A stretch of 64,000 nucleotides of DNA from Thermoleophilaceae bacterium (GTDB lineage Bacteria; Actinomycetota; Thermoleophilia; Solirubrobacterales; Thermoleophilaceae): positions 1 through 64,000 of the forward strand of contig JAICJV010000005.1 of assembly GCA_025928265.1 (NCBI GenBank). The letters are read 5' to 3'. A program made the translations under genes and the position numbers. Position 1 is the first letter of the stretch. Each line of letters opens with the position of its first letter. Of the stretch, positions 1 through 64,000 are shown piece after piece. The notes under the pieces were generated by a model. That model was not told the DNA's origin, ran no database searches, and saw only the letters and a program-made list of their open reading frames with translations.

Positions 1-633
1 TACACGAGCCCGCACCCGAAGGACATGCGCGAGGACGTGATCCGCGCCCACGCGGAGCTGCCGTCGCTGTGTGAACACATCCATCTGCCGCTCCAGGCCG
101 GCTCCAGCCGGATCCTCAAGGCGATGCGCCGCACCTACAACCGCGAGCGCTACATGGATCGCGTCGCGCTCATCCGCGAGCACGTGCCCGACTGCGCCCT
201 CACCACCGACATCATCGTCGGCTTCCCGGGCGAGACCGAGGCCGAGTTCCAGGAGACTCTCGAGGTCGCGGAGGAGGTCGGCTATGACGGCGCCTTCACC
301 TTCATCTACTCGCCGCGGCGCGGAACCGAGGCGGCGACGATGGAGGAGCAGGTGCCGCACGACGTCAAGCGCGAGCGGATGGAGCGGCTCGTGGAGGTTG
401 TGCAGCGGCGCGCGACCGACCGGGCGCAGCGGTTCGTCGGCCGCACGATGGAGGTGCTCGTGGAGGGCCCGTCACGCACCGACCCGTCGAAGTTGCGCGG
501 CCGCACGCGCCACAACAAGACCGTCAATTTCTCGGGCACAGCCGCCCCCGGTGACATGGTGGACGTCGAGATCGCCTCGGCCACGAGCACCACGCTCGCC
601 GGCGAGGAGCGGCTGCTCTCGCGGCTCGCCTGA
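1..633 (+). CDS. miaB: tRNA-2-methylthio-N6-dimethylallyladenosine synthase (C-terminal part)
   Basis: The gene runs in from the left edge; the frame is open from base 1, so about 210 C-terminal residues are visible. MiaB is a radical-SAM Fe-S enzyme that methylthiolates i6A37 in tRNAs reading UNN codons. The visible part begins with YTSPHPKDM, the stretch that follows the radical-SAM core, continues with LPLQAGSSRILKAMRRTYNR and DIIVGFPGETEAEF, and ends in a TRAM domain over the last 65 residues or so (RFVGRTMEVLVEG to the end). The SAM-cluster cysteines lie outside the window. miaA, which makes the substrate of this enzyme, starts 2 bases after the stop, so the two tRNA-A37 steps are co-transcribed. 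The related family RimO/MtaB is less likely given the miaA neighbour. Confidence 0.93.
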   Translation, partial: YTSPHPKDMREDVIRAHAELPSLCEHIHLPLQAGSSRILKAMRRTYNRERYMDRVALIREHVPDCALTTDIIVGFPGETEAEFQETLEVAEEVGYDGAFTFIYSPRRGTEAATMEEQVPHDVKRERMERLVEVVQRRATDRAQRFVGRTMEVLVEGPSRTDPSKLRGRTRHNKTVNFSGTAAPGDMVDVEIASATSTTLAGEERLLSRLA

Positions 634-635
634 GC

Positions 636-1568
636 GTGGACCTGCCCGTCGCGGGCGATCCGCGAAGCGCGCCCGAGGTGGTGGCGCTGTTCGGCCCGAC
701 GGGGATCGGCAAGACCGCGGTCGCGATCGCGCTCGCCGACCTTCTGCGAGTGCGCGGCGAGCGGCCCGTGGCGATCTCGGCGGACGCACTCCAGGTGTAC
801 CGCGGGCTGGAGGTTCTGACGGGCGCGGCGGACGCGGGTGAGCGCACGCGGCTCGAGCACCGGCTGATCGGCGTGAAGCCGGTCACGGAGACGTTCTCGG
901 TGGGCGAGTTCGCGCCGCTCGCGCACGCGGAGATCGATCGCGCGCTCGCCGAGGGGAGGCGCCCGATCGTGGTGGGCGGCACCGGGCTGTATCTGCGCGC
1001 CGCGCTCACCGACATGGACCTGAAGCCGCCCCCGCCCGCCGGGCTGCGCGAGCGGATCGAGGCGCGCGCGGCGGCCCAGGGGGTCGAGGCGCTGCACGCC
1101 GAGCTGCGCGCGCTCGCGCCCGCCGTGGCCGCCACGATCGAGCCGAGCGACCGCAGCCGCGTTATACGCGCGCTCGAGCTGTCGGAGCTGGGCGAGCTCA
1201 CCGACCCGCCCGGGGAGTCGCAGCTCTGGACGTCGGACGTGCGGCGGCCGACGGTGCTGTTCGGCCTCGTGATGGAGCGCGACGAGCTCTACCGGCGGAT
1301 CGACGTGCGCGTGGACCGGATGGTGGCCGCAGGCGCCGCCGACGAGGTGCGCGCTGCCGACGCGGCCGGGGCATCCCCGACCGCGCGCAAGGCACTGGGG
1401 TTCGAGGATCTCCTCACCGGGGACGTGGAGGCGATGAAGCGGCGCACCCGCAACTACGCCAAGCGGCAGCTCACCTGGATGCGCAAGCTCGCGGGCGTGC
1501 GCACGATCGACGTGACCGGCCGCAGCGCGCTGGAGGTGGCCACCGGGATGCTGGCGGCGCTCGAATGA
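636..1568 (+). CDS. miaA: tRNA dimethylallyltransferase
   Basis: MiaA transfers a dimethylallyl group from DMAPP to N6 of A37 of tRNA, providing the substrate for MiaB encoded immediately upstream. At 310 residues it has the usual length. The P-loop GPTGIGKT lies at residues 20-27, a ADALQVYRGL segment matches the family DS(M)QVYRG region (here A-D-A, slightly divergent), and GGTGLYLRA is the DMAPP/tRNA-site motif near residue 118. The C-terminal NYAKRQLTWMRKL is the typical tRNA-contact helix. The start is a GTG 2 bases after the miaB stop; no strong Shine-Dalgarno is needed if translation is coupled. The stop overlaps the next ATG (ATGA). Confidence 0.95.
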   Translation: MDLPVAGDPRSAPEVVALFGPTGIGKTAVAIALADLLRVRGERPVAISADALQVYRGLEVLTGAADAGERTRLEHRLIGVKPVTETFSVGEFAPLAHAEIDRALAEGRRPIVVGGTGLYLRAALTDMDLKPPPPAGLRERIEARAAAQGVEALHAELRALAPAVAATIEPSDRSRVIRALELSELGELTDPPGESQLWTSDVRRPTVLFGLVMERDELYRRIDVRVDRMVAAGAADEVRAADAAGASPTARKALGFEDLLTGDVEAMKRRTRNYAKRQLTWMRKLAGVRTIDVTGRSALEVATGMLAALE

Positions 1569-2152
1569 CGACGGCGCGCAAGGCCACGCACAAGGACGTG
1601 CCGGCGATCGTCGAGTCGCTCGCGCGTGCGTTCTACGACGACCCGGTCTTCAAGTGGCTCTTCCCGGACGACGACAGGCGGCTCGGGCAATCGCGCCGCT
1701 ACTTCGCGGGGCGCGCCCACAGCCTGCTGCGGCAGGACGAGACGTACACCGCCGACGGCGGCATCGCGTCGGCGATGTGGGCGCGCCCGAACGAATGGCA
1801 CGACCCGCCGCTCGACGTGGTGCGCCAGTTCGTCACGCTGATCCCGGCACTCGGCCGCCGCATCCCGCGCTCGCTCCAGGGCCTGCGCGCGATCGAGGAG
1901 CGCCACCCGAAGAAGCCGCACTGGTACCTGGCCGTCCTCGGCACGCACCCGGATCGGCAGGGGCAGGGCATCGGGTCGGCGCTGCTTCAGCCGGTGCTCG
2001 ACGACTGCGACCGCCTCGAGATACCCGCGTACCTCGAGACGGGCACGGAACGGAACGTCGCGTTCTACACCCGCCATGGATTCAAGGTGACGGAGGAGAT
2101 CCAGCTGCCAGGCGGCCCGCCGATGTGGCTGATGTGGCGCGATCCGAAGTAG
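1565..2152 (+). CDS. GNAT-family N-acetyltransferase
   Basis: A 195-residue acetyl-CoA-dependent acyltransferase of the GNAT fold; the substrate cannot be read from sequence. The acetyl-CoA loop is visible as HPDRQGQGIGSALL around residues 127-140, preceded by WYLAVLGT (beta4) and followed by YLETGTERNVAFYTRHGFKV, the conserved beta5/alpha4 region. It starts with ATG overlapping the miaA stop by 4 bases, so it is translationally coupled to the tRNA-modification genes, although a functional link is not evident. The N-terminal 100 residues match the long-form GNATs often found in actinobacteria. Confidence 0.85.
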   Translation: MTTARKATHKDVPAIVESLARAFYDDPVFKWLFPDDDRRLGQSRRYFAGRAHSLLRQDETYTADGGIASAMWARPNEWHDPPLDVVRQFVTLIPALGRRIPRSLQGLRAIEERHPKKPHWYLAVLGTHPDRQGQGIGSALLQPVLDDCDRLEIPAYLETGTERNVAFYTRHGFKVTEEIQLPGGPPMWLMWRDPK

Positions 2153-2161
2153 GCAGCCCAT

Positions 2162-2167
2162 CTATAC
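2162..2167 (+). promoter_or_regulatory. Possible -10 element ahead of dapF
   Basis: In the 28-base gap between the GNAT gene and dapF the AT-richest stretch reads CTATACGC. The hexamer TATACG resembles an actinobacterial -10 (TAnnnT) and lies 13 bases before the TTG start of dapF, which has no visible Shine-Dalgarno. That arrangement would suit a leaderless or near-leaderless transcript. This is a weak call made from one hexamer. Confidence 0.25.
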
Positions 2168-2180
2168 GCTTGCGCCCGCC

Positions 2181-3020
2181 TTGGGACCGCGTTTCGAGAA
2201 ATGGCAAGCCTTGGGGAATGACTACGTCATCTTCGAGGCGGACGACCTTCCGTTCGAGCTCACGCCGCCTCGCATCCGGCGCATCTGCGAGCCGCACATG
2301 GGCGTCGGGTCGGACGGCATCCTGCTCCTGGCGAAGCCGGCCGAGCGCGGCTTCGTCGCGAGCCTGAAGATCTTCAACCCGGATGGCTCGGAGGCCGAGC
2401 TGTCGGGCAACGGCGCGCGCGAGGCGATCATGTACCTGCGCCTGCGCGGCTGGACCGACTCCGACACGTTCTCGATCGAGACGGCAGCCGGCGAGATCCG
2501 GCCGACCATCACCGGGCCGGACACGTGCCGGGTGGACATGGGCCGGGCGAAGCTCACGTCGAAGGATTTCCCCTCGGGGGATGACGACGGGATCGGCACG
2601 GTCGGGGAGTGGACCTTCCAGCACGTGTCGATCGGCAACCCGCAGTGCTCGATCGAGGTCGCTGACGGCCTCGAGGGGCTCGAGCTGGACGTGATCGGCC
2701 CGCCGATCGAGGCGAGTGACCTGTTCCCGAATCGCACGAACGTGTCGTTCTGGCGGCGCGACTCGGACAACGAGATCACCGCGCGGATCTTCGAGCGGGG
2801 CGTGGGCGAGACGCTGTCGTCCGGCACCGGCGCCACCGGCGCCGCAGTCGCGTTCGTGCTGCGCGGCGGCGAGAGCCCGGTCACCGTGCACCTCGACGGC
2901 GGCGACCTGGAGGTGGGGGTGGGCGAGGATCTCCACGTGGACCTGACCGGCTGGGCGCGCCCCGTCTATACCGCGTCCCTCAGCGACGTATTTGCGAAGG
3001 AGCTGAATGAGATCGAGTAG
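2181..3020 (+). CDS. dapF: Diaminopimelate epimerase family protein lacking both catalytic cysteines
   Basis: The 279-residue protein follows the DapF fold along its length: FEKWQALGNDYVIFE at the N-terminus, PHMGVGSDGILLL, FNPDGSEAELSGNGAR, VSIGNPQC, and IFERGVGETLSSGTGATGAA. In the family, DapF interconverts LL- and meso-diaminopimelate by a two-base mechanism in which the thiols of the CGNG and CGTG motifs act as the acid/base pair. Here both cysteines are serine (Ser75, codon TCG at 2403; Ser214, codon TCC at 2820). The surrounding substrate-binding residues are kept and nothing suggests decay. The TTG start is the only in-frame option near the conserved N-terminus. It overlaps the following DapL-like aminotransferase by 14 bases, so a role in DAP metabolism is likely, but its chemistry is open. 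Confidence 0.85.
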   Translation: MGPRFEKWQALGNDYVIFEADDLPFELTPPRIRRICEPHMGVGSDGILLLAKPAERGFVASLKIFNPDGSEAELSGNGAREAIMYLRLRGWTDSDTFSIETAAGEIRPTITGPDTCRVDMGRAKLTSKDFPSGDDDGIGTVGEWTFQHVSIGNPQCSIEVADGLEGLELDVIGPPIEASDLFPNRTNVSFWRRDSDNEITARIFERGVGETLSSGTGATGAAVAFVLRGGESPVTVHLDGGDLEVGVGEDLHVDLTGWARPVYTASLSDVFAKELNEIE

Positions 3021-4173
3021 GCGCCTCGAGCGCATCCCGCCGTACCTGTTCGCGCAGCTCGAGCGCAAGATCGCCGAGAAGAAGGCGCAGGGGATCGACG
3101 TGATCAGCCTCGGCATCGGCGATCCGGACACGCCGACCCCGCCGTTCGTGATCGATGCGCTCGCTGACGCGGCCCGCGACCCGGGGACGCACCGGTACCC
3201 GTCCAACCGCGGGCGCCCGGAGTTCCGCGAGGCCGTCGCCGCGTTCTACGAGCGTCGCTTCGGCGTCGGGCTCGACCCGGCCACCGAGATCATGCCGGGG
3301 CTCGGCGCGAAGGAGACGATCTTCAACCTGAACCTCGCCTTCCTCGATCCGGGCGACGCCGCGCTGGCGGCTGACCCCGGCTATCCGGTCTACACGGGCG
3401 GGCCGCTGCTCGTGGGCGCGGATCCCGTGCTCATGCCGCTGCTGCCCGAGCGCGGCTTCGTGCCGGACCTCGAGGCGATCCCGGCAGCCGATCTCGAACG
3501 CGCGCGGCTGATCTACCTGAACTACCCGAACAACCCGACCGGCGCGGTGGTGCCCGACGGCTTCTTCGAGCAGGTCGTGGACTTCGCGCGCGAGAACGAC
3601 GTGCTGGTGGTGCACGACGCGTCATACACCGAGACCACATTCGACGGCTACGTGGCGCCGAGCTTCCTCGCCACGCCGGGCGCGAAGGAGGTCGGCGTCG
3701 AGGTCTTCTCGCTGTCGAAGGGCTACAACATGACCGGCTGGCGAACGGCCGCGATCGTGGGCAACGCGGATGCCGTCGAGCACTACTGGCGCCTCAAGAC
3801 GAACATCGACTCGGGCATGTTCGACGCCGTGCAGCTCGCGGCAGTCGCCGCCTTGTCGCCCGAGGGGGATGTCGCCGCGCGCGAGATGGCCGAGGTCTAC
3901 CAGCGCCGCCGCGACCTGGTGGTGGGCGCGCTGCGCGAGATCGGCGTGGACGTGACGCCGCCCAAGGGCACGATCTACGTCTGGGCGCCGGTGCCGGAGG
4001 GCCACACCTCGGAGTCGTACTGCGAGATGGTGCTCGAGGAGTCGGCGGTCGTGGTCTCGCCCGGCGGCGCGTACGGGCCGAATGGCGCGGGCTTCTTCCG
4101 CATCTCGCTCACGATTGACGACGCGCGGTTGTCGGAGGCGGTCGAGCGGCTGCGCTCGAGTCTGGGAGGCTGA
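3007..4173 (+). CDS. dapL: LL-diaminopimelate aminotransferase-like PLP enzyme
   Basis: Class I/II aminotransferase of 388 residues, closest in pattern to DapL, which converts tetrahydrodipicolinate plus glutamate directly to LL-DAP. Visible features: RLERIPPYLFAQLERKI at the N-terminus, SLGIGDPDTPTP, the YPNNPTGAV block around residue 175 with the PLP-stacking tyrosine region, and the Schiff-base lysine Lys238 in SLSKGYNMTGWR. The next conserved arginine is in FFRISLT near the C-terminus. It overlaps the end of dapF, its expected pathway partner, which strengthens the DapL reading over a general aspartate or alanine aminotransferase. The stop shares one base with the next ATG. Confidence 0.8.
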   Translation: MRSSRRLERIPPYLFAQLERKIAEKKAQGIDVISLGIGDPDTPTPPFVIDALADAARDPGTHRYPSNRGRPEFREAVAAFYERRFGVGLDPATEIMPGLGAKETIFNLNLAFLDPGDAALAADPGYPVYTGGPLLVGADPVLMPLLPERGFVPDLEAIPAADLERARLIYLNYPNNPTGAVVPDGFFEQVVDFARENDVLVVHDASYTETTFDGYVAPSFLATPGAKEVGVEVFSLSKGYNMTGWRTAAIVGNADAVEHYWRLKTNIDSGMFDAVQLAAVAALSPEGDVAAREMAEVYQRRRDLVVGALREIGVDVTPPKGTIYVWAPVPEGHTSESYCEMVLEESAVVVSPGGAYGPNGAGFFRISLTIDDARLSEAVERLRSSLGG

Positions 4174-4889
4174 TGCGCTACTGCGGCATCGTCATCAGCG
4201 CCGGCTACGCGCACCTGTGCTCACTGGAGGAGGTGCGCGAGGCCGAGCCGCCCATCCGGCTGCGCGCGAGCTTCTTCGAGCCCGGGCCGGTCGAGCAGGT
4301 GGCATCGGCGGTGCGGTCGTTCGGCGACGCGGTCGTGGGCATCGCCGCTCCCATTTCGCCACCGCGCGACGACCGTCAGATGCGCTTCTGCGACGAGCAG
4401 TTGCGCCGCCGCGGCGTGTTCCCGGTCGAGTACGACGAGCTCGGGCGCCGGATGTTTCAGGCGCTCGCCAACCGCGGGCTGTTCGCGCCGCCCGAGGACG
4501 AGTCGGACGAGCGCGACGGCACGGTGGACGAGGGCGCCTACAGCTCGATGTCCGTCTTTGAGACCAACCCGGACGGAGTCTTCTCCGCGCTGCACGGCCA
4601 GCGCGTTCCGGCCAAGCGGCATCCGATCGGCGTGCAGCGCAGGATCGTGGAGCTACTCGAGGACCACGTCGAGGACGACGGCGGCGAGCTGTGGTTCCGT
4701 CGCATCGAGGAGATCGACGCGGCGGCGGCCGCGCTGGCGGCGCACCGCTACGCGGTGGGCCACGCCTGCTGGGTCGGCGATCCCGCGGAGGGCGTGATCG
4801 TGCTACCCGGGTCGCGGCTGCCGGAGCTCTTCTCGGTGGAGGGCGCCGTGCCGCCGGTGCCGCGTCACCCGCTGCCGGAGATCTCGTAG
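4173..4889 (+). CDS. DUF429-like protein (predicted RNase H-like fold)
   Basis: A 238-residue protein starting on the last base of the aminotransferase stop (TGATG). The order of motifs resembles DUF429: a short first strand (CGIVISAG), VVGIAAPISPP in the place of the GIDAP strand, RQMRFCDEQLRRRG, then VFETNPDGVFSALHG and KRHPIGVQRRIVELL, which matches the conserved E-x-P/N...K segment of that family. DUF429 proteins have a ribonuclease H-like fold and no established cellular role. The usual acidic residues are only partly kept (the first strand carries no Asp), so catalytic activity is uncertain. Its 3' end overlaps the convergent GNAT gene by 25 bases. Confidence 0.5.
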   Translation: MRYCGIVISAGYAHLCSLEEVREAEPPIRLRASFFEPGPVEQVASAVRSFGDAVVGIAAPISPPRDDRQMRFCDEQLRRRGVFPVEYDELGRRMFQALANRGLFAPPEDESDERDGTVDEGAYSSMSVFETNPDGVFSALHGQRVPAKRHPIGVQRRIVELLEDHVEDDGGELWFRRIEEIDAAAAALAAHRYAVGHACWVGDPAEGVIVLPGSRLPELFSVEGAVPPVPRHPLPEIS

Positions 4890-5374
4890 AGCACGGTTTC
4901 GGCGCCGTAGTGGCGCCCGGGGCCGACGAACGTCATCCCGAGCTTCTCCATGACGCGGCGCGAGGCGCTGTTACGCGGATCGGTCACCGCCACGATGCGC
5001 TCGAGTCCGAGCTCGCGAAAGCCGACGGCGAGGGCCGCACGCGCGGCCTCGGTTGCGTACCCGCGGTCGCGGCGGTCGGGCGCAACACGCCAGCCGATCT
5101 CGATCTCGGGCCCGTCCTCGAGGTGCTGGAGGCCGCAGTCGCCCACCACGTCGCCGGTCTCCCGCTCGAGCATCGTCCAGATCGCAAACCCATGAAAGGC
5201 CTGGTGCGCGCGCTTGTCGGCGATCCGCTTCTGCGTCAGCTCGCGCGTGTAGTCGCCGTAGAACAGGAACTCGAGCGTGCGCGGGTCGGACCAGATCGCG
5301 TGCAGCATGTCCTCGTCGTCGTGGTGCATGGGCCGCAACTCGAGACGCTCGGTGACGAGCGGGAACTCGATCAA
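4865..5374 (-). CDS. RimJ/RimL-type GNAT acetyltransferase
   Basis: A 169-residue protein of the ribosomal-protein-alanine acetyltransferase type. It opens with TERLELRPMHHDDEDMLHAI, typical of Acetyltransf_3, and has RVAPDRRDRGYATEAARAAL as the acetyl-CoA loop followed by ITDPRN-like VAVTDPRNSASRRVMEKLGM. The family acetylates N-termini of ribosomal proteins, amino acids or antibiotics; the substrate is unknown here. The start codon overlaps the stop of the upstream epimerase gene by 4 bases, so the pair is an operon reading leftward. Confidence 0.85.
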   Translation of the reverse strand: MIEFPLVTERLELRPMHHDDEDMLHAIWSDPRTLEFLFYGDYTRELTQKRIADKRAHQAFHGFAIWTMLERETGDVVGDCGLQHLEDGPEIEIGWRVAPDRRDRGYATEAARAALAVGFRELGLERIVAVTDPRNSASRRVMEKLGMTFVGPGRHYGAETVLYEISGSG

Positions 5375-6342
5375 GCGCTCTGCGAAAGCGTCTCGCGCAG
5401 GCCCGCGTCCAGGTCGCGCGGCGCGTAGCCGAGTTCGCGGCGGGCCTTGTCGTCCCTGGCCCAGTAGGTGACTCCGTCGGATGCGGAGATCAGCTCCCTG
5501 AAGTTCGGCGGGAAGCCCATGAGCTTCCCCAGCACCGGTCCGGCGGGAGCCACGAGCTTCATCACCGACGTCGGCATCTCACGCTTGGGCGGCTTGCGGT
5601 CGGCGATCTTCGCGACGTTCTCCACCAGTTCGCGCATCGTCGCGATCTGGCCGCCGATCACGTACGACTCGCCGACCCGGCCCTTGTCGAGCGCGAGCAG
5701 CACGCCGGTGGCGACGTCGTCGACGTGCACGAGGTTCAGGCCCATCTCGGCGAACGGCAGCGCCATGAGCTTGCCTGTCCGGGTCTGGTCGATCACGTTG
5801 CCGATCTCGGAGTGGTCGCCGGGCCCGTAGACGGCGCCGGGCTGGACGATCACGATCGGCGCGCCCTTCGCGATCCGCTCCTCTGCCGCCTCGTGAGCCA
5901 ACCACTTCGTCTCGTCGTACACCGACACCCAGTCGCCGGGCTCGCGCTGATAGCCCTCGTCGACGACCTCGCCCTTCGTGTTGCCGAAGACGTTGATGGT
6001 CGAGACGTAGACGATCTTGTCGACGCCCGCCTGCCAGGCGGCATCCAGCACGCGCTCGGTCCCGCGCACGTTGGCGTCGTGCATGGCCTCGCGCTCGCTC
6101 TTAGGGATGCCGACCTTGTAGACCGCCGCGCCGTGGATGGCGGCGTCGCAGTCCTCGCAGGCGTCGCGGATGACGTCGCTCGACGAGAGGTCGCCCTCCA
6201 CGATCGTGCAGCCGAGACCCCGGAGGTCGCGCGCCTTGTCCGGCGACCGGACCAGGGCCACCACGTCGTCGCCGCGCTCGCGCAGGTGGCGGACGACGTG
6301 TCCGCCGATGAATCCCGTTCCTCCGGTGACGAAGACCTTCAC
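5371..6342 (-). CDS. NAD(P)-dependent epimerase/dehydratase (extended SDR)
   Basis: A 323-residue extended short-chain dehydrogenase. The N-terminal VFVTGGTGFIGGHVVRHL contains the TGxxGxxG dinucleotide-binding motif, IHGAAVYKVG follows the third strand, and the catalytic YxxxK is YDETKW around residues 142-147 with the serine of VYVST upstream. The GTG at 6342 is chosen because the Rossmann strand begins at once; the frame stays open far upstream but that stretch is antisense to hflX. Related proteins act on nucleotide sugars, flavonols or hopanoid side chains (HpnA); the residues after the active site do not let me choose. It is divergent from hflX, 24 bases apart. Confidence 0.85.
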   Translation of the reverse strand: MKVFVTGGTGFIGGHVVRHLRERGDDVVALVRSPDKARDLRGLGCTIVEGDLSSSDVIRDACEDCDAAIHGAAVYKVGIPKSEREAMHDANVRGTERVLDAAWQAGVDKIVYVSTINVFGNTKGEVVDEGYQREPGDWVSVYDETKWLAHEAAEERIAKGAPIVIVQPGAVYGPGDHSEIGNVIDQTRTGKLMALPFAEMGLNLVHVDDVATGVLLALDKGRVGESYVIGGQIATMRELVENVAKIADRKPPKREMPTSVMKLVAPAGPVLGKLMGFPPNFRELISASDGVTYWARDDKARRELGYAPRDLDAGLRETLSQSA

Positions 6343-6353
6343 GCCGCGGACCC

Positions 6354-6359
6354 TACACT
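6354..6359 (+). promoter_or_regulatory. Candidate -10 for a leaderless hflX transcript
   Basis: TACACT in the 24-base divergent gap between the epimerase gene and hflX matches the actinobacterial -10 pattern TAnnnT. It ends 7 bases before the GTG of hflX, which has no Shine-Dalgarno, so transcription would start at or next to the GTG. No -35 can be asserted. Confidence 0.35.
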
Positions 6360-6366
6360 GACACGA

Positions 6367-7683
6367 GTGCAACAGGGACGTAACGGACGCGCCGCAGAAA
6401 GCCGCTACGGCGAGGGCATCCGCAACCCCCGTGCGCGCCAGCGCGCGTTCTGCATCGCGGTGTCGCCGGGCGAGCCGGACCTGGCTGAACTGCGCGAGCT
6501 TCTGCGCACAGCCGGCGTCGCCGTGGCGGGCGAGATGACCCAGCGCCGGGCGCAGCCGGACCCCGATCGCTACTTCGGCAAGGGCAAGCTCGGCGAGCTG
6601 AAGCAGGCGGTCAAGGAGGCGGACGCGAACCTCGTGGCCTGCGACGACGAGCTGAGCCCGCGGCAGGAACGCAACCTCGAGCAGGAGCTGGGCGTGCCGG
6701 TCATCGACCGCACCGCGGTGATCCTCGACATCTTCGCCGACCACGCCAAGTCGGCCGAGGGCAACCTCCAGGTCGAGCTCGCGCAGCTCGAGTACAACCT
6801 CGCGCGCATGCGCGGCCTGTGGACGCACCTCGAGCGCCTCGGCGGTGGCATCGGCACGAGGGGCCCGGGCGAGTCGCAGATCGAGACCGACCGCCGGCTC
6901 GCCCGCGACCGGATCGCCGCGCTTCGCCGCCGGCTCGAGCGCACGAAGGCCACCCGCAACGTCATGCGAGCCGAACGCGAGCGCGCGCACCTGCCGACCG
7001 TTGCCCTCGCCGGCTACACGAACGCCGGCAAGTCGACGCTCCTGAACGCCGTGACCGGGGCCGATGCCGAGGTGCGCGACCGGCTCTTCCACACGCTCGA
7101 CCCGCTCACGCGATCGTTCGAGATCTCGGGCCGCCAGTACCTCCTCACCGACACGGTCGGCTTCATCCGCAAGCTGCCGCACCAGCTCGTCGAGGCATTC
7201 GCGGCCACGCTCGAGGAGGCGCTGTACGCCGACCTGATCCTCCACGTCGCCGACGCGTCGGCACCCGAGGACGAGCTGGCCGACATGCTGTCGGCAGTCG
7301 ACGACGTCCTCGCCGAGATCGGCGCCGCCGAGCGCCCGCGGCTGCTCGTGCTCAACAAGATCGACCTGCTCGATGAGGACCGCCGCCGCGAGCTCTCGTT
7401 CCGCCATCCGCGCGCCGTGCAGGTGAGCGCCGTGACGGGGGAGGGAGTCGACGAGCTGCGCGACGCGATCGAGGCGCGCTTCCTCGCCACGCTGCAACCG
7501 ATGGACCTGCTCGTCCCCTACGAGGAGGGCGGCAGCCTGTCGGAGCTGCACGACCTCGCGGGCGAGATGGAGCGCGAGGACACCGCGAGTGGCGTACGGG
7601 TTCGCGCGCGCGTGCCCGCCGGGGTGGCGCCGCGCTTCGAGCGCTTCTCGGTGAACGGGCGCAACGGCGACGCCGGCGAGTGA
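6367..7683 (+). CDS. hflX: GTPase HflX
   Basis: HflX is a ribosome-associated GTPase that splits stalled or heat-damaged 70S ribosomes. The 438-residue protein has the HflX N-domain with GKGKLGELK and DELSPRQERNLE, then the family signature RMRGLWTHLERLGGGIG-TRGPGESQIETDRR, and a G domain with G1 GYTNAGKS at about residues 216-223, G3 DTVGF and G4 NKID. The GTG start is used because conserved sequence begins within 20 codons and the gap to the divergent gene leaves no room upstream. Its stop overlaps the GTG of dut (GTGA), so dut is coupled to it. Confidence 0.95.
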   Translation: MQQGRNGRAAESRYGEGIRNPRARQRAFCIAVSPGEPDLAELRELLRTAGVAVAGEMTQRRAQPDPDRYFGKGKLGELKQAVKEADANLVACDDELSPRQERNLEQELGVPVIDRTAVILDIFADHAKSAEGNLQVELAQLEYNLARMRGLWTHLERLGGGIGTRGPGESQIETDRRLARDRIAALRRRLERTKATRNVMRAERERAHLPTVALAGYTNAGKSTLLNAVTGADAEVRDRLFHTLDPLTRSFEISGRQYLLTDTVGFIRKLPHQLVEAFAATLEEALYADLILHVADASAPEDELADMLSAVDDVLAEIGAAERPRLLVLNKIDLLDEDRRRELSFRHPRAVQVSAVTGEGVDELRDAIEARFLATLQPMDLLVPYEEGGSLSELHDLAGEMEREDTASGVRVRARVPAGVAPRFERFSVNGRNGDAGE

Positions 7684-8108
7684 GGTTCACCCGGCTGTCC
7701 GAGGCGGCGAGCGCCCCGTCGCGCGCGCATCCCGGCGACGCCGGCTACGACCTGCGCGCGGCCGAGGCGGCGCGACTCGGCCCGGGCGAGCGCGCGTCCG
7801 TCGGGACCGGCATCGCCGTCGAGATCCCCGAGGGCTGGGCGGGCCTGGTACTGCCGCGCAGCGGGCTGGCCGCTCGCCACGGCATCGCACTCGTGAACGC
7901 GCCCGGCCTGATCGACGCCGGCTACCGCGGCGAGGTGCGCGTGCTGTTGCTCAACACCGATCGTGAGAATTCGTTCGAGATCGCGCCCGGGGATCGGATT
8001 GCTCAGCTGGTGCTCGTGCGGCACGAGGCCCCGGAGCTCGAGGAGGTCGATTCGCTCGAGGAGACGGTCAGGGGCGCCGGCGGATTCGGGTCGACGGGAG
8101 TCGGCTGA
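7680..8108 (+). CDS. dut: Deoxyuridine 5'-triphosphate nucleotidohydrolase
   Basis: Trimeric dUTPase hydrolysing dUTP to dUMP, which keeps uracil out of DNA and feeds thymidylate synthesis. All five motifs are present in 142 residues: HPGDAGYDL (1), PRSGLAARHG (2), GLIDAGYRGE (3, with the catalytic Asp), GDRIAQLVLV (4) and the C-terminal lid GAGGFGSTG (5). The start is a GTG that overlaps the hflX stop by 4 bases. A hairpin follows 20 bases after the stop. Confidence 0.95.
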   Translation: MRFTRLSEAASAPSRAHPGDAGYDLRAAEAARLGPGERASVGTGIAVEIPEGWAGLVLPRSGLAARHGIALVNAPGLIDAGYRGEVRVLLLNTDRENSFEIAPGDRIAQLVLVRHEAPELEEVDSLEETVRGAGGFGSTGVG

Positions 8109-8378
8109 GAAGTCGCAGAAAGCCCGAGCGGGCGCCCTGTTGCCGCAGGACGCCCGCCCGAAATGTCTACGCAAGGCGAAGCCGGGGGCCGTTCGCTCCG
8201 CACTGCCAAAAAGAACGGCCTCCGGTCCGCATAAGGAGCGACGCCTCTTTCAGCGCCGAGGACAGAAAGAGAGAAAGAGCCCTCGGCACACGCCGCTTGT
8301 ATCCCATTCGATTCCCGGCCCGGACCCCACGAAACATCGCGGGTGCGCCACCCCCAAATGGGGTACTGCGCCCCCCGG
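8109..8378. other. Intergenic stretch with no gene recognised
   Basis: This 270-base gap lies between convergent dut and gatD. It holds the hairpin at 8128-8157, a looser inverted repeat GCCGTTC...GAACGGC around 8188-8219, and a purine-rich run (AGAAAGAGAGAAAGAG). I found no open frame with coding character, no tRNA fold and no known RNA motif on either strand. Confidence 0.5.
8128..8157 (+). terminator. Strong hairpin after dut (possible bidirectional terminator)
   Basis: GCGGGCG-C-CCTG pairs with CAGG-A-CGCCCGC across a 6-base loop, an 11-bp stem with one C/A mismatch, 20 bases after the dut stop. There is no clean U-tract on the plus strand; on the minus strand the hairpin is followed by GGGCTTTCT. 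Between convergent genes it could serve both directions. Confidence 0.5.
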
Positions 8379-9101
8379 TCAGATGCCCGCGGCGCGGCGG
8401 GCGGAGGCGTGCGCCGCATCTTCCATCCGGTCGTCGAGCGGCCCCAGCTCGATGTCCAGCGCAAGCTCGATGAGGTGGTCTGCGAGCCACACGTTCTTCG
8501 GCAGGAGCGGCCCGTGCAGGTAGGTGCCGATCACGTTGCCGCGGTGGACGCCCTCGAAGCCGTCCCTGCCGTTGTTGCCGAAGCCCTTGAGCACGCGGCC
8601 GAGCGGCTCCTCCCCGTCGCCGAGGTAGGTGCGCCCGCCGTGGTTCTCGAACCCGGCGATCACGCGCGGCCCGCTGCCGAGGTCAGCCTCGATAGCGCAG
8701 TTTCCGATCAGCCGCTCGCCCGGCTCGCGCACCGTGCGCAGGTCGACGAGCCCGACGCCGGGCAGCTCCTCGTCGCCCATCTGGTACGAGTGGCCGAGCA
8801 GCTGGTAGCCGCCGCACACCGCGAGCACCACGGCACCGCGCGCCGCAACCGCGTGGAGGGCGTCGCGCTTCGTGTCGACCATGTCGCGCGCGACGAGCGC
8901 CTGGTCGCGGTCCTGGCCGCCGCCCATGTAGAAGAGGTCTGCCGAGTCCGGATCCAGCGTCTCGCCCAGGCTCGACGCCGCCAGCTCGAAGCCCATCCCG
9001 CGCCACTCGCAGCGCGCGCGCAGCACCGCGATGTTGCCGCGGTCGGCGTAGATGTTCATCAGCTCGGGATAGAGCGAGCACACACGCAGCGTCGGGGTCA
9101 T
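8379..9101 (-). CDS. gatD: Lipid II isoglutaminyl synthase, glutaminase subunit GatD
   Basis: CobB/CobQ-like class I glutamine amidotransferase of 240 residues that supplies ammonia to MurT for amidating the D-glutamate of the lipid II stem peptide. The nucleophile is Cys96 in AVCGGYQLLG and the histidine is His196 in GTYLHGPLLPKN; the N-terminal LYPELMNIYADRGNI is characteristic of GatD. The ATG overlaps the stop of the methyltransferase gene by 4 bases. It is the last gene of a tight minus-strand operon and is separated from murT by that methyltransferase. Confidence 0.93.
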   Translation of the reverse strand: MTPTLRVCSLYPELMNIYADRGNIAVLRARCEWRGMGFELAASSLGETLDPDSADLFYMGGGQDRDQALVARDMVDTKRDALHAVAARGAVVLAVCGGYQLLGHSYQMGDEELPGVGLVDLRTVREPGERLIGNCAIEADLGSGPRVIAGFENHGGRTYLGDGEEPLGRVLKGFGNNGRDGFEGVHRGNVIGTYLHGPLLPKNVWLADHLIELALDIELGPLDDRMEDAAHASARRAAGI

Positions 9102-9817
9102 GGCGCCTCCAGCATGACGACGGCGCTGCCCACGTAGTCGTCGGTCGGCGGCACCGACGCGCGCTCGCGGACGCGGTAGCCGGCGCGGCGTGCCTCGTCC
9201 TCGAGCTCGGTGGCGGTCACGCGATCGAGCTCGATCGTGAACATCGACTCCGTGATCTCGCCCTGTGGCGACACGACCTGCCGCAGCCGGTCGATCGCGG
9301 TCGTGCGGTCCTCGGCGCGGACGGCCACCGGCATGCTCGAGTAGACCCAGCCATCCTCCTCCCGCACGTCGGGGAGTGGCGGTTCGATGTCGCCTTCCGG
9401 AATCCCCTCGAACGGGTCGGCGATGGCGAGCGCGGCGAATGCGCCGGACGCGAGGTGAAGGCGCAGCGAGTCGAGCATCGCGGCGCGGCCCGGCCGGCCG
9501 CCCAGGAGCTGCACGACCTGCATCGGCGCGATGGCGAGTGCGAAGCGGGCGCCGAGTGCGAGCGCGCGCGCGTCGGCCACGTCGGCGTGCACGCGCAGCC
9601 CACGCACGCGCGCGCGGTCTGCGAGCGCACGGACGAGCGCCGGGTCGCTGTCGACGCCGGTCACGTCGTGGCCGCGCTCGGCGAGGTCGAGCGCCACGCG
9701 CCCGGTGCCGCAGCCCACGTCGAGGATCGGGCCACCCGCCTCGTCCGCCAGCCGCCGCCACAGGTCGAGGTCTGCGGTATACGACGCGCACTCGACGTCG
9801 TGCCAGACGGCCTCCAT
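9098..9817 (-). CDS. Class I SAM-dependent methyltransferase between murT and gatD
   Basis: A 239-residue Rossmann methyltransferase: motif I is ILDVGCGTGRVALDLA near residues 30-45, motif II GVDSDPALVRAL, and motif IV ALAIAPMQVVQLLG. Its C-terminal half has FTIELDRVTATELEDEARRAGY, as in small-molecule methyltransferases with a lid (Methyltransf_25-like). The ATG shares one base with the murT stop and its own stop overlaps the gatD start by 4 bases, so it is translated in lock-step with the two subunits of isoglutaminyl synthase. The substrate is unknown; an envelope or lipid-linked precursor is a reasonable inference from position only. Confidence 0.85.
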   Translation of the reverse strand: MEAVWHDVECASYTADLDLWRRLADEAGGPILDVGCGTGRVALDLAERGHDVTGVDSDPALVRALADRARVRGLRVHADVADARALALGARFALAIAPMQVVQLLGGRPGRAAMLDSLRLHLASGAFAALAIADPFEGIPEGDIEPPLPDVREEDGWVYSSMPVAVRAEDRTTAIDRLRQVVSPQGEITESMFTIELDRVTATELEDEARRAGYRVRERASVPPTDDYVGSAVVMLEAP

Positions 9818-11172
9818 CACTCCGACCACCGCCCGGCCAGGCCCCGCTCGGCAAGCAGGTCGCGCAGCTCGAGCAGGGCCGTGTAGGTGGGGAGCGCGAA
9901 CAGCGGCGCGCCCCCGTCGCGGTCGCGCACCGCCGCGTCGAGCGAGCGGCCCAGGTTGCGGTCGACCTCCACCTGCGCGTCGATGCCCGCGTACTTCAGC
10001 CGCAGCGCCATCTCCTCCGCGCGCGTCCCCGAGCAGGTCGCGCGACGGACGCGCCCGCGTAGCAGCTCGAAGTCGGCGTCCCAGATCCACGACACGTCGC
10101 GGCCGTCGGCGATCTTGTCGTTCAGCGCGAGCCAGAGGTCGACCTGCCCGTCCTCGAGCGTGAGTGTGCGGAGCACCTCGTTGGCGCCGGCCGGGTTCTT
10201 CACGAGGAGGATCGAAACGAGTCGGCCCTCGATCGGGATGCGCTCGACCCGTCCGAAGACCGCGGACATCCCCTCGAGCCCGGCGCGCACCTGCTCGAGC
10301 GACGCGCCCAGGGTCAGCCCCGCGGCGGCCGCGGCCATCGCGTTGTAGACGTTGTAGAGGCCGGGCAGCGGGAGCTTGATCGTGGTGCGGCCGGACGGCG
10401 CGCGCACGTCGATCTCGGAGCCGTTCATCCCGTTCAGGCGCACGTGCTCGGCGGCGAGGTGCGCGTCGGGGCGGCGGCGACCGCAGTTGGGGCAGAGGTA
10501 GCGGCCGATGTGGCCGAGATAGACGGCCTCGTACTCGTAGGCATGGCCGCAGTTGCGACAGTGCTTCGAGTCGGCGGCGTGCTGGAGCTCGGGCAGCGCG
10601 AGCGAGTCGTCCTCGACGCCGAAGTAGGTCACGCCTGAACGCTCGCGGCCGAGGTCCGCGACGAGCGGGTCATCGGCGTTCAGCACGAACTGCGAGCGCC
10701 CGTCGCGCTCCGCGACAAGCTCCGCCCAGCGGTCGGCGATCGCCTCCAGCTCGCCGTAGCGGTCGAGCTGGTCGCGGAACAGGTTGCACAGCACGAGCGC
10801 GCGCGGGTCGAGCTGGCGCGCGACCTGCGGCAGCCACGCCTCGTCGACCTCGAACAGCCCGAGCTCGCCGCGCTCGCGGCCCGCGTCGAGCAGAGCGGTG
10901 GCGATGCCCCAGTGCATGTTCGACCCGGCGCGGTTGTGCACGACCGTCTCACCGGCGCGCTCGAGGATCGCGGCGAGCATCGACGCGGTCGTGGTCTTGC
11001 CGTTGGTGGCCGACAGGCAGACGGCGCCGTCGTCGAGCCGGCGCCCGAGGCGCTCGATCGCGTCCGGCTGGACGCGCAGCAAGAGGCGGCCGGGGGCGGT
11101 CGTTCCGCCGCGGCCGGTGCGCCGTGAAGCGGCCCGGACGGCGCGGGCGAGGGCCAGCTTCGCGTCGAACAT
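9817..11172 (-). CDS. murT: Lipid II isoglutaminyl synthase, Mur-ligase subunit MurT
   Basis: MurT activates the alpha-carboxylate of D-Glu in lipid II with ATP so that GatD-derived ammonia can form D-isoglutamine. The 451-residue protein has the Mur P-loop SATNGKTTT (residues 54-62), a central domain with a four-cysteine zinc ribbon (Cys205, Cys208, Cys227, Cys230), a feature that marks MurT against other Mur ligases, and a C-terminal DUF1727 domain with NDKIADGRDVSWIWD carrying the catalytic Asp. ATG follows directly on the lipid-kinase stop (TAGATG). It belongs to a five-gene operon read leftward. Confidence 0.94.
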   Translation of the reverse strand: MFDAKLALARAVRAASRRTGRGGTTAPGRLLLRVQPDAIERLGRRLDDGAVCLSATNGKTTTASMLAAILERAGETVVHNRAGSNMHWGIATALLDAGRERGELGLFEVDEAWLPQVARQLDPRALVLCNLFRDQLDRYGELEAIADRWAELVAERDGRSQFVLNADDPLVADLGRERSGVTYFGVEDDSLALPELQHAADSKHCRNCGHAYEYEAVYLGHIGRYLCPNCGRRRPDAHLAAEHVRLNGMNGSEIDVRAPSGRTTIKLPLPGLYNVYNAMAAAAAGLTLGASLEQVRAGLEGMSAVFGRVERIPIEGRLVSILLVKNPAGANEVLRTLTLEDGQVDLWLALNDKIADGRDVSWIWDADFELLRGRVRRATCSGTRAEEMALRLKYAGIDAQVEVDRNLGRSLDAAVRDRDGGAPLFALPTYTALLELRDLLAERGLAGRWSE

Positions 11173-12045
11173 CTAGGGAACTATTACGCGCAGCGTCTGG
11201 TGTTCCACGGTGACGGTGGCCGGAAGCTCCGCGAGCGGATCGCCGTCGGCATACACCGCGAACGGGCGGTCGGCGTCGATCTCCACGGATTCGCCCTTCA
11301 GGAACGTGATGGCCGGGTCGTCGACGTGCGTGCCCTTGAACACCTTCGGGAAGCTGCGCAGGATGTGGAGCTTCGGCTGGTGGGCCATGAGCATCACGTC
11401 GAGCCTGCCGTCGTCGAGCTCGGCGTGGGGGACGAGGTACATCCCGCCGCCGTACGCCTTCGAGTTGGCGACCGCGACAGCGTGGCCGAGGAACTCGTGC
11501 CGCTCGCCGTCCACCACCACGGTGAAGGTCGCGGGCTTCCACTGCACGAGCGCCTTCAAGGCCGCATAGAGATACACGAGGTTGCCGCGCACGATCTTGG
11601 TCTCGTTGGCGATGCGGTTCGCATCCGAGTCGAACCCGTAGCTGGCGATCCCGACGAAGGCCTTGCCGTCGACGCGGCCCACATCGAGGAGCCGCTCCTC
11701 GCCGGTCGCAGCGACGCGCGCCGCCTCGGCCGGGTCGTTCGGGATCCCGAGCACGCGCGCGAAGTCGGTGCCGCGGCCGCCGGGGATGATCGCGAGCGCG
11801 CCGCGGCGCTCGCCGAGCGCGTCGGCGAGTGTTCCCACAAGGCCGTCGCCGCCCACGGCCACCGCCACCTCGTCCGTCTCGGCCATCGCGCGCGCGAGCT
11901 GCTTCGCGTGGTCGCCGCTGTCGGGATGCACGACGCGATACTCCACGCCCAGCCGTCGCAGCTCCTCCTCGATCGTCGGCAGCACGCCGACGGCCTTGCC
12001 CCCGGCGGCGGCCGGGTTCACGAGCAGCGCGAGCCGGCGGCTCAC
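11173..12045 (-). CDS. Diacylglycerol/lipid kinase family protein
   Basis: A 290-residue DAGK-catalytic-domain protein (YegS/DgkB/BmrU type) that phosphorylates a lipid hydroxyl with ATP at the inner membrane face. LLVNPAAAGGKA is the N-terminal motif, AVGGDGLVGTLADAL the GGDGT-type nucleotide motif (here GGDGL), and IPGGRGTDFARVLGIP the third block (family GTGNDFA, here GRGTDFA). The GTG start overlaps the upstream stop by 4 bases (GTGA) and the Rossmann strand begins at once. The substrate may be diacylglycerol, needed to recycle lipids released during envelope synthesis. Confidence 0.88.
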   Translation of the reverse strand: MSRRLALLVNPAAAGGKAVGVLPTIEEELRRLGVEYRVVHPDSGDHAKQLARAMAETDEVAVAVGGDGLVGTLADALGERRGALAIIPGGRGTDFARVLGIPNDPAEAARVAATGEERLLDVGRVDGKAFVGIASYGFDSDANRIANETKIVRGNLVYLYAALKALVQWKPATFTVVVDGERHEFLGHAVAVANSKAYGGGMYLVPHAELDDGRLDVMLMAHQPKLHILRSFPKVFKGTHVDDPAITFLKGESVEIDADRPFAVYADGDPLAELPATVTVEHQTLRVIVP

Positions 12046-12863
12046 GCGCCGGTGGTGCCGGCCAGCCGCGCAGCGCGCTGAGCGGCGAACTCGCCGCGCT
12101 CGCGGCCGGTCAGCTCGCTGCCCTCGTCGAACGGGTCGATGTGCGCGCGGGCCATGATCGCGTCTCCCACGAGCCGCTCGGCATGTGGCTCGTCCGGATC
12201 GTCCGGGTCGCACACGAGCAGCACGTCCTGCTGGACGGAGTGCCAGCGCTCGTCGTCGCTCGTCTGCTCCGACGCCACGAGCAACTGCCCGGGCCGCGCG
12301 CTCCAGTGCAGCTCGAAGACGCCGAGGCGATACGCGTACAGGCGCCAGCCGTCGCTGAACAGGAAGTTGATGCCCGAGAACGGAGACCGATCGATCACCG
12401 CCGTCACCGCTCGGCGCAGCGACGGGATCGCGTCCTCCGGGTCGAACTGGCAGACCAGGTGGTTGAAGAAGTACTCGGAGTCGGTCGTCCCCTTCGGCTG
12501 CGTGACCGCCGGCCCGAACAGCCTCTTGAACTGGATCAGCGTGCCGTTGTGGCTGAACGAGTAGCTGCCCATGCAGAACGGGTGCGTGTTCTCGAGGCTC
12601 AGGCCGCCGATCGTCGCGCGCCGGACGTGCACGTTGAAGATCCGGCCACGCTCCTCGGACGCCGTCCTCAGCTCCTCGCCGCTGAAGGCCGCCTCGGCGA
12701 AGCGGATGCAGCGCGGCTCCTCGCCCTCGCCCCGGCGGTAGACGGACATGCCCCAGCCCGAGTCGTGCACCTCGGACTGGCGGACGATCGGGTTGGGCGC
12801 CTCCAGCAGTTCGTGCCGGAGCGAAACCGGCTCAGCCGACACACACCCGAGCACACGGCACAT
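12042..12863 (-). CDS. Class II glutamine amidotransferase (YafJ/EgtC-like)
   Basis: A 273-residue GATase_4-type protein. The N-terminal nucleophile is Cys2 in MCRVLGC after removal of Met1. HDSGWGMSVYRRG, the VHVRRAT segment, THPFCMGSYSFSHNGTL and GTTDSEYFFNHL are the family's glutamine-binding and NG oxyanion residues. No synthetase domain is attached, so it either works as a stand-alone gamma-glutamyl hydrolase like EgtC or partners another enzyme. It is the first gene of the operon with the lipid kinase, MurT and GatD; GatD already provides ammonia to MurT, so a second glutaminase here is intriguing. Confidence 0.85.
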   Translation of the reverse strand: MCRVLGCVSAEPVSLRHELLEAPNPIVRQSEVHDSGWGMSVYRRGEGEEPRCIRFAEAAFSGEELRTASEERGRIFNVHVRRATIGGLSLENTHPFCMGSYSFSHNGTLIQFKRLFGPAVTQPKGTTDSEYFFNHLVCQFDPEDAIPSLRRAVTAVIDRSPFSGINFLFSDGWRLYAYRLGVFELHWSARPGQLLVASEQTSDDERWHSVQQDVLLVCDPDDPDEPHAERLVGDAIMARAHIDPFDEGSELTGRERGEFAAQRAARLAGTTGA

Positions 12864-12900
12864 GGGGGAGGAATCTAACCGGTTCCGCCCTTAGGTGGGC

Positions 12901-13404
12901 ATGAACGCACCCAAGCGAATCTGGTGGGCGCGCACGGGCAAACTCTGCGCGCTCGAGCGGCCGGGGGGCGGCGGCCGCAGCCACCGTCCCGACCGCCGCA
13001 GCTCCGACATCGAGTACCTGAGCGAGAACGGGGTCTGGCTCGTGCTGTCGCTGATGACGACGAAGCACAACCTCGGCCATTACGAGGAGGCGGGCCTCGA
13101 GTTCCGGCACGTGCCGGTCGCGTCGTGGGAGGCGGCCGCCGAGGCGCTCGACGACCTCACGCAGCTGCTGCGCCGCGACCTGCGCAGGCGCGGCGCAGTG
13201 GCCGTGCACGCGAATCGGCACACCGATCTCCCCGCGGCGGTGTGCGCCGCCTACCTGGCGGAGACCCGCGGGGACGATCCGGCCGAGGCGCTCAGGCGCG
13301 CGGAGGAGGCCGGCCTGGTCGTGACGCCCGAGGCCTACGAGCTCGTCCAGCCGCGCGCCGCCATGGCGGCCGCGACGTCATCCGGGCGGTCGGTGATCAC
13401 GTAG
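12901..13404 (+). CDS. Tyrosine-phosphatase-like protein with a degenerate active site
   Basis: A protein of about 167 residues. The strand-helix order fits a dual-specificity phosphatase: NGVWLVLSLMTTKHN, GLEFRHVPVASWEAAAEALDDL, a helix of LTQLLRRDLRRRG and then VAVHANRHTDLPAAVCAAYL in the position of the VHCxxGxxRT P-loop. The cysteine is alanine and the arginine is not in register, so catalysis is not expected. The ATG at 12901 is preceded by AGGTGG; an in-frame GTG at 12895 is an alternative. Its 3' end overlaps the convergent small gene by 70 bases. Confidence 0.6.
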   Translation: MNAPKRIWWARTGKLCALERPGGGGRSHRPDRRSSDIEYLSENGVWLVLSLMTTKHNLGHYEEAGLEFRHVPVASWEAAAEALDDLTQLLRRDLRRRGAVAVHANRHTDLPAAVCAAYLAETRGDDPAEALRRAEEAGLVVTPEAYELVQPRAAMAAATSSGRSVIT

Positions 13405-13619
13405 GCGTCGATGATGGCTCCGTCGGTGTTGATCGTTATCGATAGCCCGGAGTCGACCTTCCGGACCTTCGAGATCGGCGCGACGGGGCGGCCCGAGCCC
13501 ATGCGCGGCTTCACCTTCCCGGTGGCCACGCGGTGAACACCGTCGAGCTCGGCGAGGGAATCCAGCAGCCGGCGGTAGCCCTTGGTGGAGGAGTGCTTGT
13601 GGTGGGTCTTCTTAGCCAT
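13335..13619 (-). CDS. Small conserved protein, DUF2103-like
   Basis: A 94-residue basic protein with an N-terminal KKTHHKHSSTKGYRRLLD cluster rich in His and Lys, then RVATGKVKPRMGSGRP and a beta-rich C-terminal half (DSGLSITINTDGAIIDAYVI). The layout resembles DUF2103, described as a predicted metal-binding family, but I hold this loosely. It overlaps the 5'-neighbour HAD phosphatase by 8 bases, so the two are one operon. Confidence 0.6.
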   Translation of the reverse strand: MAKKTHHKHSSTKGYRRLLDSLAELDGVHRVATGKVKPRMGSGRPVAPISKVRKVDSGLSITINTDGAIIDAYVITDRPDDVAAAMAARGWTSS

Positions 13620-14415
13620 TGCCGAGGACGAGCTCGGCGAGGCTCGCGGCGATCATCGTGGGCCGCGGGTCCTTTGCTGCCTCTGCCTGTTCCCGGTTCG
13701 TGCCCCCCGTGAGCACGAGCGCCGAGTCGAGGCCCGCCTTCGCCGCGGCGGCGACGTCGGAGTCGAGGCGGTCGCCCACAACCAGCGTACGGCCCTCGCC
13801 GAGCCGGTCGAGCGCCGTGTAGAAGAGCTGCGGCTCGGGTTTGCCGACGATCTGTCCCTCGCGCTCGGACCCGACCTCGACGGCGGCGAGTATCGCGCCC
13901 GTCCCGGGCCACAGGCCGTCCGGCATCGGCAGCGTCGCGTCGCGGCTCGTGGCCAGGATGTCGGCGCCGCGGCGGGCCGCCAGCGACGCGTTGCGCAGAT
14001 CGTCATACGTAAGTCGCTCGCTGTGGCCGGTCACCACCACCTCCGCGCGCGAGGCCAGATCGGTTCCGTTCAAGACCCGGCAGCCGGCATCGGCCACGTG
14101 GCGGTGGAGCGAGTCGCCCCCGATCACGAAGACGGTGCGTCCGGGGCGAGTCTCGGCCAGCAGGTGCTGCATTGCCGCGCCGGCGGTCACCACGTCGGCG
14201 ATCGACGCCTGAAGGCCGATGCTCCAGAGCTTGCGCACGTGGTCCTCGACGGCGTGGCGCGAGTCGTTGGTGGCGAATGCCACGCCCCTCCCGGCGTCGC
14301 GCAGCGCCTCGATCGCGTCCACCGCGCCGGGCAGTGGCTCATCCCCGACCCAGACACATCCGTCGAGGTCGAGGATCAGCTGGTCGTAGCGCTGGACTGC
14401 GGAGCTGATCGGCAT
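13612..14415 (-). CDS. HAD-superfamily phosphatase, NagD/phosphoglycolate-phosphatase type
   Basis: A 267-residue class IIA HAD hydrolase. Motif I is LDLDGCVWVGDEPLPGA with nucleophile Asp and acid/base Asp; motif II lies in AFATNDSRH; the C-terminal VGKPEPQLFYTAL and VVGDRLDSDVAAAAKAG provide the motif III lysine and motif IV Asp pair. The large C2 cap between them is that of NagD, PGP and pyridoxal phosphatases, so a small phosphometabolite is the likely substrate. The ATG at 14415 is chosen over an upstream frame extension that would run into the divergent cyclophilin gene. Confidence 0.88.
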   Translation of the reverse strand: MPISSAVQRYDQLILDLDGCVWVGDEPLPGAVDAIEALRDAGRGVAFATNDSRHAVEDHVRKLWSIGLQASIADVVTAGAAMQHLLAETRPGRTVFVIGGDSLHRHVADAGCRVLNGTDLASRAEVVVTGHSERLTYDDLRNASLAARRGADILATSRDATLPMPDGLWPGTGAILAAVEVGSEREGQIVGKPEPQLFYTALDRLGEGRTLVVGDRLDSDVAAAAKAGLDSALVLTGGTNREQAEAAKDPRPTMIAASLAELVLGNG

Positions 14416-14431
14416 CGCGAGACGGAATCGT

Positions 14432-15094
14432 ATGATCGGCGCCTTGTCGCGCCTCGTGATCCCCGCTCTCGTCCTCGTGCTTCTCGCCGGCTGTGGGAGC
14501 GATTCCGCCAGCACGACGCAGACGCAGAATGCTTCGACCCCCGGTGGCTGTCAGCAGGTGCAGCAGCCGCAGCCGCGCAACCCCGGCAAGCAGGAGAAAC
14601 CGAAGGCGACGCTCGACGCGTCGAAGCAGTGGTCGCTCACCTTCCACACCAACTGCGGCGACTTCACGGTGCAGCTCAACCAGAAGACCGCGCCGCATGC
14701 GTCGGCCTCGATGGTCGCGCTCGCGCGCGCGGGCTACTTCGACAACACGGTCTTCCACCGGATCGTGCCCGGCTTCGTGATCCAGGGCGGCGACCCGACG
14801 GCGAGCGGCCAGGGCGGCCCCGGCTACACGACGATCGACAAGCCGCCGTCCGGCGCGCGCTACACACACGGGGTCGTGGCGATGGCCAAGACGGGGGCAG
14901 AGCCCGCGGGGGCGGCCGGCAGCCAGTTCTTCGTCGTCACCGGCCCGGACGCGGGGCTGCCGCCGGACTACGCGGTCCTCGGGAAGGTGACGAAGGGCCT
15001 GGACGTGGTCGACAAGATCGGCCGGCTCGGGGACCAGAACGAGCAGCCCACGGAGGTCGTCGTGATCCGCGGGGTCGACGTTTCGACGCAGTAG
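14432..15094 (+). CDS. Cyclophilin-type peptidyl-prolyl isomerase lipoprotein
   Basis: A 220-residue exported foldase. The N-terminus is a lipoprotein signal peptide with lipobox LLAGC (lipidated Cys21), followed by a Gln/Pro-rich linker and a cyclophilin domain from about residue 70. The isomerase core is recognisable in FHRIVPGFVIQGGDP (with the catalytic Arg of FHRI), GSQFFVVT and a YAVLGKVTKGLDVVDKI end. It would catalyse prolyl cis/trans isomerisation on the outer face of the membrane. It is divergent from the HAD gene, 16 bases apart, and the thioredoxin-TPR gene follows 14 bases downstream. Confidence 0.92.
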   Translation: MIGALSRLVIPALVLVLLAGCGSDSASTTQTQNASTPGGCQQVQQPQPRNPGKQEKPKATLDASKQWSLTFHTNCGDFTVQLNQKTAPHASASMVALARAGYFDNTVFHRIVPGFVIQGGDPTASGQGGPGYTTIDKPPSGARYTHGVVAMAKTGAEPAGAAGSQFFVVTGPDAGLPPDYAVLGKVTKGLDVVDKIGRLGDQNEQPTEVVVIRGVDVSTQ

Positions 15095-15108
15095 CTAGCC
15101 TGGATCCC

Positions 15109-15861
15109 GTGGCCGTCTACGACGTAACCGAGCAGGACTTCGAACAGCGCGTGATCGAGCGCTCGGCCGCGGTGCCGGTGGTCGTGGACTTCTGGGCGGA
15201 GTGGTGCGGGCCGTGCCGCGCGCTCACGCCGGCGCTCGAGAAGGCGGCGGCTGCGCGCGACGGCCGCGTCGAGCTCGCGAAGGTCGACACCGACGCCAAC
15301 CAGGGGCTCGCGCAGGCGTTCGGAATCCGCGGCATCCCTGCGGTGAAGGCATTCAAGGACCGCCGCGTGACGGCTGAGTTCACCGGCGCGATCCCGCCCG
15401 CGCAGGTGGAGGAGTTCTTCGACGGCATCGTGCCGTCCGAGGCGGAGCTGGCGGCGGAGGCCGCCGTGGCATCCGGCGACGAGGACGCGCTCCGTTCGGC
15501 TCTGGCCGCGAACCCGCGGCACAGCGGCGCCGCCACTGCCTTGGCGCGGCTGCTGATCGAGCGCGGGGACACCGACGACGCGCTGGCGGTGCTCGAGCCG
15601 CTGCCGCCGAACGACTTCGCCGCGCAGGGTCTGCGCGCCCGCGCCCACCTCGGCCCGGATCTGGCACCCGCTTTCGACGCGTGGGACGAGGGCGATCACG
15701 CCCAGGCTCTGGAGCTGCTGCAGGACGCGTTCGCCGCGGCGAACGATCCCGACGAGCGCGACTCGATCCGGCAGGTGATGGTGGCGATCTTCACGGAGCT
15801 GGGCGCCGAGCACCCGCTGGCGCGCGAGCACCGGCGGCGGCTGTCGTCGGCGCTGTACTAG
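15109..15861 (+). CDS. Thioredoxin-domain co-chaperone with TPR tail (CnoX/YbbN-like)
   Basis: A 250-residue cytoplasmic protein. The first 105 residues are a thioredoxin domain with an intact WCGPC at residues 32-36 and the cis-Pro in GIRGIPAVKAF; the rest is helical TPR-like repeat (AALARLLIERGDTDDALAVLE and similar). In E. coli CnoX this combination works as a holdase delivering substrates to GroEL; unlike E. coli CnoX, both active-site cysteines are present here, so redox activity is possible. The GTG start gives the thioredoxin N-terminus directly. A preceding cyclophilin lipoprotein on the same strand suggests a protein-folding pair. Confidence 0.88.
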   Translation: MAVYDVTEQDFEQRVIERSAAVPVVVDFWAEWCGPCRALTPALEKAAAARDGRVELAKVDTDANQGLAQAFGIRGIPAVKAFKDRRVTAEFTGAIPPAQVEEFFDGIVPSEAELAAEAAVASGDEDALRSALAANPRHSGAATALARLLIERGDTDDALAVLEPLPPNDFAAQGLRARAHLGPDLAPAFDAWDEGDHAQALELLQDAFAAANDPDERDSIRQVMVAIFTELGAEHPLAREHRRRLSSALY

Positions 15862-15886
15862 GCGCGCTCCGCTCGAGTCCGGGCGT

Positions 15887-15984
15887 CACTGTCCTGGATT
15901 GGGTGCCTATTGGGGACCCTAAGCAGGACACTGTCCTGGATAGACCCCCGTATAGGGGTACAGGGCAGGACAGTGGTGCGCCAC
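15887..15984. repeat. Two tandem nested hairpins built from a CACTGTCCTG/CAGGACAGTG repeat
   Basis: In the 140-base convergent gap, TGTCCTGGAT occurs at 15890-15899 and again at 15932-15941, and its complement CAGGACA at 15924-15930 and 15966-15972. They form two consecutive hairpins with inner stems GGGT/ACCC and CCCC/GGGG. The centre CAGGACA-C-TGTCCTG (15924-15938) is a perfect 7-bp-arm palindrome, so alternative pairings exist. GTGGTGCGCCAC (15973-15984) adds a small third hairpin. It may act as a bidirectional terminator or be a repetitive element. Confidence 0.6.
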
Positions 15985-16001
15985 CGACAACGGGGCGCTA
16001 C

Positions 16002-16565
16002 CTACGCAAGGGCGCGGCCGTACCGCAGATACACCACGCGCGAGCCGAACTCCCGGGTCTCGAGCAGCTCCAGCGCCTGCGGCTCGTCCAGCTCCGGGAA
16101 AAACGGCGTTCCGCCGCCGGTCACCACGGGGTGCACGAACAGCTGGAACTCGTCCACCAGCCCCGCGCGCACGCAGGCGCCCGCGAGCGTCGCGCCACCC
16201 ACGGCGAGATCGGCGCCCGGCTCCTCCTTCAGGCGCCGCACCTCCGACACCACGTCATCCGTGACCAGCCGCGCGTTGCCCTCGACGCCCGACAGCGTGG
16301 ATGAGAAGACCACCCTGGGCAGCGCCCGCCAGATCTCGGCGAACTCGCGCTCGACCGGCCCGAACGACGTGTCCTGGCCGCCGGGCTCCCAGTAGAGCAT
16401 CGTCTCGTACAGCCGCCGCCCGAGCAGGTGGCAGCCGAGCTCGCGCACCCGGTCGTTGTGGAACTGGTGCAGCTCATCGTCCGGCTCCGACCAGTCGAAG
16501 GACCCGTCGCGTCCCTTGATGTAGCCGTCGAGCGACATGCTCATCGAGTAGATGAGCCGTCGCAC
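16002..16565 (-). CDS. Dihydrofolate reductase/RibD C-terminal family protein
   Basis: A 187-residue RibD_C-fold oxidoreductase. YSMSMSLDGYIKGRDGSFDW is the conserved N-terminus of this group, LLGRRLYETMLYW its NADPH-site helix, ADLAVGGATLAGACVRAGLVDE the GG-containing dinucleotide loop and HPVVTGGGTPFF the C-terminal motif. The true substrate of these stand-alone YyaP/YwjB-like proteins is not established and is unlikely to be dihydrofolate in most cases. It is transcribed leftward after the next gene, 3 bases apart. Confidence 0.88.
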   Translation of the reverse strand: MRRLIYSMSMSLDGYIKGRDGSFDWSEPDDELHQFHNDRVRELGCHLLGRRLYETMLYWEPGGQDTSFGPVEREFAEIWRALPRVVFSSTLSGVEGNARLVTDDVVSEVRRLKEEPGADLAVGGATLAGACVRAGLVDEFQLFVHPVVTGGGTPFFPELDEPQALELLETREFGSRVVYLRYGRALA

Positions 16566-16568
16566 GCG

Positions 16569-17192
16569 CTACCGCCGGGGTAGTCGCGCCTGTTCGCGCG
16601 CGTTCGCTTTCGCGCGTGCCTGCCTCCGGCGCCCGAACAAGGTGAGCGCGCCGAGGGCGACCACGATGATCACGACGCCGATCAGCAGCGCGCCGAGGAA
16701 GCTGACGCCGCCGAACGGCAGCGCCACGAGCTTGGCGATGCCGAAGCCGAGCGCCAGCAGCACGAAGACGATCAGGAGCAGCAGCGCGAAGCCGCGCGCG
16801 CGGATGAGGAGCGAGGCGCTCTCCGGCGGCGCGATCAGCCCCATCAGGCGCAGGACGAACAACTGGCGGCTCGACGGCGGCGTCTGGCCCAGCTTCTCCA
16901 TCGCCTCTTTGAGCTCGTCGGGCTTGCGCTCGGCCTGCGCGAGCGAGGCCTTCATCAGCTGACGCAGGGCGGGCCGCTCGCGCGGGTTGCAGGCGGCGAG
17001 CGCCTCGTTGAAGTAGGTGCGCGCCTGCTTCACGTCGTAGCGCTCGGCGGCGCGGGCGCCGAGGATGGCTCGTGCGGCGGCGCGGTGCTTCGACTCGCTC
17101 AGGAGCTGCTCCTCGGTGCGGTCCTCGAGCTGCTGGATCGCCCCGAGCGACCCGACCTGGTACTGCATCTTCTGCTGCCGCTGCTTGGCCAC
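16569..17192 (-). CDS. Membrane protein with N-terminal helical domain and two C-terminal TM helices
   Basis: A protein of about 207 residues that I do not recognise. Residues 1-135 are helical and charged (LGAIQQLEDRTEEQLLSESK, then YDVKQARTYFNEALAACNPR, reminiscent of a TPR unit). Two hydrophobic helices follow, GFALLLLIVFVLLALGFGI and LLIGVVIIVVALGALTLF, and the protein ends in a basic RRRQARAKANAREQ tail. The GTG at 17192 is used; an ATG at 17168 is the alternative. It is just upstream of the RibD_C-like gene and divergent from a GNAT gene. Confidence 0.65.
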   Translation of the reverse strand: MAKQRQQKMQYQVGSLGAIQQLEDRTEEQLLSESKHRAAARAILGARAAERYDVKQARTYFNEALAACNPRERPALRQLMKASLAQAERKPDELKEAMEKLGQTPPSSRQLFVLRLMGLIAPPESASLLIRARGFALLLLIVFVLLALGFGIAKLVALPFGGVSFLGALLIGVVIIVVALGALTLFGRRRQARAKANAREQARLPRR

Positions 17193-17228
17193 GGCGGAGG
17201 AGTCTAGGGCGTGTGTAGCGTCCCGGCG

Positions 17229-17636
17229 ATGACGATCCGCCCCGCCACTGCCGCGGACGTGCCGGCCGTCCTCGCGCTCTGGCAGCGGGAGCGCAGCGCC
17301 GCCGCGTTGCTGCCCGACACGGAGGATGCGCTCGGCCGAGCCATCGAGACCGGAGCCCTTCTCGTCGCCGAGGTGGACGGCTCGCTCTCGGGCACCCTCG
17401 TCGCCGGCTTCGACGGCTGGCGCGGCAACCTCTACCGGCTGGTCGTGGAGCCGGGTCACCGCCGCCGCGGCATCGGGCGCGCGCTGGTCCGCCACGGCGA
17501 GGAACGCCTGAAGGCACTCGGCGCGCCGCGAATCACAGCGCTCGTGGGGGTCGAGGAGGGGGAGGCGAGGGCTTTCTGGGAGGCCACGGGGTACGCGCAG
17601 GACCGTCGCATTTCCCGCTATGTGCGGAACATATGA
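17229..17636 (+). CDS. GNAT-family N-acetyltransferase
   Basis: A short single-domain GNAT of about 135 residues: TIRPATAADVPAVLALW at the start, LYRLVVEPGHRRRGIGRALV as beta4 plus the acetyl-CoA loop (R-R-G-I-G), and ITALVGVEEGEARAFWEATGY as the C-terminal part. The substrate is unknown. ATG at 17229 fits the family N-terminus better than the in-frame GTG 18 bases upstream. Confidence 0.85.
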   Translation: MTIRPATAADVPAVLALWQRERSAAALLPDTEDALGRAIETGALLVAEVDGSLSGTLVAGFDGWRGNLYRLVVEPGHRRRGIGRALVRHGEERLKALGAPRITALVGVEEGEARAFWEATGYAQDRRISRYVRNI

Positions 17637-17815
17637 CTCAGTCGTGTGCGCTGCGTCACAGGAGGGTTGGCTGGAGGAGAAGATCCGACTACCGTCGAAC
17701 TACGTCGGCGGGAACGCCGGCGCCTCACAGTCACTGAGGCGTGTGGACAGCACGCCAGGGGCCGCTATCCTTGGACTTCGAAGCTTCGGCATCCGTCGAA
17801 CCTCTCACGAATCGA

Positions 17816-18145
17816 ATGCGCAACCTTCATCATCCGCGCGTAGATGAGCTGACGCTTCCGGACGTTCTGCACGCGCTGAGCGATCCGGTACGACTCCAGA
17901 TCGTCCGCACCCTCGCCGAACGCGAGGAGATGTCGTGCAGCTCGGTCGAGGCATCGGTATCGAAGTCCACGCTCTCGCACCACTTCAAGGTGCTGCGCGA
18001 GGCGGGTGTCACCCATACGCGGGTCAATGGCACCCACCGGCTCGTCTCGCTTCGCCTGGACGAGCTCGAGGAGCGCTTCCCCGGTCTGCTGGAACCCGTT
18101 TTGGAGGCTTCCCGAGCAGAGTCGCGGCGCGCTGCAGCCGCTTAG
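17816..18145 (+). CDS. ArsR-family winged-helix transcriptional regulator
   Basis: A 109-residue regulator with LPDVLHALSDPVRLQIVRTL, the ArsR signature start, a recognition helix region SVSKSTLSHHFKVLREAG and the wing THTRVNGTHRLVSLRL. The two cysteines of classical arsenic sensors (CVC) are absent; a lone Cys lies in EEMSCSSVEASV, so metal sensing through that site is unlikely. Targets are not evident: the gene stands alone between a GNAT and the sigma factor. The ATG at 17816 is used; the frame is open further upstream but without similarity. Confidence 0.88.
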   Translation: MRNLHHPRVDELTLPDVLHALSDPVRLQIVRTLAEREEMSCSSVEASVSKSTLSHHFKVLREAGVTHTRVNGTHRLVSLRLDELEERFPGLLEPVLEASRAESRRAAAA

Positions 18146-18154
18146 TCGTCTAAA

Positions 18155-18187
18155 AGTTGCGCAAAGGCGCAACTGGTCGGGCCGACC
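18155..18187. promoter_or_regulatory. Two adjacent inverted repeats between arsR-type gene and rpoD
   Basis: AGTTGCGC-AAAG-GCGCAACT (18155-18174) is a perfect 8-bp-arm inverted repeat and GGTCGG-G-CCGACC (18175-18187) a 6-bp-arm one directly next to it. They begin 9 bases after the ArsR stop. The first could end that transcript, though no T-run follows; both could be operators in the sigma-factor promoter region. Confidence 0.4.
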
Positions 18188-18282
18188 CGCGTTTAAGGGC
18201 CTTGCTACCCGGTGAGCAACAATAGTCGGGTATCTTTGCTAAACTTCTACAGGAATCGAACGTTCGAATTTCCAACCCCGCG

Positions 18283-18300
18283 AGGAGTGAGCTAGAAACG
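18283..18300 (+). promoter_or_regulatory. Shine-Dalgarno and possible ACG start upstream of rpoD
   Basis: AGGAG at 18283-18287 is the only good ribosome-binding site near the sigma-factor gene. The codon at the right distance behind it, and in frame, is ACG at 18298-18300. The GTG overlapping the site reads GTG-AGC-TAG and stops at once. Translation from 18298 would add 24 Lys/Arg/Ala/Ser-rich residues to the sigma factor. Confidence 0.4.
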
Positions 18301-18369
18301 GACCGGAAGAAGTCATCCGGCGCGGCTACCCGAGCCGCGCACACCAAGAAGACCGAGCGTCGCCCGTCC

Positions 18370-19368
18370 GTGGCGGCGTCGTCGCGCCGCAAGCGTGGCG
18401 CCGAGCAGACTGAGGCCGCGCCCAAGAAGCGTGCGCCCAAGGCGCCGGCGACCACTGCCAAGAAGCGCGTCACCAAGAAGGCCGAGCCGCGGCCGGAGCT
18501 CGCCGAGCACGAGGCGGCGATGGCGGCCCATGCCCAGGCCGAGGACGTCACCACCGATTCGCTGCAGCTCTTCTTCAACGCCGCGCGCAAGTACCCGCTG
18601 CTGACCGCGGTCGAGGAGATCGAGCTCGCCAAGCGCATCGAGAAGGGCGACATGGCGGCCAAGGACCGCATGATCAACTCGAACCTGCGTCTGGTCGTGT
18701 CGGTCGCGCGCAAGTACCAGGGCCACGGCCTCTCGCTGGGCGACCTCGTCCAGGAGGGCATGCTGGGCCTGATTCGCGCTGCCGAGAAGTTCGACTGGCG
18801 CAAGGGGTTCAAGTTCTCGACGTACGCGACGCTCTGGATCCGGCAGTCGATCCAGCGCGGGCTGGAGAACAGCTCACGCACGATCCGCCTGCCCGTCCAT
18901 ATCGCGCAGCGCGAGCGCAAGATCAACCGCACGGAGCGCGAGCTTGCCACGCGGCTCGGTCGCGAGCCGACCGAGGAGGAGATCGCCGAGGCGGTCGAGC
19001 TCCCGGTCGACCAGGTCATCGAGATCCGCAAGGCCGCGCGGCCGCTCACGAGCCTCGATCAGCCGATCGGCGAGGACGGCGAGACGTCCTTCGGCGAGCT
19101 GATCACGGCCGAGCAGCCGCTGGTCGAGGACGAGGTTGTCCAGGACGCCGGCACCACCGCCATCCAGCAGGCCGTGATGAGCCTGCCGGAGCGCGAGCGT
19201 GACGTCGTCCGGCTGCGCTTCGGCCTCGGAGGCGAGGAGCCCACTCCTCTCCGCGAGACCGGCCGCCGTCTGGGCATCAGCGCGGAGCGCGTCCGCCAGA
19301 TCGAGGAGGACGCCCTCGGGCGCCTTGCCGAGTCTGGTGAGCTTGCGGCGCTGCACGAAGCCGCCTAG
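18370..19368 (+). CDS. rpoD: RNA polymerase sigma-70 factor, RpoD/SigA type
   Basis: A 332-residue principal-type sigma factor. After a basic low-complexity N-terminus (Lys/Ala/Arg rich, residues 1-45) come region 1.2 (DSLQLFFNAARKYPLL), region 2 with NLRLVVSVARKYQGHGLSLGD and FKFSTYATLWIRQSI (2.3-2.4, -10 recognition), region 3 (VHIAQRERKINRTERELATR) and region 4 with LPERERDVVRLRFGL and the helix-turn-helix SAERVRQIEEDAL (-35 recognition). It lacks a long region 1.1 and non-conserved insert. The first canonical start is GTG 18370 without a Shine-Dalgarno; the frame is open back to 18226 and an ACG at 18298 sits behind AGGAG. A terminator follows the stop. Confidence 0.9.
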   Translation: MAASSRRKRGAEQTEAAPKKRAPKAPATTAKKRVTKKAEPRPELAEHEAAMAAHAQAEDVTTDSLQLFFNAARKYPLLTAVEEIELAKRIEKGDMAAKDRMINSNLRLVVSVARKYQGHGLSLGDLVQEGMLGLIRAAEKFDWRKGFKFSTYATLWIRQSIQRGLENSSRTIRLPVHIAQRERKINRTERELATRLGREPTEEEIAEAVELPVDQVIEIRKAARPLTSLDQPIGEDGETSFGELITAEQPLVEDEVVQDAGTTAIQQAVMSLPERERDVVRLRFGLGGEEPTPLRETGRRLGISAERVRQIEEDALGRLAESGELAALHEAA

Positions 19369-19397
19369 GGAAAGCGGAAAGCGGAAATTGGAAAGCG

Positions 19398-19429
19398 GAG
19401 GGGGCGCTCCGGCGCCCTCTCTTCTTTTA
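19398..19429 (+). terminator. Rho-independent terminator after rpoD
   Basis: GAGGGGGCGC (19398-19407) pairs with GCGCCCTCTC (19412-19421) around a TCCG tetraloop, a 10-bp stem with one G-T pair, followed by TTCTTTTA. It starts 30 bases after the sigma-factor stop and is the clearest intrinsic terminator in the window. Direct copies of GGAAAGC precede it (19370-19397). Confidence 0.85.
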
Positions 19430-19441
19430 TGGTGCCGGGCC

Positions 19442-19867
19442 GTGAATCCGTTCGCCATTCCTGGGGACGTGATCAATGGGCTCCGCGTCCTGCCCGTGAT
19501 CCTCGAGCGGCTCGAGGAGATCCAGGAGTCCACGGGCAGCATGTCCAGCGACACCCGCTGCCTGCCGGGCATCAACGACGCCATCCAGTCGGTGTCGGCG
19601 GACACCGACTGCCTGCGGGTGATGGACCGTCGCATGGCCACCATCGAGGATGCGATGCCGACGCTCGTGGAGGTGCAGAAGCACCTCGCGAACCTGCCGG
19701 AGATCATCGAGGGCCTCCAGTCAGGGATAGACCGGATGACCGAGCTCCTCGAGGGGCTGATGGGCTCGCTCCAGCGCCTCGACGGCGACGTGGAATCGCT
19801 GCAGGCCTCGATCGAACCGCTCGGGCGCGTGGCGGACCGCATTCCAGGCGGCCGCAAACAATCCTGA
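19442..19867 (+). CDS. Coiled-coil/helical protein of unknown function
   Basis: A 141-residue protein that I cannot place in a family. After VNPFAIPGDVINGLRVLPVI it is almost entirely amphipathic helix with regular hydrophobic spacing and repeated I/L-x3-L/M steps (PEIIEGLQSGIDRMTELLEG, then LQRLDGDVESLQASIEPLGRV), as in phasin-like or SMC-type coiled coils. The GTG start lies 12 bases after the rpoD terminator T-run, and no other start fits the conserved-looking N-terminus. It is followed on the same strand by the nitronate monooxygenase gene. Confidence 0.6.
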   Translation: MNPFAIPGDVINGLRVLPVILERLEEIQESTGSMSSDTRCLPGINDAIQSVSADTDCLRVMDRRMATIEDAMPTLVEVQKHLANLPEIIEGLQSGIDRMTELLEGLMGSLQRLDGDVESLQASIEPLGRVADRIPGGRKQS

Positions 19868-19895
19868 TCGCCCGCGCGTATCCAGGGGTGAGACC

Positions 19896-20798
19896 TTGCT
19901 CACGACCGCCCTCACAGAGCGCCTCGGCCTGAAGCACCCGATCGTGCAGGCCCCGATGGGCGGCGTCGCCGGCCCCGCGCTCGCGAACGCGGTCTCCGCG
20001 GCAGGCGCGCTCGGCATGATCACCGCCGGCCCACCGGACGGCCCCGGGAAGATCGAGCGCGACGCGGCTGAGATGACCGAGCGCTTCGGGGTCGGCACGC
20101 TGGCGTGGCGGCTCGACGAGGACCCGGAGATCCTCGATGCCGCGATCGCCGCGCGACCCGCGGCCATCTCGATCTCCGGCGGCGAGGTCGTGCCGCATGC
20201 TGCGCGCGTGAACGAGGCGGGCATCCCGCTGCTCGTGCAGGTCTCGAGTGCTGTTGGAGCCCGGGCGGCCATCGATGCCGGCGCCGACTTCGTGGTGGCG
20301 CAGGGGACGGACGCCGGCGGCCACACGGGCTGGGTCGGCACCATGCCGCTGCTCGAGGCGGTGCTGCCGGTTGCCGAGGACACACCCGTGCTCGCGGCGG
20401 GTGGCATCGCGAGCGGCCGCGGCCTGGCCGGCGTGCTGGCGATGGGCTGTGCGGGCGCCTGGATCGGAACCCGTTTCTTCGCAACGCGTGAGGCGATCGG
20501 GAGCGACGAGCGCAAGCAGCGGCTCGTGACGGCGCGCGAGACCGACACCGTGCACACGCGCGTCTTCGACATCGCCCAGCGCGTCGGGTGGCCGGCGGAG
20601 TATCCGGGCCGGGCGCTGTGGGACGACTTCACCGCCCGCTGGCACGGCCACGAGGACGAGGTGCCGCTCGAGGGCTACGAGGGCGGGCACGTGTATGCAG
20701 GTGGTGCCGTGGGCGCGATAACCGACATCCCGCCCGCGGGCGAGATCGTCGAGCAGATCGCCACCGGCGCGGAGGCCCGTTTGCGCGAACTGCCGTGA
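19896..20798 (+). CDS. Nitronate monooxygenase family FMN oxidoreductase
   Basis: A 300-residue TIM-barrel flavoprotein of the 2-nitropropane dioxygenase group. LKHPIVQAPMGGVAGPALA is the conserved beta1 with the M/G FMN contacts, GADFVVAQGTDAGGHTG carries the AGGH motif whose histidine is the catalytic base of nitronate monooxygenases, and VLAAGGIASGRGLAGVLAMG with GAWIGTRF is the phosphate site. It would oxidise alkyl nitronates; enoyl-ACP reductase FabK is a related possibility. TTG is the start; a Shine-Dalgarno-like GGGGTGAG precedes it. Confidence 0.88.
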   Translation: MLTTALTERLGLKHPIVQAPMGGVAGPALANAVSAAGALGMITAGPPDGPGKIERDAAEMTERFGVGTLAWRLDEDPEILDAAIAARPAAISISGGEVVPHAARVNEAGIPLLVQVSSAVGARAAIDAGADFVVAQGTDAGGHTGWVGTMPLLEAVLPVAEDTPVLAAGGIASGRGLAGVLAMGCAGAWIGTRFFATREAIGSDERKQRLVTARETDTVHTRVFDIAQRVGWPAEYPGRALWDDFTARWHGHEDEVPLEGYEGGHVYAGGAVGAITDIPPAGEIVEQIATGAEARLRELP

Positions 20799-20816
20799 GG
20801 GAACCTCCAGGGCAAC

Positions 20817-21059
20817 ATGGTTGTAGGCATGGTCATCGCGTTCTGCATCCTCGTGCTGGTTCTGGGGTTCATCGCGCCGCGGTTGTCGCGCCCGGTGCAG
20901 GGCGCCGGCGACCGGACGCTGGGCGTCGGCCAGCGGGGCGCGTCGAAGGCTCCGGGGTTTCTCGGGCGCCTCTTCTCGAAGCCGTTCGGCACCAGTCGCC
21001 GCGCGGTGAACAAGAGCGGAAGCGCCGGCCGCCGCGGGCGCGCAAAGCTGCCGCTCTGA
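20817..21059 (+). CDS. Small single-span membrane protein, DUF6411-like
   Basis: An 80-residue protein with one N-terminal helix (VVGMVIAFCILVLVLGFIA), the motif PRLSRPVQGAGDRTLGVGQR, and a basic GRLFSKPFGTSRRAVNKSG tail. The PRLSR...KAPGxLGRLxxKPF pattern resembles DUF6411 proteins seen in actinobacteria, for which no function is known. It lies 18 bases after the nitronate monooxygenase and converges on the next gene. Confidence 0.65.
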   Translation: MVVGMVIAFCILVLVLGFIAPRLSRPVQGAGDRTLGVGQRGASKAPGFLGRLFSKPFGTSRRAVNKSGSAGRRGRAKLPL

Positions 21060-21061
21060 GC

Positions 21062-22627
21062 TCAGGCGCCCAGGCGAGCCCGTAGCGCCTCGCACTGCGC
21101 GCGCGAGTCCACGCGGAATGCGCGCCTGCGCGGCACCGACACGAAGTACGCCTGGCCGTAGCTCGCACCGTGCACCGGGCCGTAGGTTCCCCCCACCGGA
21201 TACAGGCGGTTCGCCTGGCAGCGGATCACGTCGAAGCCGCGGATCGGATAGGCGGCGAGGGAGCTGTCGTCGTACTGCAGCCGGACCGCCGAGCGCAGGT
21301 CGAACGCCAGCGAGAACGACGGGATTCCCGGCGCGACGAAGCTCGGCGCGTTGAAGGTGTAGACGGTGGTCCGCTGCGGCGGCGACGGCAGCGTGGCGGC
21401 CACGGCGTCCAGCACCTGCTCCTGCACCTCAGCCGAGCGGTGCCAGCCCTCCTGGTCACCGTAGATCTTCACCACGTAGCCGATCCCGATCAGCACGAGC
21501 AGGACAGCGGCGACGAGCGGCGCCCGCGAGCCGCCGAGCAACCCGGCCGCCAGCCGGACGAGCGCGCAGACAAGCAGCACGAAGCCCACCGCCGCCAGGA
21601 CGTTCATCCGGTTGGTCGTGCCGGGTGCGAGCGGCTCGTAGTAGCGCGCGGCCGGAACGAACAGCACGTAGCCGGCGACGGTGAAAAGCGCGCCGAACCC
21701 CGCGACCCACACCCAGCGCCGCAACTCCGGACGCCGGTGGGCGAGCGCCACGAGCGCCACCAGCAGCAAGGCCCCCACGATTCCGGGCGGCGATCCCACC
21801 GGGATCAGCGCGCGCGTGAGCACCGAGAACGACTGCCCCGCGATGGTCACCGCGTGCCCCACCTGGTCGCCGAGGCCGAGTGGCGTGCGCGTGGTGCCGG
21901 CCGCGACCACCACCAGCGCGATCCCGACCACCACCACGTCCAGCCCGAGCCGCCGCAACGCCGCCCGGGCGGGTGCGACGAGCAGATACACCGCGCCGCT
22001 CGCGAGGATGGCGAAGGTCACGATCTCGTACGTCCACGCGGCAAGCAGATAGAGGACGAGCGATCCGGCCGTCAGCAGGATGCGGCGGCGCCCGGGCGGC
22101 GCGCGCAGCGCGAGGATCGCCACCGCGAGCCCGAGCAGGTAGAAGGTGACCGCCAGCGCGTCGAAGCTCGCGGTGTTCCACATCCGCGTGGAGTCGCACC
22201 ACGGGAACACGAGCAGGAGAGCCGCCGGGAGTGCCGCCTCGGCGCGCCGCAGCCCGAGCATCCGCAGAACGAGATACAGCGCCCAGGCGCACAGCACCCC
22301 GAACAGTGCCGCGACGGCCAGGAACAGGTGCTTGTGCAGCCCGAGCGCCTCGTACTCGAGCACCAGCAGCCCGGTCAGGACGGGCCGATAGCCGAACACC
22401 GGCCGCTCGGTGGCCTGGTCGAAAGCCCCGATCAGCCCCGGGTGCTGCGTGAAGTGGACGTTCGCGGCGTTCTGCCAGTCATCCCAGTAGAAGCCGCCGT
22501 GCACCACCTGCGGCCCGTAGACCACGGCGCCTAGTAGGACGAGGAGAGCGGCGGCCAGAGCGAGTTCGCGACGCACGGGCGGGAAGCCTGCCGTATCGAG
22601 CGGCGCGAGGACTCGGGCGCCGCCCAC
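21062..22627 (-). CDS. Polytopic membrane protein, GT-C glycosyltransferase-like
   Basis: About 521 residues with ten or more transmembrane helices (for example ALAAALLVLLGAVVYG, FLAVAALFGVLCAWALYLV and LVAAVLLVLIGIGYVV) and a C-terminal extracytoplasmic region of about 130 residues. The first external loop has GGFYWDDWQNAANVHF, an acidic WDDW motif like the catalytic loop of polyprenyl-phosphate-dependent GT-C enzymes (PMT/ArnT-like), followed by YRPVL. That makes a mannosyltransferase-like role plausible but not proven. The GTG at 22627 avoids overlap with the divergent gene at 22644; an ATG at 22645 and TTG at 22636 are alternatives. Confidence 0.65.
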   Translation of the reverse strand: MGGARVLAPLDTAGFPPVRRELALAAALLVLLGAVVYGPQVVHGGFYWDDWQNAANVHFTQHPGLIGAFDQATERPVFGYRPVLTGLLVLEYEALGLHKHLFLAVAALFGVLCAWALYLVLRMLGLRRAEAALPAALLLVFPWCDSTRMWNTASFDALAVTFYLLGLAVAILALRAPPGRRRILLTAGSLVLYLLAAWTYEIVTFAILASGAVYLLVAPARAALRRLGLDVVVVGIALVVVAAGTTRTPLGLGDQVGHAVTIAGQSFSVLTRALIPVGSPPGIVGALLLVALVALAHRRPELRRWVWVAGFGALFTVAGYVLFVPAARYYEPLAPGTTNRMNVLAAVGFVLLVCALVRLAAGLLGGSRAPLVAAVLLVLIGIGYVVKIYGDQEGWHRSAEVQEQVLDAVAATLPSPPQRTTVYTFNAPSFVAPGIPSFSLAFDLRSAVRLQYDDSSLAAYPIRGFDVIRCQANRLYPVGGTYGPVHGASYGQAYFVSVPRRRAFRVDSRAQCEALRARLGA

Positions 22628-22643
22628 AGAACACAATCCACGC

Positions 22644-22943
22644 ATGGACCAGTCCGAATACGAGCGCTGGTGGCGGGAGCGCGGCTCGGCGGAGCTGCGC
22701 GACCTGCTCTACCGCGACTGGGACCCGATCGGGCTGAAGGAGATCGCCGAGGGCTCGAACGACGAGTACGACGCCTACGTGGGGCAGCTCGGCCGCCGTC
22801 TGCGCGCCGGCGCCAGCGAGCACGACGTGGCCACGCTGCTGCAGAGCTTCCGGCTCGAGATGGGCCTGGATCCCGGCGGGCCGCCGCTGGAGACGGCCCG
22901 CCGGATCCTCGACTGGTATCGCGCCGCCGTCAGCGGACGGTGA
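22644..22943 (+). CDS. Small conserved cytoplasmic protein of unknown function
   Basis: A 99-residue acidic protein: ELRDLLYRDWDPIGL, then GSNDEYDAYVGQLGRRLRAG and RILDWYRAAV at the end. The W-D-P-I-G...D-E-Y-D-x-Y pattern recurs in a family of small uncharacterised bacterial proteins that I know without a functional name. Helical throughout, no signal peptide. Its 3' end overlaps the convergent secreted propeller gene by 14 bases. Confidence 0.65.
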   Translation: MDQSEYERWWRERGSAELRDLLYRDWDPIGLKEIAEGSNDEYDAYVGQLGRRLRAGASEHDVATLLQSFRLEMGLDPGGPPLETARRILDWYRAAVSGR

Positions 22944-24789
22944 AGCCCGACTCGTTGCGCCGCTTGTGCGGCCGCTCCTTGTTGCCGCTGGCGTCGAGGC
23001 CGCGCGCCACGACGCGGTAATGGCCGCGCGGCAGGTGCGCGCGGATCGCGAAGCGCCACCTGGTCGTCCCGTGTGCCCGGAAGAGTGTCGGGCGACGGCA
23101 GTTGCGCACCTTCTGGAGCCGCTTCTTCCTGTTGAGGAAACGGCAGCCGTGGCGGCCCTTCACCTTCGCGATCGAGACGTACACATTCTGCACGTGGCCC
23201 TTGCGCGCGTTCAGCGTCGCGCTCCCGGCGCAGCCGCGATCGCGCGACGTGCCGCGCAGGCGCACCACCCTGCGGCTGCCGCGCACGTTGCGCCGCCGCA
23301 GCTTCGACACCGGCGCTATCCGGTCGCGGCACTGCCCGCGTGCGGCGGCCGTCGGCGGGATGCGCGAGGCGTCGCACGAGCCGTTGCCGGTGAGCGGCGG
23401 CCCTGAGGTCTGGCGCAGGAAGATCGGCAGGCTGATGGCCAGCGGCTGCCCCGTCGTCGGATCGGACTGCGTGGTGTCACCGCTCGCGATGAGCACGCAG
23501 CCGCGGTTGTCCACGCCGTTCGTGAAGAAGTCGCCGAGCCGGCGGTCCTTCATCTCGGCCACACACGTCGTGCCGCCCTGGCACACCGAGCCGTTCACGT
23601 GGATCGGCCGCCCGGCGGCGTTGACCGTGTCGAGCGCCGGCTGGGGATCGAGCGCACCCATGATGTGCGACTCGTAGATCGACACGTCCGCGTCCTGGCA
23701 GTCGAGGTCCGCGATGCGGTCGCTCTGGTACCAGACGACCGACACCCTGCCCGGGTCGCCGGCGGCGATCCACGGCCAGAACACGCGCGCATTCGCAGGG
23801 TGCGCGATCGTGATCGGCGCGCTCCACGTCTGGCCGAAGTCGCGCGACACCACCATCTTGATCGAGTTGGGAGCGGGGGTGGGGCCGCCACCGCAGCCGC
23901 CGGTCGTGCCGCCCACGGTGGGGTTGTCGTCGTAGACCATGTAGACGTTGTCGGCGGAGTCGAGCGCGATGGCCGGCCAGTGCGCGTACATCGTCGTGTC
24001 GACCGCCTTGTGCGCTGTGAACTGCGCCGCGCCGCGCGTCCAGGTGCCCACACCCAGCGCCACGAATGCGCCGGGGTTCGCGTGATCGACGTACGTCACG
24101 GGCTCGATCAGCCGATCCGAGCGGCGGCTGTAGTAGATCTTGCCGTTGCCCGCGTAGTCGAGCTTGCCGTCGCTCGTCGTTCCCTGATCGGGGATGCCGG
24201 TCGAGCTGCAGGTGTTGCCGCCGTCGGTGGACTGGAAGATCTCGTGGCTGAGCGCGTTCTCGGTCGTGTTCGTGGCGAGGAACACCTCGTTCGCCCTGCC
24301 TCCCGCCAGCCACGGCCGGTCGCCGTCGTGGCAGTTCGGGTTGCCCCGATCCCACGTCTTGCCGCCGTCCTGCGAAGAGAACAGCGAGTCGTTCACCAGG
24401 TCGATGCCGGTGTTGTAGATGCGCCCGCTCTCGTCCACGGTCAGGTCCGGGTCGCTGAACCCGGCGGACTTGGTCGGGTCGGCGCTGAAGCCGGCGACGC
24501 CGGTGCGCTGCCAGCTCGCGCCGTCGTTCTCCGAGGTCCAGATGTTCACCTGGTTGCGGTAGTTCACGCCGAACGGCAGTGGCGAGAAGAAGCCGGGCTG
24601 GTACAGGTGCGTCGTGCCCTCGTGGCTCGTGTAGACGAGCGTCTTGTGGTGGCTGTCGGTGGCCACCAGCGGCTCGCCGCCCGCCAGCTCCTTGTCGACG
24701 AAGATCGGGTGCGAGAACTGCACCGCCTGCGCGCTCGCAGGTATCGCGGCGAGCACCGCGACCGACAGGACCAGACTCAGGCGCCTCAT
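22930..24789 (-). CDS. Secreted BNR/Asp-box beta-propeller protein
   Basis: A 619-residue exported protein with a signal peptide ending around SAQA|VQF. Residues 30-470 contain sialidase-like Asp-box repeats: ENDGASWQRTG, SQDGGKTWDRG, STDGGNTC and SRDFGQTWSAP, so a six-bladed propeller is expected. The catalytic residues of true sialidases are not obvious. A C-terminal module of about 120 residues (from KLRRRNVRGSRRVVRL) with Cys pairs and many Arg/Lys looks like an Ig-type domain common in secreted actinobacterial proteins. Extracellular binding or glycan work is possible; no substrate is suggested by the neighbours. Confidence 0.8.
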   Translation of the reverse strand: MRRLSLVLSVAVLAAIPASAQAVQFSHPIFVDKELAGGEPLVATDSHHKTLVYTSHEGTTHLYQPGFFSPLPFGVNYRNQVNIWTSENDGASWQRTGVAGFSADPTKSAGFSDPDLTVDESGRIYNTGIDLVNDSLFSSQDGGKTWDRGNPNCHDGDRPWLAGGRANEVFLATNTTENALSHEIFQSTDGGNTCSSTGIPDQGTTSDGKLDYAGNGKIYYSRRSDRLIEPVTYVDHANPGAFVALGVGTWTRGAAQFTAHKAVDTTMYAHWPAIALDSADNVYMVYDDNPTVGGTTGGCGGGPTPAPNSIKMVVSRDFGQTWSAPITIAHPANARVFWPWIAAGDPGRVSVVWYQSDRIADLDCQDADVSIYESHIMGALDPQPALDTVNAAGRPIHVNGSVCQGGTTCVAEMKDRRLGDFFTNGVDNRGCVLIASGDTTQSDPTTGQPLAISLPIFLRQTSGPPLTGNGSCDASRIPPTAAARGQCRDRIAPVSKLRRRNVRGSRRVVRLRGTSRDRGCAGSATLNARKGHVQNVYVSIAKVKGRHGCRFLNRKKRLQKVRNCRRPTLFRAHGTTRWRFAIRAHLPRGHYRVVARGLDASGNKERPHKRRNESGFTVR

Positions 24790-24847
24790 TTCACCCCTCC
24801 GGCGATGGACCTCCCAGTGGTACGGCGCCCTGCATTATGCGCGCAAT

Positions 24848-25558
24848 TCAGCCGCGGTTGATCAGTCGCGCGTAGGCGAGGAGGCCGCCTAGCGCGTTGT
24901 CGAGCGCTGCGTGGAGCTGAGCGGCGCGAACCCGTGCGAGTTGCTCGTCGCCGGTGTCGGCCAGGCTGCCCGCGATCTCGACGGCGCCTCCGAGGAAGGA
25001 GGCGTACGCCGCCACCATGGTCTCGGACAGGCGAATCGCATCGCGGTGCGCCGCCTCGAGCAGCTCGGCGTAGATCTCAGGGCCGCTGTCGCCGGTCGCG
25101 CAGTCGGGGTGGCGTTCCAGCAGTCGCAGGCGCGCCTGGTCCACGACCCCGGCTGCGGCACCGAGCTCGCGCGTGAGCGCGTCGAAGAGCCGCGTCCGGG
25201 CGGTCCCGGGGCCAGGGCGTGCGCGGCCCCCGATGTCATCCGCGGTCCGCGCGCTCCCGGCCAGCTCCGGCAGTCGCGCCACTGCTATCCCGAGCCACTC
25301 CAGCGGGCTCGCGGGAACGTGTTCGCGATCGAGGTAGTGCGCCAGATCCCCCGCGCCGCGCTCCACCAGGTCGCCGAGCGAGAGTGGGGAGGCCGTCACG
25401 GTCGCAGCCGCCCGGCGCTCTGCGGAGACACCGCGTGCGTACGCGTTGGCACGGTGTTCGGCCTCCTCCTCGGTGTCGTGATGCGAGATCGGCCGATCCG
25501 TCCCCTCAGCCCGCACGTGGTAGCCACCACGCGGACTCGGCTCGACGAAGAACCTCAT
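24848..25558 (-). CDS. Uncharacterised protein with DUF2188-like N-terminus
   Basis: A 236-residue protein. Residues 1-45 (FFVEPSPRGGYHVRAEGTDR, then HHDTEEEAEHRANAYARG) match the small DUF2188 pattern, in which a Gly-Gly-W/Y-x-V hairpin is followed by a helix. The remainder is helical, with two segments containing LEWLGIAVARLPEL and ETMVAAYASFLGGAVEIAG that may pack as a bundle. No catalytic motif is visible. The methyltransferase gene upstream stops 4 bases before its start, so they are co-transcribed. Confidence 0.6.
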   Translation of the reverse strand: MRFFVEPSPRGGYHVRAEGTDRPISHHDTEEEAEHRANAYARGVSAERRAAATVTASPLSLGDLVERGAGDLAHYLDREHVPASPLEWLGIAVARLPELAGSARTADDIGGRARPGPGTARTRLFDALTRELGAAAGVVDQARLRLLERHPDCATGDSGPEIYAELLEAAHRDAIRLSETMVAAYASFLGGAVEIAGSLADTGDEQLARVRAAQLHAALDNALGGLLAYARLINRG

Positions 25559-25562
25559 TACA

Positions 25563-26195
25563 TCACCCTTCCCGGAGCAGCAGCAGCCGGTGGATCATCA
25601 CCTGGCCGTGACCCGTGGTGCGAATCGAGAAGCGGCCGGCGGCGCGCTCGAGGAACTCCTCGGCGAGCACGCGCCCCGGGTCGGCCAGGAGGATCTCGCC
25701 GCTGCCGTCGACGAGCCGCGGGAGAAGGTCCGTGAGCTGGTCGACGTTGCGGTGCTCATAGAGCAGGTCCGCGCCCAGCACGAGATCCCATGGAGCGCGG
25801 GCGAGCAGCGCGTCGGGCCGGGCCCAGTCGCAGACCAGCGTGTCGACCGTCGCGCCGCTGCGGGTCGCGTTGCGCTGTGTCATCTCAATTGCGTCCGGCG
25901 ACCAGTCGGTGGCCAGCACGCGCCCACCCGCAAGCGCGGCGGCGAGGCTCGGCAGGCCCAGGCCGCAGCCGAGCTCCACCGTGCGCGCGGCGCGCAGCGA
26001 CCGGTTCGAGATGTCGCGCGCCAGCGCCACGCCGCTCGGCCACAGCTCGGCCCAGTAGGGAAGAAACTCCTCGTGCTCGAACGCGTCCTCGTCGAGCAGC
26101 GCCTCGCTGTCGCGCGGCCGGAGGATCCGCAGCTCGCCGCGCGCGAGCGGCACCATTTCGTCGACCAGGTCCTCGTGTGCCTCGCCGGCCCGCAC
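25563..26195 (-). CDS. METTL20/METTL21-like class I methyltransferase
   Basis: A 210-residue SAM methyltransferase. The block LPYWAELWPSGVALARDI followed by VELGCGLGLPSLAAALAG is that of Methyltransf_16/ETFB-lysine-methyltransferase proteins, which modify lysines in proteins; LATDWSPDAIEMTQRNA is motif II and WDLVLGADLLYEHRNV carries the D/E-x-x-Y-like post-motif residue. The family is mostly eukaryotic, with bacterial members that methylate the beta subunit of electron-transfer flavoprotein. GTG start, because the conserved core begins about 45 residues in. Confidence 0.78.
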   Translation of the reverse strand: MRAGEAHEDLVDEMVPLARGELRILRPRDSEALLDEDAFEHEEFLPYWAELWPSGVALARDISNRSLRAARTVELGCGLGLPSLAAALAGGRVLATDWSPDAIEMTQRNATRSGATVDTLVCDWARPDALLARAPWDLVLGADLLYEHRNVDQLTDLLPRLVDGSGEILLADPGRVLAEEFLERAAGRFSIRTTGHGQVMIHRLLLLREG

Positions 26196-26211
26196 AGGGC
26201 CAGCGTAGGGG

Positions 26212-26862
26212 CTAGTGGCGCAGCAGCTTCATGTAGCGCAGGCCCTGCGCCACGTAGGCCTTCGTCTCGGGGTAGTTGGGGACGCCGCGGTGTTTCTGCA
26301 CGGCTCCGGCTCCCGCGTTGTAGGAGGCGAGGATCAGGCCGGGGTGGTTGCGGCCGAACAGCGACTGGATGTCGCGCACGATCGCGCCCGCGGCGTAGAT
26401 GGCGTCAGGCGGGTCGTACACCGAGCGCCTGCCGTCGCCGTCGGCGTCGACGCGGTACACGCGCCAGACGTTCCCGCACGAGCCCACCGTGCAGATCTGC
26501 ATCGGCCCGGAGCAGCAGTCGGCGAAGTTGCGGCCCGAGTGTACGCCCGCCGCGTACGAGCGGCCGTGGTCGGACTCGATCTTCCCGATCGCCGCCAGCA
26601 CCCGCCAGTCGACCCCGTAGAGCTTCGCGGCGCGGCGATAGAGACGTAGGTAGGCAGGCGGGACGTCGCGCGCGCCGATGCCGGGGGCGATCGTGGGCGT
26701 GCGGCCGGGCGACGGGGCGGTGGTCACAGCCACGCCGCCGGTCACACCGAAGCCGGGCGGGACGCGGACGCCGCCGCTCAGCGTGGAGCGAGCGGAGGCG
26801 GCGGCCGGCGCAAGCAGCGCGACCGCGAGCAATGCGATGAGTAGGAGGTGGCGGCGGCCCAT
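26212..26862 (-). CDS. Secreted lytic transglycosylase (SLT domain)
   Basis: A 216-residue exported peptidoglycan-cleaving enzyme. Signal peptide of 24 residues (LLLIALLAVALLAPAAASA), a Pro/Gly linker, then an SLT goose-lysozyme-like domain from residue 65. The catalytic Glu is in AAIGKIESDHGRS, followed by GPMQI and the family's AIYAAGAIVRD and LILASYNAGAGAV (the G-AYNAG block). Two Cys pairs (DCCSGPMQIC, GSCG) suggest disulfides. It cuts MurNAc-GlcNAc bonds to 1,6-anhydro ends, consistent with the envelope theme of the window. Confidence 0.9.
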   Translation of the reverse strand: MGRRHLLLIALLAVALLAPAAASARSTLSGGVRVPPGFGVTGGVAVTTAPSPGRTPTIAPGIGARDVPPAYLRLYRRAAKLYGVDWRVLAAIGKIESDHGRSYAAGVHSGRNFADCCSGPMQICTVGSCGNVWRVYRVDADGDGRRSVYDPPDAIYAAGAIVRDIQSLFGRNHPGLILASYNAGAGAVQKHRGVPNYPETKAYVAQGLRYMKLLRH

Positions 26863-26921
26863 CCTCCGAAGTGATCGGCCGCGATCCGGAACTCCACAGT
26901 GGCTGGGTCGCTTCTTGCGAT

Positions 26922-27740
26922 CTACGCGGCCTTCGCGCGCATGCGGCGCTTGGCGGCCACCTGGGCGTCGTCGGCGGCCTCGAGCACGCTCAGCGCTTCG
27001 CGGCCGTCGTCGGGGAAGACGGCCACGCCCACGCTCCCGCTGACCGACTCGAGCCCCGATGCCGAGCGGGCGATGGCGGCCTGGATCTTCCGCGCCAGCT
27101 GCTGGCCGCCGCCGCGGCCGGTCTCAGGCGCCAGCACGCAGAACTCGTCACCGCCGAGCCGTGCCACGGTGTCCTGCTCGCGCACCGCGCGCGCGAGCGC
27201 GTCCGCCACGTCGCGCAGCAGGTCGTCGCCTGCGGCGTGACCGAAGCGGTCGTTGACCTGCTTGAACCCGTCGAGGTCGATTGCCACGACGCTGAAGCGG
27301 CGCCGCTCGCGCGAATGGCGGGCGACCTCGTAGCCCATCCGCTCGTCGAGGCCGCGGCGGTTGCAGAGCCCGGTTAGCGGATCGCGCAGCGCGGAGCGGC
27401 GCAGCGAATCGCGCTCGAGCTCGAGCCGGACGCGCAGCGAGTGGAGCACCAGGGCGCTGGAGCCCGCCACGGCGAGACCGAGGAGCGGGGAGGGCGCGCC
27501 AGGCGCCGCGAGCGCGGCGGCGGCAGCGACCGCGACCGCCACGGCAGCGGCGGTGCCGGCGATCGAGCGCGCCGAGGCGGCGAGCAGCAGCGCTCCGGGC
27601 ACGCAGACCCAGAAGCCGCCGGCGGCGGAGATGAGCGCGACGGCCGCGGCAACCGCCACGACCCGGAGCACGGCCGCCGAGGACGGCCGACGGGGAGGCG
27701 ATTGCTTGCCGGGAGGGCGGCGCCGCAAACCGTCGCGCAT
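26922..27740 (-). CDS. Membrane-bound diguanylate cyclase (GGDEF)
   Basis: A 272-residue protein with three or four N-terminal membrane helices (for example VVAVAAAVALISAAGGFWVCV) and a C-terminal GGDEF domain from residue 120: DPLTGLCNRRGLDERM, ALDLDGFKQVNDRFGHAAGD-type IDLDGFKQVNDRFGH, and the intact active site ARLGGDEFCVL. An RxxD inhibitory site (REQD) stands exactly five residues before GGDEF, so product inhibition by c-di-GMP is expected. It synthesises c-di-GMP from two GTP. No sensor domain is visible beyond the helices. No c-di-GMP riboswitch was recognised in the window. Confidence 0.92.
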   Translation of the reverse strand: MRDGLRRRPPGKQSPPRRPSSAAVLRVVAVAAAVALISAAGGFWVCVPGALLLAASARSIAGTAAAVAVAVAAAAALAAPGAPSPLLGLAVAGSSALVLHSLRVRLELERDSLRRSALRDPLTGLCNRRGLDERMGYEVARHSRERRRFSVVAIDLDGFKQVNDRFGHAAGDDLLRDVADALARAVREQDTVARLGGDEFCVLAPETGRGGGQQLARKIQAAIARSASGLESVSGSVGVAVFPDDGREALSVLEAADDAQVAAKRRMRAKAA

Positions 27741-27767
27741 GCAGTCTGAGTCTTGCGTGCGGGTCGG

Positions 27768-28511
27768 ATGGATCGCTGCGATTTCGGCCCGTCAGGAAAG
27801 AGAACGGTAAGTCCTGCGGGGACCGCTAAAGGAGCGGGCGCGAATGCCGAGACCAACTTTGTGCGGGAACTGATCTCAAAGCTTGTCGCGGGCGGCCTCT
27901 CGGCCGCGGTCATCCTCCTCTGGTGGCCGCAGTTCTTCCCGACCGACAACGCCACCACCTGGCTCGTCCGCGGCGTCGTCTGGACGCTCAGCTTCGAACT
28001 GCTCGTCCACGCGCTCATGCCGATCGAGCGCGCGCTCTGGGAGAGCCACGCCGGTAGCCGCGTGCGGTCGGGTGCCTCGCGCGCGAGCAGCCGCTTCGGC
28101 CCTCCACGGCGCAGCGTGCGCGGCCGTGCAGGCGTCGCGTGTGCGGCTCTGGCGGTGCCCGTCGCCCTCCTCGTAGCGGCGCCGCAGCAGCCGGCCAAGC
28201 CGAAGACGGCCGCGGCGGTCCGGCACGTGACCGAGGTCAAGCGAATCGTGAAGGTCGAGCGCCGTCAGGTGCGCGTCGCGCAGGTCGTGCCTGTGGCGTC
28301 GACAACCCCCGAGCCTCCGGCCGCCCCCGTGTCGGCGCCCCCGGCTGCCATCCACAGCAAGCCCGCGACTCGTTCGACCACGCGCGCCCACCGGCCCGCG
28401 CCCGCCTCTACGCAAAGCGGCCCGGGGACGCAGAGCACGAGCGGCAACAGCCCGAGCACGGCATCGACGCCTGAGCAGGTCGCGTCCGCGCCGGCGTCAA
28501 GCGCCCGCTAG
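27768..28511 (+). CDS. Membrane protein with Pro/Ser/Thr-rich extracellular tail
   Basis: About 247 residues. Hydrophobic helices occur near residues 30-50 (LVAGGLSAAVILLWWPQFF), 58-75 and 125-145 (ACAALAVPVALLVAA). After a stretch of VKRIVKVERRQVRVAQVV the last 90 residues are Pro/Ala/Ser/Thr-rich and low in complexity, as in wall-spanning linkers. No family recognised. The ATG at 27768 is used; TTG 27753 upstream or GTG 27862 are alternatives. The 3' end overlaps the convergent ATP-grasp gene by 15 bases. Confidence 0.55.
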   Translation: MDRCDFGPSGKRTVSPAGTAKGAGANAETNFVRELISKLVAGGLSAAVILLWWPQFFPTDNATTWLVRGVVWTLSFELLVHALMPIERALWESHAGSRVRSGASRASSRFGPPRRSVRGRAGVACAALAVPVALLVAAPQQPAKPKTAAAVRHVTEVKRIVKVERRQVRVAQVVPVASTTPEPPAAPVSAPPAAIHSKPATRSTTRAHRPAPASTQSGPGTQSTSGNSPSTASTPEQVASAPASSAR

Positions 28512-29372
28512 CAGCGCGGTGGCCAGGCGCTCCGCCGCCCCCGGCGCCTCCTCGAAGTAGAAGTTCGGCTCGATCAGCTCGATCTCCATGACGGCCGGTG
28601 CGGCCACCATGTCGACCCGGGCGTAGAGCGGCACGCGGCCGAAGCGCTCGCGCAGGTGGGCAATCACCCTTTCACCCAGCTCGAGCTCCTCGGCCGACGC
28701 CGGCGCCGCCCGCACGAGGCCGGGGTCGAACATGGCCTCGGCTGCGCTGTGGCCGGGGAACGCCTCGACACGCGGGGCCACCTGGTCGGGCGGCAGCACG
28801 GCGCCCTTCCGGAGCGTGTGCGAGAGCTTGCCGCCGAAGTAGACGAGCGCCGCCTCACCCGCCGACTCCACGCTCTCCTGGAACGGCTGGACCATCGCCG
28901 TCCGGCCGTTCGCGGCCAGCGTTGCGAGCAGCTCGTGCGCGGCGTGATGGGCAGCCGGGCTGAAGCGGCCGCTGTCGAGGCCCCCGGCGGACACGGCGGG
29001 CTTGACCACGACCGTCCCGGACAGCGCGGGCGGCTCGTCGTGCGGCTCCACATAGGTGGTCGGGATCGCCGGGATGCCCGCCGCGGCCAGATCGCTCAGG
29101 TAGCGCTTGTGCGAGTTCCACTCGACCACCTCCGGCCGGTTGCGCAGCCGGTCGCCCACCGACTGAGCCCAGGCCACGAACTCGTCGCGACGGCGGGAGT
29201 AGTCGTAGACCGAGCGGATCATCACGCGGTCGAAGCCGTCCCAGTCGGCGGCCGGATCGTCCCAGACGCGGTAGCTCACATCCGCACCGGCCGCTCCCAG
29301 CGCGTGAACGAGAGGGAGTTCATAGTCGGCCCCGTGCGGCAGCCCCGCGAACGTTGCCAGCGCCACCCGCAC
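28497..29372 (-). CDS. ATP-grasp ligase, RimK/DcsG-like
   Basis: A 291-residue ATP-grasp protein. The N-terminal domain has RVWDDPAADWDGFDRVMIRS and VYDYSRRRDEFVAWAQSVG; then EVVEWNSHKRYLSDLAAAGI, a block characteristic of the stand-alone ATP-grasp proteins related to D-cycloserine ligase DcsG and glutathione-synthetase-like enzymes. VVVKPAVSAGG holds the ATP lysine, and MEIELIEPNFYFEEAPG the Mg-binding Glu/Asn residues. It would join a carboxylate to an amine; the partners are unknown. The kinase gene upstream ends 3 bases before its ATG, so the two are one operon. Confidence 0.82.
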   Translation of the reverse strand: MRVALATFAGLPHGADYELPLVHALGAAGADVSYRVWDDPAADWDGFDRVMIRSVYDYSRRRDEFVAWAQSVGDRLRNRPEVVEWNSHKRYLSDLAAAGIPAIPTTYVEPHDEPPALSGTVVVKPAVSAGGLDSGRFSPAAHHAAHELLATLAANGRTAMVQPFQESVESAGEAALVYFGGKLSHTLRKGAVLPPDQVAPRVEAFPGHSAAEAMFDPGLVRAAPASAEELELGERVIAHLRERFGRVPLYARVDMVAAPAVMEIELIEPNFYFEEAPGAAERLATALLAGA

Positions 29373-29375
29373 CGC

Positions 29376-30746
29376 TCAGCAGGAACGGTCGACGAAGAGC
29401 TTCACCGTCTCGTGGCCGGGCGCGATCGTCGCGCCCGCCGGCGGCGTGGTCGTACAGACCTGCCAGTTGCCGCTGTCGATGATCCCGAACGTCCCGCCGC
29501 CCGAGGTGTCGTGCCTGATCTCGAGCTGGTCGAGGTAGTGCTCGGCACGGTCGAGGCGAGCGCCGGTGATGTCCGGCAGCTCGGTCGCCGCGCGCGGCGT
29601 TGAGGGGACGCAGGCGAGCAGCGGCGGCGAGCCCGTGTCGATGCGGCTCCAGGTGCCGCCGTCGCAGCGGCCGTCCTCGATCGGTGCCTGGACGCGGTGG
29701 CCGTTCTGGGTGCAGGCCGTTGCGGTGCAGCGGACCGTCGCAGTGGATGAGGGAGGAGGAAGGGGGAGGGTGGAAAGGGGGGCTGGTTTCTGCCGGGCCT
29801 TCTCTTCGCCGCCCGTGGTCAGCGCGATTGCTGCTCCTGCGATTGCGATCGCCAACACCGCGGCCGCCACGAAGGGCCGGCGGCGTCGCCGTTCGGTCGT
29901 GACCAGCTTGCGCGTCCGGACCGTCGCGCGGTGCTTCCCGGATGCTGCCGCGCACGCGGCCTGGCCCAGCTCCCCGGCGGTCGCATAGCGGGCGGCGGGG
30001 TCCTTGGCGAGGGCCTTCGCCACTACCGGGCCCAGGGCGCCGCCGAGCGCGGGCGGCTGCTCGTGCACGTGCGCCCACCCCTTGCGCAGGCGCGGCACGT
30101 CGGCGAACGGCGCATGGCCCGTGAGCGCGGTGTAGAGCACGCAGCCGAGCGCGTAGACGTCGGCGCGCCCGTCGAGCTCGCGACCCTCGATCTGCTCCGG
30201 CGCGGCGAAGTCGGGCGTACCGAGCCAGTGGCCGGTCGTGGTGGCCGAGGCGTTCGAGCCGTCGCGCTTGGCCAGCCCGAAGTCGGTGAGATAGACGTGG
30301 TCGCGGGCGGCGGCGGGGAGGAGCAGGTTGGCGGGCTTCACGTCTCTGTGGACGAGCCCCTGTGCGTGGGCTGCGTCGAGCGCCGAGGCGGCCTGCGCCA
30401 CGAGGTCGGCAGCCCGCTCCGGCGCGAGCGGGCCGCGCTCGTGGATCAGCCGTCCGAGGTCGGTGCCGTCCACCCAGCGCATGGCGATGTAGAGCCGCCC
30501 GTCGTCCTCACCCGCGCCGTAGACCGGGATCACGTTGGGGTGGTCGAGCTGGGCTGTCACGCGCGCCTCGCGCACGAAACGGGCACGGAAGCCCGCGTCG
30601 CTCGCCAGGTCGGGGGCGATGACCTTGACCGCGGCGAGCCGGTCGAGCTCGGGGTCGCGGGCCCGGTAGACGACGCCCATGCCGCCGCGCCCGGCCTCCG
30701 CCTCGATGGTGTAGCCGGCTATCCGCGCGCCGAGGAGGGTGCTCAC
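29376..30746 (-). CDS. Transmembrane Ser/Thr protein kinase with one PASTA-like domain
   Basis: About 456 residues of the PknB type. The kinase domain (residues 10-270) has the Gly-rich loop AGRGGMGVVYRARD, VAIK-type AAVKVI lysine, catalytic HRDVKPANLLL, the DFG loop TDFGLAK and APE in FAAPEQIEG. A membrane helix (FVAAAVLAIAIAGAAIAL) follows a basic juxtamembrane stretch. The exterior part includes a Cys-containing segment and ends in a PASTA-like module (LPDITGARLDRAEHYLDQL, then TPPAGATIAPGHETVKLFV). PASTA kinases sense wall fragments or lipid II. The GTG at 30746 gives the usual VSTLLGARIAGY start. It is divergent from an M23 wall peptidase gene. Confidence 0.9.
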   Translation of the reverse strand: MSTLLGARIAGYTIEAEAGRGGMGVVYRARDPELDRLAAVKVIAPDLASDAGFRARFVREARVTAQLDHPNVIPVYGAGEDDGRLYIAMRWVDGTDLGRLIHERGPLAPERAADLVAQAASALDAAHAQGLVHRDVKPANLLLPAAARDHVYLTDFGLAKRDGSNASATTTGHWLGTPDFAAPEQIEGRELDGRADVYALGCVLYTALTGHAPFADVPRLRKGWAHVHEQPPALGGALGPVVAKALAKDPAARYATAGELGQAACAAASGKHRATVRTRKLVTTERRRRRPFVAAAVLAIAIAGAAIALTTGGEEKARQKPAPLSTLPLPPPSSTATVRCTATACTQNGHRVQAPIEDGRCDGGTWSRIDTGSPPLLACVPSTPRAATELPDITGARLDRAEHYLDQLEIRHDTSGGGTFGIIDSGNWQVCTTTPPAGATIAPGHETVKLFVDRSC

Positions 30747-30850
30747 GGAATCGAGCGTAGTGCAGGGTTCGTTGCAAGCCGTCCGATGACGAGGCACGGC
30801 GCTCGTCGGCTGTGCCAGGATCCTCGGCCGCAGGGGCGGGGGTACGCCTC

Positions 30851-30909
30851 GGGATCTCGGATCCCTCTTATTGCAAGAGATGTTTCAGCCGCTCTGTAGG
30901 GCCGGCTGA
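30851..30909 (+). promoter_or_regulatory. Structured leader of the M23 peptidase gene (three hairpins)
   Basis: Three successive inverted repeats precede the peptidase start: GGGATC-TCG-GATCCC (30851-30865), CTCTT-ATTGC-AAGAG (30865-30879) and TCAGCCG-N11-CGGCTGA (30885-30909). The 3' arm of the last one runs into GAGGTG, the likely Shine-Dalgarno 10 bases before the ATG at 30923, so folding could hide it. It does not match the ydaO/c-di-AMP riboswitch pattern that often precedes wall hydrolases in actinobacteria. Confidence 0.4.
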
Positions 30910-30922
30910 GGTGTCGATTTCC

Positions 30923-31963
30923 ATGACCATGTGGTCCAGGCTGACATCCGTCGTGGCCGTGGCCGCGCTGGCGCTGCTCGCGCTTGCGCCGGTTGCGCTC
31001 GCCCGCGGCAGCAACGCGAACGTGGCGGCGCTCCAGGTCGCCCTGCGCGCGCTGCACCGCTACGGCGGCGGCATCGACGGGATCCCCGGACCGCGCACGA
31101 AGTCGGCGATTCGCACCTTCCAGCGCGCGCACCGCCTCGCCGCCGACGGCGTCGCTGGGCCCCGCACGCGTTCCGCGCTGGGTCGCCGCGGCCGACCGGG
31201 GCTCGGATCGCGAGTGATGACGTACGGCGACCGCGGCTGGGACGTGGCGGCGCTCCAGTTCATGCTGTCGCGCCGCGGCTACTCGACCGGCGGCGTGGAC
31301 GGCGGCTTCGGTGCCGGCACGCTCAGCGCCGTGCGGCGCTTCCAGTCGGCCGCGGGCATCACGGTGGACGGTCGCGTCGGCTCCGGCACCCTCCGTGCGC
31401 TGCGCCACCACAGGTCGAGCAGCGGCGTGTCTTCCAGCACGCCGACGGGCCCGATCCGCCTGCTGCGCCCCGTGGCGGGAGCGATCGGCGACGGCTTCGG
31501 CTACCCGGGTGGCCGCCGTCACGACGGCGTCGACTTCCCCGAGCCCTACGGCACAGCGGTGGGCGCGGCCGGCCGCGGCACCGTCGCCTTCGCCGGCTGG
31601 AACTCGGGCGGCTACGGCAACCTCATCGTGGTCCAGCACCGGCTCGGCTACCAGACCTGGTACGCGCACCTGTCCGCCTTCGACGTCCATCAGGGCTCGG
31701 CGGTCGCGGGCGGCACGGTGATCGGACGCGTCGGCTCCACCGGCCGCTCGACCGGGCCGCATCTCCACTTCGAGCTGCGCCACGACGGCATTCCGATCAA
31801 CCCGGTCCCGTACCTCCTCTCGTCGACGTCGCTCGGCAAGCGGATCTTCAAGGCCGAGGCGCCCACGAGGTGCATGGATCGCGAGGACCCCTCGACACCC
31901 GCCGGCGGGGCCATCCCGCCGCGCCGTCAGAACCCGCGCACCGCGGTCCTCGCTCCCTGCTGA
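30923..31963 (+). CDS. Secreted M23 peptidase with two peptidoglycan-binding repeats
   Basis: A 346-residue exported protein. Signal peptide (LTSVVAVAALALLALAPVALA), then two PG_binding_1 units (VAALQVALRALHRYGGGIDG and VAALQFMLSRRGYSTGGVDG, each ending in a xxDGxxGxxT block), and an M23/LytM domain. Zinc ligands are in RRHDGVDF (H and D) and GPHLHFEL (second H), with YGNLIVVQHRLGYQTWYAHL between. It should cut cross-bridges or stem peptides in the wall. The ATG at 30923 sits behind GAGGTG. It is divergent from the PASTA-like kinase, hinting at a shared wall-homeostasis role. Confidence 0.92.
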   Translation: MTMWSRLTSVVAVAALALLALAPVALARGSNANVAALQVALRALHRYGGGIDGIPGPRTKSAIRTFQRAHRLAADGVAGPRTRSALGRRGRPGLGSRVMTYGDRGWDVAALQFMLSRRGYSTGGVDGGFGAGTLSAVRRFQSAAGITVDGRVGSGTLRALRHHRSSSGVSSSTPTGPIRLLRPVAGAIGDGFGYPGGRRHDGVDFPEPYGTAVGAAGRGTVAFAGWNSGGYGNLIVVQHRLGYQTWYAHLSAFDVHQGSAVAGGTVIGRVGSTGRSTGPHLHFELRHDGIPINPVPYLLSSTSLGKRIFKAEAPTRCMDREDPSTPAGGAIPPRRQNPRTAVLAPC

Positions 31964-31978
31964 GGCACACTTCCGGGC

Positions 31979-32260
31979 GTGGCGACCGGACCGCGCCAGA
32001 CAAGCCGCCTGCGCAGGCGCGCGCTGAAACTGCTCGACGACGAGCTCGAGCGCATCCGCTCGGTCGGCCCCGCTGCCGTGCGCGAGATGGCCGCCCACTC
32101 GCCGCTCGACGCCGCGCGCGACGAGCTCAGGGTCACCGCGAAGGTCGACGACGAGGGCGACCGGCTGCTCGTGCTCGTCGAGATCTGGAGCGGGCGGCGG
32201 ATCTTCGCCACGGGCGGCTTCGCGATGCTGCCCGACGGCAGCACGCACACGCCGCACTGA
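31979..32260 (+). CDS. Small protein of unknown function
   Basis: A 93-residue protein starting at GTG 31979, 15 bases after the M23 stop. The first half is a basic helix (SRLRRRALKLLDDELERIRS), the second half a small beta sheet (DELRVTAKVDDEGDRLLVLVEIWSGRRIF). No signal peptide and no family recognised. Position suggests co-transcription with the peptidase gene. Confidence 0.5.
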   Translation: MATGPRQTSRLRRRALKLLDDELERIRSVGPAAVREMAAHSPLDAARDELRVTAKVDDEGDRLLVLVEIWSGRRIFATGGFAMLPDGSTHTPH

Positions 32261-32263
32261 ACG

Positions 32264-32641
32264 TCAGCGGCGCCGCGGGAAGATCGCGTAGCTACCGATG
32301 GCGGTGGCGAGCAGACGGCCGTCCTCGTGGCGCACCTCGCTCCGCAGCACCGCGCTCCGCCGGTTGCGGCGGTCGACCTGCGTGTCGCACAGCACATCGC
32401 CCTCGGTCGCGGTCTGGATGTAGTTGATCGCGATGTTCACCGTGGCGATCGACTCCTCGTCGGTGGTCTGACGCCACAGCGCCGACCCCATCGTGTAGTC
32501 GACGATCGCGTACGTCGCGACGCCCGACAGGAGACCGCCGGCGTTGATCAGGTCGGGCCTGATCGTGAAACGCGAGCGCTCCGGGCTCTCCCAGCGGATG
32601 CCGAAGAAGCGCGATACGTCGTCGATTCCCTCGCGTGCCAC
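32264..32641 (-). CDS. PaaI-type hotdog thioesterase
   Basis: A 125-residue hotdog-fold protein: LINAGGLLSGVATYAIVDYT is the long helix with the N...GG...D pattern of 4HBT/PaaI thioesterases, followed by SIATVNIAINYIQTATEGDV and VLRSEVRHEDGRLLATAIGSY strands. It would hydrolyse acyl- or phenylacetyl-CoA esters. It stands alone, with its start 53 bases from the divergent STAS-like gene. Confidence 0.82.
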   Translation of the reverse strand: MAREGIDDVSRFFGIRWESPERSRFTIRPDLINAGGLLSGVATYAIVDYTMGSALWRQTTDEESIATVNIAINYIQTATEGDVLCDTQVDRRNRRSAVLRSEVRHEDGRLLATAIGSYAIFPRRR

Positions 32642-32694
32642 GGTCGGGGAACGTACTTGAGGTTGCGCTTAGGTGCCGTCGAGACACTGTCTGC

Positions 32695-33009
32695 ATGCCG
32701 TATGAGATCTCCCTCGACCGCGACCTCGAGCGCGGACTGGATCGCTACACGATCGCCATCGACGAGGACTTCGACAGCGTTGCGGCCAACGAGCTGGGCG
32801 ACTGGGTCACCGCCGCCGCGCAGAACCCGACGGCCGTGTTCGAGATCGACGTGACGCGGGCGCCGACGCGGGCGGGTCGTGCCGTGAACACGCTGCTCGC
32901 GCGCTGCGCCTGGCTACGTGCGCGCCGTCGCGTGGACGTCGTCAAGGACCAGTTCGCCGGGCACGGCGTCGCGCTCCTGGCGCTCGCGCCGCTCGCGAGT
33001 CTCGTCTAG
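32695..33009 (+). CDS. Small STAS-like protein
   Basis: A 104-residue protein with a beta-alpha pattern like anti-sigma-factor antagonists: YTIAIDEDFDSVAANELGDW, then TAVFEIDVTRAPTRAGRAVN in the place of the D-S-S-G phosphorylation loop, and RRRVDVVKDQFAGHGVALLA. The phosphorylatable serine of SpoIIAA is not present (the loop reads APTRAG), so a direct SpoIIAA role is doubtful. The ATG at 32695 is used because the upstream 20 codons have no similarity. It overlaps the convergent gene by 4 bases. Confidence 0.5.
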   Translation: MPYEISLDRDLERGLDRYTIAIDEDFDSVAANELGDWVTAAAQNPTAVFEIDVTRAPTRAGRAVNTLLARCAWLRARRRVDVVKDQFAGHGVALLALAPLASLV

Positions 33010-33347
33010 GCGTCGTCGTCGTCCGAGTCGGCGGGCTGCGTCGGCCTGCGGCGGCTGTACTGGCGGTTGGCGAGGATGAACCAGGCCGCGCCGAAGGAGA
33101 CGATCAGCACCACGGCGCCGAGCTTGGGGGAGAGCAGGAGCGAGACGATCAGCGTGAGCACCGCCGCGATCAGCAGCGCGCGCACCACGATCCGCAGATC
33201 GAGCAGGTGCTTCGTGACCGGGCGCTCGGAGACCGCGTCGTCGAGGCGACTCTCGATCTTGTCGCGCGAGAGCCCTTCGCGCATCTCGCGCACGCCCTCG
33301 CCGAGCCCCTCGCGGAACCCTCCGCCCTGCTCCACGCGCTCAGCCAT
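33006..33347 (-). CDS. Small two-helix membrane protein
   Basis: A 113-residue protein: a charged N-terminal helix (EGLGEGVREMREGLSRDKIE), two membrane helices (VVRALLIAAVLTLIVSLLL and AVVLIVSFGAAWFILA) and a short acidic C-terminus ending DSDDDDA. No family recognised. It stands alone in the minus direction, 68 bases downstream of the DUF1028 gene end. Confidence 0.6.
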   Translation of the reverse strand: MAERVEQGGGFREGLGEGVREMREGLSRDKIESRLDDAVSERPVTKHLLDLRIVVRALLIAAVLTLIVSLLLSPKLGAVVLIVSFGAAWFILANRQYSRRRPTQPADSDDDDA

Positions 33348-33415
33348 GCGTTCTCCTCCTCGTCAAAGCCCTCGAATCGACTGTCCCCGCGCGGGCGAGG
33401 AGGCAAACGAAGGGG

Positions 33416-34309
33416 TCAGTCCGGTCCGAGAGCCGCGAGGACCTCGGCCGCACCCGGCGCCACCTCGGCGGGCAGGCGGGGCAGCAGCTCGCGCCAGCCC
33501 GGGTTGACGGCGATGGCACGTCGCACGCGGTCGAGTGCCGCATCCATGTCGCCCGCCACGGCGGCCGCGAGGCCGGAGAAGAAGAGCAGCTCGTCGCTCT
33601 CGGGCGCGAGCTCGGCGGCGCGCTGGAAGAGCGGTGCGGCGTCGGAGTGGCGGCCCTCCGCGGCGAGCGTCTCGGCCTCCTCACTGGTCTCGTAGGCCAC
33701 GTGCAGGTGGTACAGGCGCCGCAGCTCGGCGAGCGGGTCGGCGTGGTCGTCGACGCGGAGGTCCACGTCGCGCTTCCAGGCTTCGCCCGCGGCGCTCACC
33801 ACGAGCAGCGCGGCGCTCTGGCGGCCGCGGAGATCGCCGCCCGCCCCCTCGGCGCCGTCGAGCGCGGCGATGAGACGTTCGGCGAGCGGCCCGTCCGCGG
33901 CCTCGAACGCCTCGGCCATCGCGTCGGGCACGCCGGGCCGCGCCATGATGTTCGCCTGGCACGAGTAGCCGTCGCCGGTGCGATGCTCGGCCACGGCGAT
34001 GCAGAGCCGGCCGGTGTGCACGCCGACACGGCCCGCGGAGTCCACGAACGCGACCTGGCGCACCTCGGCCTCGCCGTCCGCGCCCGTCAGGCGGGTGAGC
34101 GCGTCAGGCGCCGCAATCCCCCCGCGCATCAGCGCGAGCCCGTCGGGGCCGTACGAGCGCTCCGCCACCGACTGCGTGGCGACGGCGCCCACGCCCGGCT
34201 CTGCCCACGTCACGACACCGCCGACGCAGAACCAGTGCGACTGCACCGCCACGCCCAGCGCGCCGCTCTCGGCATCGCGGGCGACGATCGAGTACGTGCC
34301 GCGCCTCAT
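33416..34309 (-). CDS. DUF1028 Ntn-hydrolase-like protein with TPR tail
   Basis: A 297-residue protein. Residues 1-205 are a DUF1028 domain, recognised by RGTYSIVARDAESGALGVAV, VGGVVTWAEPGVGAVATQS and LMRGGIAAPDAL; this family has an Ntn-hydrolase-type fold and unproven function. The C-terminal 90 residues are TPR-like (AAPLFQRAAELAPESDELLF and LDRVRRAIAVNPGWRELL). The ATG at 34309 overlaps the stop of the AI-2E transporter gene by 4 bases (ATGA), so it is coupled to it. Confidence 0.85.
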   Translation of the reverse strand: MRRGTYSIVARDAESGALGVAVQSHWFCVGGVVTWAEPGVGAVATQSVAERSYGPDGLALMRGGIAAPDALTRLTGADGEAEVRQVAFVDSAGRVGVHTGRLCIAVAEHRTGDGYSCQANIMARPGVPDAMAEAFEAADGPLAERLIAALDGAEGAGGDLRGRQSAALLVVSAAGEAWKRDVDLRVDDHADPLAELRRLYHLHVAYETSEEAETLAAEGRHSDAAPLFQRAAELAPESDELLFFSGLAAAVAGDMDAALDRVRRAIAVNPGWRELLPRLPAEVAPGAAEVLAALGPD

Positions 34310-35388
34310 GCGTGGCCGGCTGCGGGATCGGCCGAGTCGATGCCCTCCATGATCCGCATGTCCTCGCGGTAGCGGATCCACTCACGGATGGCGATCTGGA
34401 GCGACGCGGCAGCCGGCACCGCGAGCAGCGCGCCGATCACGCCGAGCAGCGTGGCGCCGAACAGCACCGCTACGAGCACCACGAACGGCTGCACGTCCAC
34501 GGCGCGCTGCTGGATCCGCGGCTGGATCACGCTGTTCTCCACCTGCTGGTAGACGATCGACCACACGACCCAGACGATCGTGGCGGTCGGGAAGTCGACG
34601 AACAGCGTGACCACGCCGACGACGATCGCGCCGATCGTCGCGCCCACCAGCGGGATCAGGTCGAGCAGGCCGATCAGCACGGCGAGTGGGCCGCGGAACG
34701 GGATGCCGAGGATGGCCATGAGGATGTAGCTCGTGACGCCGGCGATGAGCGCCTGCAGAAGTGCGCCTGCCACGTATGACCCGACCGCGGTCGCCACCCG
34801 ATCGAGGATGCGCCTGAGCCGGGCTGCACGGTCGGCCGGCTGGTGCGAGAGCCAGGCGTCGACCCAGCGTCTTCCGCTGCCCAGCATGAACGCGGTGAGG
34901 ATCAGGATGGTGATGAGCTGGAAGATCGAGTTCACGATCCCGAGGCCGATATCGCCGAGGACGGTGGCGGCGTCGCCGATCTTCGCCGGCAGCTCGCCCG
35001 CCTTCTTCTCGAGCTGGCCGCCGATGTCGTACTTCTCCTGGAGGCCGCGCAGCGTGCCGTTCTTCTCGATGTAGTCGCGGACGTCGGAGGCGTAGCGCGG
35101 CGCGTTGGTGGCGAACGTCTCCACCTGGGTCACGACCGGCGGGATCACGAGCGCGGCGATCCCGATCGGCACCAGCAGGAGGCCGATGTAGACGATCGTG
35201 ATCGCGAACCCGCGCCGCATGTGGCGGTGGAGGTAGTTCACCGGCCCCGACAGGGCGACCGCGATGAACGTGGCGATGATGAGCAGGCCGATCGGATGCC
35301 TGAGCAGATAGATCAGGTAAAGGATCAGCACGACGGCGACCACGATCAGCACGATCCGGAGCACCGCGCGGGCATTCACTGCTGTCAT
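34306..35388 (-). CDS. AI-2E family transporter
   Basis: A 360-residue integral membrane protein of the TqsA/PerM type: paired helices at the N-terminus (VLRIVLIVVAVVLILYLIYL and GLLIIATFIAVALSG), a long external helical loop (FATNAPRYASDVRDYIEKNG), then GAIVVGVVTLFVDFPTATIV, the motif QQVENSVIQPRIQQRAVDVQP and LIGLLDLIPLVGATIG, all diagnostic of this family. Members export AI-2 or act as Na+/H+ antiporters; the substrate is not readable. Its stop overlaps the DUF1028 start. Confidence 0.9.
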   Translation of the reverse strand: MTAVNARAVLRIVLIVVAVVLILYLIYLLRHPIGLLIIATFIAVALSGPVNYLHRHMRRGFAITIVYIGLLLVPIGIAALVIPPVVTQVETFATNAPRYASDVRDYIEKNGTLRGLQEKYDIGGQLEKKAGELPAKIGDAATVLGDIGLGIVNSIFQLITILILTAFMLGSGRRWVDAWLSHQPADRAARLRRILDRVATAVGSYVAGALLQALIAGVTSYILMAILGIPFRGPLAVLIGLLDLIPLVGATIGAIVVGVVTLFVDFPTATIVWVVWSIVYQQVENSVIQPRIQQRAVDVQPFVVLVAVLFGATLLGVIGALLAVPAAASLQIAIREWIRYREDMRIMEGIDSADPAAGHA

Positions 35389-35440
35389 CGCGCGGGAGGC
35401 TCGCAGGAGGGCCGGATGGCACTTCGCCGGCCGTGGCCGT

Positions 35441-36313
35441 TCAGTGCGATGCGTGCGGCGGCGTTCGGGGCGCGGCCGGATTCGGCTCGGTGAGGGGGTC
35501 CAAGGCGCGAACGTCCGTTTCTCCCCCGCTGGCGGGGGAGTAATGGACGTTCACCCGCCGCCCCGCGGCCACTGCCAGCGAGCCGTTCACCACGACCGCC
35601 ACCGCCGTGGCCACCGCGAATGCGGCCACCGGTCCGGTATCCGGCAGCATCTGCGCCACCACGAAGCAGAAGGACGCGAAGCCGGCGAGCCCGCCCAGCA
35701 GGCCACGCAGGAACTCCGACGCGGCGCCCGCTCCGTCCTGTGCGTGGATGAACGCCGCGAGGACGGACGCGAGGATCGGGAACGCCGCGAGCAGACCGCT
35801 CAGCTGCGGGCCGAGCGCGCCGGCCGCCGCCGTCAGGATCACCACGAACGCAGCCGTCGCGACCACGCGCATGGCGAGGTCGAAGCGCGGCGGCGCGGCG
35901 GCTGCCGAGAGGTCGTCCGAGCGCGGCATCGCCACCCACGCGAGCACGAAGCAGACGAGCACGACCGGGAACGCCACCCCGCTGCGCGGATCCACGCCGT
36001 CGAGCGCGGCGGTGGCGAGCGCGAAGACGGCCCAGCTGACCACCAGCGTCGCGGGCCACGACAGCCGCCGCGCGATCCACCCGTACGCGAGGATGAACGC
36101 GGTGAGCGAGATCAGTCCGGCGAGGGCGCCGGCTGCCGCCCGCGTGGCGAACGCGTCGCCGTGCTGGGCGTCGAGGGCGATCAGAATCGGGCCCACCACC
36201 GCCGGGAAGCCACCGACCACGCCGCCGAGCAGCGCGCCCCAGCGCCGCGCCACGAGCGTCGTGCCCGCCACGAGCGCCGGCGCGAGCGTCAGCTTCATGA
36301 TCAGAACGGCCAC
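35441..36313 (-). CDS. Polytopic membrane protein with a repeat-derived C-terminus
   Basis: A 290-residue protein with about eight membrane helices (ALLGGVVGGFPAVVGPILIA, FVVILTAAAGALGPQLSGLL and others), in two similar halves that both carry GGFPA/AAFPI-type loops, as in some small uncharacterised permease families. I do not recognise the family. The last 40 residues (from VNVHYSPASGGETDV) are encoded by the dispersed palindromic repeat at 35442-35560, so the ancestral protein probably ended near AVAAGRR. Confidence 0.7.
   Translation of the reverse strand: MAVLIMKLTLAPALVAGTTLVARRWGALLGGVVGGFPAVVGPILIALDAQHGDAFATRAAAGALAGLISLTAFILAYGWIARRLSWPATLVVSWAVFALATAALDGVDPRSGVAFPVVLVCFVLAWVAMPRSDDLSAAAAPPRFDLAMRVVATAAFVVILTAAAGALGPQLSGLLAAFPILASVLAAFIHAQDGAGAASEFLRGLLGGLAGFASFCFVVAQMLPDTGPVAAFAVATAVAVVVNGSLAVAAGRRVNVHYSPASGGETDVRALDPLTEPNPAAPRTPPHASH
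35442..35560. repeat. Dispersed palindromic repeat, copy A
   Basis: About 119 bases sharing roughly 80% identity by eye with 62756-62872. The right end is a nested inverted repeat: GAACGTCCGT (35509-35518) pairs with ATGGACGTTC (35543-35552) and CCCCCGC with GCGGGGG inside. This copy lies inside the 3' end of the membrane protein gene and supplies its stop codon. Confidence 0.75.
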
Positions 36314-36375
36314 GACGTTGAACCTAGCGCCGCACCGGGTACGCGAGTCCGGAGAAACGACACGGGGAGGCGCAG

Positions 36376-37005
36376 ATGGCGGTTAAGGATCAGGCAGGCG
36401 AAGCTCTCACGAAGGCCAAGCGCCGGTTCGGGATCGAGAACCCGTCCGCGGCCGACGCGGACGGCAACGTGGGCACCGTCCGCGGAGCGCTGCGCGCTTT
36501 CGGCGAGGGCGACTTCGACACCTTCATCGACGCGCTCCAGGACGACGTCCAGTGGGAGGCGCCCGGCGGTGACTTCCCCGGCGGGGACGACATCGAGGGA
36601 TGCGACACGCTCAAGGACAAGTTCCTCGGCGACATCAAGCGCACCTACACCGAGTTCGGCTTCGTGCCCGAGAACTTCGTCGACACCGACGACGGCGCGG
36701 TGATCGTGGTCGGCCGCTTCACCGGTGAGGCCGCCGAGGGCGACTCGCTCGACACGCCCGCCGTACAGATCTGGCAGTTCGGCCGCTCGACCGAAGCCGA
36801 GCTGATCCGGATCTACACGGACGGAGCTGCCTTCCCCGAGCTCATCACCGAGCAGAAGGAGCGCGAGCGCAAGGAAGAGGAAGAGAAGAAGGCCGAGAAG
36901 CAGAAAGCAGAGGCGGAGGATTCGGACGCCGAGGACGAGGACGACTCCGAGGACGAGCCCAGGGCCGAGAAGGACGACGAGGAGAAGGACGACGACTCCG
37001 ACTGA
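36376..37005 (+). CDS. SnoaL/NTF2-like protein with a long acidic-basic tail
   Basis: A 209-residue protein. Residues 35-150 form a SnoaL-like cone fold: VRGALRAFGEGDFDTFIDAL, DVQWEAPGGDFPGG, AVIVVGRFTGEAAEG and VQIWQFGRSTEAELIRIYTD. The family covers ketosteroid-isomerase-like enzymes and binding proteins. The last 55 residues are nearly all Glu, Lys, Asp and Ala (EQKERERKEEEEKKAEKQK then DEDDSEDE). A strong Shine-Dalgarno GGGAGG lies 6 bases before the ATG. It is divergent from the membrane protein and is followed 12 bases later by the LtrA-like gene. Confidence 0.75.
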   Translation: MAVKDQAGEALTKAKRRFGIENPSAADADGNVGTVRGALRAFGEGDFDTFIDALQDDVQWEAPGGDFPGGDDIEGCDTLKDKFLGDIKRTYTEFGFVPENFVDTDDGAVIVVGRFTGEAAEGDSLDTPAVQIWQFGRSTEAELIRIYTDGAAFPELITEQKERERKEEEEKKAEKQKAEAEDSDAEDEDDSEDEPRAEKDDEEKDDDSD

Positions 37006-37017
37006 GACCATGCGCGG

Positions 37018-38142
37018 GTGCAGTCCGCGCCCGCTGAGGTCGCCCGAGTATCCACGCTCGAGCTCTTCTTCGACCTCGTCTTCGTCTTCACCATCACGCA
37101 GCTCACCACCGTTCTGACGAACGAGGACACGTGGCGCGGCGTGCTCCAGGTCGTGCTGATGCTCGGCGTGATCTGGTGGATGTACGGCGGCTACGCCTGG
37201 CTGACGAACGCGGTGGCGCCCGACCGTGCGGCCCGTCGGCTGATCCTGCTCGCGGGCATGGCGAGCTATCTCGTGCTGGCGCTCTCGATCCCGAAGTCGT
37301 TCGGCGACGACGGCACGGCGTTCGGCATCGCGTACGCCTGCATCGTCGCGGTGCACACGATCCTGTTCGCCGGCACGACCGACGAGACCGTCACGCGCGC
37401 GGTCGCGCGGCTCGCACCGTTCAACGCGGTTACCGCCGGGGTCGTGCTGGCCGGCGGCATCGCCGGCGGTACGGCGCAGTACGTGCTCTGGGCGACCGCG
37501 GTGGTGGCGGAGTGGGGGAGCGGTCTGGTGGGCGGCGCGTCGGAGGGCTTCGTCGTGCAGCCCGCACACTTCGTCGAGCGCCACGGCCTGGTGGTGATCG
37601 TCGCGCTCGGTGAGTCGGTGGTGGCCATCGGCATCGGCGCGTCACACCTGCCGCTTGACCTCGAACTGGCGGCGGTCGCGGTGCTCGGGCTGCTGCTGAG
37701 CGCCTGTCTCTGGTGGGCGTACTTCAGCGGCGACGACGCGGCCGCCGAGCGCGCGCTCGCGCGGGAGCCGCTCGCGGAACGCGCGTGGAAATCGCTGCTC
37801 GCGTTCGGCGTCTGGCACCTGCCGATCCTGCTCGGCATCATCGCGATGGCCGCGGGGATCAAGAACGCGGTCGCGCACCCGTTCGACGAGTTGCACACCG
37901 CACAGGCGCTCTTCCTCGCGGGCGGCGTCACGCTGTTCATGCTCGGCGACGCGATGTTCCGGCGCACGCTCGACATCGGCACCGGCGCCGTTCGCGCGAC
38001 GGCGGGCATCGCCGCGCTAGCCACGATCCCGCTCGGCCTGGCGCTATCGGGCGAGGCGCAGATCGGGGCGCTCGTGCTGGTGCTGGCGCTCGCGCTCGGC
38101 GGCGAGAGCTCTAGAGGTTGCGCCCGTTCACTCGGAACGTGA
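37018..38142 (+). CDS. Low-temperature-requirement protein A (LtrA) family membrane protein
   Basis: A 374-residue, roughly 11-helix membrane protein. STLELFFDLVFVFTITQLTT is the diagnostic LtrA N-terminus, ERHGLVVIVALGESVVAIG the second signature and LWWAYFSGDDAA a third. The family name comes from Listeria growth at low temperature, but biochemical function is unknown. GTG start, 12 bases after the SnoaL-like stop. The final 11 residues overlap the convergent OsmC gene by 32 bases. Confidence 0.9.
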   Translation: MQSAPAEVARVSTLELFFDLVFVFTITQLTTVLTNEDTWRGVLQVVLMLGVIWWMYGGYAWLTNAVAPDRAARRLILLAGMASYLVLALSIPKSFGDDGTAFGIAYACIVAVHTILFAGTTDETVTRAVARLAPFNAVTAGVVLAGGIAGGTAQYVLWATAVVAEWGSGLVGGASEGFVVQPAHFVERHGLVVIVALGESVVAIGIGASHLPLDLELAAVAVLGLLLSACLWWAYFSGDDAAAERALAREPLAERAWKSLLAFGVWHLPILLGIIAMAAGIKNAVAHPFDELHTAQALFLAGGVTLFMLGDAMFRRTLDIGTGAVRATAGIAALATIPLGLALSGEAQIGALVLVLALALGGESSRGCARSLGT

Positions 38143-38536
38143 CGTCGATGTTCCCGCGCGTCGCGTTCGAGTAGGGGCACACGCCGTGCGCGTTGCGGAC
38201 GAGCTCGGCGGCCTCCTCGACGTCGTCGATCGACGGCAACTTCACGTCCATCTGCACCGCCACCGTGAACGCGCGGTCCTCGGTGGTCACGAGATCGACC
38301 TGGGAGTCGATCTCGACGTCGCCTGCCTCGACCCTCTGGCGCCGTGCGACGGTCATCAGCGCGCTCTCGAAGCACGCCGCGTAGCCGACCGCGAAGAGCT
38401 GCTCCGGGTTGGTGCCCGCCTCGTCGCTGCCGGGCGGCCGCAGCTCCACGTCGAGGGCGCCGTCGTCGGTGCGCCCGTGGCCCTGCATGCGACCGCCCGT
38501 CACGTTCGCCTTCGCCGAGTACACGACCTTCGCCAT
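38111..38536 (-). CDS. OsmC/Ohr-family organic hydroperoxide reductase
   Basis: A 141-residue thiol peroxidase. The two redox cysteines are in GYAACFESAL and GVCPYSNATRGN, and DDGALDVELRPPG with NPEQLFAVGYA is the Ohr-type pattern, including the conserved Arg and Glu near the peroxidatic Cys. It reduces organic hydroperoxides in the cytoplasm. The ATG at 38536 has GAGG 8 bases upstream; the in-frame GTG at 38545 is less likely. The acyl-CoA dehydrogenase gene stops 6 bases upstream. Confidence 0.9.
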   Translation of the reverse strand: MAKVVYSAKANVTGGRMQGHGRTDDGALDVELRPPGSDEAGTNPEQLFAVGYAACFESALMTVARRQRVEAGDVEIDSQVDLVTTEDRAFTVAVQMDVKLPSIDDVEEAAELVRNAHGVCPYSNATRGNIDVTFRVNGRNL

Positions 38537-38541
38537 CTCGA

Positions 38542-39711
38542 TCACCTCGCCATCGCGCGGGCGATCACCACGCGCTGAATCTCGTTCGTGCCCTCGTAGA
38601 TCTGCGTGATCTTGGCGTCGCGCATCATCCGCTCGAGCGGGTAGTCATTCACGTAGCCGTAGCCGCCGAGCACCTGCACCGCCTCGACGGTCACCTCCAT
38701 CGCCACGTCGGAGGCGAACAGCTTGGCCATCGACGTGTACTTGCCGAGGCCGGGCTCGTTCCGGTCCGCCATCGCGCACGCCTTGTAGAGCAGCTCGCGC
38801 GCCGCGGCCGTCTTGGTCTCCATGTCCGCGAGCTTGAACTGGATGCCCTGGTGGCGATTGATCGGCACGCCGAAAGCTACGCGCTCCTTGGCATATTGGT
38901 TCGCATAGTCGGTGGCGCCCTGCGCGATGCCCACGGCCTGGGCCGCTGCGCCGAGACGGGTGCGCTCGAGCGTGCCGAGCGCCACGCTCAGGCCGCGGTC
39001 CACCTCCCCGATCACGTTCTCCTGCGGCACACGGACATCGGTGAACGACGGGTTGCCGGTCGGCGATCCCTTGATGCCCAGCTTGTGCTCGAGCTGCCCG
39101 GGGTCGAAGCCCTCGCGATCCTTCTCCACGATGAACGCGCTGATCCGCTTGCTCTCCCGGTCGGTCTTCGCGAACACGACGTAGAAGTCGGCGACCGTGG
39201 CGTTCGTGATCCAGTTCTTCTGGCCGTTGATGACCCACTCGTCGCCGTCGCGCACAGCGCTCGTGCGCATCGACGCGGGGTCCGAGCCGGCCTCGGGCTC
39301 CGACAGCGCGAACGCCGGCGACCACTCACCCGTCGCGCAGCGCGGCAGGAAACGCTCCTTCTGCTCGTCATTGCCGAAGAGCTTGATGGGGAGACAACCC
39401 AATTCGTGCACCATCAGGATCAGGGCGCACGAAGCGGATGCCTTCGCGATCTCCTCGACCGCCATCTGGAGCATCAGCGTTCCGCTGCCGGTGCCGCCGT
39501 GCTCCTCGTCGAACGGCAGCGCCAGGATGTCGTGCTCGCCGAACAGCTCGCGGATGTCCCACGGGTAGTCGCCGTCGCGGTCGATGTCCGCCGCGCGCGG
39601 CGCGACACGGCCCTTCACGATCTCGCGGATTCCCTCGAGGAACTCCCGGTGCTCCTCGGGGACCTCGTAGACGCCGGTCGCTACAGAGCCGGTCACGTGA
39701 CGACGGTCCAT
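38542..39711 (-). CDS. Acyl-CoA dehydrogenase
   Basis: A 389-residue FAD flavoenzyme catalysing alpha,beta-dehydrogenation of acyl-CoA. Visible are the FAD-site FALSEPEAGSDPASMRTSAV, WITNATVADFYVVFAKTD, RTRLGAAAQAVGIAQGATDY and the C-terminal QIYEGTNEIQRVVIAR, whose Glu is the catalytic base in short- and medium-chain enzymes. Chain-length preference cannot be read. Electrons would pass to ETF. The start overlaps the end of the YCII-domain gene by 19 bases. Sequence at 38542-38545 leads into the OsmC gene. Confidence 0.93.
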   Translation of the reverse strand: MDRRHVTGSVATGVYEVPEEHREFLEGIREIVKGRVAPRAADIDRDGDYPWDIRELFGEHDILALPFDEEHGGTGSGTLMLQMAVEEIAKASASCALILMVHELGCLPIKLFGNDEQKERFLPRCATGEWSPAFALSEPEAGSDPASMRTSAVRDGDEWVINGQKNWITNATVADFYVVFAKTDRESKRISAFIVEKDREGFDPGQLEHKLGIKGSPTGNPSFTDVRVPQENVIGEVDRGLSVALGTLERTRLGAAAQAVGIAQGATDYANQYAKERVAFGVPINRHQGIQFKLADMETKTAAARELLYKACAMADRNEPGLGKYTSMAKLFASDVAMEVTVEAVQVLGGYGYVNDYPLERMMRDAKITQIYEGTNEIQRVVIARAMAR

Positions 39712-39971
39712 GGCTCGACGTGCCAGCGCGTCACCACGCCGTTCTCGACGTAGGGGTCGCCCTGCGCAAACCGCTCGGCCACGGCCGGGTCGTCGCCGTT
39801 GAACACGAGCAGCCCGCCGGTCGGCGGGTCGCCGAGTGCGCCGGCCATGTGGATGGTGCCGTCGTCGACTCCGGCCTTGATTTTCTCGAGGTGCGCCTCG
39901 CGGTGCGGCTGGCGCGCCTCGAGCGCGTTTTCGACGTAGTCGTAGATGAGGGCCTGGTACGGAGTGGGCAT
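39693..39971 (-). CDS. YCII-related domain protein
   Basis: A 92-residue ferredoxin-like YCII protein: YQALIYDYVENALEARQPHR, AGALGDPPTGGLLVFNG and DPAVAERFAQGDPYVENGVV. The His in REAHLEKI and the Asp of the QGDPY motif correspond to residues proposed as catalytic in YciI. Function in general is unknown. The ATG at 39971 is picked because homology starts there. Overlaps the acyl-CoA dehydrogenase start by 19 bases. Confidence 0.85.
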   Translation of the reverse strand: MPTPYQALIYDYVENALEARQPHREAHLEKIKAGVDDGTIHMAGALGDPPTGGLLVFNGDDPAVAERFAQGDPYVENGVVTRWHVEPWTVVT

Positions 39972-40069
39972 TGCCTGACCGTACCGATCCGGAATCGCTG
40001 TCCGTGTCCTGACCCCTCGCGCTAAGGCTTTTTCTCGCAAATACCGAAAAAGTGAGTTGAAACCAGATG

Positions 40070-40089
40070 TGACCGCACGGACGCGGTCA
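40070..40089 (+). promoter_or_regulatory. Hairpin in the leader of the exported-protein gene
   Basis: TGACCGC-ACGGAC-GCGGTCA is a perfect 7-bp-arm inverted repeat ending 19 bases before the ATG at 40109, just ahead of the AAGGGA ribosome-binding site. Further upstream CTTTTT and AAAAAG (40028-40053) form a looser pair in the only AT-rich stretch nearby. It may be an operator or RNA hairpin. Confidence 0.35.
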
Positions 40090-40108
40090 TGAAAGGCAAG
40101 GGATAGCT

Positions 40109-40774
40109 ATGTCGGGTTCCACCCGTACCCCGGTCGCGCGGCGCAGCCGTAAGCGGCTGGCCCTCTGGTCCGTCTTTGCAGCCCTAGGAGTGTCGATGGG
40201 AGTGGTCTGGGCGACCGGCTTCGCTTCCGTCACGAGCCAGGCCGGCGCCGGCTCGACGGGTTCGAGCGCGCTCGCGCACAGCGGCGGTGTGAACTCGGCC
40301 TCTGACCTGAACGCGCTCGTCACCGCCCGCGCCACGCCATTCGACGTGACGTGGAACGGTCTGTGGGGCGCGACGTCGGACACGAGCTTCTTCAAGGTCG
40401 ACCTCGGGTCCGCAACCGGCAGCTACAACGTCGCGATGCTGCTGACGAACGGCACCGACATGGCCAGCTCGGGGTGGGTCTCGCTCCAGCTGAAGGTGGG
40501 CTACGTCGCGAAGGCGGCAGGGTCGACCTGTGACGACACCGATTTCAGCGGTGCGCTCACGAGCCCGCACGTGATCACGTTCGACACCGCCGACACCGGC
40601 GCGTACTGGAACGGGCTCGCGGGCGGCAGCGTGTACTGCATCGGCATGAAGGCGTGGACGCCGCCGTCGACGGACGGCTACACGCCGGACCCGACCGATT
40701 CGTTCATCCGTCGTGCGACCACGTCGGATCCGACGCATTACCCGGAGTTCATGGCCACCGTCGACCACGGCTAG
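40109..40774 (+). CDS. Exported protein paired with an ER-type signal peptidase
   Basis: A 221-residue secreted protein of no clear family. A basic N-terminus (SGSTRTPVARRSRKRL) is followed by one hydrophobic helix (ALWSVFAALGVSMGVVWATG) and FASVTSQAGAGSTGSSALA, then a beta-rich exterior domain with Cys pair (STCDDTDF and SVYCIGMKAW). Its layout, a short helix followed by an all-beta secreted domain and a dedicated signal peptidase next door, recalls TasA/CalY matrix-fibre proteins processed by SipW, but the sequence itself does not prove this. Shine-Dalgarno AAGGGA precedes the ATG. Confidence 0.7.
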   Translation: MSGSTRTPVARRSRKRLALWSVFAALGVSMGVVWATGFASVTSQAGAGSTGSSALAHSGGVNSASDLNALVTARATPFDVTWNGLWGATSDTSFFKVDLGSATGSYNVAMLLTNGTDMASSGWVSLQLKVGYVAKAAGSTCDDTDFSGALTSPHVITFDTADTGAYWNGLAGGSVYCIGMKAWTPPSTDGYTPDPTDSFIRRATTSDPTHYPEFMATVDHG

Positions 40775-40832
40775 GCACTGACGGCGCGGGGCGACCACCG
40801 GGTCGCCCCGCACCGCCGGGCTTCCGAGCAGC

Positions 40833-41621
40833 ATGACCGCCACCCTCCGCAGATTTCCCGTCCGTACCGCAGCGGTCGTGGCCGTCCTGGGTGGGATCGG
40901 CTTCGGCCTCGGCTACCTCGGGTCGTGGCCACCCGTCGCGACGGTCATGTCGGGCAGCATGAGCCCGACGATCAAGACCGGCGACGTGGTCGTCTTCAAG
41001 CGGCTTGGCCGCGCCGCGGGCGTCGGCGATGTGGTGAAGGTGGACGTGCCCGACAGCGCGCGCACCCGCTACGGCTACCCGCCGGTGGTGATTCACCGCA
41101 TCGTCCGGCTGAACAGCGACGGCACGGTCACCACCAAGGGCGACGCCAGGAAAACGCCCGACCCGTTCACGGTCAAGCGCGACTCGCTTTCCACGCATGT
41201 CGTGTTCGACATTCCCGCCGCGGGCCGCGTGGTGGCGTTCCTGATGAGCCCGCTGGGACTCCTCTGGATCGCGGGCGGCGTGGCGATGTTCTTCGTTCTG
41301 CCGCTGTTCGAGCGCCGCCAGGAGGCGGTCGAGGCCGAGCAGGCGACGCTGGCCGCGGTGCAGGCCGAGCTGGCGACGATTTCCGGTGAGCTCGCGCGGC
41401 TGAGGGAGCAGCCCGCGGAGGGCAGCCCGCAGCCGGCAGAGGGCGGCCCGCAGCCGGCAGAGGGCAGCCCGCAGCCCGTGGTCGTGGACTCCATGCCCAG
41501 AATCGACTGGCTCGACCTCGAGACCGTCGACGAGCCTTCTACGCCTGAGCCGGAGCCCGCGCCCGTCACCTACACCGTGCGGCGACGCTCAGGCGGCCTC
41601 CTGTCCCGCTTTCTTCACTGA
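40833..41621 (+). CDS. Signal peptidase I, ER/SipW type, with 7-residue tandem repeats
   Basis: A 262-residue membrane peptidase of the S26B type. The nucleophile is in MSGSMSPTIKTGD; the general base is the His of VVIHRIV rather than the bacterial Lys, and TTKGDARKTPD supplies the conserved Asp. One helix precedes the catalytic domain and a second (LGLLWIAGGVAMFFVLPLF) follows, then a Glu/Ala coiled coil and three copies of PAEGSPQ (second copy PAEGGPQ) encoded by 21-bp tandem repeats. It most likely processes the exported protein encoded just upstream. The C-terminal end overlaps the convergent reductase gene by 33 bases. Confidence 0.88.
   Translation: MTATLRRFPVRTAAVVAVLGGIGFGLGYLGSWPPVATVMSGSMSPTIKTGDVVVFKRLGRAAGVGDVVKVDVPDSARTRYGYPPVVIHRIVRLNSDGTVTTKGDARKTPDPFTVKRDSLSTHVVFDIPAAGRVVAFLMSPLGLLWIAGGVAMFFVLPLFERRQEAVEAEQATLAAVQAELATISGELARLREQPAEGSPQPAEGGPQPAEGSPQPVVVDSMPRIDWLDLETVDEPSTPEPEPAPVTYTVRRRSGGLLSRFLH
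41406..41478 (+). repeat. GC-rich 21-bp tandem repeat inside the signal peptidase gene
   Basis: Three near-identical 21-base units, (CCCGCGGAGGGCAGCCCGCAG and two CCGGCAGAGGGC(A/G)G variants), encode the PAEGSPQ repeats. The leading 30 bases match the intergenic repeat at 53366-53395 at all but two positions, so the tract appears to be a copy of that palindromic element taken into the reading frame. Confidence 0.65.
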
Positions 41622-42548
41622 GGGCGAGCCGAAGATCTCGTCGAGCTCGCGGAGGTCGTCTGCGGACGGCTTCCAGCCGGCGGCCTGCGCGTTGCGCCTG
41701 ATCTGCTCCGCCTTGGTGGCGCCCGCGATCACTGAGGCGACCGCCGGCTGCGCGGCGAGCCCTCCGATGGCAACGTCGATCGGCTCGAGCCCGCGCTTCT
41801 CCGCGAACTCCACGAAGCGCTCGACCCTGTCCCACGTCTGCTCGTCGGCGATCTGGCCGCCACCGTGCAGTCGTGTGCCCTCGGGCGCGTCCTCGCCGCG
41901 ACGGTACTTGCCCGTCAGGAGGCCGCTGGCGAGCGGGAAGAACGGGAGGATGCCCACGCCCAGCCGCACGCATTCGGGCGTGATCTCCGCCTCGATGTCG
42001 CGCTTCAGCAGGCTGTACTCGTTCTGCACCGAGACGAGCAGGTCGCCGACGGCGTCGTGCGCCTCACGCAGCTGCTGCGCGTTCACGTTCGACACGCCGA
42101 GGTGGCGGACCTTGCCCTCGTCGACGAGCTCCTTCATATTTCCGAGCGTCTCGGTGATGGGCGTCGTGCCGTCGGGCTCGTGGTACTGGTACACGTCGAT
42201 CACGTCGGTGCGCAGCCGCGTGAGCGACCCGTCGATGGCCCAGCGGATGTACTCGCGCGATCCGCGCGGCACGTCGGGTGGCGTCCCGCCACGCGCGGAG
42301 GTGTCCATGCCGAACTTGGTGGCGAGCACGAACTCGTCGCGGCGGCCCTCCAGGACCTGGCCCATCAGCGTCTCGCTCGCGCCCGCCTCGCGGCCGTAGG
42401 TGTCGGCCGTGTCGAAGAAGGTGACCCCGGCGTCGATGGCCGCGTCCAGCACGGCGCGCGTGCCGTCGAGGTCGACGCGGCGCCCGAAGTTGTTGCAGCC
42501 GAGCCCGACGACCGACGCGTCGAGGCCGCCCAGCTTGCGGTGTTCCAT
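41589..42548 (-). CDS. Aldo/keto reductase
   Basis: A 319-residue NADPH-dependent (beta/alpha)8 reductase. FFDTADTYGREAGASETLMG holds the catalytic Asp and Tyr, the Lys is in VLATKFGMD, and the His in YQYHEPDGTTP. VIAGATKAEQIRRNAQAAGW is the cofactor pyrophosphate site. The pattern, with a DPSx-WAIDGSLTRLRTDVIDV region, is that of YajO/Tas-like AKRs. The ATG shares a base with the NudC stop (TGATG), so the two are translated together. Confidence 0.9.
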   Translation of the reverse strand: MEHRKLGGLDASVVGLGCNNFGRRVDLDGTRAVLDAAIDAGVTFFDTADTYGREAGASETLMGQVLEGRRDEFVLATKFGMDTSARGGTPPDVPRGSREYIRWAIDGSLTRLRTDVIDVYQYHEPDGTTPITETLGNMKELVDEGKVRHLGVSNVNAQQLREAHDAVGDLLVSVQNEYSLLKRDIEAEITPECVRLGVGILPFFPLASGLLTGKYRRGEDAPEGTRLHGGGQIADEQTWDRVERFVEFAEKRGLEPIDVAIGGLAAQPAVASVIAGATKAEQIRRNAQAAGWKPSADDLRELDEIFGSPSVKKAGQEAA

Positions 42549-43411
42549 CAGTCCTCCAGCCATTCGTCGATCAGCCGGCGAGCGATCGCCACCGGCGGGG
42601 GAAGGTGCAGCATGCTCTGCCCGTTCGCCGCGTCCCGAACCTCCTGGCGGCTGAACCAGCGGACATCCTCGAGCTCGCCGTCGTGCACGCTCGGCTCGCC
42701 GTTCGCGTAGCGCGCGTGGAATCCGACCATGAGCGACGCCGGAAACGGCCATGGCTGCGACGAGCGATAACGGATGTCGGTGACGGCGATGCCCGATTCC
42801 TCGCCGACCTCGCGCGCAACCGCCTCCTCGAGCGACTCACCGGGCTCGACGAAGCCCGCGAGCGTGGAGTAGCGACCCTCCGGCCAGCGCGCCTGACGGC
42901 CCAGCAGCACGCGGTCGCCGTCGTGCACCAGCATGATCACGACGGGGTCCGTCCGCGGATGATGCGTGGCGCCGCAGCTCGGGCAGCGGCGCTCGTGGCC
43001 GGCCGCGGCCAGGTCGGTCGCGTGGCCGCAGCGGGCGCAGAAGCCGTGGCTGCCATGCCAGCCGACGATCGCGGTCGCGTATGCGAGAAGCCCCGCATCT
43101 GCCTGCGACATGCGCGCGCCCGCGTCGCGCAGGCTCATCGCGGTGTACGCGCCGGGCACGTGATCACCGGCGGTGGCGAACAGCGGGCCATCGGCGTCCC
43201 GCCCGAGGAAGACCGGGTCGTCGATGTCCGCCGCCGCGACGAACGCGGGGCGGCATGGGTCGCTCGTGCAGTCGACGAACGGCCCCTCGTGCGAGACCAC
43301 GATCGCGCGGGCCGTGGGACTGCGGAGCTGCTCGCCGATCCATGCGTCGTCTTGGCGGCGATCCGACACGCGGTCGATGGCCGCACCAGCGAAGGTGTTG
43401 GTCGGCGGCAT
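42548..43411 (-). CDS. nudC: NADH pyrophosphatase (NUDIX hydrolase)
   Basis: A 287-residue NudC. The zinc ribbon is HGFCARCGH...RRCPSCGATHHPR (four Cys), the Nudix box is GFVEPGESLEEAVAREVGEE, with the glutamates for metal binding, and the diagnostic SQPWPFPASLM motif of NADH diphosphatases follows. It hydrolyses NAD(H) to NMN(H) and AMP; in bacteria NudC also removes NAD caps from RNA 5' ends. The ATG at 43411 is used, 27 bases from the divergent ABC-F gene. Confidence 0.95.
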   Translation of the reverse strand: MPPTNTFAGAAIDRVSDRRQDDAWIGEQLRSPTARAIVVSHEGPFVDCTSDPCRPAFVAAADIDDPVFLGRDADGPLFATAGDHVPGAYTAMSLRDAGARMSQADAGLLAYATAIVGWHGSHGFCARCGHATDLAAAGHERRCPSCGATHHPRTDPVVIMLVHDGDRVLLGRQARWPEGRYSTLAGFVEPGESLEEAVAREVGEESGIAVTDIRYRSSQPWPFPASLMVGFHARYANGEPSVHDGELEDVRWFSRQEVRDAANGQSMLHLPPPVAIARRLIDEWLED

Positions 43412-43438
43412 GGCGCTGAACGCTATTAGGCTCGGTTC

Positions 43439-45094
43439 GTGCCCCCCACAGCCCTCATCGAAGGCCGCGGAATCGTCAAGTCGTTCGGCGGGCGGCGCAT
43501 CCTCGACGGCCTCGACCTGTTCGTCGCCGATGGCGCGCGCATCGGCATTCTCGGCCCGAACGGCAGCGGGAAGTCCACGCTGCTGCGGATCCTCGCGGGG
43601 ACCGAAGCCGCCGACGCGGGCGCGGTCACGGCACGGCGCGGTCTCGTGATCGCGCAGCTGCCGCAGCTCGTGGACGGCGACGAGCGCGACGCCGTGGCCA
43701 CCGTGCTGGACGCGCGGCCGGAGCTCCAGGAGACCGCCGCGGCGCTCGCGGCGGTCGAGCGGCGTCGGGCGGATACCACCGACAGGCGCGAGATCGAGCC
43801 CGCGCTCGCGCACCAGGAGCGGGTGCTCGAGCGCTGGACCGAGATAGGCGGCGGCAGCGCGGAAGGCGACGCGCGCGCGATCCTGCGCTCGCTCGGCCTC
43901 GACGACGCCGACCTTGGCGCGCCCACGCGGACGCTGAGCGGCGGCCAGCGCAAGCTCGTCGCGCTCGCGGCTGCGCTCGCGCGCCGGCCGGACCTGCTGC
44001 TGCTCGACGAGCCCGAGGCGCACCTCGACATGAATCGCCGCGGCCAGCTCGAGCACCTCGTGAACGGGTTCGACGGTGCCGTCGTGATGGTCTCCCACGA
44101 CCGCTACCTGCTCGACGAGTGCGTGGCCGACATCGCCGAACTCGACCGCGGCCGCGTGCGCATGTGGCCGGGCAACTACTCGGCGTACACGCTGGCGCGG
44201 CGGCTCGAGCTCGAGCGCCGGCAGCAGCGCTGGGTGTCGCAGCCGAAGGAGATCGCGCGGCTCGAGGAGGCGGTGCGGCGGTTCCGCCACTGGGCGCACA
44301 TCCGCGTGAACGAACGCGCGGCGCGGCAGGCGCGCGTCAAGCAGCTGCTGATCGACCGCATGGAGAAGGTCGAGCGCCCCGTCTTCGAGCGCAAGAAGAT
44401 GGCGCTGGCGCTGCGGGCGGCGGTGCGCGGCGGGGAGCGCGTGATCGAGCTCGAGGGGGCGGACGTCGCGTTCGGCGACGACCCGGTGCTGATCGACGTC
44501 GACCTCACCGTGATGCGCGGCGAGCGCGTCGGTGTCGTGGGCCCGAACGGCGCCGGCAAGACCGTCCTGCTGCGGGCGATGCTCGGCGAGCTGCCGCTGC
44601 GCGCCGGCACGCGACGGATCGGGCCGAGCATCCGAGTGGGGTATCTGTCGCAGACGGCGGACGGCCTGCCGGGAGACGCGCCCGTCATCGACGCGCTCCG
44701 TCACGGGCGCTCGCTCGCCGAGGATGCGGCGGTGCGGAAGCTGATCGGGTTCCTGTTCGACTACGAGCAGATCCGCAGGCCGGTGGCTTCGCTGAGCGGA
44801 GGCGAGCGGACGCGGCTCGCGTTCCTCCTGTTGATGGAGGAGGGCGCGAACTGCCTCGTGCTCGACGAGCCGACCAACCATCTCGACATCGACTCGATCG
44901 AGGTGGTCGAGGATGCGCTCGAGCGATTCGACGGCACCGTGATCGCGGTCTCGCACGACCGCTACTTCCTCGACCGGCTCGCCGACCGGATCGTGGTCGT
45001 GGCGGACGGCGAGGTGAAGAGCTACGAGGGTGGCTGGTCGGCGAACGCCTCGGCCACGAGCTCGTACGAGCGCACGCGCGCGGCGTGGTCGTGA
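43439..45094 (+). CDS. ABC-F family ATPase
   Basis: A 551-residue soluble protein with two ABC domains and no membrane part. Walker A motifs GPNGSGKST (first) and GPNGAGKT (second), signatures LSGGQRKLVALA and LSGGERTRLAFLL, Walker B LLLLDEPEAHLD and CLVLDEPTNHLDIDS. The interdomain linker is FRHWAHIRVNERAARQARVK with long helices, as in EttA/Uup-type proteins that act at the ribosomal E site. It could be a translation factor or an antibiotic-resistance factor; the linker length alone does not decide. GTG start. The last 73 bases overlap the convergent LLM gene. Confidence 0.9.
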   Translation: MPPTALIEGRGIVKSFGGRRILDGLDLFVADGARIGILGPNGSGKSTLLRILAGTEAADAGAVTARRGLVIAQLPQLVDGDERDAVATVLDARPELQETAAALAAVERRRADTTDRREIEPALAHQERVLERWTEIGGGSAEGDARAILRSLGLDDADLGAPTRTLSGGQRKLVALAAALARRPDLLLLDEPEAHLDMNRRGQLEHLVNGFDGAVVMVSHDRYLLDECVADIAELDRGRVRMWPGNYSAYTLARRLELERRQQRWVSQPKEIARLEEAVRRFRHWAHIRVNERAARQARVKQLLIDRMEKVERPVFERKKMALALRAAVRGGERVIELEGADVAFGDDPVLIDVDLTVMRGERVGVVGPNGAGKTVLLRAMLGELPLRAGTRRIGPSIRVGYLSQTADGLPGDAPVIDALRHGRSLAEDAAVRKLIGFLFDYEQIRRPVASLSGGERTRLAFLLLMEEGANCLVLDEPTNHLDIDSIEVVEDALERFDGTVIAVSHDRYFLDRLADRIVVVADGEVKSYEGGWSANASATSSYERTRAAWS

Positions 45095-46026
45095 ACGATC
45101 GTGAGCACGATCAACTCGTCGACGCGGTAGGCCTCCGCCAGCTCCGTCAGCTCGACGCGCACCTCGTCGGGATTGCCGATCACAAGCCGCCGCTCCGGGT
45201 CGTGCGGACGCTCGAGCGCGTTCGGCCCCAGCTCTCCGATCGCCTCGTCGATCGTCGGGACCGGGCCGGGGTCGCCGCGCATCAGCCGGCGGCGCCATAG
45301 GCGGACCGAGGTCGCGAGGCGCAGCGCCTCCTCGGTCGTCTCCGCGCAGATGACGCCGACGCCGACGTTGCCGAGCGGCTGCGCGAGCGTGGGTGACGGC
45401 TTGAAGCCCTCGCGGTACTGCTTCATGACCGCGTCGCCCAGGCTCGGGTTGATGAAATGAGCGAACGAGAACGCTGTGCCGAGCACGGCGGCGACGGCCG
45501 CGCTGTAGTCGCTCGAGCCGAGCAGCCAGACCGGCGGCGTGCCGCCCGTGGGCTCCGGCGTGGCGCGCACGCGGGCGAACGGGTGCTCGCCGTTCATGCG
45601 GTCCTCGAGCCAGCCGATCAGGTCCTGCACCTGATGCGGGAACTGGTCGCCCTGCGCCGTGGGGATGCGGAGCGCGGCGGCGCTGATCGGGTCGCCGCCG
45701 GGCGCACGGCCGATGCCCAGGTCGATCCGCCCGGGGTGCAGCGCCTCGAGCACGTGGAAGGTCTCGGCGACCTTGAGCGGCGAGTAGTGGGGGAGCATCA
45801 CGCCGCCGGAGCCGACACGGATGTCGTGCGTGGCCGCCGCGACCGTCGCGATCATCACCTCGGGCGCCGGTCCCGCGAGGCCGCGCGTGTTGTGATGCTC
45901 GGCCAGCCAGTAGCGCGTATAGCCGAGCCGCTCGGCATTCTGCGCGAGGTCGATCGTGTTCCTGAGCGCCTGCTCGGGCGCGACGCCGTCCGGGATCGGT
46001 GACTGGTCGAGGACGCCTAGCTTCAT
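45022..46026 (-). CDS. LLM-class flavin-dependent oxidoreductase
   Basis: A 334-residue bacterial-luciferase-like monooxygenase. LGVLDQSPIPDGVAPEQAL is the N-terminus of the MsnO8/YhbW-like branch; RYWLAEHHNTRGLAGPAPEV has the conserved E-H-H motif, and IRVGSGGVMLPHYSPLKVAE with RIDLGIGRAPGGDP binds the flavin phosphate. FMNH2 or F420 could be the cofactor; the E-H-H and GRAPG motifs favour FMN. The C-terminal 24 residues lie antisense to the ABC-F gene. Confidence 0.88.
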   Translation of the reverse strand: MKLGVLDQSPIPDGVAPEQALRNTIDLAQNAERLGYTRYWLAEHHNTRGLAGPAPEVMIATVAAATHDIRVGSGGVMLPHYSPLKVAETFHVLEALHPGRIDLGIGRAPGGDPISAAALRIPTAQGDQFPHQVQDLIGWLEDRMNGEHPFARVRATPEPTGGTPPVWLLGSSDYSAAVAAVLGTAFSFAHFINPSLGDAVMKQYREGFKPSPTLAQPLGNVGVGVICAETTEEALRLATSVRLWRRRLMRGDPGPVPTIDEAIGELGPNALERPHDPERRLVIGNPDEVRVELTELAEAYRVDELIVLTIVHDHAARVRSYELVAEAFADQPPS

Positions 46027-46807
46027 GCTGCTCCCAACGCTACGAGCCCTGCTGCGCCGCCCCGAGCGCCATCGCTACGGGTCGGAGCATCGCGTGCAGG
46101 TGGCGGATCTCTATCTGCCCGCCGGCGACGTGCCGCACCCGGTGGTCGTCGTGCTGCACGGCGGCAGCTGGCGGGCGCGGTACGGGAAGATCGTGATGGC
46201 GGCGGCGTGCGCCGATCTCGCGGCGCGAGGCGCGGCCGTGTGGAATGTCGAGTACCGGCGCGTGGGGCGCGGGCAGGGGGGAGGCTGGCCGGCTACCTTC
46301 GACGACGTCGCGGCCGCGATCGACTTCCTGCCGTCCGTGGCACGCGGGCGGCTGCTGCTGGACGACGTGCGCGTGGTGGGCCACTCCGCGGGCGGCCAGC
46401 TCGCGATCTGGGCGGCGTCGCGCGGCGGGATCACCCGGGTGGCGGCGCTGGCGGCGCCGCTGGACCTGGGCGTGGCAGGGGCAGACATCCAGGCGCTGCT
46501 GGGAGGGAGCCCGGACGAGGTTCCCGAGCGCTACGCGGCCGCCGACCCGATGCAGCTCCTGCCGTTGGGCATCCCGACACTGCTGGTGCACGGCGAGGAG
46601 GACGCCACGGTCCCTGTGGTGCGGAGCCGCCGCTACGCGGAGGCGGCGCGGGCCGCGGGCGACCAGGTCGAGCTGGTGGAGCCGGTGCCCGGCCACCACC
46701 GCGTGTACCTCGACCCGCGGTCAGGCGCGTGGAAGTCGGCGGCTGAGTGGCTGGTGGCGCCCCGTTCGGTACGCAGCGGCCTCTCGCCCGCCGACGGAGG
46801 GCAATAA
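46025..46807 (+). CDS. Alpha/beta hydrolase (esterase/lipase-like)
   Basis: A 260-residue serine hydrolase. VVVVLHGGSWRARYGKIVMA is the oxyanion HGG loop of BD-FAE/hormone-sensitive-lipase-like esterases, GHSAGGQLAIWAA has the nucleophile, LLVHGEEDATVPV the acid and PVPGHHRVYLDP the histidine. YRRVGRGQGGGWPATFDDV is a typical kynurenine-formamidase-like or esterase cap segment. The ATG at 46025 overlaps the divergent LLM start by 2 bases. Confidence 0.88.
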   Translation: MLLPTLRALLRRPERHRYGSEHRVQVADLYLPAGDVPHPVVVVLHGGSWRARYGKIVMAAACADLAARGAAVWNVEYRRVGRGQGGGWPATFDDVAAAIDFLPSVARGRLLLDDVRVVGHSAGGQLAIWAASRGGITRVAALAAPLDLGVAGADIQALLGGSPDEVPERYAAADPMQLLPLGIPTLLVHGEEDATVPVVRSRRYAEAARAAGDQVELVEPVPGHHRVYLDPRSGAWKSAAEWLVAPRSVRSGLSPADGGQ

Positions 46808-47013
46808 AGGTCCCACGTCGTTGTCATCCTGAGGCGATGGCTTCCGAGCTCGGACCAACGAGGCCCGACCGCCTCACGATTTGGCCGGTCGAGAACGACC
46901 CGGCGGCGCTGGTGCTCCGCCCGCTTCGCTCTCCTACCCAGCCATCTGTCCGCGCATCGATCAGCGGCGACGCCGGAGCGGAACGCACCCCCCGTCAGAT
47001 ACAACACCGCCCC
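46808..47013. other. Structured 206-base intergenic region
   Basis: ATC-C-TGAGGCG (46826-46836) pairs with CGCCTCA-C-GAT (46870-46880) around a 10-bp palindrome CCGAGCTCGG (46844-46853); GGTCGAGAACGACC follows near 46891. Near the end AGATACAACACC offers a possible -10 (GATACA) 9 bases before the FMN dehydrogenase ATG. No open frame with coding character other than out-of-family extensions of the neighbours. Confidence 0.4.
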
Positions 47014-48279
47014 ATGCGCGGCCCCGATCGGCAGCGAGCTGTGTACCTGGCGGGCGTGAGCGGCACCCGGCCGAGGGTCCCGCCCGACGCCACCAAGCTC
47101 GAGGCCCGCGCGAAGCGGCACATGTCCCGCTCGGCATTCGCCTACATCGCAGCGGGTGCGGGCACCGAGCAGACCGTCACGGCAAACCGCAGGGCGTTCG
47201 ACCGCTGGCGGATCGTGCCGCGCGTGCTGCGCGACGTCTCGCAGCGCGACACCGGCGTCGAGCTGTTCGGCCGCCGCTTCCCGAGCCCGTTCATGCTCGC
47301 GCCCGTCGGCGTTCTCGAGATGGTCGACCGCGGCGCCGACCTCGCCGTGGCACGCGCGGCCAGGCGCCACGACGTGCCGATGATCCTCTCCAACCAGGCG
47401 TCGCGCCCCATGGAGGCCATCGCTCGTGAGCTCGGCGACAGCCCGCGCTGGTTCCAGCTCTACTGGAGCCAGTCGAACGACCTGGTCGAGTCGCTGGTCG
47501 CGCGCGCGGAGGCGGCCGGCTGCGAGGCGATCGTGGTCACGCTCGACACCACGCTGCTCGGCTGGCGCTCGCGCGACCTCGACCTCGGCTATCTGCCGTT
47601 CCTGCGCGGCAAGGGGATCGCCCAGTACACGAGCGACAAGGTCTTCCGGCGCCTGCTGAAGGACCCGCCGTCGCCCGACGCCGAGCCGCCGCGCCCCAAG
47701 CCCACGCTGCGCGCGATCCGCACGCTGATCGAACTGACGCGTGCGTATCCCGAGGGCTTCCTCAAGACCCTGCGGTCGGGCGAGGGCCGCGCCGCAGTCC
47801 AGACCTTCACCGAGATCTACTCGCGCCCCTCCCTTACCTGGGACGACCTGCCGTTCCTGCGCGAGCGCACCAAGCTGCCGATTCTCCTGAAGGGCGTGGT
47901 CCATCCGGACGACGCGCGCCGCGCGGTGGATGCCGGCATCGACGGGCTCGTGGTGTCGAACCACGGCGGCCGCCAGATCGACGGCCAGATCGCGACGCTC
48001 GACGCGCTTCCCGGCGTGGTGGACGCGGTCGGCGACCAGATCCCGGTGCTGCTCGACAGCGGCGTGCGTGGCGGGGCCGACATCTTCAAGGCGGTGGCGC
48101 TCGGCGCGTCGGCGGTGCTGATCGGCCGCCCCTACGCCTACGGCCTGGCGATCGCGGGGGAGGACGGCGTGCGCGAGGTCATCGAGAACTTCATGGCGGA
48201 CTTCGACCTCACGCTGGGCCTGTCCGGCTGCCGCAGCGTCGCCGAGATCGGCCGCGAGGCGCTGACGCGCGTCGATTAA
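47014..48279 (+). CDS. FMN-dependent alpha-hydroxy-acid dehydrogenase (lactate 2-monooxygenase type)
   Basis: A 421-residue (beta/alpha)8 flavoprotein. RQRAVYLAGVSGTRPRVP is the N-terminus of lactate 2-monooxygenases; SAFAYIAAGAGTEQTVTANR and AFDRWRIVPRVLRDVS, MILSNQAS, WFQLYWSQ and the active-site SNHGGRQIDG (catalytic His and substrate Arg) are in order, with LLDSGVRGGADIFKAVALGA as the FMN phosphate site. The long insert between residues 190 and 250 fits the monooxygenase branch rather than short lactate oxidases. The ATG at 47014 fits the family; the frame is open further upstream without similarity. Convergent with the giant regulator, overlapping by 4 bases. Confidence 0.88.
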   Translation: MRGPDRQRAVYLAGVSGTRPRVPPDATKLEARAKRHMSRSAFAYIAAGAGTEQTVTANRRAFDRWRIVPRVLRDVSQRDTGVELFGRRFPSPFMLAPVGVLEMVDRGADLAVARAARRHDVPMILSNQASRPMEAIARELGDSPRWFQLYWSQSNDLVESLVARAEAAGCEAIVVTLDTTLLGWRSRDLDLGYLPFLRGKGIAQYTSDKVFRRLLKDPPSPDAEPPRPKPTLRAIRTLIELTRAYPEGFLKTLRSGEGRAAVQTFTEIYSRPSLTWDDLPFLRERTKLPILLKGVVHPDDARRAVDAGIDGLVVSNHGGRQIDGQIATLDALPGVVDAVGDQIPVLLDSGVRGGADIFKAVALGASAVLIGRPYAYGLAIAGEDGVREVIENFMADFDLTLGLSGCRSVAEIGREALTRVD

Positions 48280-51200
48280 CCGGCGAGCGCCGGTGCCAGC
48301 TCCTCGCTCGAGCTGATCCCGAGCTTGCGATACACGTCGCCCAGCTGCAGATCGACCGTGTGCGGCGTGACGTAGAGCGCCTCCGCGATCTCGCGCTGCG
48401 TACGGCCCTCGGCGGCGAGGGCGGCCACGCGCCGCTCCGCCTCGGTGAGCGCGCGCACGCCCGTAGGCGCGGCCACGCCCGGCTCCACGCCGATCTCGAC
48501 GAGCTCGACGCGCAGCTCGCCGGCAAGGCCGTCGGCGCCCACGATCTCGCTCACCTCGAGTGCCTCGAGCAGGTGGTCGCGCGCCTCCTCGGGCAGACCG
48601 GTGGCGCGCAGCTGCCGGCCCAGCGCGGCCAGGGCGCGCGCGTACTCCAGGCGGCTGCCGCCGAGCGCCAGCACGTCGACCGCTTCCCAGAGATGGCCGA
48701 AGCCGTCCTCGCCCTCGATCGCGCCGAGCACACGCAGCGCGCGGCCGAGCCCGGTGGGGGTTCCCGACCGGCGCGCGGCGGTCAGCTCCTCGCGCGCGGT
48801 GGCGAGCGCCTCCTCGCGACGCCCGAGCGCCGACAGTGCCTCCGCCTTCACCACGCGCCACGTACATGCCGGCGGATTCGCGGAGTGCGCGTAGCGGAGC
48901 GGCAGCTGCTCGGCCGCCTCGATCGCCTCCTCGTGACGACCCTCGGCGAGCAGTAGCCGCGCGCGCGCCTCGAGCCAGAACTTCAGCCCGTCGTCCTCCG
49001 ACTCGGTGTCGAAGCTGCCGCGCAGAGCCTCGCGCGCGCCGTCGAGGTTGCCGCGCTCGAGCAGCGCGAGCGTGGTGAACGCGGCGCGGTAGGTGAGCGC
49101 GCTCTGGCCGTAGCCGAACAGCTCGAGCGACGCCGCCGACTGGCGCAGCAGGCTCTCGGCCTCGTGCACCTCGCCGTGCCAGTACAGCGTGAAACCGCGC
49201 CACAGATGCACGCTCGAGATGCCGAAGAGCGACCCGCGCTGATAGGCGTCGGCGGTCGCAGCGTCCCACGCGGCGTTGCACTCGTCGTGGCGGTCGCTCA
49301 TCGCGAGGGTGGCGATGGCGGACGTCGAGATGAGCCCGTTGTCGGCGTTCAGGAGGTCGCCGCCGGCCAGGGCCGCGGCCGCGTGGGCAGCGGCGTCCGC
49401 GGCGGGCCGGCCGCGATAGAGCCGGAACAGCCCCGTGACCGCGGCGAGCATCTTCCTGCCCACGGGCGCGTCGCGCGCCGGCGGCGCCAGCGTGTCGAGC
49501 TTCTCCATCTCGGCCATGTCGCCGATGCCGAAGAACGTGGTCACGAGCGTGAACGCCTCGAGCCGGTCGTGCAGGTCTTCGTCACCGCGCGGCAGCGCGG
49601 CGAGCGCCTCGCGCGCGAGCTGTGCCCCGGCGGCGGGATCGTCGGTGAAGAGGAGGGCGCGACCCAGGAACTCGGCGGCATGACCGCGCTCGAGCGGATC
49701 CCGCAGCCCGGCGTATCCGGCCTGCAGGTGCTCGGCCGCGGCGCCCGCGTTCGTGAACCACTCGGCCATCCCGAGCTCGATCTCCACCTGGTGACGGCGC
49801 TCGGGCGGCGGCGGCTCCTCGAGCGCGCGGCGGAGATATGCGACGGCGCTGTCGGCGGCGCCCTTGCGCGCGGCCTCGCGCGCGGCGGCCTGGAGCATGT
49901 CGCTCACCCACGCCTCGCCGCGGCGGCTGAGTGTGAGCAGATGCGCGGCCACCTGCTCGGCGGGCGCGCCGGCTCCGGCCAGGATCTGCGCGGCGCGGCC
50001 GTGCCTCGCCTCGCGCTCCGGTGCCGGGACATCGTGATACACGGCATCTCGCACGAGCGGGTGCACGAAGCCGGCGGGCAGGTCGGGGCGCAGGATCTCC
50101 GCGCGCGCGAGCGCCGCGGTGGCCCGCGCGACGGTCATCTCGTCCGACTCCGCCAACGCGGCAATCATCGGCAGCTCGGCGTGGTCGCCCAGCACCGCGA
50201 CCGAGCGTGCGACCTCCGCCGCCTCGTCGCCCAGGCGCCGCAGCCGGACGACGACGCTGCCGGACACCGCGCCCTGGCCGATCTCGCGCACCACGGCGGC
50301 GTTCGCGGCCTCCGGGCGCACGTGGTCGGTCTCGAGTGCGGTGAGCAGCTGGCGCAGGAGCAGCGGGTTGCCGACGGTGGCCCTGTGGCACGCCTGGCAG
50401 AAGCGCTCGTCGGCGTCGGGGCCGAGCCGCTCGCGCACCAGTTCGCGCACGGCTGCGGCGGTGAGCGGCCGCGGGCGCACCGGCTCCGTGCTCGGGTCCT
50501 CGACGACCTCGGACAGCAGCACGGGATCCGTGGCCGGCTCGCCGCTGCGCAGCGTGGCCGCGACCAGCACGGGCAGACCCTCGAGGCGCTGCGTGAGGTA
50601 GGCGATGAAGCGCAGCGACGGACGGTCGACCCAGTGCAGGTCGTCGACCGCGAGCACGAGCGGGCCGTCCGCCGCAAGGTTCACGCAGAGCCAGAAGAGG
50701 CCGTGCAGCGCGGCGAACGACGCGTCGCCGGCCACCGGCTCTCCGTCGTCGGCGGCGAACACAGCGCGGGCGGGCGCCGCGGCTCCGGCCAGCGCCGCCT
50801 CGGGCGACTCGGCGACCGCGGCCTCGACCAGCTGGCGCACCACGCCGAAGGTGAACTCGCGCTCGAGCTCGCTGCCGCGGCCGCTGAGCACGAGCGCGTC
50901 GTCGTGCTCGGCGCGCGTGCGCAGCTCGCCCAGAAGGCGCGTCTTCCCGATCCCCGCCGGCCCCTCGATGAGTGCCACGCGTCCCTGTCCTGCAGCAGCC
51001 TCTTCGAACAGGCCGGCCAGCCGCGCCACCTCGTCGTCGCGCTCCACGATCTGGGCGCTGCCGTTGCGGCCGGCGTCGACCACCGGTCGCGGTCGTCGCG
51101 CCGGGCGCGCCGGTCCCGGGGCGGCGAACGACGACGGCTCCTCCTCGGCCTTCAGCAGGCGCTCGTAGAGAGCGACCACGCGCGGGCTCGGCGTGGTGCC

Positions 51201-51896
51201 CAGCTCGTCGCGCAGGATCGTGCGCAGGCTGTCGTACGCGCGCAGCGCCTCGGCCACGTTGCCCGCCGCGCCGAGCGCCTCCATCAGCACCGCGTGCGCG
51301 GACTCGCGAAACGGCGCGGCCTCGACCGCCGCCCGAGCGGCGCGCTCGGCATCGGCCAGTGCGGGACCGCCCAGCGCCACGCCGGCCGCGGCCACCGCCT
51401 CGAGCGCCTCGGTGCGCAGGTCCTCGAGCTCGCGCCGGCGCTCGTCGATCCAGTCGGCCTCCATCCCCGGCAGCAGCCCGCGCGCGGCGATCGCCGCGGC
51501 GTCGGACGCGCGCTCCGACGCGCTGCGGTGGTCGCCCCGGGCAAGTGCCTCGCGGGTGGCGGAAAGCCCATCGCGCGCCGCCTCCCAGTCGACGTATGCG
51601 CCATCGGGAAGCACCAGCGTCAGCTCGGTCCTGCCCTCGATCCGTCCCTGCCCGAGCGCCTTGCGCAGGCGCGAGAGGGGCGGGCGCAGCAGCGCGTCGC
51701 CGGATGCGGGCTGCCCGTCGCCGGACCAGAGCGCGGCGATCAGCTCGTCGCGACGGACCGGCCGATCGCGGTTGAGCACGAGGTACGCGAGCAGCAGCCG
51801 GCCCTGACGCCCCGGGAGATCGCCCTCCACGCGGCTGCCCTCGATCTCGACTTCGAGGCGGCCACAGAGCTGTATGCGCGTGACCGCCCCGTCCAC
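48276..51896 (-). CDS. AfsR/BTAD-LuxR hybrid ATPase transcriptional regulator
   Basis: A 1206-residue multidomain regulator. Residues 1-100 form an OmpR-type winged helix as in SARPs (IQLCGRLEVEIEGSRVEGDL, LLLAYLVLNRDRPVRRDELI, LRPPLSRLRKALG), 105-250 a BTAD all-helical domain, about 285-560 an AAA/STAND ATPase with Walker A GPAGIGKT and Walker B LVLAVDDLHW, then long TPR-rich sensor repeats, and the C-terminal 60 residues a LuxR helix-turn-helix (LTEAERRVAALAAEGRTQRE then IAEALYVTPHTVDLQLGDVY). DNA-binding domains at both ends are unusual. GTG start. It is divergent from the FAD oxidase, whose promoter carries 11-bp-period repeats of the kind SARP domains bind. Confidence 0.9.
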   Translation of the reverse strand: MDGAVTRIQLCGRLEVEIEGSRVEGDLPGRQGRLLLAYLVLNRDRPVRRDELIAALWSGDGQPASGDALLRPPLSRLRKALGQGRIEGRTELTLVLPDGAYVDWEAARDGLSATREALARGDHRSASERASDAAAIAARGLLPGMEADWIDERRRELEDLRTEALEAVAAAGVALGGPALADAERAARAAVEAAPFRESAHAVLMEALGAAGNVAEALRAYDSLRTILRDELGTTPSPRVVALYERLLKAEEEPSSFAAPGPARPARRPRPVVDAGRNGSAQIVERDDEVARLAGLFEEAAAGQGRVALIEGPAGIGKTRLLGELRTRAEHDDALVLSGRGSELEREFTFGVVRQLVEAAVAESPEAALAGAAAPARAVFAADDGEPVAGDASFAALHGLFWLCVNLAADGPLVLAVDDLHWVDRPSLRFIAYLTQRLEGLPVLVAATLRSGEPATDPVLLSEVVEDPSTEPVRPRPLTAAAVRELVRERLGPDADERFCQACHRATVGNPLLLRQLLTALETDHVRPEAANAAVVREIGQGAVSGSVVVRLRRLGDEAAEVARSVAVLGDHAELPMIAALAESDEMTVARATAALARAEILRPDLPAGFVHPLVRDAVYHDVPAPEREARHGRAAQILAGAGAPAEQVAAHLLTLSRRGEAWVSDMLQAAAREAARKGAADSAVAYLRRALEEPPPPERRHQVEIELGMAEWFTNAGAAAEHLQAGYAGLRDPLERGHAAEFLGRALLFTDDPAAGAQLAREALAALPRGDEDLHDRLEAFTLVTTFFGIGDMAEMEKLDTLAPPARDAPVGRKMLAAVTGLFRLYRGRPAADAAAHAAAALAGGDLLNADNGLISTSAIATLAMSDRHDECNAAWDAATADAYQRGSLFGISSVHLWRGFTLYWHGEVHEAESLLRQSAASLELFGYGQSALTYRAAFTTLALLERGNLDGAREALRGSFDTESEDDGLKFWLEARARLLLAEGRHEEAIEAAEQLPLRYAHSANPPACTWRVVKAEALSALGRREEALATAREELTAARRSGTPTGLGRALRVLGAIEGEDGFGHLWEAVDVLALGGSRLEYARALAALGRQLRATGLPEEARDHLLEALEVSEIVGADGLAGELRVELVEIGVEPGVAAPTGVRALTEAERRVAALAAEGRTQREIAEALYVTPHTVDLQLGDVYRKLGISSSEELAPALAG

Positions 51897-51915
51897 TGGG
51901 GCGATTATGGCCGCG

Positions 51916-51945
51916 CCGCAACGTCACGGCAATGGCCCCGCAACG
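51916..51945 (+). promoter_or_regulatory. SARP-type operator: three direct repeats with 11-bp period
   Basis: CCGCAACG at 51916, CGGCAATG at 51927 and CCGCAACG at 51938 are spaced exactly 11 bp. Nine bases later GATCGT (51955-51960) resembles a -10. The same arrangement occurs at 61207-61236. Heptameric repeats with 11-bp period next to the -10 are the established binding architecture for Streptomyces SARPs. The site begins 20 bp from the regulator's own start and could also control that gene. Confidence 0.65.
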
Positions 51946-51993
51946 CTCCGCTCCGATCGTGGTCGCATCACCCGACTGCGACAGGAGCACCAG

Positions 51994-53364
51994 ATGGCCG
52001 TCAGCACTTCCCTCCACAGTTCACTTCGCACCCTCCGCGCGCTCTCGAGCGGCTGCGTCTACGGTCCCGGCGACCACGGCTACGACGAGGCGCGGATGCC
52101 GTGGAACGTGGTCGACCAGCGCCCCGCGGTCGTCGTCAAGCCGGAGACCGAGAGCGACATCGCGTTCGCCGTCGCGTTCGCGCGCGAGTCCGGGCTGCGG
52201 GTGAACGTCCAGGGAACGGGCCACAACGCCGCGCCGCTCGGCGACATGAGCGCGACCCTGCTGATCCAGACCGGCCGCATGCGCGGCGTCGAGATCGACG
52301 CCGCCGGCCGCCGCGCCCGCGTCCAGGCCGGCGCGTGGTGGGAGGACGTGGTCCCGCAGGCGTCGGAGATGGGCCTCGCCGCGCTGCACGGCTCGTCGCC
52401 GAACGTGGGCGTCACCGGCTACTCGCTCGGCGGCGGCATCGGCTACTACGCCCGCAAGCTCGGCCTCCAGGCCAACAGCGTGACCGCGATCGAGCTGGTC
52501 ACCGCCGAGGGCGACCTCGTCCGTGCCGACGCCCAGCACGAGCCCGACCTGTTCTGGGCCCTGCGTGGCGGCGGCGGCAACTTCGGCGTCGTGACCGCCC
52601 TCGAGTTCGACCTCTACCCGGTCGAGGCGGCCTACGCCGGGATGATGTTCTGGCCGTGGGAACGCGGCGAGGAGGTGCTCGGGCGCTGGGCCGAGTGGAC
52701 GCGCGAGGTGCCCGACGAGGTCACGTCGATGGCTCGCCTGCTCCAGATCCCGGACATGCCCGAGGCGCCGGACTTCCTGCGCGGCAAGCAGATCGCGATC
52801 ATCAACGCCGCCTACCTCGGCAGCGAGGAGGAGGGCAGGCGGATCTTCGCGCCGCTGCGCGAGCTCGGGCCGGAGATGGACCTGTTCGGGATGATGCCGC
52901 CGGTCGGCCTCTCCGGTCTGCACGGCGACCCGGAGGACGGCATGCCGGTGGAGAGCGAGACGTCGATCCTCGACGAGCTGCCGCACTCCGCGATCCAGGG
53001 TGTGATGGAGGCGGCGGGCCCCGGCACGGGCTCCGCGCTCCTGATGGCCGAGCTGCGGCACCTCGGCGGAGCCGCCGGGCGCTCCGGCGAGGGCCACGGC
53101 GCGCTCGACCGCATCGACGGCGAGTACGTGATGTTCGCCGGCGGCCTCGCCCTCGACGACAACATGCGTGCCGCAGTCCGCTCCGACGCCCGGCGGCTCA
53201 AGTCAGCCCTCGCCCCGTACGGCCGCGGCGGCCACTACCTGAACTTCGCGGAGCACAGGGTGGAGGCGAGCAGCGCGTACACGACCGAGGCCCATGCGCG
53301 GCTACGACAGGTCCGGAGCCAGATGGACCCGGAAGGCCTGTTCCGCGCGAACCACGAGATCTAG
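51994..53364 (+). CDS. BBE-type FAD-linked oxidase
   Basis: A 456-residue FAD-binding oxidoreductase of the berberine-bridge-enzyme group. RPAVVVKPETESDIAFAVAF, VNVQGTGHNAAPLGD with the His that carries 8-alpha-histidyl FAD, VGVTGYSLGGGIGYYARKLG, the FWALRGGGGNFGVV pyrophosphate motif, and the C-terminal BBE domain ending in DPEGLFRANHEI are all present. The usual second flavin-linking Cys (GxCPTV) is replaced (GVTGY), so mono-covalent attachment is expected. These oxidases act on sugars, alkaloids or polyketides. The ATG at 51994 follows AGGAG by 7 bases. Promoter repeats place it under the adjacent regulator. Confidence 0.92.
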   Translation: MAVSTSLHSSLRTLRALSSGCVYGPGDHGYDEARMPWNVVDQRPAVVVKPETESDIAFAVAFARESGLRVNVQGTGHNAAPLGDMSATLLIQTGRMRGVEIDAAGRRARVQAGAWWEDVVPQASEMGLAALHGSSPNVGVTGYSLGGGIGYYARKLGLQANSVTAIELVTAEGDLVRADAQHEPDLFWALRGGGGNFGVVTALEFDLYPVEAAYAGMMFWPWERGEEVLGRWAEWTREVPDEVTSMARLLQIPDMPEAPDFLRGKQIAIINAAYLGSEEEGRRIFAPLRELGPEMDLFGMMPPVGLSGLHGDPEDGMPVESETSILDELPHSAIQGVMEAAGPGTGSALLMAELRHLGGAAGRSGEGHGALDRIDGEYVMFAGGLALDDNMRAAVRSDARRLKSALAPYGRGGHYLNFAEHRVEASSAYTTEAHARLRQVRSQMDPEGLFRANHEI

Positions 53365-53365
53365 A

Positions 53366-53438
53366 GAGCAGCCCGCAGAGGGCAGCCCGCAGCCCGCGGA
53401 TCCGCTCTGCCGGCTGCGGGCTGCCGGCTGTACTCTGC
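53366..53438. repeat. Long palindromic repeat between FAD oxidase and hydrolase genes
   Basis: GCAGCCCGCAGCC (53382-53394) pairs perfectly with GGCTGCGGGCTGC (53412-53424); outside it GCAGAG (53375-53380) pairs with CTCTGC (53433-53438); the loop contains the palindrome GCGGATCCGC (53396-53405). The left 30 bases recur inside the signal peptidase gene at 41406-41435. It may end the FAD-oxidase transcript or be a mobile REP-like element. Confidence 0.65.
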
Positions 53439-53442
53439 CCCG

Positions 53443-54381
53443 ATGCAGTCCTTCGACGAGTGGGAGGTTGTCCTCCACGGGCGCCATCAGATCTACCGGA
53501 TCGCCGGTAGCGGGCCGCCCGTGGTTCTCATCCACGGGATGGTGAACTCGTCGCGGCACTGGGAGCAGGTGGCGCTGCGGCTGGCGAAGGACCACACGGT
53601 GATCGCGCCGGACCTGATCGGCCACGGCGACTCCGCGGCGGTGCGCGGCGACTACTCCCTGGGCGCCCATGCTGCGTCGATCCGCGACCTGCTCGCCGTC
53701 ATCGGGGCGGAGCGCGCCACGTTCGTCGGGCACTCGCTCGGTGGCGGCGTGGTGCTCCAGTTCTTCTACCAGTTCCCGCAGCGTGTCGAGCGGATCGCGC
53801 TGGTGTCGAGCGGCGGCCTCGGCCACGAGGTCAGCCCGCTGCTGCGGAGCGCGGCCCTGCCGGGCTTTTCCGCGCTGCTGGCCGCGGGGGTGAACCCGCG
53901 CGTGCTGGGGGCCATGCGCGACGCCGGCGACCGGCTGCGCAGCCACGGCCATTCGAAGGGCGTCTACCTCGAGGCGATCGCGCGAGCACTGCGGCCGCTC
54001 GAGCAGCGCGGCGCGCGCGAGGCGTTCATCCAGACGCTGCGGTCGGTGATCGACGTGCGCGGCCAGCGCGTGAGCGCGCGTGACCGCCTCTACCTGCTGA
54101 CCGGGTTCCCGACGATGATCGTCTGGGGCGAGCGCGACCACACGATCCCGCTCGCCCACGGCCGCGGCGCGCACGAGCTGATTCCGGGCTCGCGCTTCGA
54201 GACGCTCCCGCGCGCCGCGCACTTCCCGCACCTCGAGGACCCCGGCGGGCTGTCCGAACTCCTGCGCGACTTCATCGCCACCACCGAGCCGGGCTGGATC
54301 GACGACGCGAGCTGGGGCGAGCTGATCAGCCCGCACGTGCGCCACAGCCGCCGCGAGCGGCGGCTCAGGGCACTCGGCTGA
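53443..54381 (+). CDS. Alpha/beta hydrolase
   Basis: A 312-residue alpha/beta-fold hydrolase. PPVVLIHGMVNSSRHWEQVA is the HG oxyanion loop, HTVIAPDLIGHGDSAAVRGD the next strand, FVGHSLGGGVVLQFFYQFP the nucleophile elbow, MIVWGERDHTIPLAHG the acid and AAHFPHLEDPGGL the His. The substrate is unknown. ATG lies 5 bases after the palindromic repeat. Its last 17 bases overlap the convergent PTH2 gene. Confidence 0.88.
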   Translation: MQSFDEWEVVLHGRHQIYRIAGSGPPVVLIHGMVNSSRHWEQVALRLAKDHTVIAPDLIGHGDSAAVRGDYSLGAHAASIRDLLAVIGAERATFVGHSLGGGVVLQFFYQFPQRVERIALVSSGGLGHEVSPLLRSAALPGFSALLAAGVNPRVLGAMRDAGDRLRSHGHSKGVYLEAIARALRPLEQRGAREAFIQTLRSVIDVRGQRVSARDRLYLLTGFPTMIVWGERDHTIPLAHGRGAHELIPGSRFETLPRAAHFPHLEDPGGLSELLRDFIATTEPGWIDDASWGELISPHVRHSRRERRLRALG

Positions 54382-55003
54382 GGCCCTCGACGCGCCCGTC
54401 CGGCGCGAGCGCGATCACCGTCTCGGTGCCGGGCGCCACCTGGGTGTGACCGCCGTCGGCCACGACGATCGCAGCTGAGTCGTCCCGCAGCCGCTCCCAG
54501 TCGTCCGCCTCGGCGGCGAACACCGCGGCGGGTGAGGGCTCGAGCCGCAGCTCGCGCCAGGCCGCCGTGGCCGCGTGTCCCGCCTGCGCCATCGCCTTGC
54601 CCATCGTCTTGATCACGCCGGGGCGGATCACGTAGGCGAGCGCGGGGCGCTCCGGCGCGGGCGGCTCCTCCCTGGGCCGCGGCGCGTCCGTGAACGGGCG
54701 CATGTCCACGAGCAGCTGAGGCCGCTCGGACTTGCGCATCGGCGGCAGGCACAACAGGTCGTCGCCCTCCACCGCGCACGGTAGCTCGGCCTTCACCTCG
54801 TCGATCTCCTCGGCGCTCGCGCGCAGTGCGATCTTGCGCGGCCGCTCGTCCCAGGCGTCGAACGCGGGGCGGAAGCGGTCGCCGTCGCGGAATCGCCTCC
54901 GGCACGCCACGGCCGCGGCGCCCGCGATCGCCATCGACTGGCCCCAGGTGAGGCGCGCGTCCTTGCGCACGACGTAGTACATGGCGAACGGGTCGTCGAT
55001 CAT
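54365..55003 (-). CDS. PTH2-family peptidyl-tRNA hydrolase with tandem half-domains
   Basis: A 212-residue protein in which two PTH2-like units follow each other. The C-terminal unit is nearly canonical: [28 protein letters not shown] matches the R-x-D/G...GK-x-A-A-Q-x-x-HAA block (no run longer than quoted is implied beyond residues 130-157) and [20 protein letters not shown] the TQIAPG block with the catalytic Thr region. The N-terminal unit ([20 protein letters not shown]) keeps the fold pattern but lacks the HAA and TQIAPG residues. PTH2 recycles peptidyl- or D-aminoacyl-tRNA. An inverted repeat covers its start codon. Confidence 0.72.
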
Positions 55004-55022
55004 TGGGGTCTCCGTCCCCAAT
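55002..55022. promoter_or_regulatory. Perfect inverted repeat over the PTH2 start codon
   Basis: ATTGGGG-TCTCCGT-CCCCAAT has 7-bp perfect arms and includes two bases of the minus-strand ATG. It lies in the 38-base gap between divergent PTH2-like and SnoaL-like genes, so it could be an operator for both or an RNA hairpin hiding the start. Confidence 0.45.
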
Positions 55023-55041
55023 CCTTCCAAGAGGTGATCCG

Positions 55042-55494
55042 ATGCGGCCCCCGCTACCACCGTTTACCGAGGAAACCGCGCGCCAGAAGGTGCAGTCGGC
55101 AGAAGACGCGTGGAACACGTGCGACCCGGAGAAGGTTGCCGCGGCCTACAGCGAGGACTCGGAGTGGCGCAACCGCGACGAGTTCATCACCGGTCGCGCC
55201 GCGATCGCCGAGTTCCTTCACCGCAAGTGGAGCCGCGAGATCGACTATGCGCTCCGCAAGGACCTGTGGGCGTTCACCGACGACCGCATAGCCGTCCGGT
55301 TCCAGTACGAGTCCCGCGACCCGGACGGCCGGTGGTGGCGAAGCTACGGCAACGAGCAGTGGGAGTTCGACTCCGAGGGCTACATGCGCCGCCGCGAGGC
55401 GAGCATCAACGACGTGGCGATCGAGGAGTCCGAGCGACGCATCTTCGGCCCGCGCCCCGAGGCCGAGCGCGGCGCCCCGCTACCGCTGGCCTGA
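55042..55494 (+). CDS. DUF1348/SnoaL-like protein
   Basis: A 150-residue NTF2-fold protein: [60 protein letters not shown] and [20 protein letters not shown] are characteristic of DUF1348. Function is unknown; some relatives bind small ligands. AGAGG lies 8 bases before the ATG at 55042. Divergent from the PTH2 gene. Confidence 0.88.
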
Positions 55495-55501
55495 GACGGC
55501 G

Positions 55502-56683
55502 TCACGCCGCCGTGAGCGTGCCACGACGCGCAAGCGCGACGATCGCGCCCACGCCCGCGGCGGCGACCGCCGCCACCACTGCCGCGCGCCAGCCGCCGGC
55601 CTCCACGAGTCCGCCTGCGGCCGCCGCGCCCAGCGAGACGCCGCCTACGAGCGCGGTGAGCGGCCACGTGAGCGCCTCGGTCGTCGAGCCCGGCGGTGCA
55701 ACGCGGCCCGCCAGCTCGTTGCGGGTGGCTATCAGCGGGGCGATGAAGATCCCGGCCGGGATCACGAGCAGCGCCATCGTCACCGGTGTCCCGCCGATGA
55801 TGAGTGGAACGAAGCCGAGCGGCAGCACGAGGGCCACGCGCAGGTGGACGAGCGCGAGTGAGGTGCGGCGGGTCCGCGCGCCGTAGACGAGCCCGCCGGC
55901 GACGCTGCCCACCGACCAGATCGCGATCAGCACGCCCGCGAGCTCCGGTCGCCCGCGGTCGGTGGCGAAGGCGGGAATCCCGACCTCCAGCGCGCCGAAC
56001 GCGAAGCCGACCGGCAGCATCGACAGCACGAGCGTCTGGATGCCGGGCGCGCGCAGCGCCCCGAGCCGGCTCGGCGCGACGGCCTCCGCGTCCGGCTCCT
56101 CGGCCGGCGGCAACGCCGCCAGGAAGGCGACCACGCCGCCCGCGACCGCGGCCGCCGACAGCACCAGCGCCGCGGCGGGCGCGATCGTGGCCACCAGCAG
56201 CGCCGTGAGCAGCGGCCCGGCGATGAAGACCGTCTCGGTGAGCACCGAATCGAGCGCGAACGCACTCTGCACGAGCGCGCTGTCGCCTCCGGTGAGGCGC
56301 GGGTAGAGCGCACGCATGACCGACGAGGTGGGAGGCAGGGCGATACCCGTGACCAGTGCCGCCGGCAGCAGTGCAGGCGCGGACGCGTTCGCGTAGCCGA
56401 GCGCGAGCAGCCCGATCAACCCGCCGGCGTGGGCGACAGCCAACGCCGCCAGCGCACGCGGACCGAAGCGGTCGACCAGGCGCGCGCCGATCGGAGCACC
56501 GAGGCCCGCGCCCAGGGCGAGCGCGCCGGCCGCCGCTCCCGCCACGGCGTACGAGCCGGTGCGGTCGCGCAGGAAGAGGATCGTCGCGAGGCCGTTGACC
56601 CCGATCGGCAGGCGCGTGAGCAGCGACGCCGCGAGCAGCGGCGTCATGTACGGAACGCGTAGGACCCGGGCGTAGGAGCGCAC
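55502..56683 (-). CDS. MFS transporter
   Basis: A 393-residue 12-helix major-facilitator protein: LLTRLPIGVNGLATILFLRD at the start, GAPIGARLVDRFGPRALAAL as the loop 2-3 motif (motif A: GxxxDRxGxR), and a second-half counterpart. Typical of small drug or sugar exporters in actinobacteria; no substrate can be assigned. It converges on the SnoaL-like gene 7 bases away. Confidence 0.88.
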   Translation of the reverse strand: MRSYARVLRVPYMTPLLAASLLTRLPIGVNGLATILFLRDRTGSYAVAGAAAGALALGAGLGAPIGARLVDRFGPRALAALAVAHAGGLIGLLALGYANASAPALLPAALVTGIALPPTSSVMRALYPRLTGGDSALVQSAFALDSVLTETVFIAGPLLTALLVATIAPAAALVLSAAAVAGGVVAFLAALPPAEEPDAEAVAPSRLGALRAPGIQTLVLSMLPVGFAFGALEVGIPAFATDRGRPELAGVLIAIWSVGSVAGGLVYGARTRRTSLALVHLRVALVLPLGFVPLIIGGTPVTMALLVIPAGIFIAPLIATRNELAGRVAPPGSTTEALTWPLTALVGGVSLGAAAAGGLVEAGGWRAAVVAAVAAAGVGAIVALARRGTLTAA

Positions 56684-56701
56684 GGCCCCGACGCTACCGC
56701 G

Positions 56702-57118
56702 CTAGGCGGGAGGCTCCTCCTCGCCCTCCTCGCCGTCCTCGTCGCCGAGCGCCTCAAGCGCGGAAAGCGCGAGCACCTGCGCCGGCGTCCCCGCGATCTG
56801 CCCGTCGCCCATGTCCTCGAGGTCCGGGCGGAAGGCGACGCTCACGTCGATGCGATCATCGCCCGCGTCGGTGAACGAGATCACCGCACGACCGGCGCCG
56901 GGCGGCGTGGGCTCGCTGTGAACGGCGCGCACGGCCTCGAGGATCTCCTCGACCTGGCGCCGCCAGTGGTCGCGCGCCTCGGCCTGCTCGTCGGCGGTCA
57001 TGTCCGCGAGGTGCCGCCCGTGGATCTGCTCGAGCGCCGCTACGCCTGCGGCGATGCTCTCCTCGGACAGGATCGCCTCGACGGGGATCGCGGTGGATTC
57101 GGGCTCTTCGCTTGCCAT
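56702..57118 (-). CDS. Uncharacterised acidic protein
   Basis: A 138-residue acidic protein: helical first half (IPVEAILSEESIAAGVAALE, ARDHWRRQVEEILEAVRAVH), a beta strand region AVISFTDAGDDRIDVSVAF and an acidic tail EDGEEGEEEPPA. No family recognised. The ATG at 57118 is chosen; the RlpA-like gene lies 17 bases upstream on the same strand. Confidence 0.55.
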   Translation of the reverse strand: MASEEPESTAIPVEAILSEESIAAGVAALEQIHGRHLADMTADEQAEARDHWRRQVEEILEAVRAVHSEPTPPGAGRAVISFTDAGDDRIDVSVAFRPDLEDMGDGQIAGTPAQVLALSALEALGDEDGEEGEEEPPA

Positions 57119-57135
57119 GCCCCAACAGTGGCAGA

Positions 57136-57684
57136 TCAGTAGCCCGCCCGTACGGCGGACGTGGTGCTCATCCCGACCTTGCGCGCGGCGGCGGCGGTCA
57201 GGTCGATCGAGACGCCGTCTGTGTAGGGGCCGCGGTCGATGACCGGGAAGATCGCCAGGCGGCCGTTGTAGTACACCGGGACCCGCGTGCCGCATGGCAG
57301 GGTGCGATGCGCGATCCCGCGGGTGCGGCGGCTCAGCCTGTAGCCGCACGCGGTGCGGTTGCCGTAGAGGCCGGGCCCGAACAGCGTGGCGGTGCGGATC
57401 TCCCAGCTGTAGGCGAGAGCGTGGGTGGTCAGCGGCCCGACGCGGCCGTCGACCGCCAGGCCGCGGCGCCGCTGGAAGCGCTTCACGGCGTCCTTCGTCA
57501 TGCGCCCGAAGATGCCGTCCGCGGGCCCCACCCTGTACCCCTTCATCGCGAGCACGCGCTGGAGCGTGACCACGTCGCCGCCGTGCGAGCCCTTCTTCAG
57601 CGTGCGCTGACCGAGCGTCGCGGCGGACGCGGAGGAGGTCACGGCCAGGGCGATTGCAAGCGTGATCAGCGGGAGGCGGAGCAC
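57136..57684 (-). CDS. Secreted RlpA-like protein with peptidoglycan-binding domain
   Basis: A 182-residue exported protein. Signal peptide (LITLAIALAVTSSASA), one PG_binding_1 unit (GGDVVTLQRVLAMKGYRVGP, ending DGIFGRMTKDAVKRFQ) and a double-psi beta-barrel (ATLFGPGLYGNRTACGYRLS, LPCGTRVPVYYNGR, and VIDRGPYTDGVSIDLTAAAA). The RGPY...DL pattern is the RlpA barrel, whose members cleave denuded glycan as lytic transglycosylases or bind it. Third wall-targeted secreted protein in the window with the SLT and M23 enzymes. Confidence 0.87.
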   Translation of the reverse strand: MLRLPLITLAIALAVTSSASAATLGQRTLKKGSHGGDVVTLQRVLAMKGYRVGPADGIFGRMTKDAVKRFQRRRGLAVDGRVGPLTTHALAYSWEIRTATLFGPGLYGNRTACGYRLSRRTRGIAHRTLPCGTRVPVYYNGRLAIFPVIDRGPYTDGVSIDLTAAAARKVGMSTTSAVRAGY

Positions 57685-57718
57685 GGATCGCGGCTTCGCC
57701 GCGTGGCGTCCGGTCCCT

Positions 57719-59560
57719 CTATGCCGCGCGCGAGCGGGCCAGCGACTCGACGTTCGCGGGGCCGACCTCGACGCGCGGCCCGCCGCGCGGCAGCGACACG
57801 CGCACGACCGCGCCGCGGAACTGGCGCACGGCGCGCTCGGTGCGTAGCAGCGCTCGCTCGATTCCGTCCTGCTCGAGGCCGCAAGCCTCGAGGAAGCGCC
57901 GCAGGATCGGCTCGAACTCCTCGTCGCGGCGCACCTCGAGCTCCTCGACGCGCGGCATGTGCCCCTCGTTCGGCCCCTCCGAGACGCGGAACATGCAGGC
58001 GGCCATGTCGTCGCTCACTTGGTCGGCCTCGCGCGCCACGCGGTCGAGCAGCTCGCGGGCGGTGGCGGCCGGGCCCAGCTCCCGGATGATGTCGACGAGC
58101 CCGAGGCGGCCGATCAGCGCGCCGCCGCGGCGGGCCTCGATCAGGCCGTCGGTGAAGAAGCAGACCGCGGAGCCCGACGGCAGCGAGACCGTCGTCTGGC
58201 GCAGACCCGTCGGAACGCCGGTTCCGATCGGCGGCGCGGACGCCTGCGTGACCGGCACGTGGTCCGGCTCGCCCAGGAAGACAGGCGGCGGGTGCCCGGC
58301 GCCCGCGTAGCGCAGTATGTGGCGGGCGGGGTCGTAGACGGCGAGCACGACGGTGGCAAGCGTGTCGAAGCCGCGATCGAGCGCGCGCCCGGCAAGCTGG
58401 AGTGCGACGCGCGGCTCGAGGTCGGCCTCCAGGTAGGCGCGCAGCGTGTAGCGCAGGAGGGAGGTGTGCATGAGCGCCTCCTTGCCGTGCCCGGCGACGT
58501 CGCCCACCACGATCCCCACGCGGCCCTCGCCGAGCGGGAACGCGTCGTAGAAGTCGCCGCCCGCGGCCAGGCCCTCGGCGGGCCGGTACGCCACCGACGC
58601 CTGGAGCCGGCTGAGCTCGGCGGGCACGTTCGGCAAGAGCGCGCCCTGGAGCACGCCGATCTCGCCGAGGAGGTGCTCGCGCTGGCGGCGCAGGAAGCGC
58701 GTGGTGCGGGCGAGCAGCGCCCAGGCGATCGCCGCGATCAAGAGCAGTGAGCCGAGCACGATGATCAGCGCCTTCACGAAGGTCGGGATCCGCTCGACCA
58801 CCAGGCGCAGGGTGCGCACGACGGCCGGCGGGTTGTCATGCGCCTCGGGAGCGGGCGCCTTCGCGGACTGCTTGTCGCGAGCGGGCGAGCCGGCGCTCGG
58901 CCGGCTCGCGGCCACGGGTGCGGTGGCCAGGGCCAGCGGGGCGAGCGGGCTCGCGGTCGCGCCGAGCGCTCCGACGGCGACCGGTGCGGATCCGGGGCGA
59001 ACGGTGCGCACCCGCGAGAACCGGCCGCTGGGGCCGCCGGCGACCGCGTGTGGCCTGACGGGCGCGGCGGGCGCCGGCGGTGCGACCACAACGGGTGGTG
59101 TGACGGCGGGCGTGGGAGCGGGGGTGGGCGCGGGCGGCGGCGACGAGGCGGCCGACGCCGGCGGGGAGGAGGTGCGCGTCGGGGCGGCAACGGCGGGCGT
59201 GTTCGCGTGTCCGTAGGCATGGCCATGGCCATGGCCGTTGCCGTTGCCGTTGCCGCGACCCGGGCTGCGCGTGGTGACCGGCGCCGCGACGGGAGCACGC
59301 GTCGGAGCGGCGACCGGCTGGGGCGCCCGTGGCGGCTGAGGCGGCCGAGATGTCCCGGAGGGCGCAGCGGGCAGCGGCGGCCGGACCCCGTGGCCCGGGT
59401 TGCGCGGCGCGCCCGCGGACGGTCCCCCACCGCGGCCGTGGCCGTAGGCGTTGCCATTCCCGTGGCCGTATCGATCGCCGTTCGCGGCGGCCGCCGGCAT
59501 CACGAGGCTTCCTGCCGAAGCGAGCACTGCAAGGAGGGCGGAGGGCCGGATCATGTGCAC
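57719..59560 (-). CDS. Membrane SpoIIE/RsbU-type phosphatase with Gly/His/Asn-rich ectodomain
   Basis: A 613-residue protein. After a signal-like helix, residues 26-250 are low-complexity Pro/Ala/Gly/Thr sequence with GHGNGNAYGHGRGG and RGNGNGNGHGHGHAYGHA tracts, presumably extracellular. One membrane helix (VKALIIVLGSLLLIAAIAWAL) leads to a coiled linker and a PP2C-like SpoIIE domain (about 320-510): RPAEGLAAGGDFYDAF, VGIVVGDVAGHGKEALMHTS, LRYAGAGHPPPVFLG and VCFFTDGLIEARRG hold the metal-binding Asp/Gly residues. Such phosphatases act on STAS-domain anti-anti-sigma factors. A C-terminal region of about 95 residues may be a degenerate HATPase-like part. Confidence 0.85.
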   Translation of the reverse strand: MHMIRPSALLAVLASAGSLVMPAAAANGDRYGHGNGNAYGHGRGGGPSAGAPRNPGHGVRPPLPAAPSGTSRPPQPPRAPQPVAAPTRAPVAAPVTTRSPGRGNGNGNGHGHGHAYGHANTPAVAAPTRTSSPPASAASSPPPAPTPAPTPAVTPPVVVAPPAPAAPVRPHAVAGGPSGRFSRVRTVRPGSAPVAVGALGATASPLAPLALATAPVAASRPSAGSPARDKQSAKAPAPEAHDNPPAVVRTLRLVVERIPTFVKALIIVLGSLLLIAAIAWALLARTTRFLRRQREHLLGEIGVLQGALLPNVPAELSRLQASVAYRPAEGLAAGGDFYDAFPLGEGRVGIVVGDVAGHGKEALMHTSLLRYTLRAYLEADLEPRVALQLAGRALDRGFDTLATVVLAVYDPARHILRYAGAGHPPPVFLGEPDHVPVTQASAPPIGTGVPTGLRQTTVSLPSGSAVCFFTDGLIEARRGGALIGRLGLVDIIRELGPAATARELLDRVAREADQVSDDMAACMFRVSEGPNEGHMPRVEELEVRRDEEFEPILRRFLEACGLEQDGIERALLRTERAVRQFRGAVVRVSLPRGGPRVEVGPANVESLARSRAA

Positions 59561-59624
59561 CGCATCGCTCCCTAACAGCCGCTTCTTAGGCCATGCAAGT
59601 CACTTCATACGTGCGTCGAGACGG

Positions 59625-61127
59625 TCAGATCCAGCCCCGTTCCGCGGCCAGAAGCACCGCCTGTGCGCGGTCCATCACGTCGAGCTTCCCGTAGACGTTG
59701 TGCAGGTGCGTGCGGATCGTGCTCTCCGAGACCGAGAGGCTCGCGGCGATCTGCTTGTACGTCTTGCCTTCGGCCAGCGCGACCAGCACCTTCTGCTGCA
59801 TCGGAGTGAGCGGCGACGGCTCGCCGCCCGGCTCGCGGCGCTCACGTGCGCGCGGGAGGTCATAGGCGATCTGGCGCAGCTGATCCTCCTGAAGCCCGAA
59901 GCGCCGCGCCGCGTTCATGATCGCGCTGCCGTCCACGGCGTCGCCATGCGCCGCGTGCGCGAGCATGTCCGCCAGCAGCACGACTGCCGCCACGCCACCC
60001 GCATCGGGCGAGTGATGCCGCTCGACCGCCCCGGTGATCGAGCGCGGCATCCGCAGGCGCTGCAGCGCGATCGCTCCGATGGCGGCGTGGTCGATGCCGA
60101 GGCGCCGGCGCTCCTCGGCCACGCGCTCCTCGGGCGTGACCGACGCGTCCGACAGCGCCTGGAGGTAGTCGGCGCTCGCCGCCGCGAGCACGACCTTGCC
60201 CACGTCGTGGAGGGTGGCCACGAGACGCAGCTCGTCGCGCGCGCGGAATCCGACCGCGAGCGCCACGAGATCCGCGGCAGCGCGCGTGGCGATCGCGTGC
60301 GGCGCGAGCCGCGAGATCGCGGCCGCCACGCCCGTCGGACGGGCGAGCACCGGCAGGTTCGGCAGCTCCGCGACCACACGTAGCGTCGCGCGCGGACCGA
60401 GCATCGTGAGCGCTTCCGCGACCGAGGCGACCCCGCGGCGACCGCGCGCCGGCAGCTCGTTCGCGGCGGCGACGATCGCGATGGCGAGGCTCAGGTCCGT
60501 CTCGACTATCGAGGCCGCGTCGCCGAGCGCCGGATAGCGCGGCCGCAACGCGTGGGTCAGTCGCTCGCGCGACTCCGCCAGGATCGGCGGGCGCCGCAGG
60601 AGCCCGAGGGCTTTCGCGAGGCCGGGCCCGTAAGCGGTGCCGCCCTCGGCGGGCTCGCCGCCGGCGCGCCCGTCGGCGAGCATGCGGACGGCGACATCGG
60701 CCAGCTCGCTCAGCGCGCTCTCCGTCTCCGGGCCGAGCCGCGCACCCTCCGGCGCCGCCGCGACAACCGAGACCGTGCGTCCTGCACGCGTCTCGGCGGC
60801 CACGACGTGCACGCCTCCGCCCAGGCGTGCGGTCCTGCGGACGAACCGGCGCGGCCCTCCCCTGGCCGCGCCGAGAGCCACGGCGTGCACCGCAGCGTCC
60901 GGCACCTTCTCGGCGCCGTCGCCCGAGGCGTGAGCGACCTGCACGAGCCCGCCTTCCGTGCCATTCTTCGGAAGCAACGCAAGCACCCATACGTGCTCCA
61001 GATGCGCACGGCGACGGGTTTGTTCGGCGATGAGGGTGAGGGCGCTTCGCTCCGGCGGCGTCAATGCCGTAGTGGAGTTGCGCCCGGCTTCTGCGCGCTC
61101 CAGCGCAGAACCAAGGGGTAGGGGCAC
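59625..61127 (-). CDS. HDOD-domain LuxR-type response regulator
   Basis: A 500-residue regulator. Residues 1-150 look GAF-like (TLIAEQTRRRAHLEHVWVLA and a VHVVAAETRAGRTVSVVAAA sheet); residues 170-420 are an HDOD domain (ILAESRERLTHALRPRYPAL, AALTMLGPRATLRVVAELPN-like block and LRLVATLHDVGKVVLAAASA with the HD pair); the C-terminal 70 residues are a LuxR helix-turn-helix (LTPMQQKVLVALAEGKTYKQ, IAASLSVSESTIRTHLHNVY). HDOD proteins integrate stress or c-di-GMP-related signals. GTG start at 61127. Divergent from the DHA2 pump; the GCAAC repeats between them might serve both. Confidence 0.82.
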   Translation of the reverse strand: MPLPLGSALERAEAGRNSTTALTPPERSALTLIAEQTRRRAHLEHVWVLALLPKNGTEGGLVQVAHASGDGAEKVPDAAVHAVALGAARGGPRRFVRRTARLGGGVHVVAAETRAGRTVSVVAAAPEGARLGPETESALSELADVAVRMLADGRAGGEPAEGGTAYGPGLAKALGLLRRPPILAESRERLTHALRPRYPALGDAASIVETDLSLAIAIVAAANELPARGRRGVASVAEALTMLGPRATLRVVAELPNLPVLARPTGVAAAISRLAPHAIATRAAADLVALAVGFRARDELRLVATLHDVGKVVLAAASADYLQALSDASVTPEERVAEERRRLGIDHAAIGAIALQRLRMPRSITGAVERHHSPDAGGVAAVVLLADMLAHAAHGDAVDGSAIMNAARRFGLQEDQLRQIAYDLPRARERREPGGEPSPLTPMQQKVLVALAEGKTYKQIAASLSVSESTIRTHLHNVYGKLDVMDRAQAVLLAAERGWI

Positions 61128-61206
61128 CTACCGATGATTCCCTGTGCAGGGGATTTTGCACCTGCCAGGTCGACGGATGTTGGCTCGTACATCCGTCCAG
61201 GCAGCG

Positions 61207-61236
61207 CTGCAACGCTTCCGCAACCGTGCTGCAACG
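61207..61236 (+). promoter_or_regulatory. Second SARP-type operator, upstream of the DHA2 pump
   Basis: CTGCAACG at 61207, CCGCAACC at 61218 and CTGCAACG at 61229 repeat with exact 11-bp period. Nine bases later GATGCT (61246-61251) matches the position of GATCGT in the FAD-oxidase promoter. Both transcripts also share CGACAGGAGCA around their Shine-Dalgarno. The two promoters therefore look like copies of one regulated design. Confidence 0.65.
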
Positions 61237-61289
61237 CGCTTCGCCGATGCTCGCTCCTGCAAATGAAGCCTTTACGACAGGAGCAGGAG

Positions 61290-62690
61290 ATGAGCAAGCA
61301 AGGCACACTCGCCGTGGCGGCGCTTGCCACGGCGATCCTGATGCTCGACATCGCGGTCGTCAACACCGCGCTCGGGCACATTGCCGACGACCTCGGGGCC
61401 GGACTGTCCGGCCTTCAGTGGGTTGTCGACGCCTACACGCTCGCTCTCGCCTCGGTCGTCCTCACCGCTGGCTCGGTGGCGGACCGTCTCGGGCGGAAGC
61501 GGATGTTCATGTTCGGCACGGTGCTGTTCACCGTGGCCTCGGCCGCGTGCGCGGCGGCCGGCAGCATCGTCGCGCTCGACGTGGCGCGCGCTGTGCAGGG
61601 CATCGGCGGAGCGATCATGTTCGCCACATCGCTGGCGCTGCTCGCGGACGCGTTCCCCCGGCCCGACGAGCGCGCGAAGGCACTCGCGGTCTACGGCGCC
61701 ACGATCGGCGCCTCGTTCGTGATCGGCCCGCTCGCGGGCGGCGCGCTCACGAGCGGCTTCGGCTGGGAGGCGGTGTTCCTCGTGAACGTCCCGCTCGGTG
61801 CGCTCACGCTGATCGGCACCGCCCGCTGGGTGCGCGAGTCGCGTGACTCCGATGCGCGTGGCCTCGACTGGCCGGGTCAGGCAACACTGAGCGCCGGGCT
61901 GTTCCTGCTGGTGCTCGCGCTGCTGCGCGGCAACGACGACGGCTGGACGAGCGCCCCCATCGTCGCCGAGTTCGCTGCGTCCGGTGTGCTGTTCGCGGCG
62001 TTCGTGGCGATCCAGCAGCGGGTCAAGTACCCGATGCTGCCGCTCGGCCTGTTTCGCAACAAGCGCTTTACCGGCGCGCAGATCGCGGCGTTCGCGATCT
62101 CCGGGTCGTTCTTCGCGCTGTTTCTCTACACGACGCTGTACCTGCAGCGCATCCTCGGGCTGAGCGCGATGGAGGCCGGCCTGGTCTACGTGCCGGGAAC
62201 CGTGCTGATGGTGTTCATCTCCGGTGCCAGCGCGCAGCTCGCGTCGCGGGTCGCCCCCGGCACGATCATCGGCGGCGGGCTCGCGCTCGTGTCGATCGGC
62301 CTCGCGTTCGCGTTGCTCGCGACGCCGGACTCGTCATGGACGGTCCTGCTGCCGTCGCTGCTCATCGGGAGCGTCGGCACCGGGTTCTTCAACCCGGCGC
62401 TGAGCGCGGTGGCGCTGAGCTCGGCGCCGCAGCGGATGAGCGGCCTGGCCGCGGGTGTGAACGACACGTTCCGGCAGGCCGGAATCGCCGTCGGCGTGGC
62501 GGCGTTCGGCGCGCTCGTCCCGGCCGACTCGGCGCTCGGCGGCGGCTCGCCTGCCGACTACGTGAACGGCATGCACAACGCGGCGCTGGCCGGCTCGGCG
62601 CTGGCCGGCATCGGCGCGATCGCGGCGGCGTTGCTGATCGGCATGGGCCGTTCGGCGCTCGTGCGCGAGCCGGCGCTCGAGACCGGCTGA
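61290..62690 (+). CDS. DHA2-family (EmrB/QacA-type) MFS efflux transporter
   Basis: A 466-residue, 14-helix proton antiporter. LMLDIAVVNTALGHIADDLG is the DHA2 motif D1 with LDxTIVNVALP character, GSVADRLGRKRMFMFG is motif A, and GASFVIGPLAGGALTSGFGW motif C, which marks exporters. LQWVVDAYTLALASVVLTAG is the typical helix 2. It should expel drugs or toxic metabolites. Tandem AGGAG sites precede the ATG. The promoter carries the same 11-bp repeats as the FAD oxidase gene; a dispersed palindromic repeat follows the stop. Confidence 0.9.
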   Translation: MSKQGTLAVAALATAILMLDIAVVNTALGHIADDLGAGLSGLQWVVDAYTLALASVVLTAGSVADRLGRKRMFMFGTVLFTVASAACAAAGSIVALDVARAVQGIGGAIMFATSLALLADAFPRPDERAKALAVYGATIGASFVIGPLAGGALTSGFGWEAVFLVNVPLGALTLIGTARWVRESRDSDARGLDWPGQATLSAGLFLLVLALLRGNDDGWTSAPIVAEFAASGVLFAAFVAIQQRVKYPMLPLGLFRNKRFTGAQIAAFAISGSFFALFLYTTLYLQRILGLSAMEAGLVYVPGTVLMVFISGASAQLASRVAPGTIIGGGLALVSIGLAFALLATPDSSWTVLLPSLLIGSVGTGFFNPALSAVALSSAPQRMSGLAAGVNDTFRQAGIAVGVAAFGALVPADSALGGGSPADYVNGMHNAALAGSALAGIGAIAAALLIGMGRSALVREPALETG

Positions 62691-63012
62691 TTCGACTGTC
62701 CACCGGACGCGGGTGGCGGGCCGTGGGCGCCCGCCGCCCGCTGCTGCGTTCCGCTCAGTGCGGTCCGTCGCGGGCGTTTGGGGCGCCGCCGGATTGGCTG
62801 GGTAGGGGGGTCGAGGGTGCGAACGTCCATTTCTCCCCCGCGTAGGGGGTAGTAATGGACGTTCACCTGCCGGACGCGACCCGCAGGGCTACGTCCGAGC
62901 GCGACCGCCTCCGCCGCGCCGACGACAGCAGGCTCATCCGCCCGGATGATTCCGCCGGATCCAGCCCAGATGGGCTATGGCCGGTGGGCGCGGCGCAGCG
63001 GAGCCTCGCGGC
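62691..63012. other. 322-base intergenic region containing repeat copy B
   Basis: Between the DHA2 pump and the secreted propeller gene I see repeat copy B (62756-62872), a GC-rich stretch before it (GGGTGGCGGGCC...GCGCCCGCCGCCCG, 62710-62740, able to form a stem that could end the pump transcript) and the palindrome AGCCCA-GA-TGGGCT at 62962-62975. Open frames here are repeat-derived and not credible as genes. Confidence 0.5.
62756..62872. repeat. Dispersed palindromic repeat, copy B
   Basis: Counterpart of 35442-35560. The right end has perfect 10-bp arms GAACGTCCAT (62821-62830) and ATGGACGTTC (62855-62864), with CCCCC/GGGGG inside. Compared with copy A the arm position differing here is compensated as a Watson-Crick pair where copy A has G-T, consistent with selection for, or origin from, a folded form. 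Confidence 0.75.
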
Positions 63013-64000
63013 ATGTCTCCCTTCCGAAACAACTCGATACGAGCGACGCTGGCGCTGGGTGCGCTGGCGCTCGCGGTACCTGCCGCAGCGCAGGCCGCCA
63101 CTGTCACCTACCGCGACGGCAACGACGTCTGGCGCGCGAGCGTCGACGGCGCCGTCAAGCAGCAGATCACGAACGACGGCACGGACAGCTCGTACTACAC
63201 GCTGCCCTCCTCCGACGACGCAGGCGACGTGGCCACCATCCAGGGCAGCGGCACGAGCCGCATGATCGTCTGGATCAAGGCGAACGGCGAGCGCGTGCAG
63301 AACGTGATGCCGTGGAAGATCGGCGGTGGCATCAACGCCGGGCCGACCAACGCGCGCGTGAACCCCGAGGGCACGCAGCTGGTCTACGGCTACCTCTACA
63401 ACTCGGGCATCCCGCCGTACGGCACGATCACGCCGCACATGGCGGTCGTGCCGCCGGCCGCGCCCGGCTCGCCGACCTCCCCGATGGTCGACCAGCCCTA
63501 CATCGGCGACGCGACCTGGCTGAACGGCCGCATCGTGGCCAGCGACTACCAGGACATCTGGGCCGAGCAGGGGCCGCTCGACTTCAAGCGGTGGCTCTCG
63601 ACCAACGACTCGAACGACGCGCTGACCGGCGCCGAGGTGGCGCGTGACAACTCGCGCGTGCTCGTCCTCCACAGCAGTGGACAGCTCGAGCTGGTTCAGC
63701 TGAGCGGCGGCGCTCCGCCGAACGACTCGAACCCGACGGCGTCGTGCACGATCCAGCCGCAGGGCAGCGACAAGAACAGCGGCAAGCCGCGCATCTCGCT
63801 GTCGGCCGACGGCAAGCTCGTGTCGTGGAGCGACGACAACGGCGTGCATGTCGCCCGCGTCGACACCATCACGGACGGCGCCTGCCAGATCGTGAGCGAC
63901 ACGATCATCAGCCCGACCGGCTCGATGCCGGCGTTCAGCGAGTACTCGATTCCGAAGCAGGGCGGCGGCAACGACCATCCGAACGGCCCGACGGGTCCGA
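63013..64000 (+). CDS. Secreted beta-propeller protein (TolB/PD40-like), 3' truncated
   Basis: The frame opens at ATG 63013 and runs without a stop to the right edge (329 codons seen). The N-terminus is a signal peptide (NSIRATLALGALALAVPAAA, then QA|ATV). What follows has short beta-blade repeats with YRDGNDVWRASVDGAVKQQI, RISLSADGKLVSWSDDNGVH and VNPEGTQLVYGYLY, the pattern of PD40/TolB-type propellers found in many exported actinobacterial proteins. Function unknown; the C-terminal part lies outside the window. Confidence 0.82.
   Translation, partial: MSPFRNNSIRATLALGALALAVPAAAQAATVTYRDGNDVWRASVDGAVKQQITNDGTDSSYYTLPSSDDAGDVATIQGSGTSRMIVWIKANGERVQNVMPWKIGGGINAGPTNARVNPEGTQLVYGYLYNSGIPPYGTITPHMAVVPPAAPGSPTSPMVDQPYIGDATWLNGRIVASDYQDIWAEQGPLDFKRWLSTNDSNDALTGAEVARDNSRVLVLHSSGQLELVQLSGGAPPNDSNPTASCTIQPQGSDKNSGKPRISLSADGKLVSWSDDNGVHVARVDTITDGACQIVSDTIISPTGSMPAFSEYSIPKQGGGNDHPNGPTGP

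What the first reader, a model, noticed from the sequence alone, without database searches (positions are those of the whole stretch)
2181..3020. DapF-family protein with serine at both catalytic cysteine positions
The CGNG and CGTG motifs read SGNG (Ser75) and SGTG (Ser214), while the rest of the active-site sequence is intact. Known DapF chemistry needs both thiols. It is directly followed by and overlaps a DapL-like gene whose product LL-DAP would need DapF to become meso-DAP. Related PLP-independent racemases include Ser-containing members with altered or retained activity, so this may be a distinct mechanism, a different reaction, or a ligand-binding protein.
Basis: partly seen in the sequence, partly recalled or inferred. 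Interest (0 to 1): 0.72.

Follow-up and report, generated by a model that had tools for sequence, protein, structure and literature searches.

The report
Natural two-serine diaminopimelate epimerase (DapF)
A cell-wall enzyme that textbooks say needs two cysteines carries two serines instead throughout a whole bacterial order that still makes the enzyme's product, so nature appears to have swapped its catalytic groups several times, a claim a simple enzyme assay could test.

Summary
The ORF at 2181-3020 is a full-length DapF homologue (TIGR00652, 190 bits; cut-off 115) with Ser75 and Ser214 where DapF has its two catalytic cysteines. One correction: a third active-site residue is also changed, since the GNPH histidine reads Gln155. 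It is not a local error. All 109 homologues read across the window's order are Ser/Ser/Gln, using both serine codon families, and dN/dS is about 0.12. The gene is the positional orthologue of dapF (miaA-dapF-dapL-hflX), and it is the only DapF found in these genomes. LysA is present in all genomes tested, MurE is of the DAP type where readable, and DAP dehydrogenase is absent from 148 of 151. Published chemotaxonomy gives meso-DAP as diagnostic of the order Solirubrobacterales. Ser/Ser pairs appear in four separated DapF lineages, and Ser/Cys and Cys/Ser forms twice each, among otherwise Cys/Cys DapFs. Best explanation: a working DAP epimerase that uses serine in place of cysteine for proton transfer. 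A different reaction or a dead binding protein is unlikely, but no activity has been measured. I rate it a new variant of a known kind. No description of a natural Ser/Ser DapF was found in the searchable literature.

The parts
2181..3020 (+). dapF homologue with serine at both catalytic cysteine positions (279 aa, TTG start)
   Evidence: AlphaFold2 model pLDDT 95.9; best PDB fold matches are DAP epimerases
2403..2405 (+). Ser75 codon TCG (DapF Cys73 position), directly before helix 76-88
2820..2822 (+). Ser214 codon TCC (DapF Cys217 position), directly before helix 215-227
2643..2645 (+). Gln155 codon CAG (histidine in nearly all other DapFs, GNPH)
2793..2798 (+). Glu205-Arg206, conserved substrate and catalytic pair
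3007..4173 (+). dapL, LL-diaminopimelate aminotransferase (NF006756 over cut-off), overlapping dapF by 14 bases
636..1568 (+). miaA, conserved upstream neighbour of dapF across the phylum
1565..2152 (+). GNAT acetyltransferase between miaA and dapF, present only in some relatives
5725..7683 (+). ORF containing the hflX homologue, conserved downstream neighbour (followed by dut at 7680-8108)
   Evidence: by synteny with tblastn matches, no family search run on this ORF

Best explanation
The gene encodes the clade's only DAP epimerase, converting the LL-DAP made by the neighbouring DapL into meso-DAP for MurE and LysA. SHOWN: fold; orthologous position; conservation of the DAP-binding residues; both serines directly before (at the N-termini of) the two opposed helices where DapF has its catalytic cysteines; purifying selection; absence of any second DapF in most genomes and of DAP dehydrogenase in nearly all. 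INFERRED: LL-DAP binds in the closed cleft with its alpha-carboxylate held by the helix N-termini. One serine hydroxyl(ate), helped by the helix dipole and invariant Glu205, removes the alpha proton, and the opposite serine re-protonates the planar intermediate. [quoted passage not shown]
For: Sequence and family. Sole homologue: the own genome has one PF01678 gene (but the genome is only 73% complete); 97 of 97 high-quality genomes of the order have a homologue, nearly always one. Clade-wide: 109 of 109 read are Ser/Ser, with both TCN and AGY codons at both sites; dN/dS about 0.12 against the nearest relative. Orthology: the miaB-miaA-dapF-dapL-hflX/dut order is shared by Cys/Cys, Ser/Cys, Cys/Ser and Ser/Ser lineages. 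Pathway: LysA over cut-off in all 41 Thermoleophilia Ser/Ser genomes tested (36 of the order, 5 of family f8); DAP dehydrogenase over cut-off in 0 of 66, and its C-terminal domain in only 3 of 151 genomes of the order; MurE with the DNPR motif in all 18 order/f8 genomes where the motif could be read. [quoted passage not shown] The cultured Conexibacter arvalis (L037) has the Ser/Ser gene, and one single-contig 6.4 Mb genome (G090/L029) matches the published size of C. woesei. Convergence: four separated Ser/Ser groups plus single-Ser forms. Other Ser/Ser dapF genes lie beside lysA or dapL. Precedent: a Ser/Cys hydroxyproline epimerase is active (PMC4113996). Structure.
Against: No activity has been measured for any natural Ser/Ser DapF in what I could search. 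Artificial Cys-to-Ser mutants lose nearly all activity (PddB below 0.1%, with similar results cited for Mycobacterium DapF, PMC8225329; HisR, PMC11602996). The order also lacks the catalytic histidine. The known natural Ser precedent keeps one Cys. The window's own DAP isomer is unknown, and the taxonomic tie of the genomes to Solirubrobacterales rests on named loci among the hits.
Confidence: 0.8

Rival explanations
1. Same reaction, different base: the serines only position the substrate or relay protons, and another group (Glu205, or the order-specific Glu/Gln81 or a water) acts as one of the two bases.
For: Glu205 is invariant in the alignment. In the order, position 81 on the first active-site helix is Glu or Gln (Cys or Met in most Cys/Cys forms) and His155 is Gln. 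Reference work names a His/Glu pair as essential (PMC5885031).
Against: Position 81 is Ile in the other large Ser/Ser lineages, and their histidine is kept, so there is no common replacement base. Serine is strictly retained at both sites, with codon-family switches.
Confidence: 0.2
2. Changed reaction: an elimination or a racemisation of another amino acid, with meso-DAP supplied by an unknown enzyme.
For: Ser/Thr members of the proline racemase superfamily are dehydratases (PMC4113996). DapF-fold enzymes also act on histidine, O-ureidoserine or Dab (PMC11602996, PMC8225329).
Against: Orthologous locus beside dapL, conserved DAP-binding residues, LysA and MurE present, no DAP dehydrogenase or second DapF in nearly all genomes, and meso-DAP in the order.
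Confidence: 0.08
3. Catalytically dead ligand-binding or regulatory protein.
For: Loss of both thiols and of the histidine.
Against: It is the only DapF in organisms that make meso-DAP, and E205, R206 and all ligand residues are kept. Dead enzymes would not be expected to hold serine specifically through TCN/AGY changes.
Confidence: 0.04
4. Sequencing error, local mutation or pseudogene.
For: The window comes from a 144-contig, 73% complete genome.
Against: 109 of 109 relatives agree, including named isolates; dN/dS about 0.12.
Confidence: 0.01

Closest known systems
Diaminopimelate epimerase DapF (TIGR00652; H. influenzae Cys73/Cys217, C. glutamicum Cys83/Cys221)
   Same: Fold (TM about 0.85), substrate-binding residues, gene neighbourhood, pathway context
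   Different: Both catalytic cysteines are serine and the GNPH histidine is glutamine. It therefore cannot form the redox-switch disulfide described for C. glutamicum (PMC5296763).
Ser/Cys 4-hydroxyproline 2-epimerase B9JQV3 (proline racemase superfamily, PMC4113996)
   Same: Serine replaces the first catalytic cysteine and two-base epimerisation is kept
   Different: Different family and substrate; it keeps the second cysteine
Ser/Thr trans-3-hydroxyproline dehydratase B9K4G4 (PMC4113996)
   Same: No active-site cysteine
   Different: Characterised as a dehydratase, with Thr not Ser on the second face; different family
Ser-mutants of DapF (PDB 2q9h C73S, 2q9j C217S)
   Same: Same residue swap, one at a time, same fold
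   Different: Laboratory mutants made for structural work; no adapted background

Membership tests
DapF (diaminopimelate epimerase) | DapF sequence model over its curated cut-off | tested here: met
   TIGR00652, 190.5 bits against 114.65
DapF (diaminopimelate epimerase) | Two-domain DapF fold with two opposed active-site helices | tested here: met
   AlphaFold2 model and Foldseek against the PDB
DapF (diaminopimelate epimerase) | Two catalytic cysteines / PROSITE signature with Cys | tested here: not met
   Ser75 and Ser214; the PROSITE pattern matches only with Ser in place of Cys
DapF (diaminopimelate epimerase) | Catalytic His and Glu | tested here: not met
   Glu205 present; His is Gln155 in all 109 order members
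DapF (diaminopimelate epimerase) | DAP-binding residues (Asn/Arg set) | tested here: met
   N13, N66, N77, N153, N187, E205, R206 invariant in 56 sequences
DapF (diaminopimelate epimerase) | Pathway context: DapL, LysA, DAP-type MurE, meso-DAP wall | tested here: met
   meso-DAP from PMC3035278. MurE below cut-off in the window's own incomplete genome
DapF (diaminopimelate epimerase) | LL-DAP to meso-DAP epimerase activity | not testable with these tools
   needs an enzyme assay
Bifunctional DapF/glutamate racemase (NF038284) | Score over the model's cut-off | tested here: not met
   54 bits against 350

The most novel reading that the evidence does not exclude
A thiol-free amino-acid epimerase: two serines carry out both proton transfers at an unactivated amino-acid alpha carbon. 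The change evolved independently in about four DapF lineages and sustains all meso-DAP synthesis in a bacterial order, which would contradict the rule that DapF chemistry needs two thiols.
Probability: 0.6. Interest if true: 0.78.

Novelty: new variant of a known kind. Interest (0 to 1): 0.64.

Why it matters
DapF is a standard model for how an enzyme pulls a proton from an unactivated amino acid, explained by a special thiolate/thiol pair, and it is a drug target whose covalent inhibitors attack the cysteines. A natural, repeatedly evolved Ser/Ser form that is the only epimerase in living bacteria gives a direct test of whether thiols are required. It also means DapF genes without cysteines should not be annotated as inactive, and it predicts epimerases immune to oxidation and to thiol-directed inhibitors.

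Tried and rejected
Second canonical DapF: none in the own genome; nearly all relatives have a single copy. DAP dehydrogenase bypass: 0 of 66 over cut-off; DAPDH_C in 3 of 151, all one genus. Surrogate cysteine: Cys36, Cys116 and Cys156 are common in the order but none is invariant there, and Cys156 is also common in Cys/Cys forms. Link between Ser and DapL: rejected, since Cys/Cys DapFs sit in the same locus. Ser/Ser as a general feature of Bacteroidota, Bacillota or Planctomycetota: rejected, since random samples gave 50 of 51, 33 of 33 and 35 of 35 Cys/Cys, the single Ser/Ser being the sampling centre itself; the Ser/Ser clade there is patchy. Single origin of all Ser/Ser: not supported; the tree needs 4 changes and 0% of bootstrap trees have one, although gain versus loss inside Thermoleophilia cannot be told apart. 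Literature searches for natural Ser DapF found none. Active-site distances could not be measured because the model's coordinates are not exposed.

Full report
OBSERVATION. The ORF at 2181-3020 on the + strand (TTG start, 279 aa) is a full-length DapF: TIGR00652 scores 190.5 bits against a cut-off of 114.65, Pfam DAP_epimerase matches both halves, and its nearest solved relatives are DAP epimerases. At the two catalytic cysteine positions it has Ser75 (TCG) and Ser214 (TCC). The PROSITE signature for DapF, as quoted in PMC8225329, fails only at the cysteine. The gene overlaps dapL by 14 bases. One point in the finding needs correcting: the conserved histidine of GNPH is also changed, to Gln155, so the active site differs at three residues, not two.

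NOT LOCAL. In the window's order, 147 of 151 genomes (97 of 97 high-quality ones) hold a homologue, nearly always one. I read 109 of them: all 109 are Ser/Ser, all have Gln at 155 and all keep Glu-Arg-Gly. Both serine codon families occur at both sites (Ser75: 107 TCN, 2 AGY; Ser214: 93 TCN, 16 AGY). Cysteine is one base away from TCC/TCT and AGC/AGT codons, yet no reversion is seen. dN/dS against the nearest relative is about 0.12. Named carriers include Conexibacter arvalis and other Conexibacter isolates.

ORTHOLOGY. Flank analysis shows the order miaB-miaA-dapF-dapL-hflX-dut not only around Ser/Ser genes but also around Cys/Cys genes of other Thermoleophilia families and other classes of the phylum, and around Ser/Cys and Cys/Ser genes. 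The Ser/Ser gene therefore sits in the ancestral dapF slot and is not a repurposed extra copy.

PHYLOGENY. With the two state columns removed, a careful tree of 86 proteins separates Ser/Ser into four groups: the window's order; family f8 of the same class (whose sister, with starred support, is Cys/Cys family f5); second copies in a few deep Actinomycetota families, placed beside the Cys/Cys copies of the same families; and a patchy clade with the motif KSGNGLR...TLASGSSS in Bacteroidota, Clostridia, Verrucomicrobiota, Planctomycetota, Desulfobacterota and others. Ser/Cys arises twice and Cys/Ser twice. No bootstrap tree has a single Ser/Ser group. Gain and loss cannot be told apart inside Thermoleophilia. 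In random samples of Bacteroidota, Bacillota and Planctomycetota, Cys/Cys was universal apart from the sampling centre, so the wide Ser/Ser clade is rare there; it came up because the first collection scan used the window's own peptides.

PATHWAY. In 36 genomes of the order and 5 of family f8, LysA is present over its cut-off every time. MurE was found with the DAP-type DNPR motif in all 18 of these genomes where it could be read; in the window's own incomplete genome the MurE match stays below the cut-off. DAP dehydrogenase is over cut-off in none of 66 genomes, and its C-terminal domain occurs in 3 of 151 genomes of the order, all one genus. In the wider Ser/Ser clade the gene is the only DapF in many genomes and lies beside lysA or dapL in several (L051, L058, L066, L094); some Bacillota and Desulfobacterota carry it beside a separate Cys/Cys DapF.

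STRUCTURE. The AlphaFold2 model has mean pLDDT 95.9. Helices 76-88 and 215-227 begin directly after Ser75 and Ser214, the positions used by the two cysteines of DapF. The best PDB matches are DAP epimerases, TM about 0.83-0.89, including the C73S and C217S mutants. N13, N66, N77, N153, N187, E205 and R206 are invariant in a 56-sequence alignment.

MECHANISM. Shown: scaffold, ligand residues, helix-start position of both serines, strict conservation, genetic and pathway context. Inferred: serine hydroxyl(ate)s perform the two proton transfers. The main objection is chemical. Reviews explain cysteine by its lower pKa and easier desolvation (PMC8142540), and engineered Ser mutants of related enzymes keep at most traces of activity (PMC8225329; PMC11602996). 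The main reply is that a natural Ser/Cys hydroxyproline epimerase works (PMC4113996), and that point mutants lack the compensating changes of a lineage adapted to serine. Candidate compensations are Leu or Lys for Met at 74, loss of the Cys common at 81, and Gln or Ser for Glu at 189 in three of the four Ser/Ser lineages; none is shown to matter. Only the window's order also replaces the histidine. Gln at that position also occurs in a few divergent Cys/Cys DapF-like proteins.

VERDICT. Most likely a functioning, thiol-free DAP epimerase: a new variant of a known enzyme. It meets the sequence-model, fold, ligand-residue and context criteria for DapF but fails the defining two-cysteine criterion, so I describe it as working like DapF and do not file it as a standard member. 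An enzyme assay is decisive.

Noticed in passing
L142, L151, L156 (family f31) and L181, L184, L185, L187, L190, L197 (family f6): DapF orthologues with Ser at the first and Cys at the second catalytic position, apparently intermediate forms, in two separate lineages
   Followed up: partly
L214, L264 (family f20) and L260, L266 (family f47): DapF orthologues with Cys at the first and Ser at the second catalytic position, two separate lineages of Actinomycetota
   Followed up: partly
L227-L234 (family f8, same class): Ser/Ser DapF proteins shortened to about 230-240 aa, lacking the conserved GxGSDG stretch of the N-terminal domain, still beside miaA
   Followed up: no
L201-L206 (families f23, f37): Genomes with both a Cys/Cys dapF next to miaA/dapL and a second Ser/Ser copy elsewhere with an altered NPDAS motif; role unknown
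   Followed up: no
L104, Clostridium carboxidivorans P7, and G192:C1:2465074-2465675: A Ser/Ser DapF copy broken by several stop codons beside an intact Cys/Cys DapF, so this second copy is dispensable there
   Followed up: no
L241 (G064:C165:5081-5827): A divergent Cys/Cys DapF-fold protein inside a 688-codon open frame in a genome that also has the Ser/Ser dapF
   Followed up: no
L382, L397, L398: Divergent Cys/Cys DapF-like proteins with Gln instead of the GNPH histidine (TYERGVEDET type)
   Followed up: no
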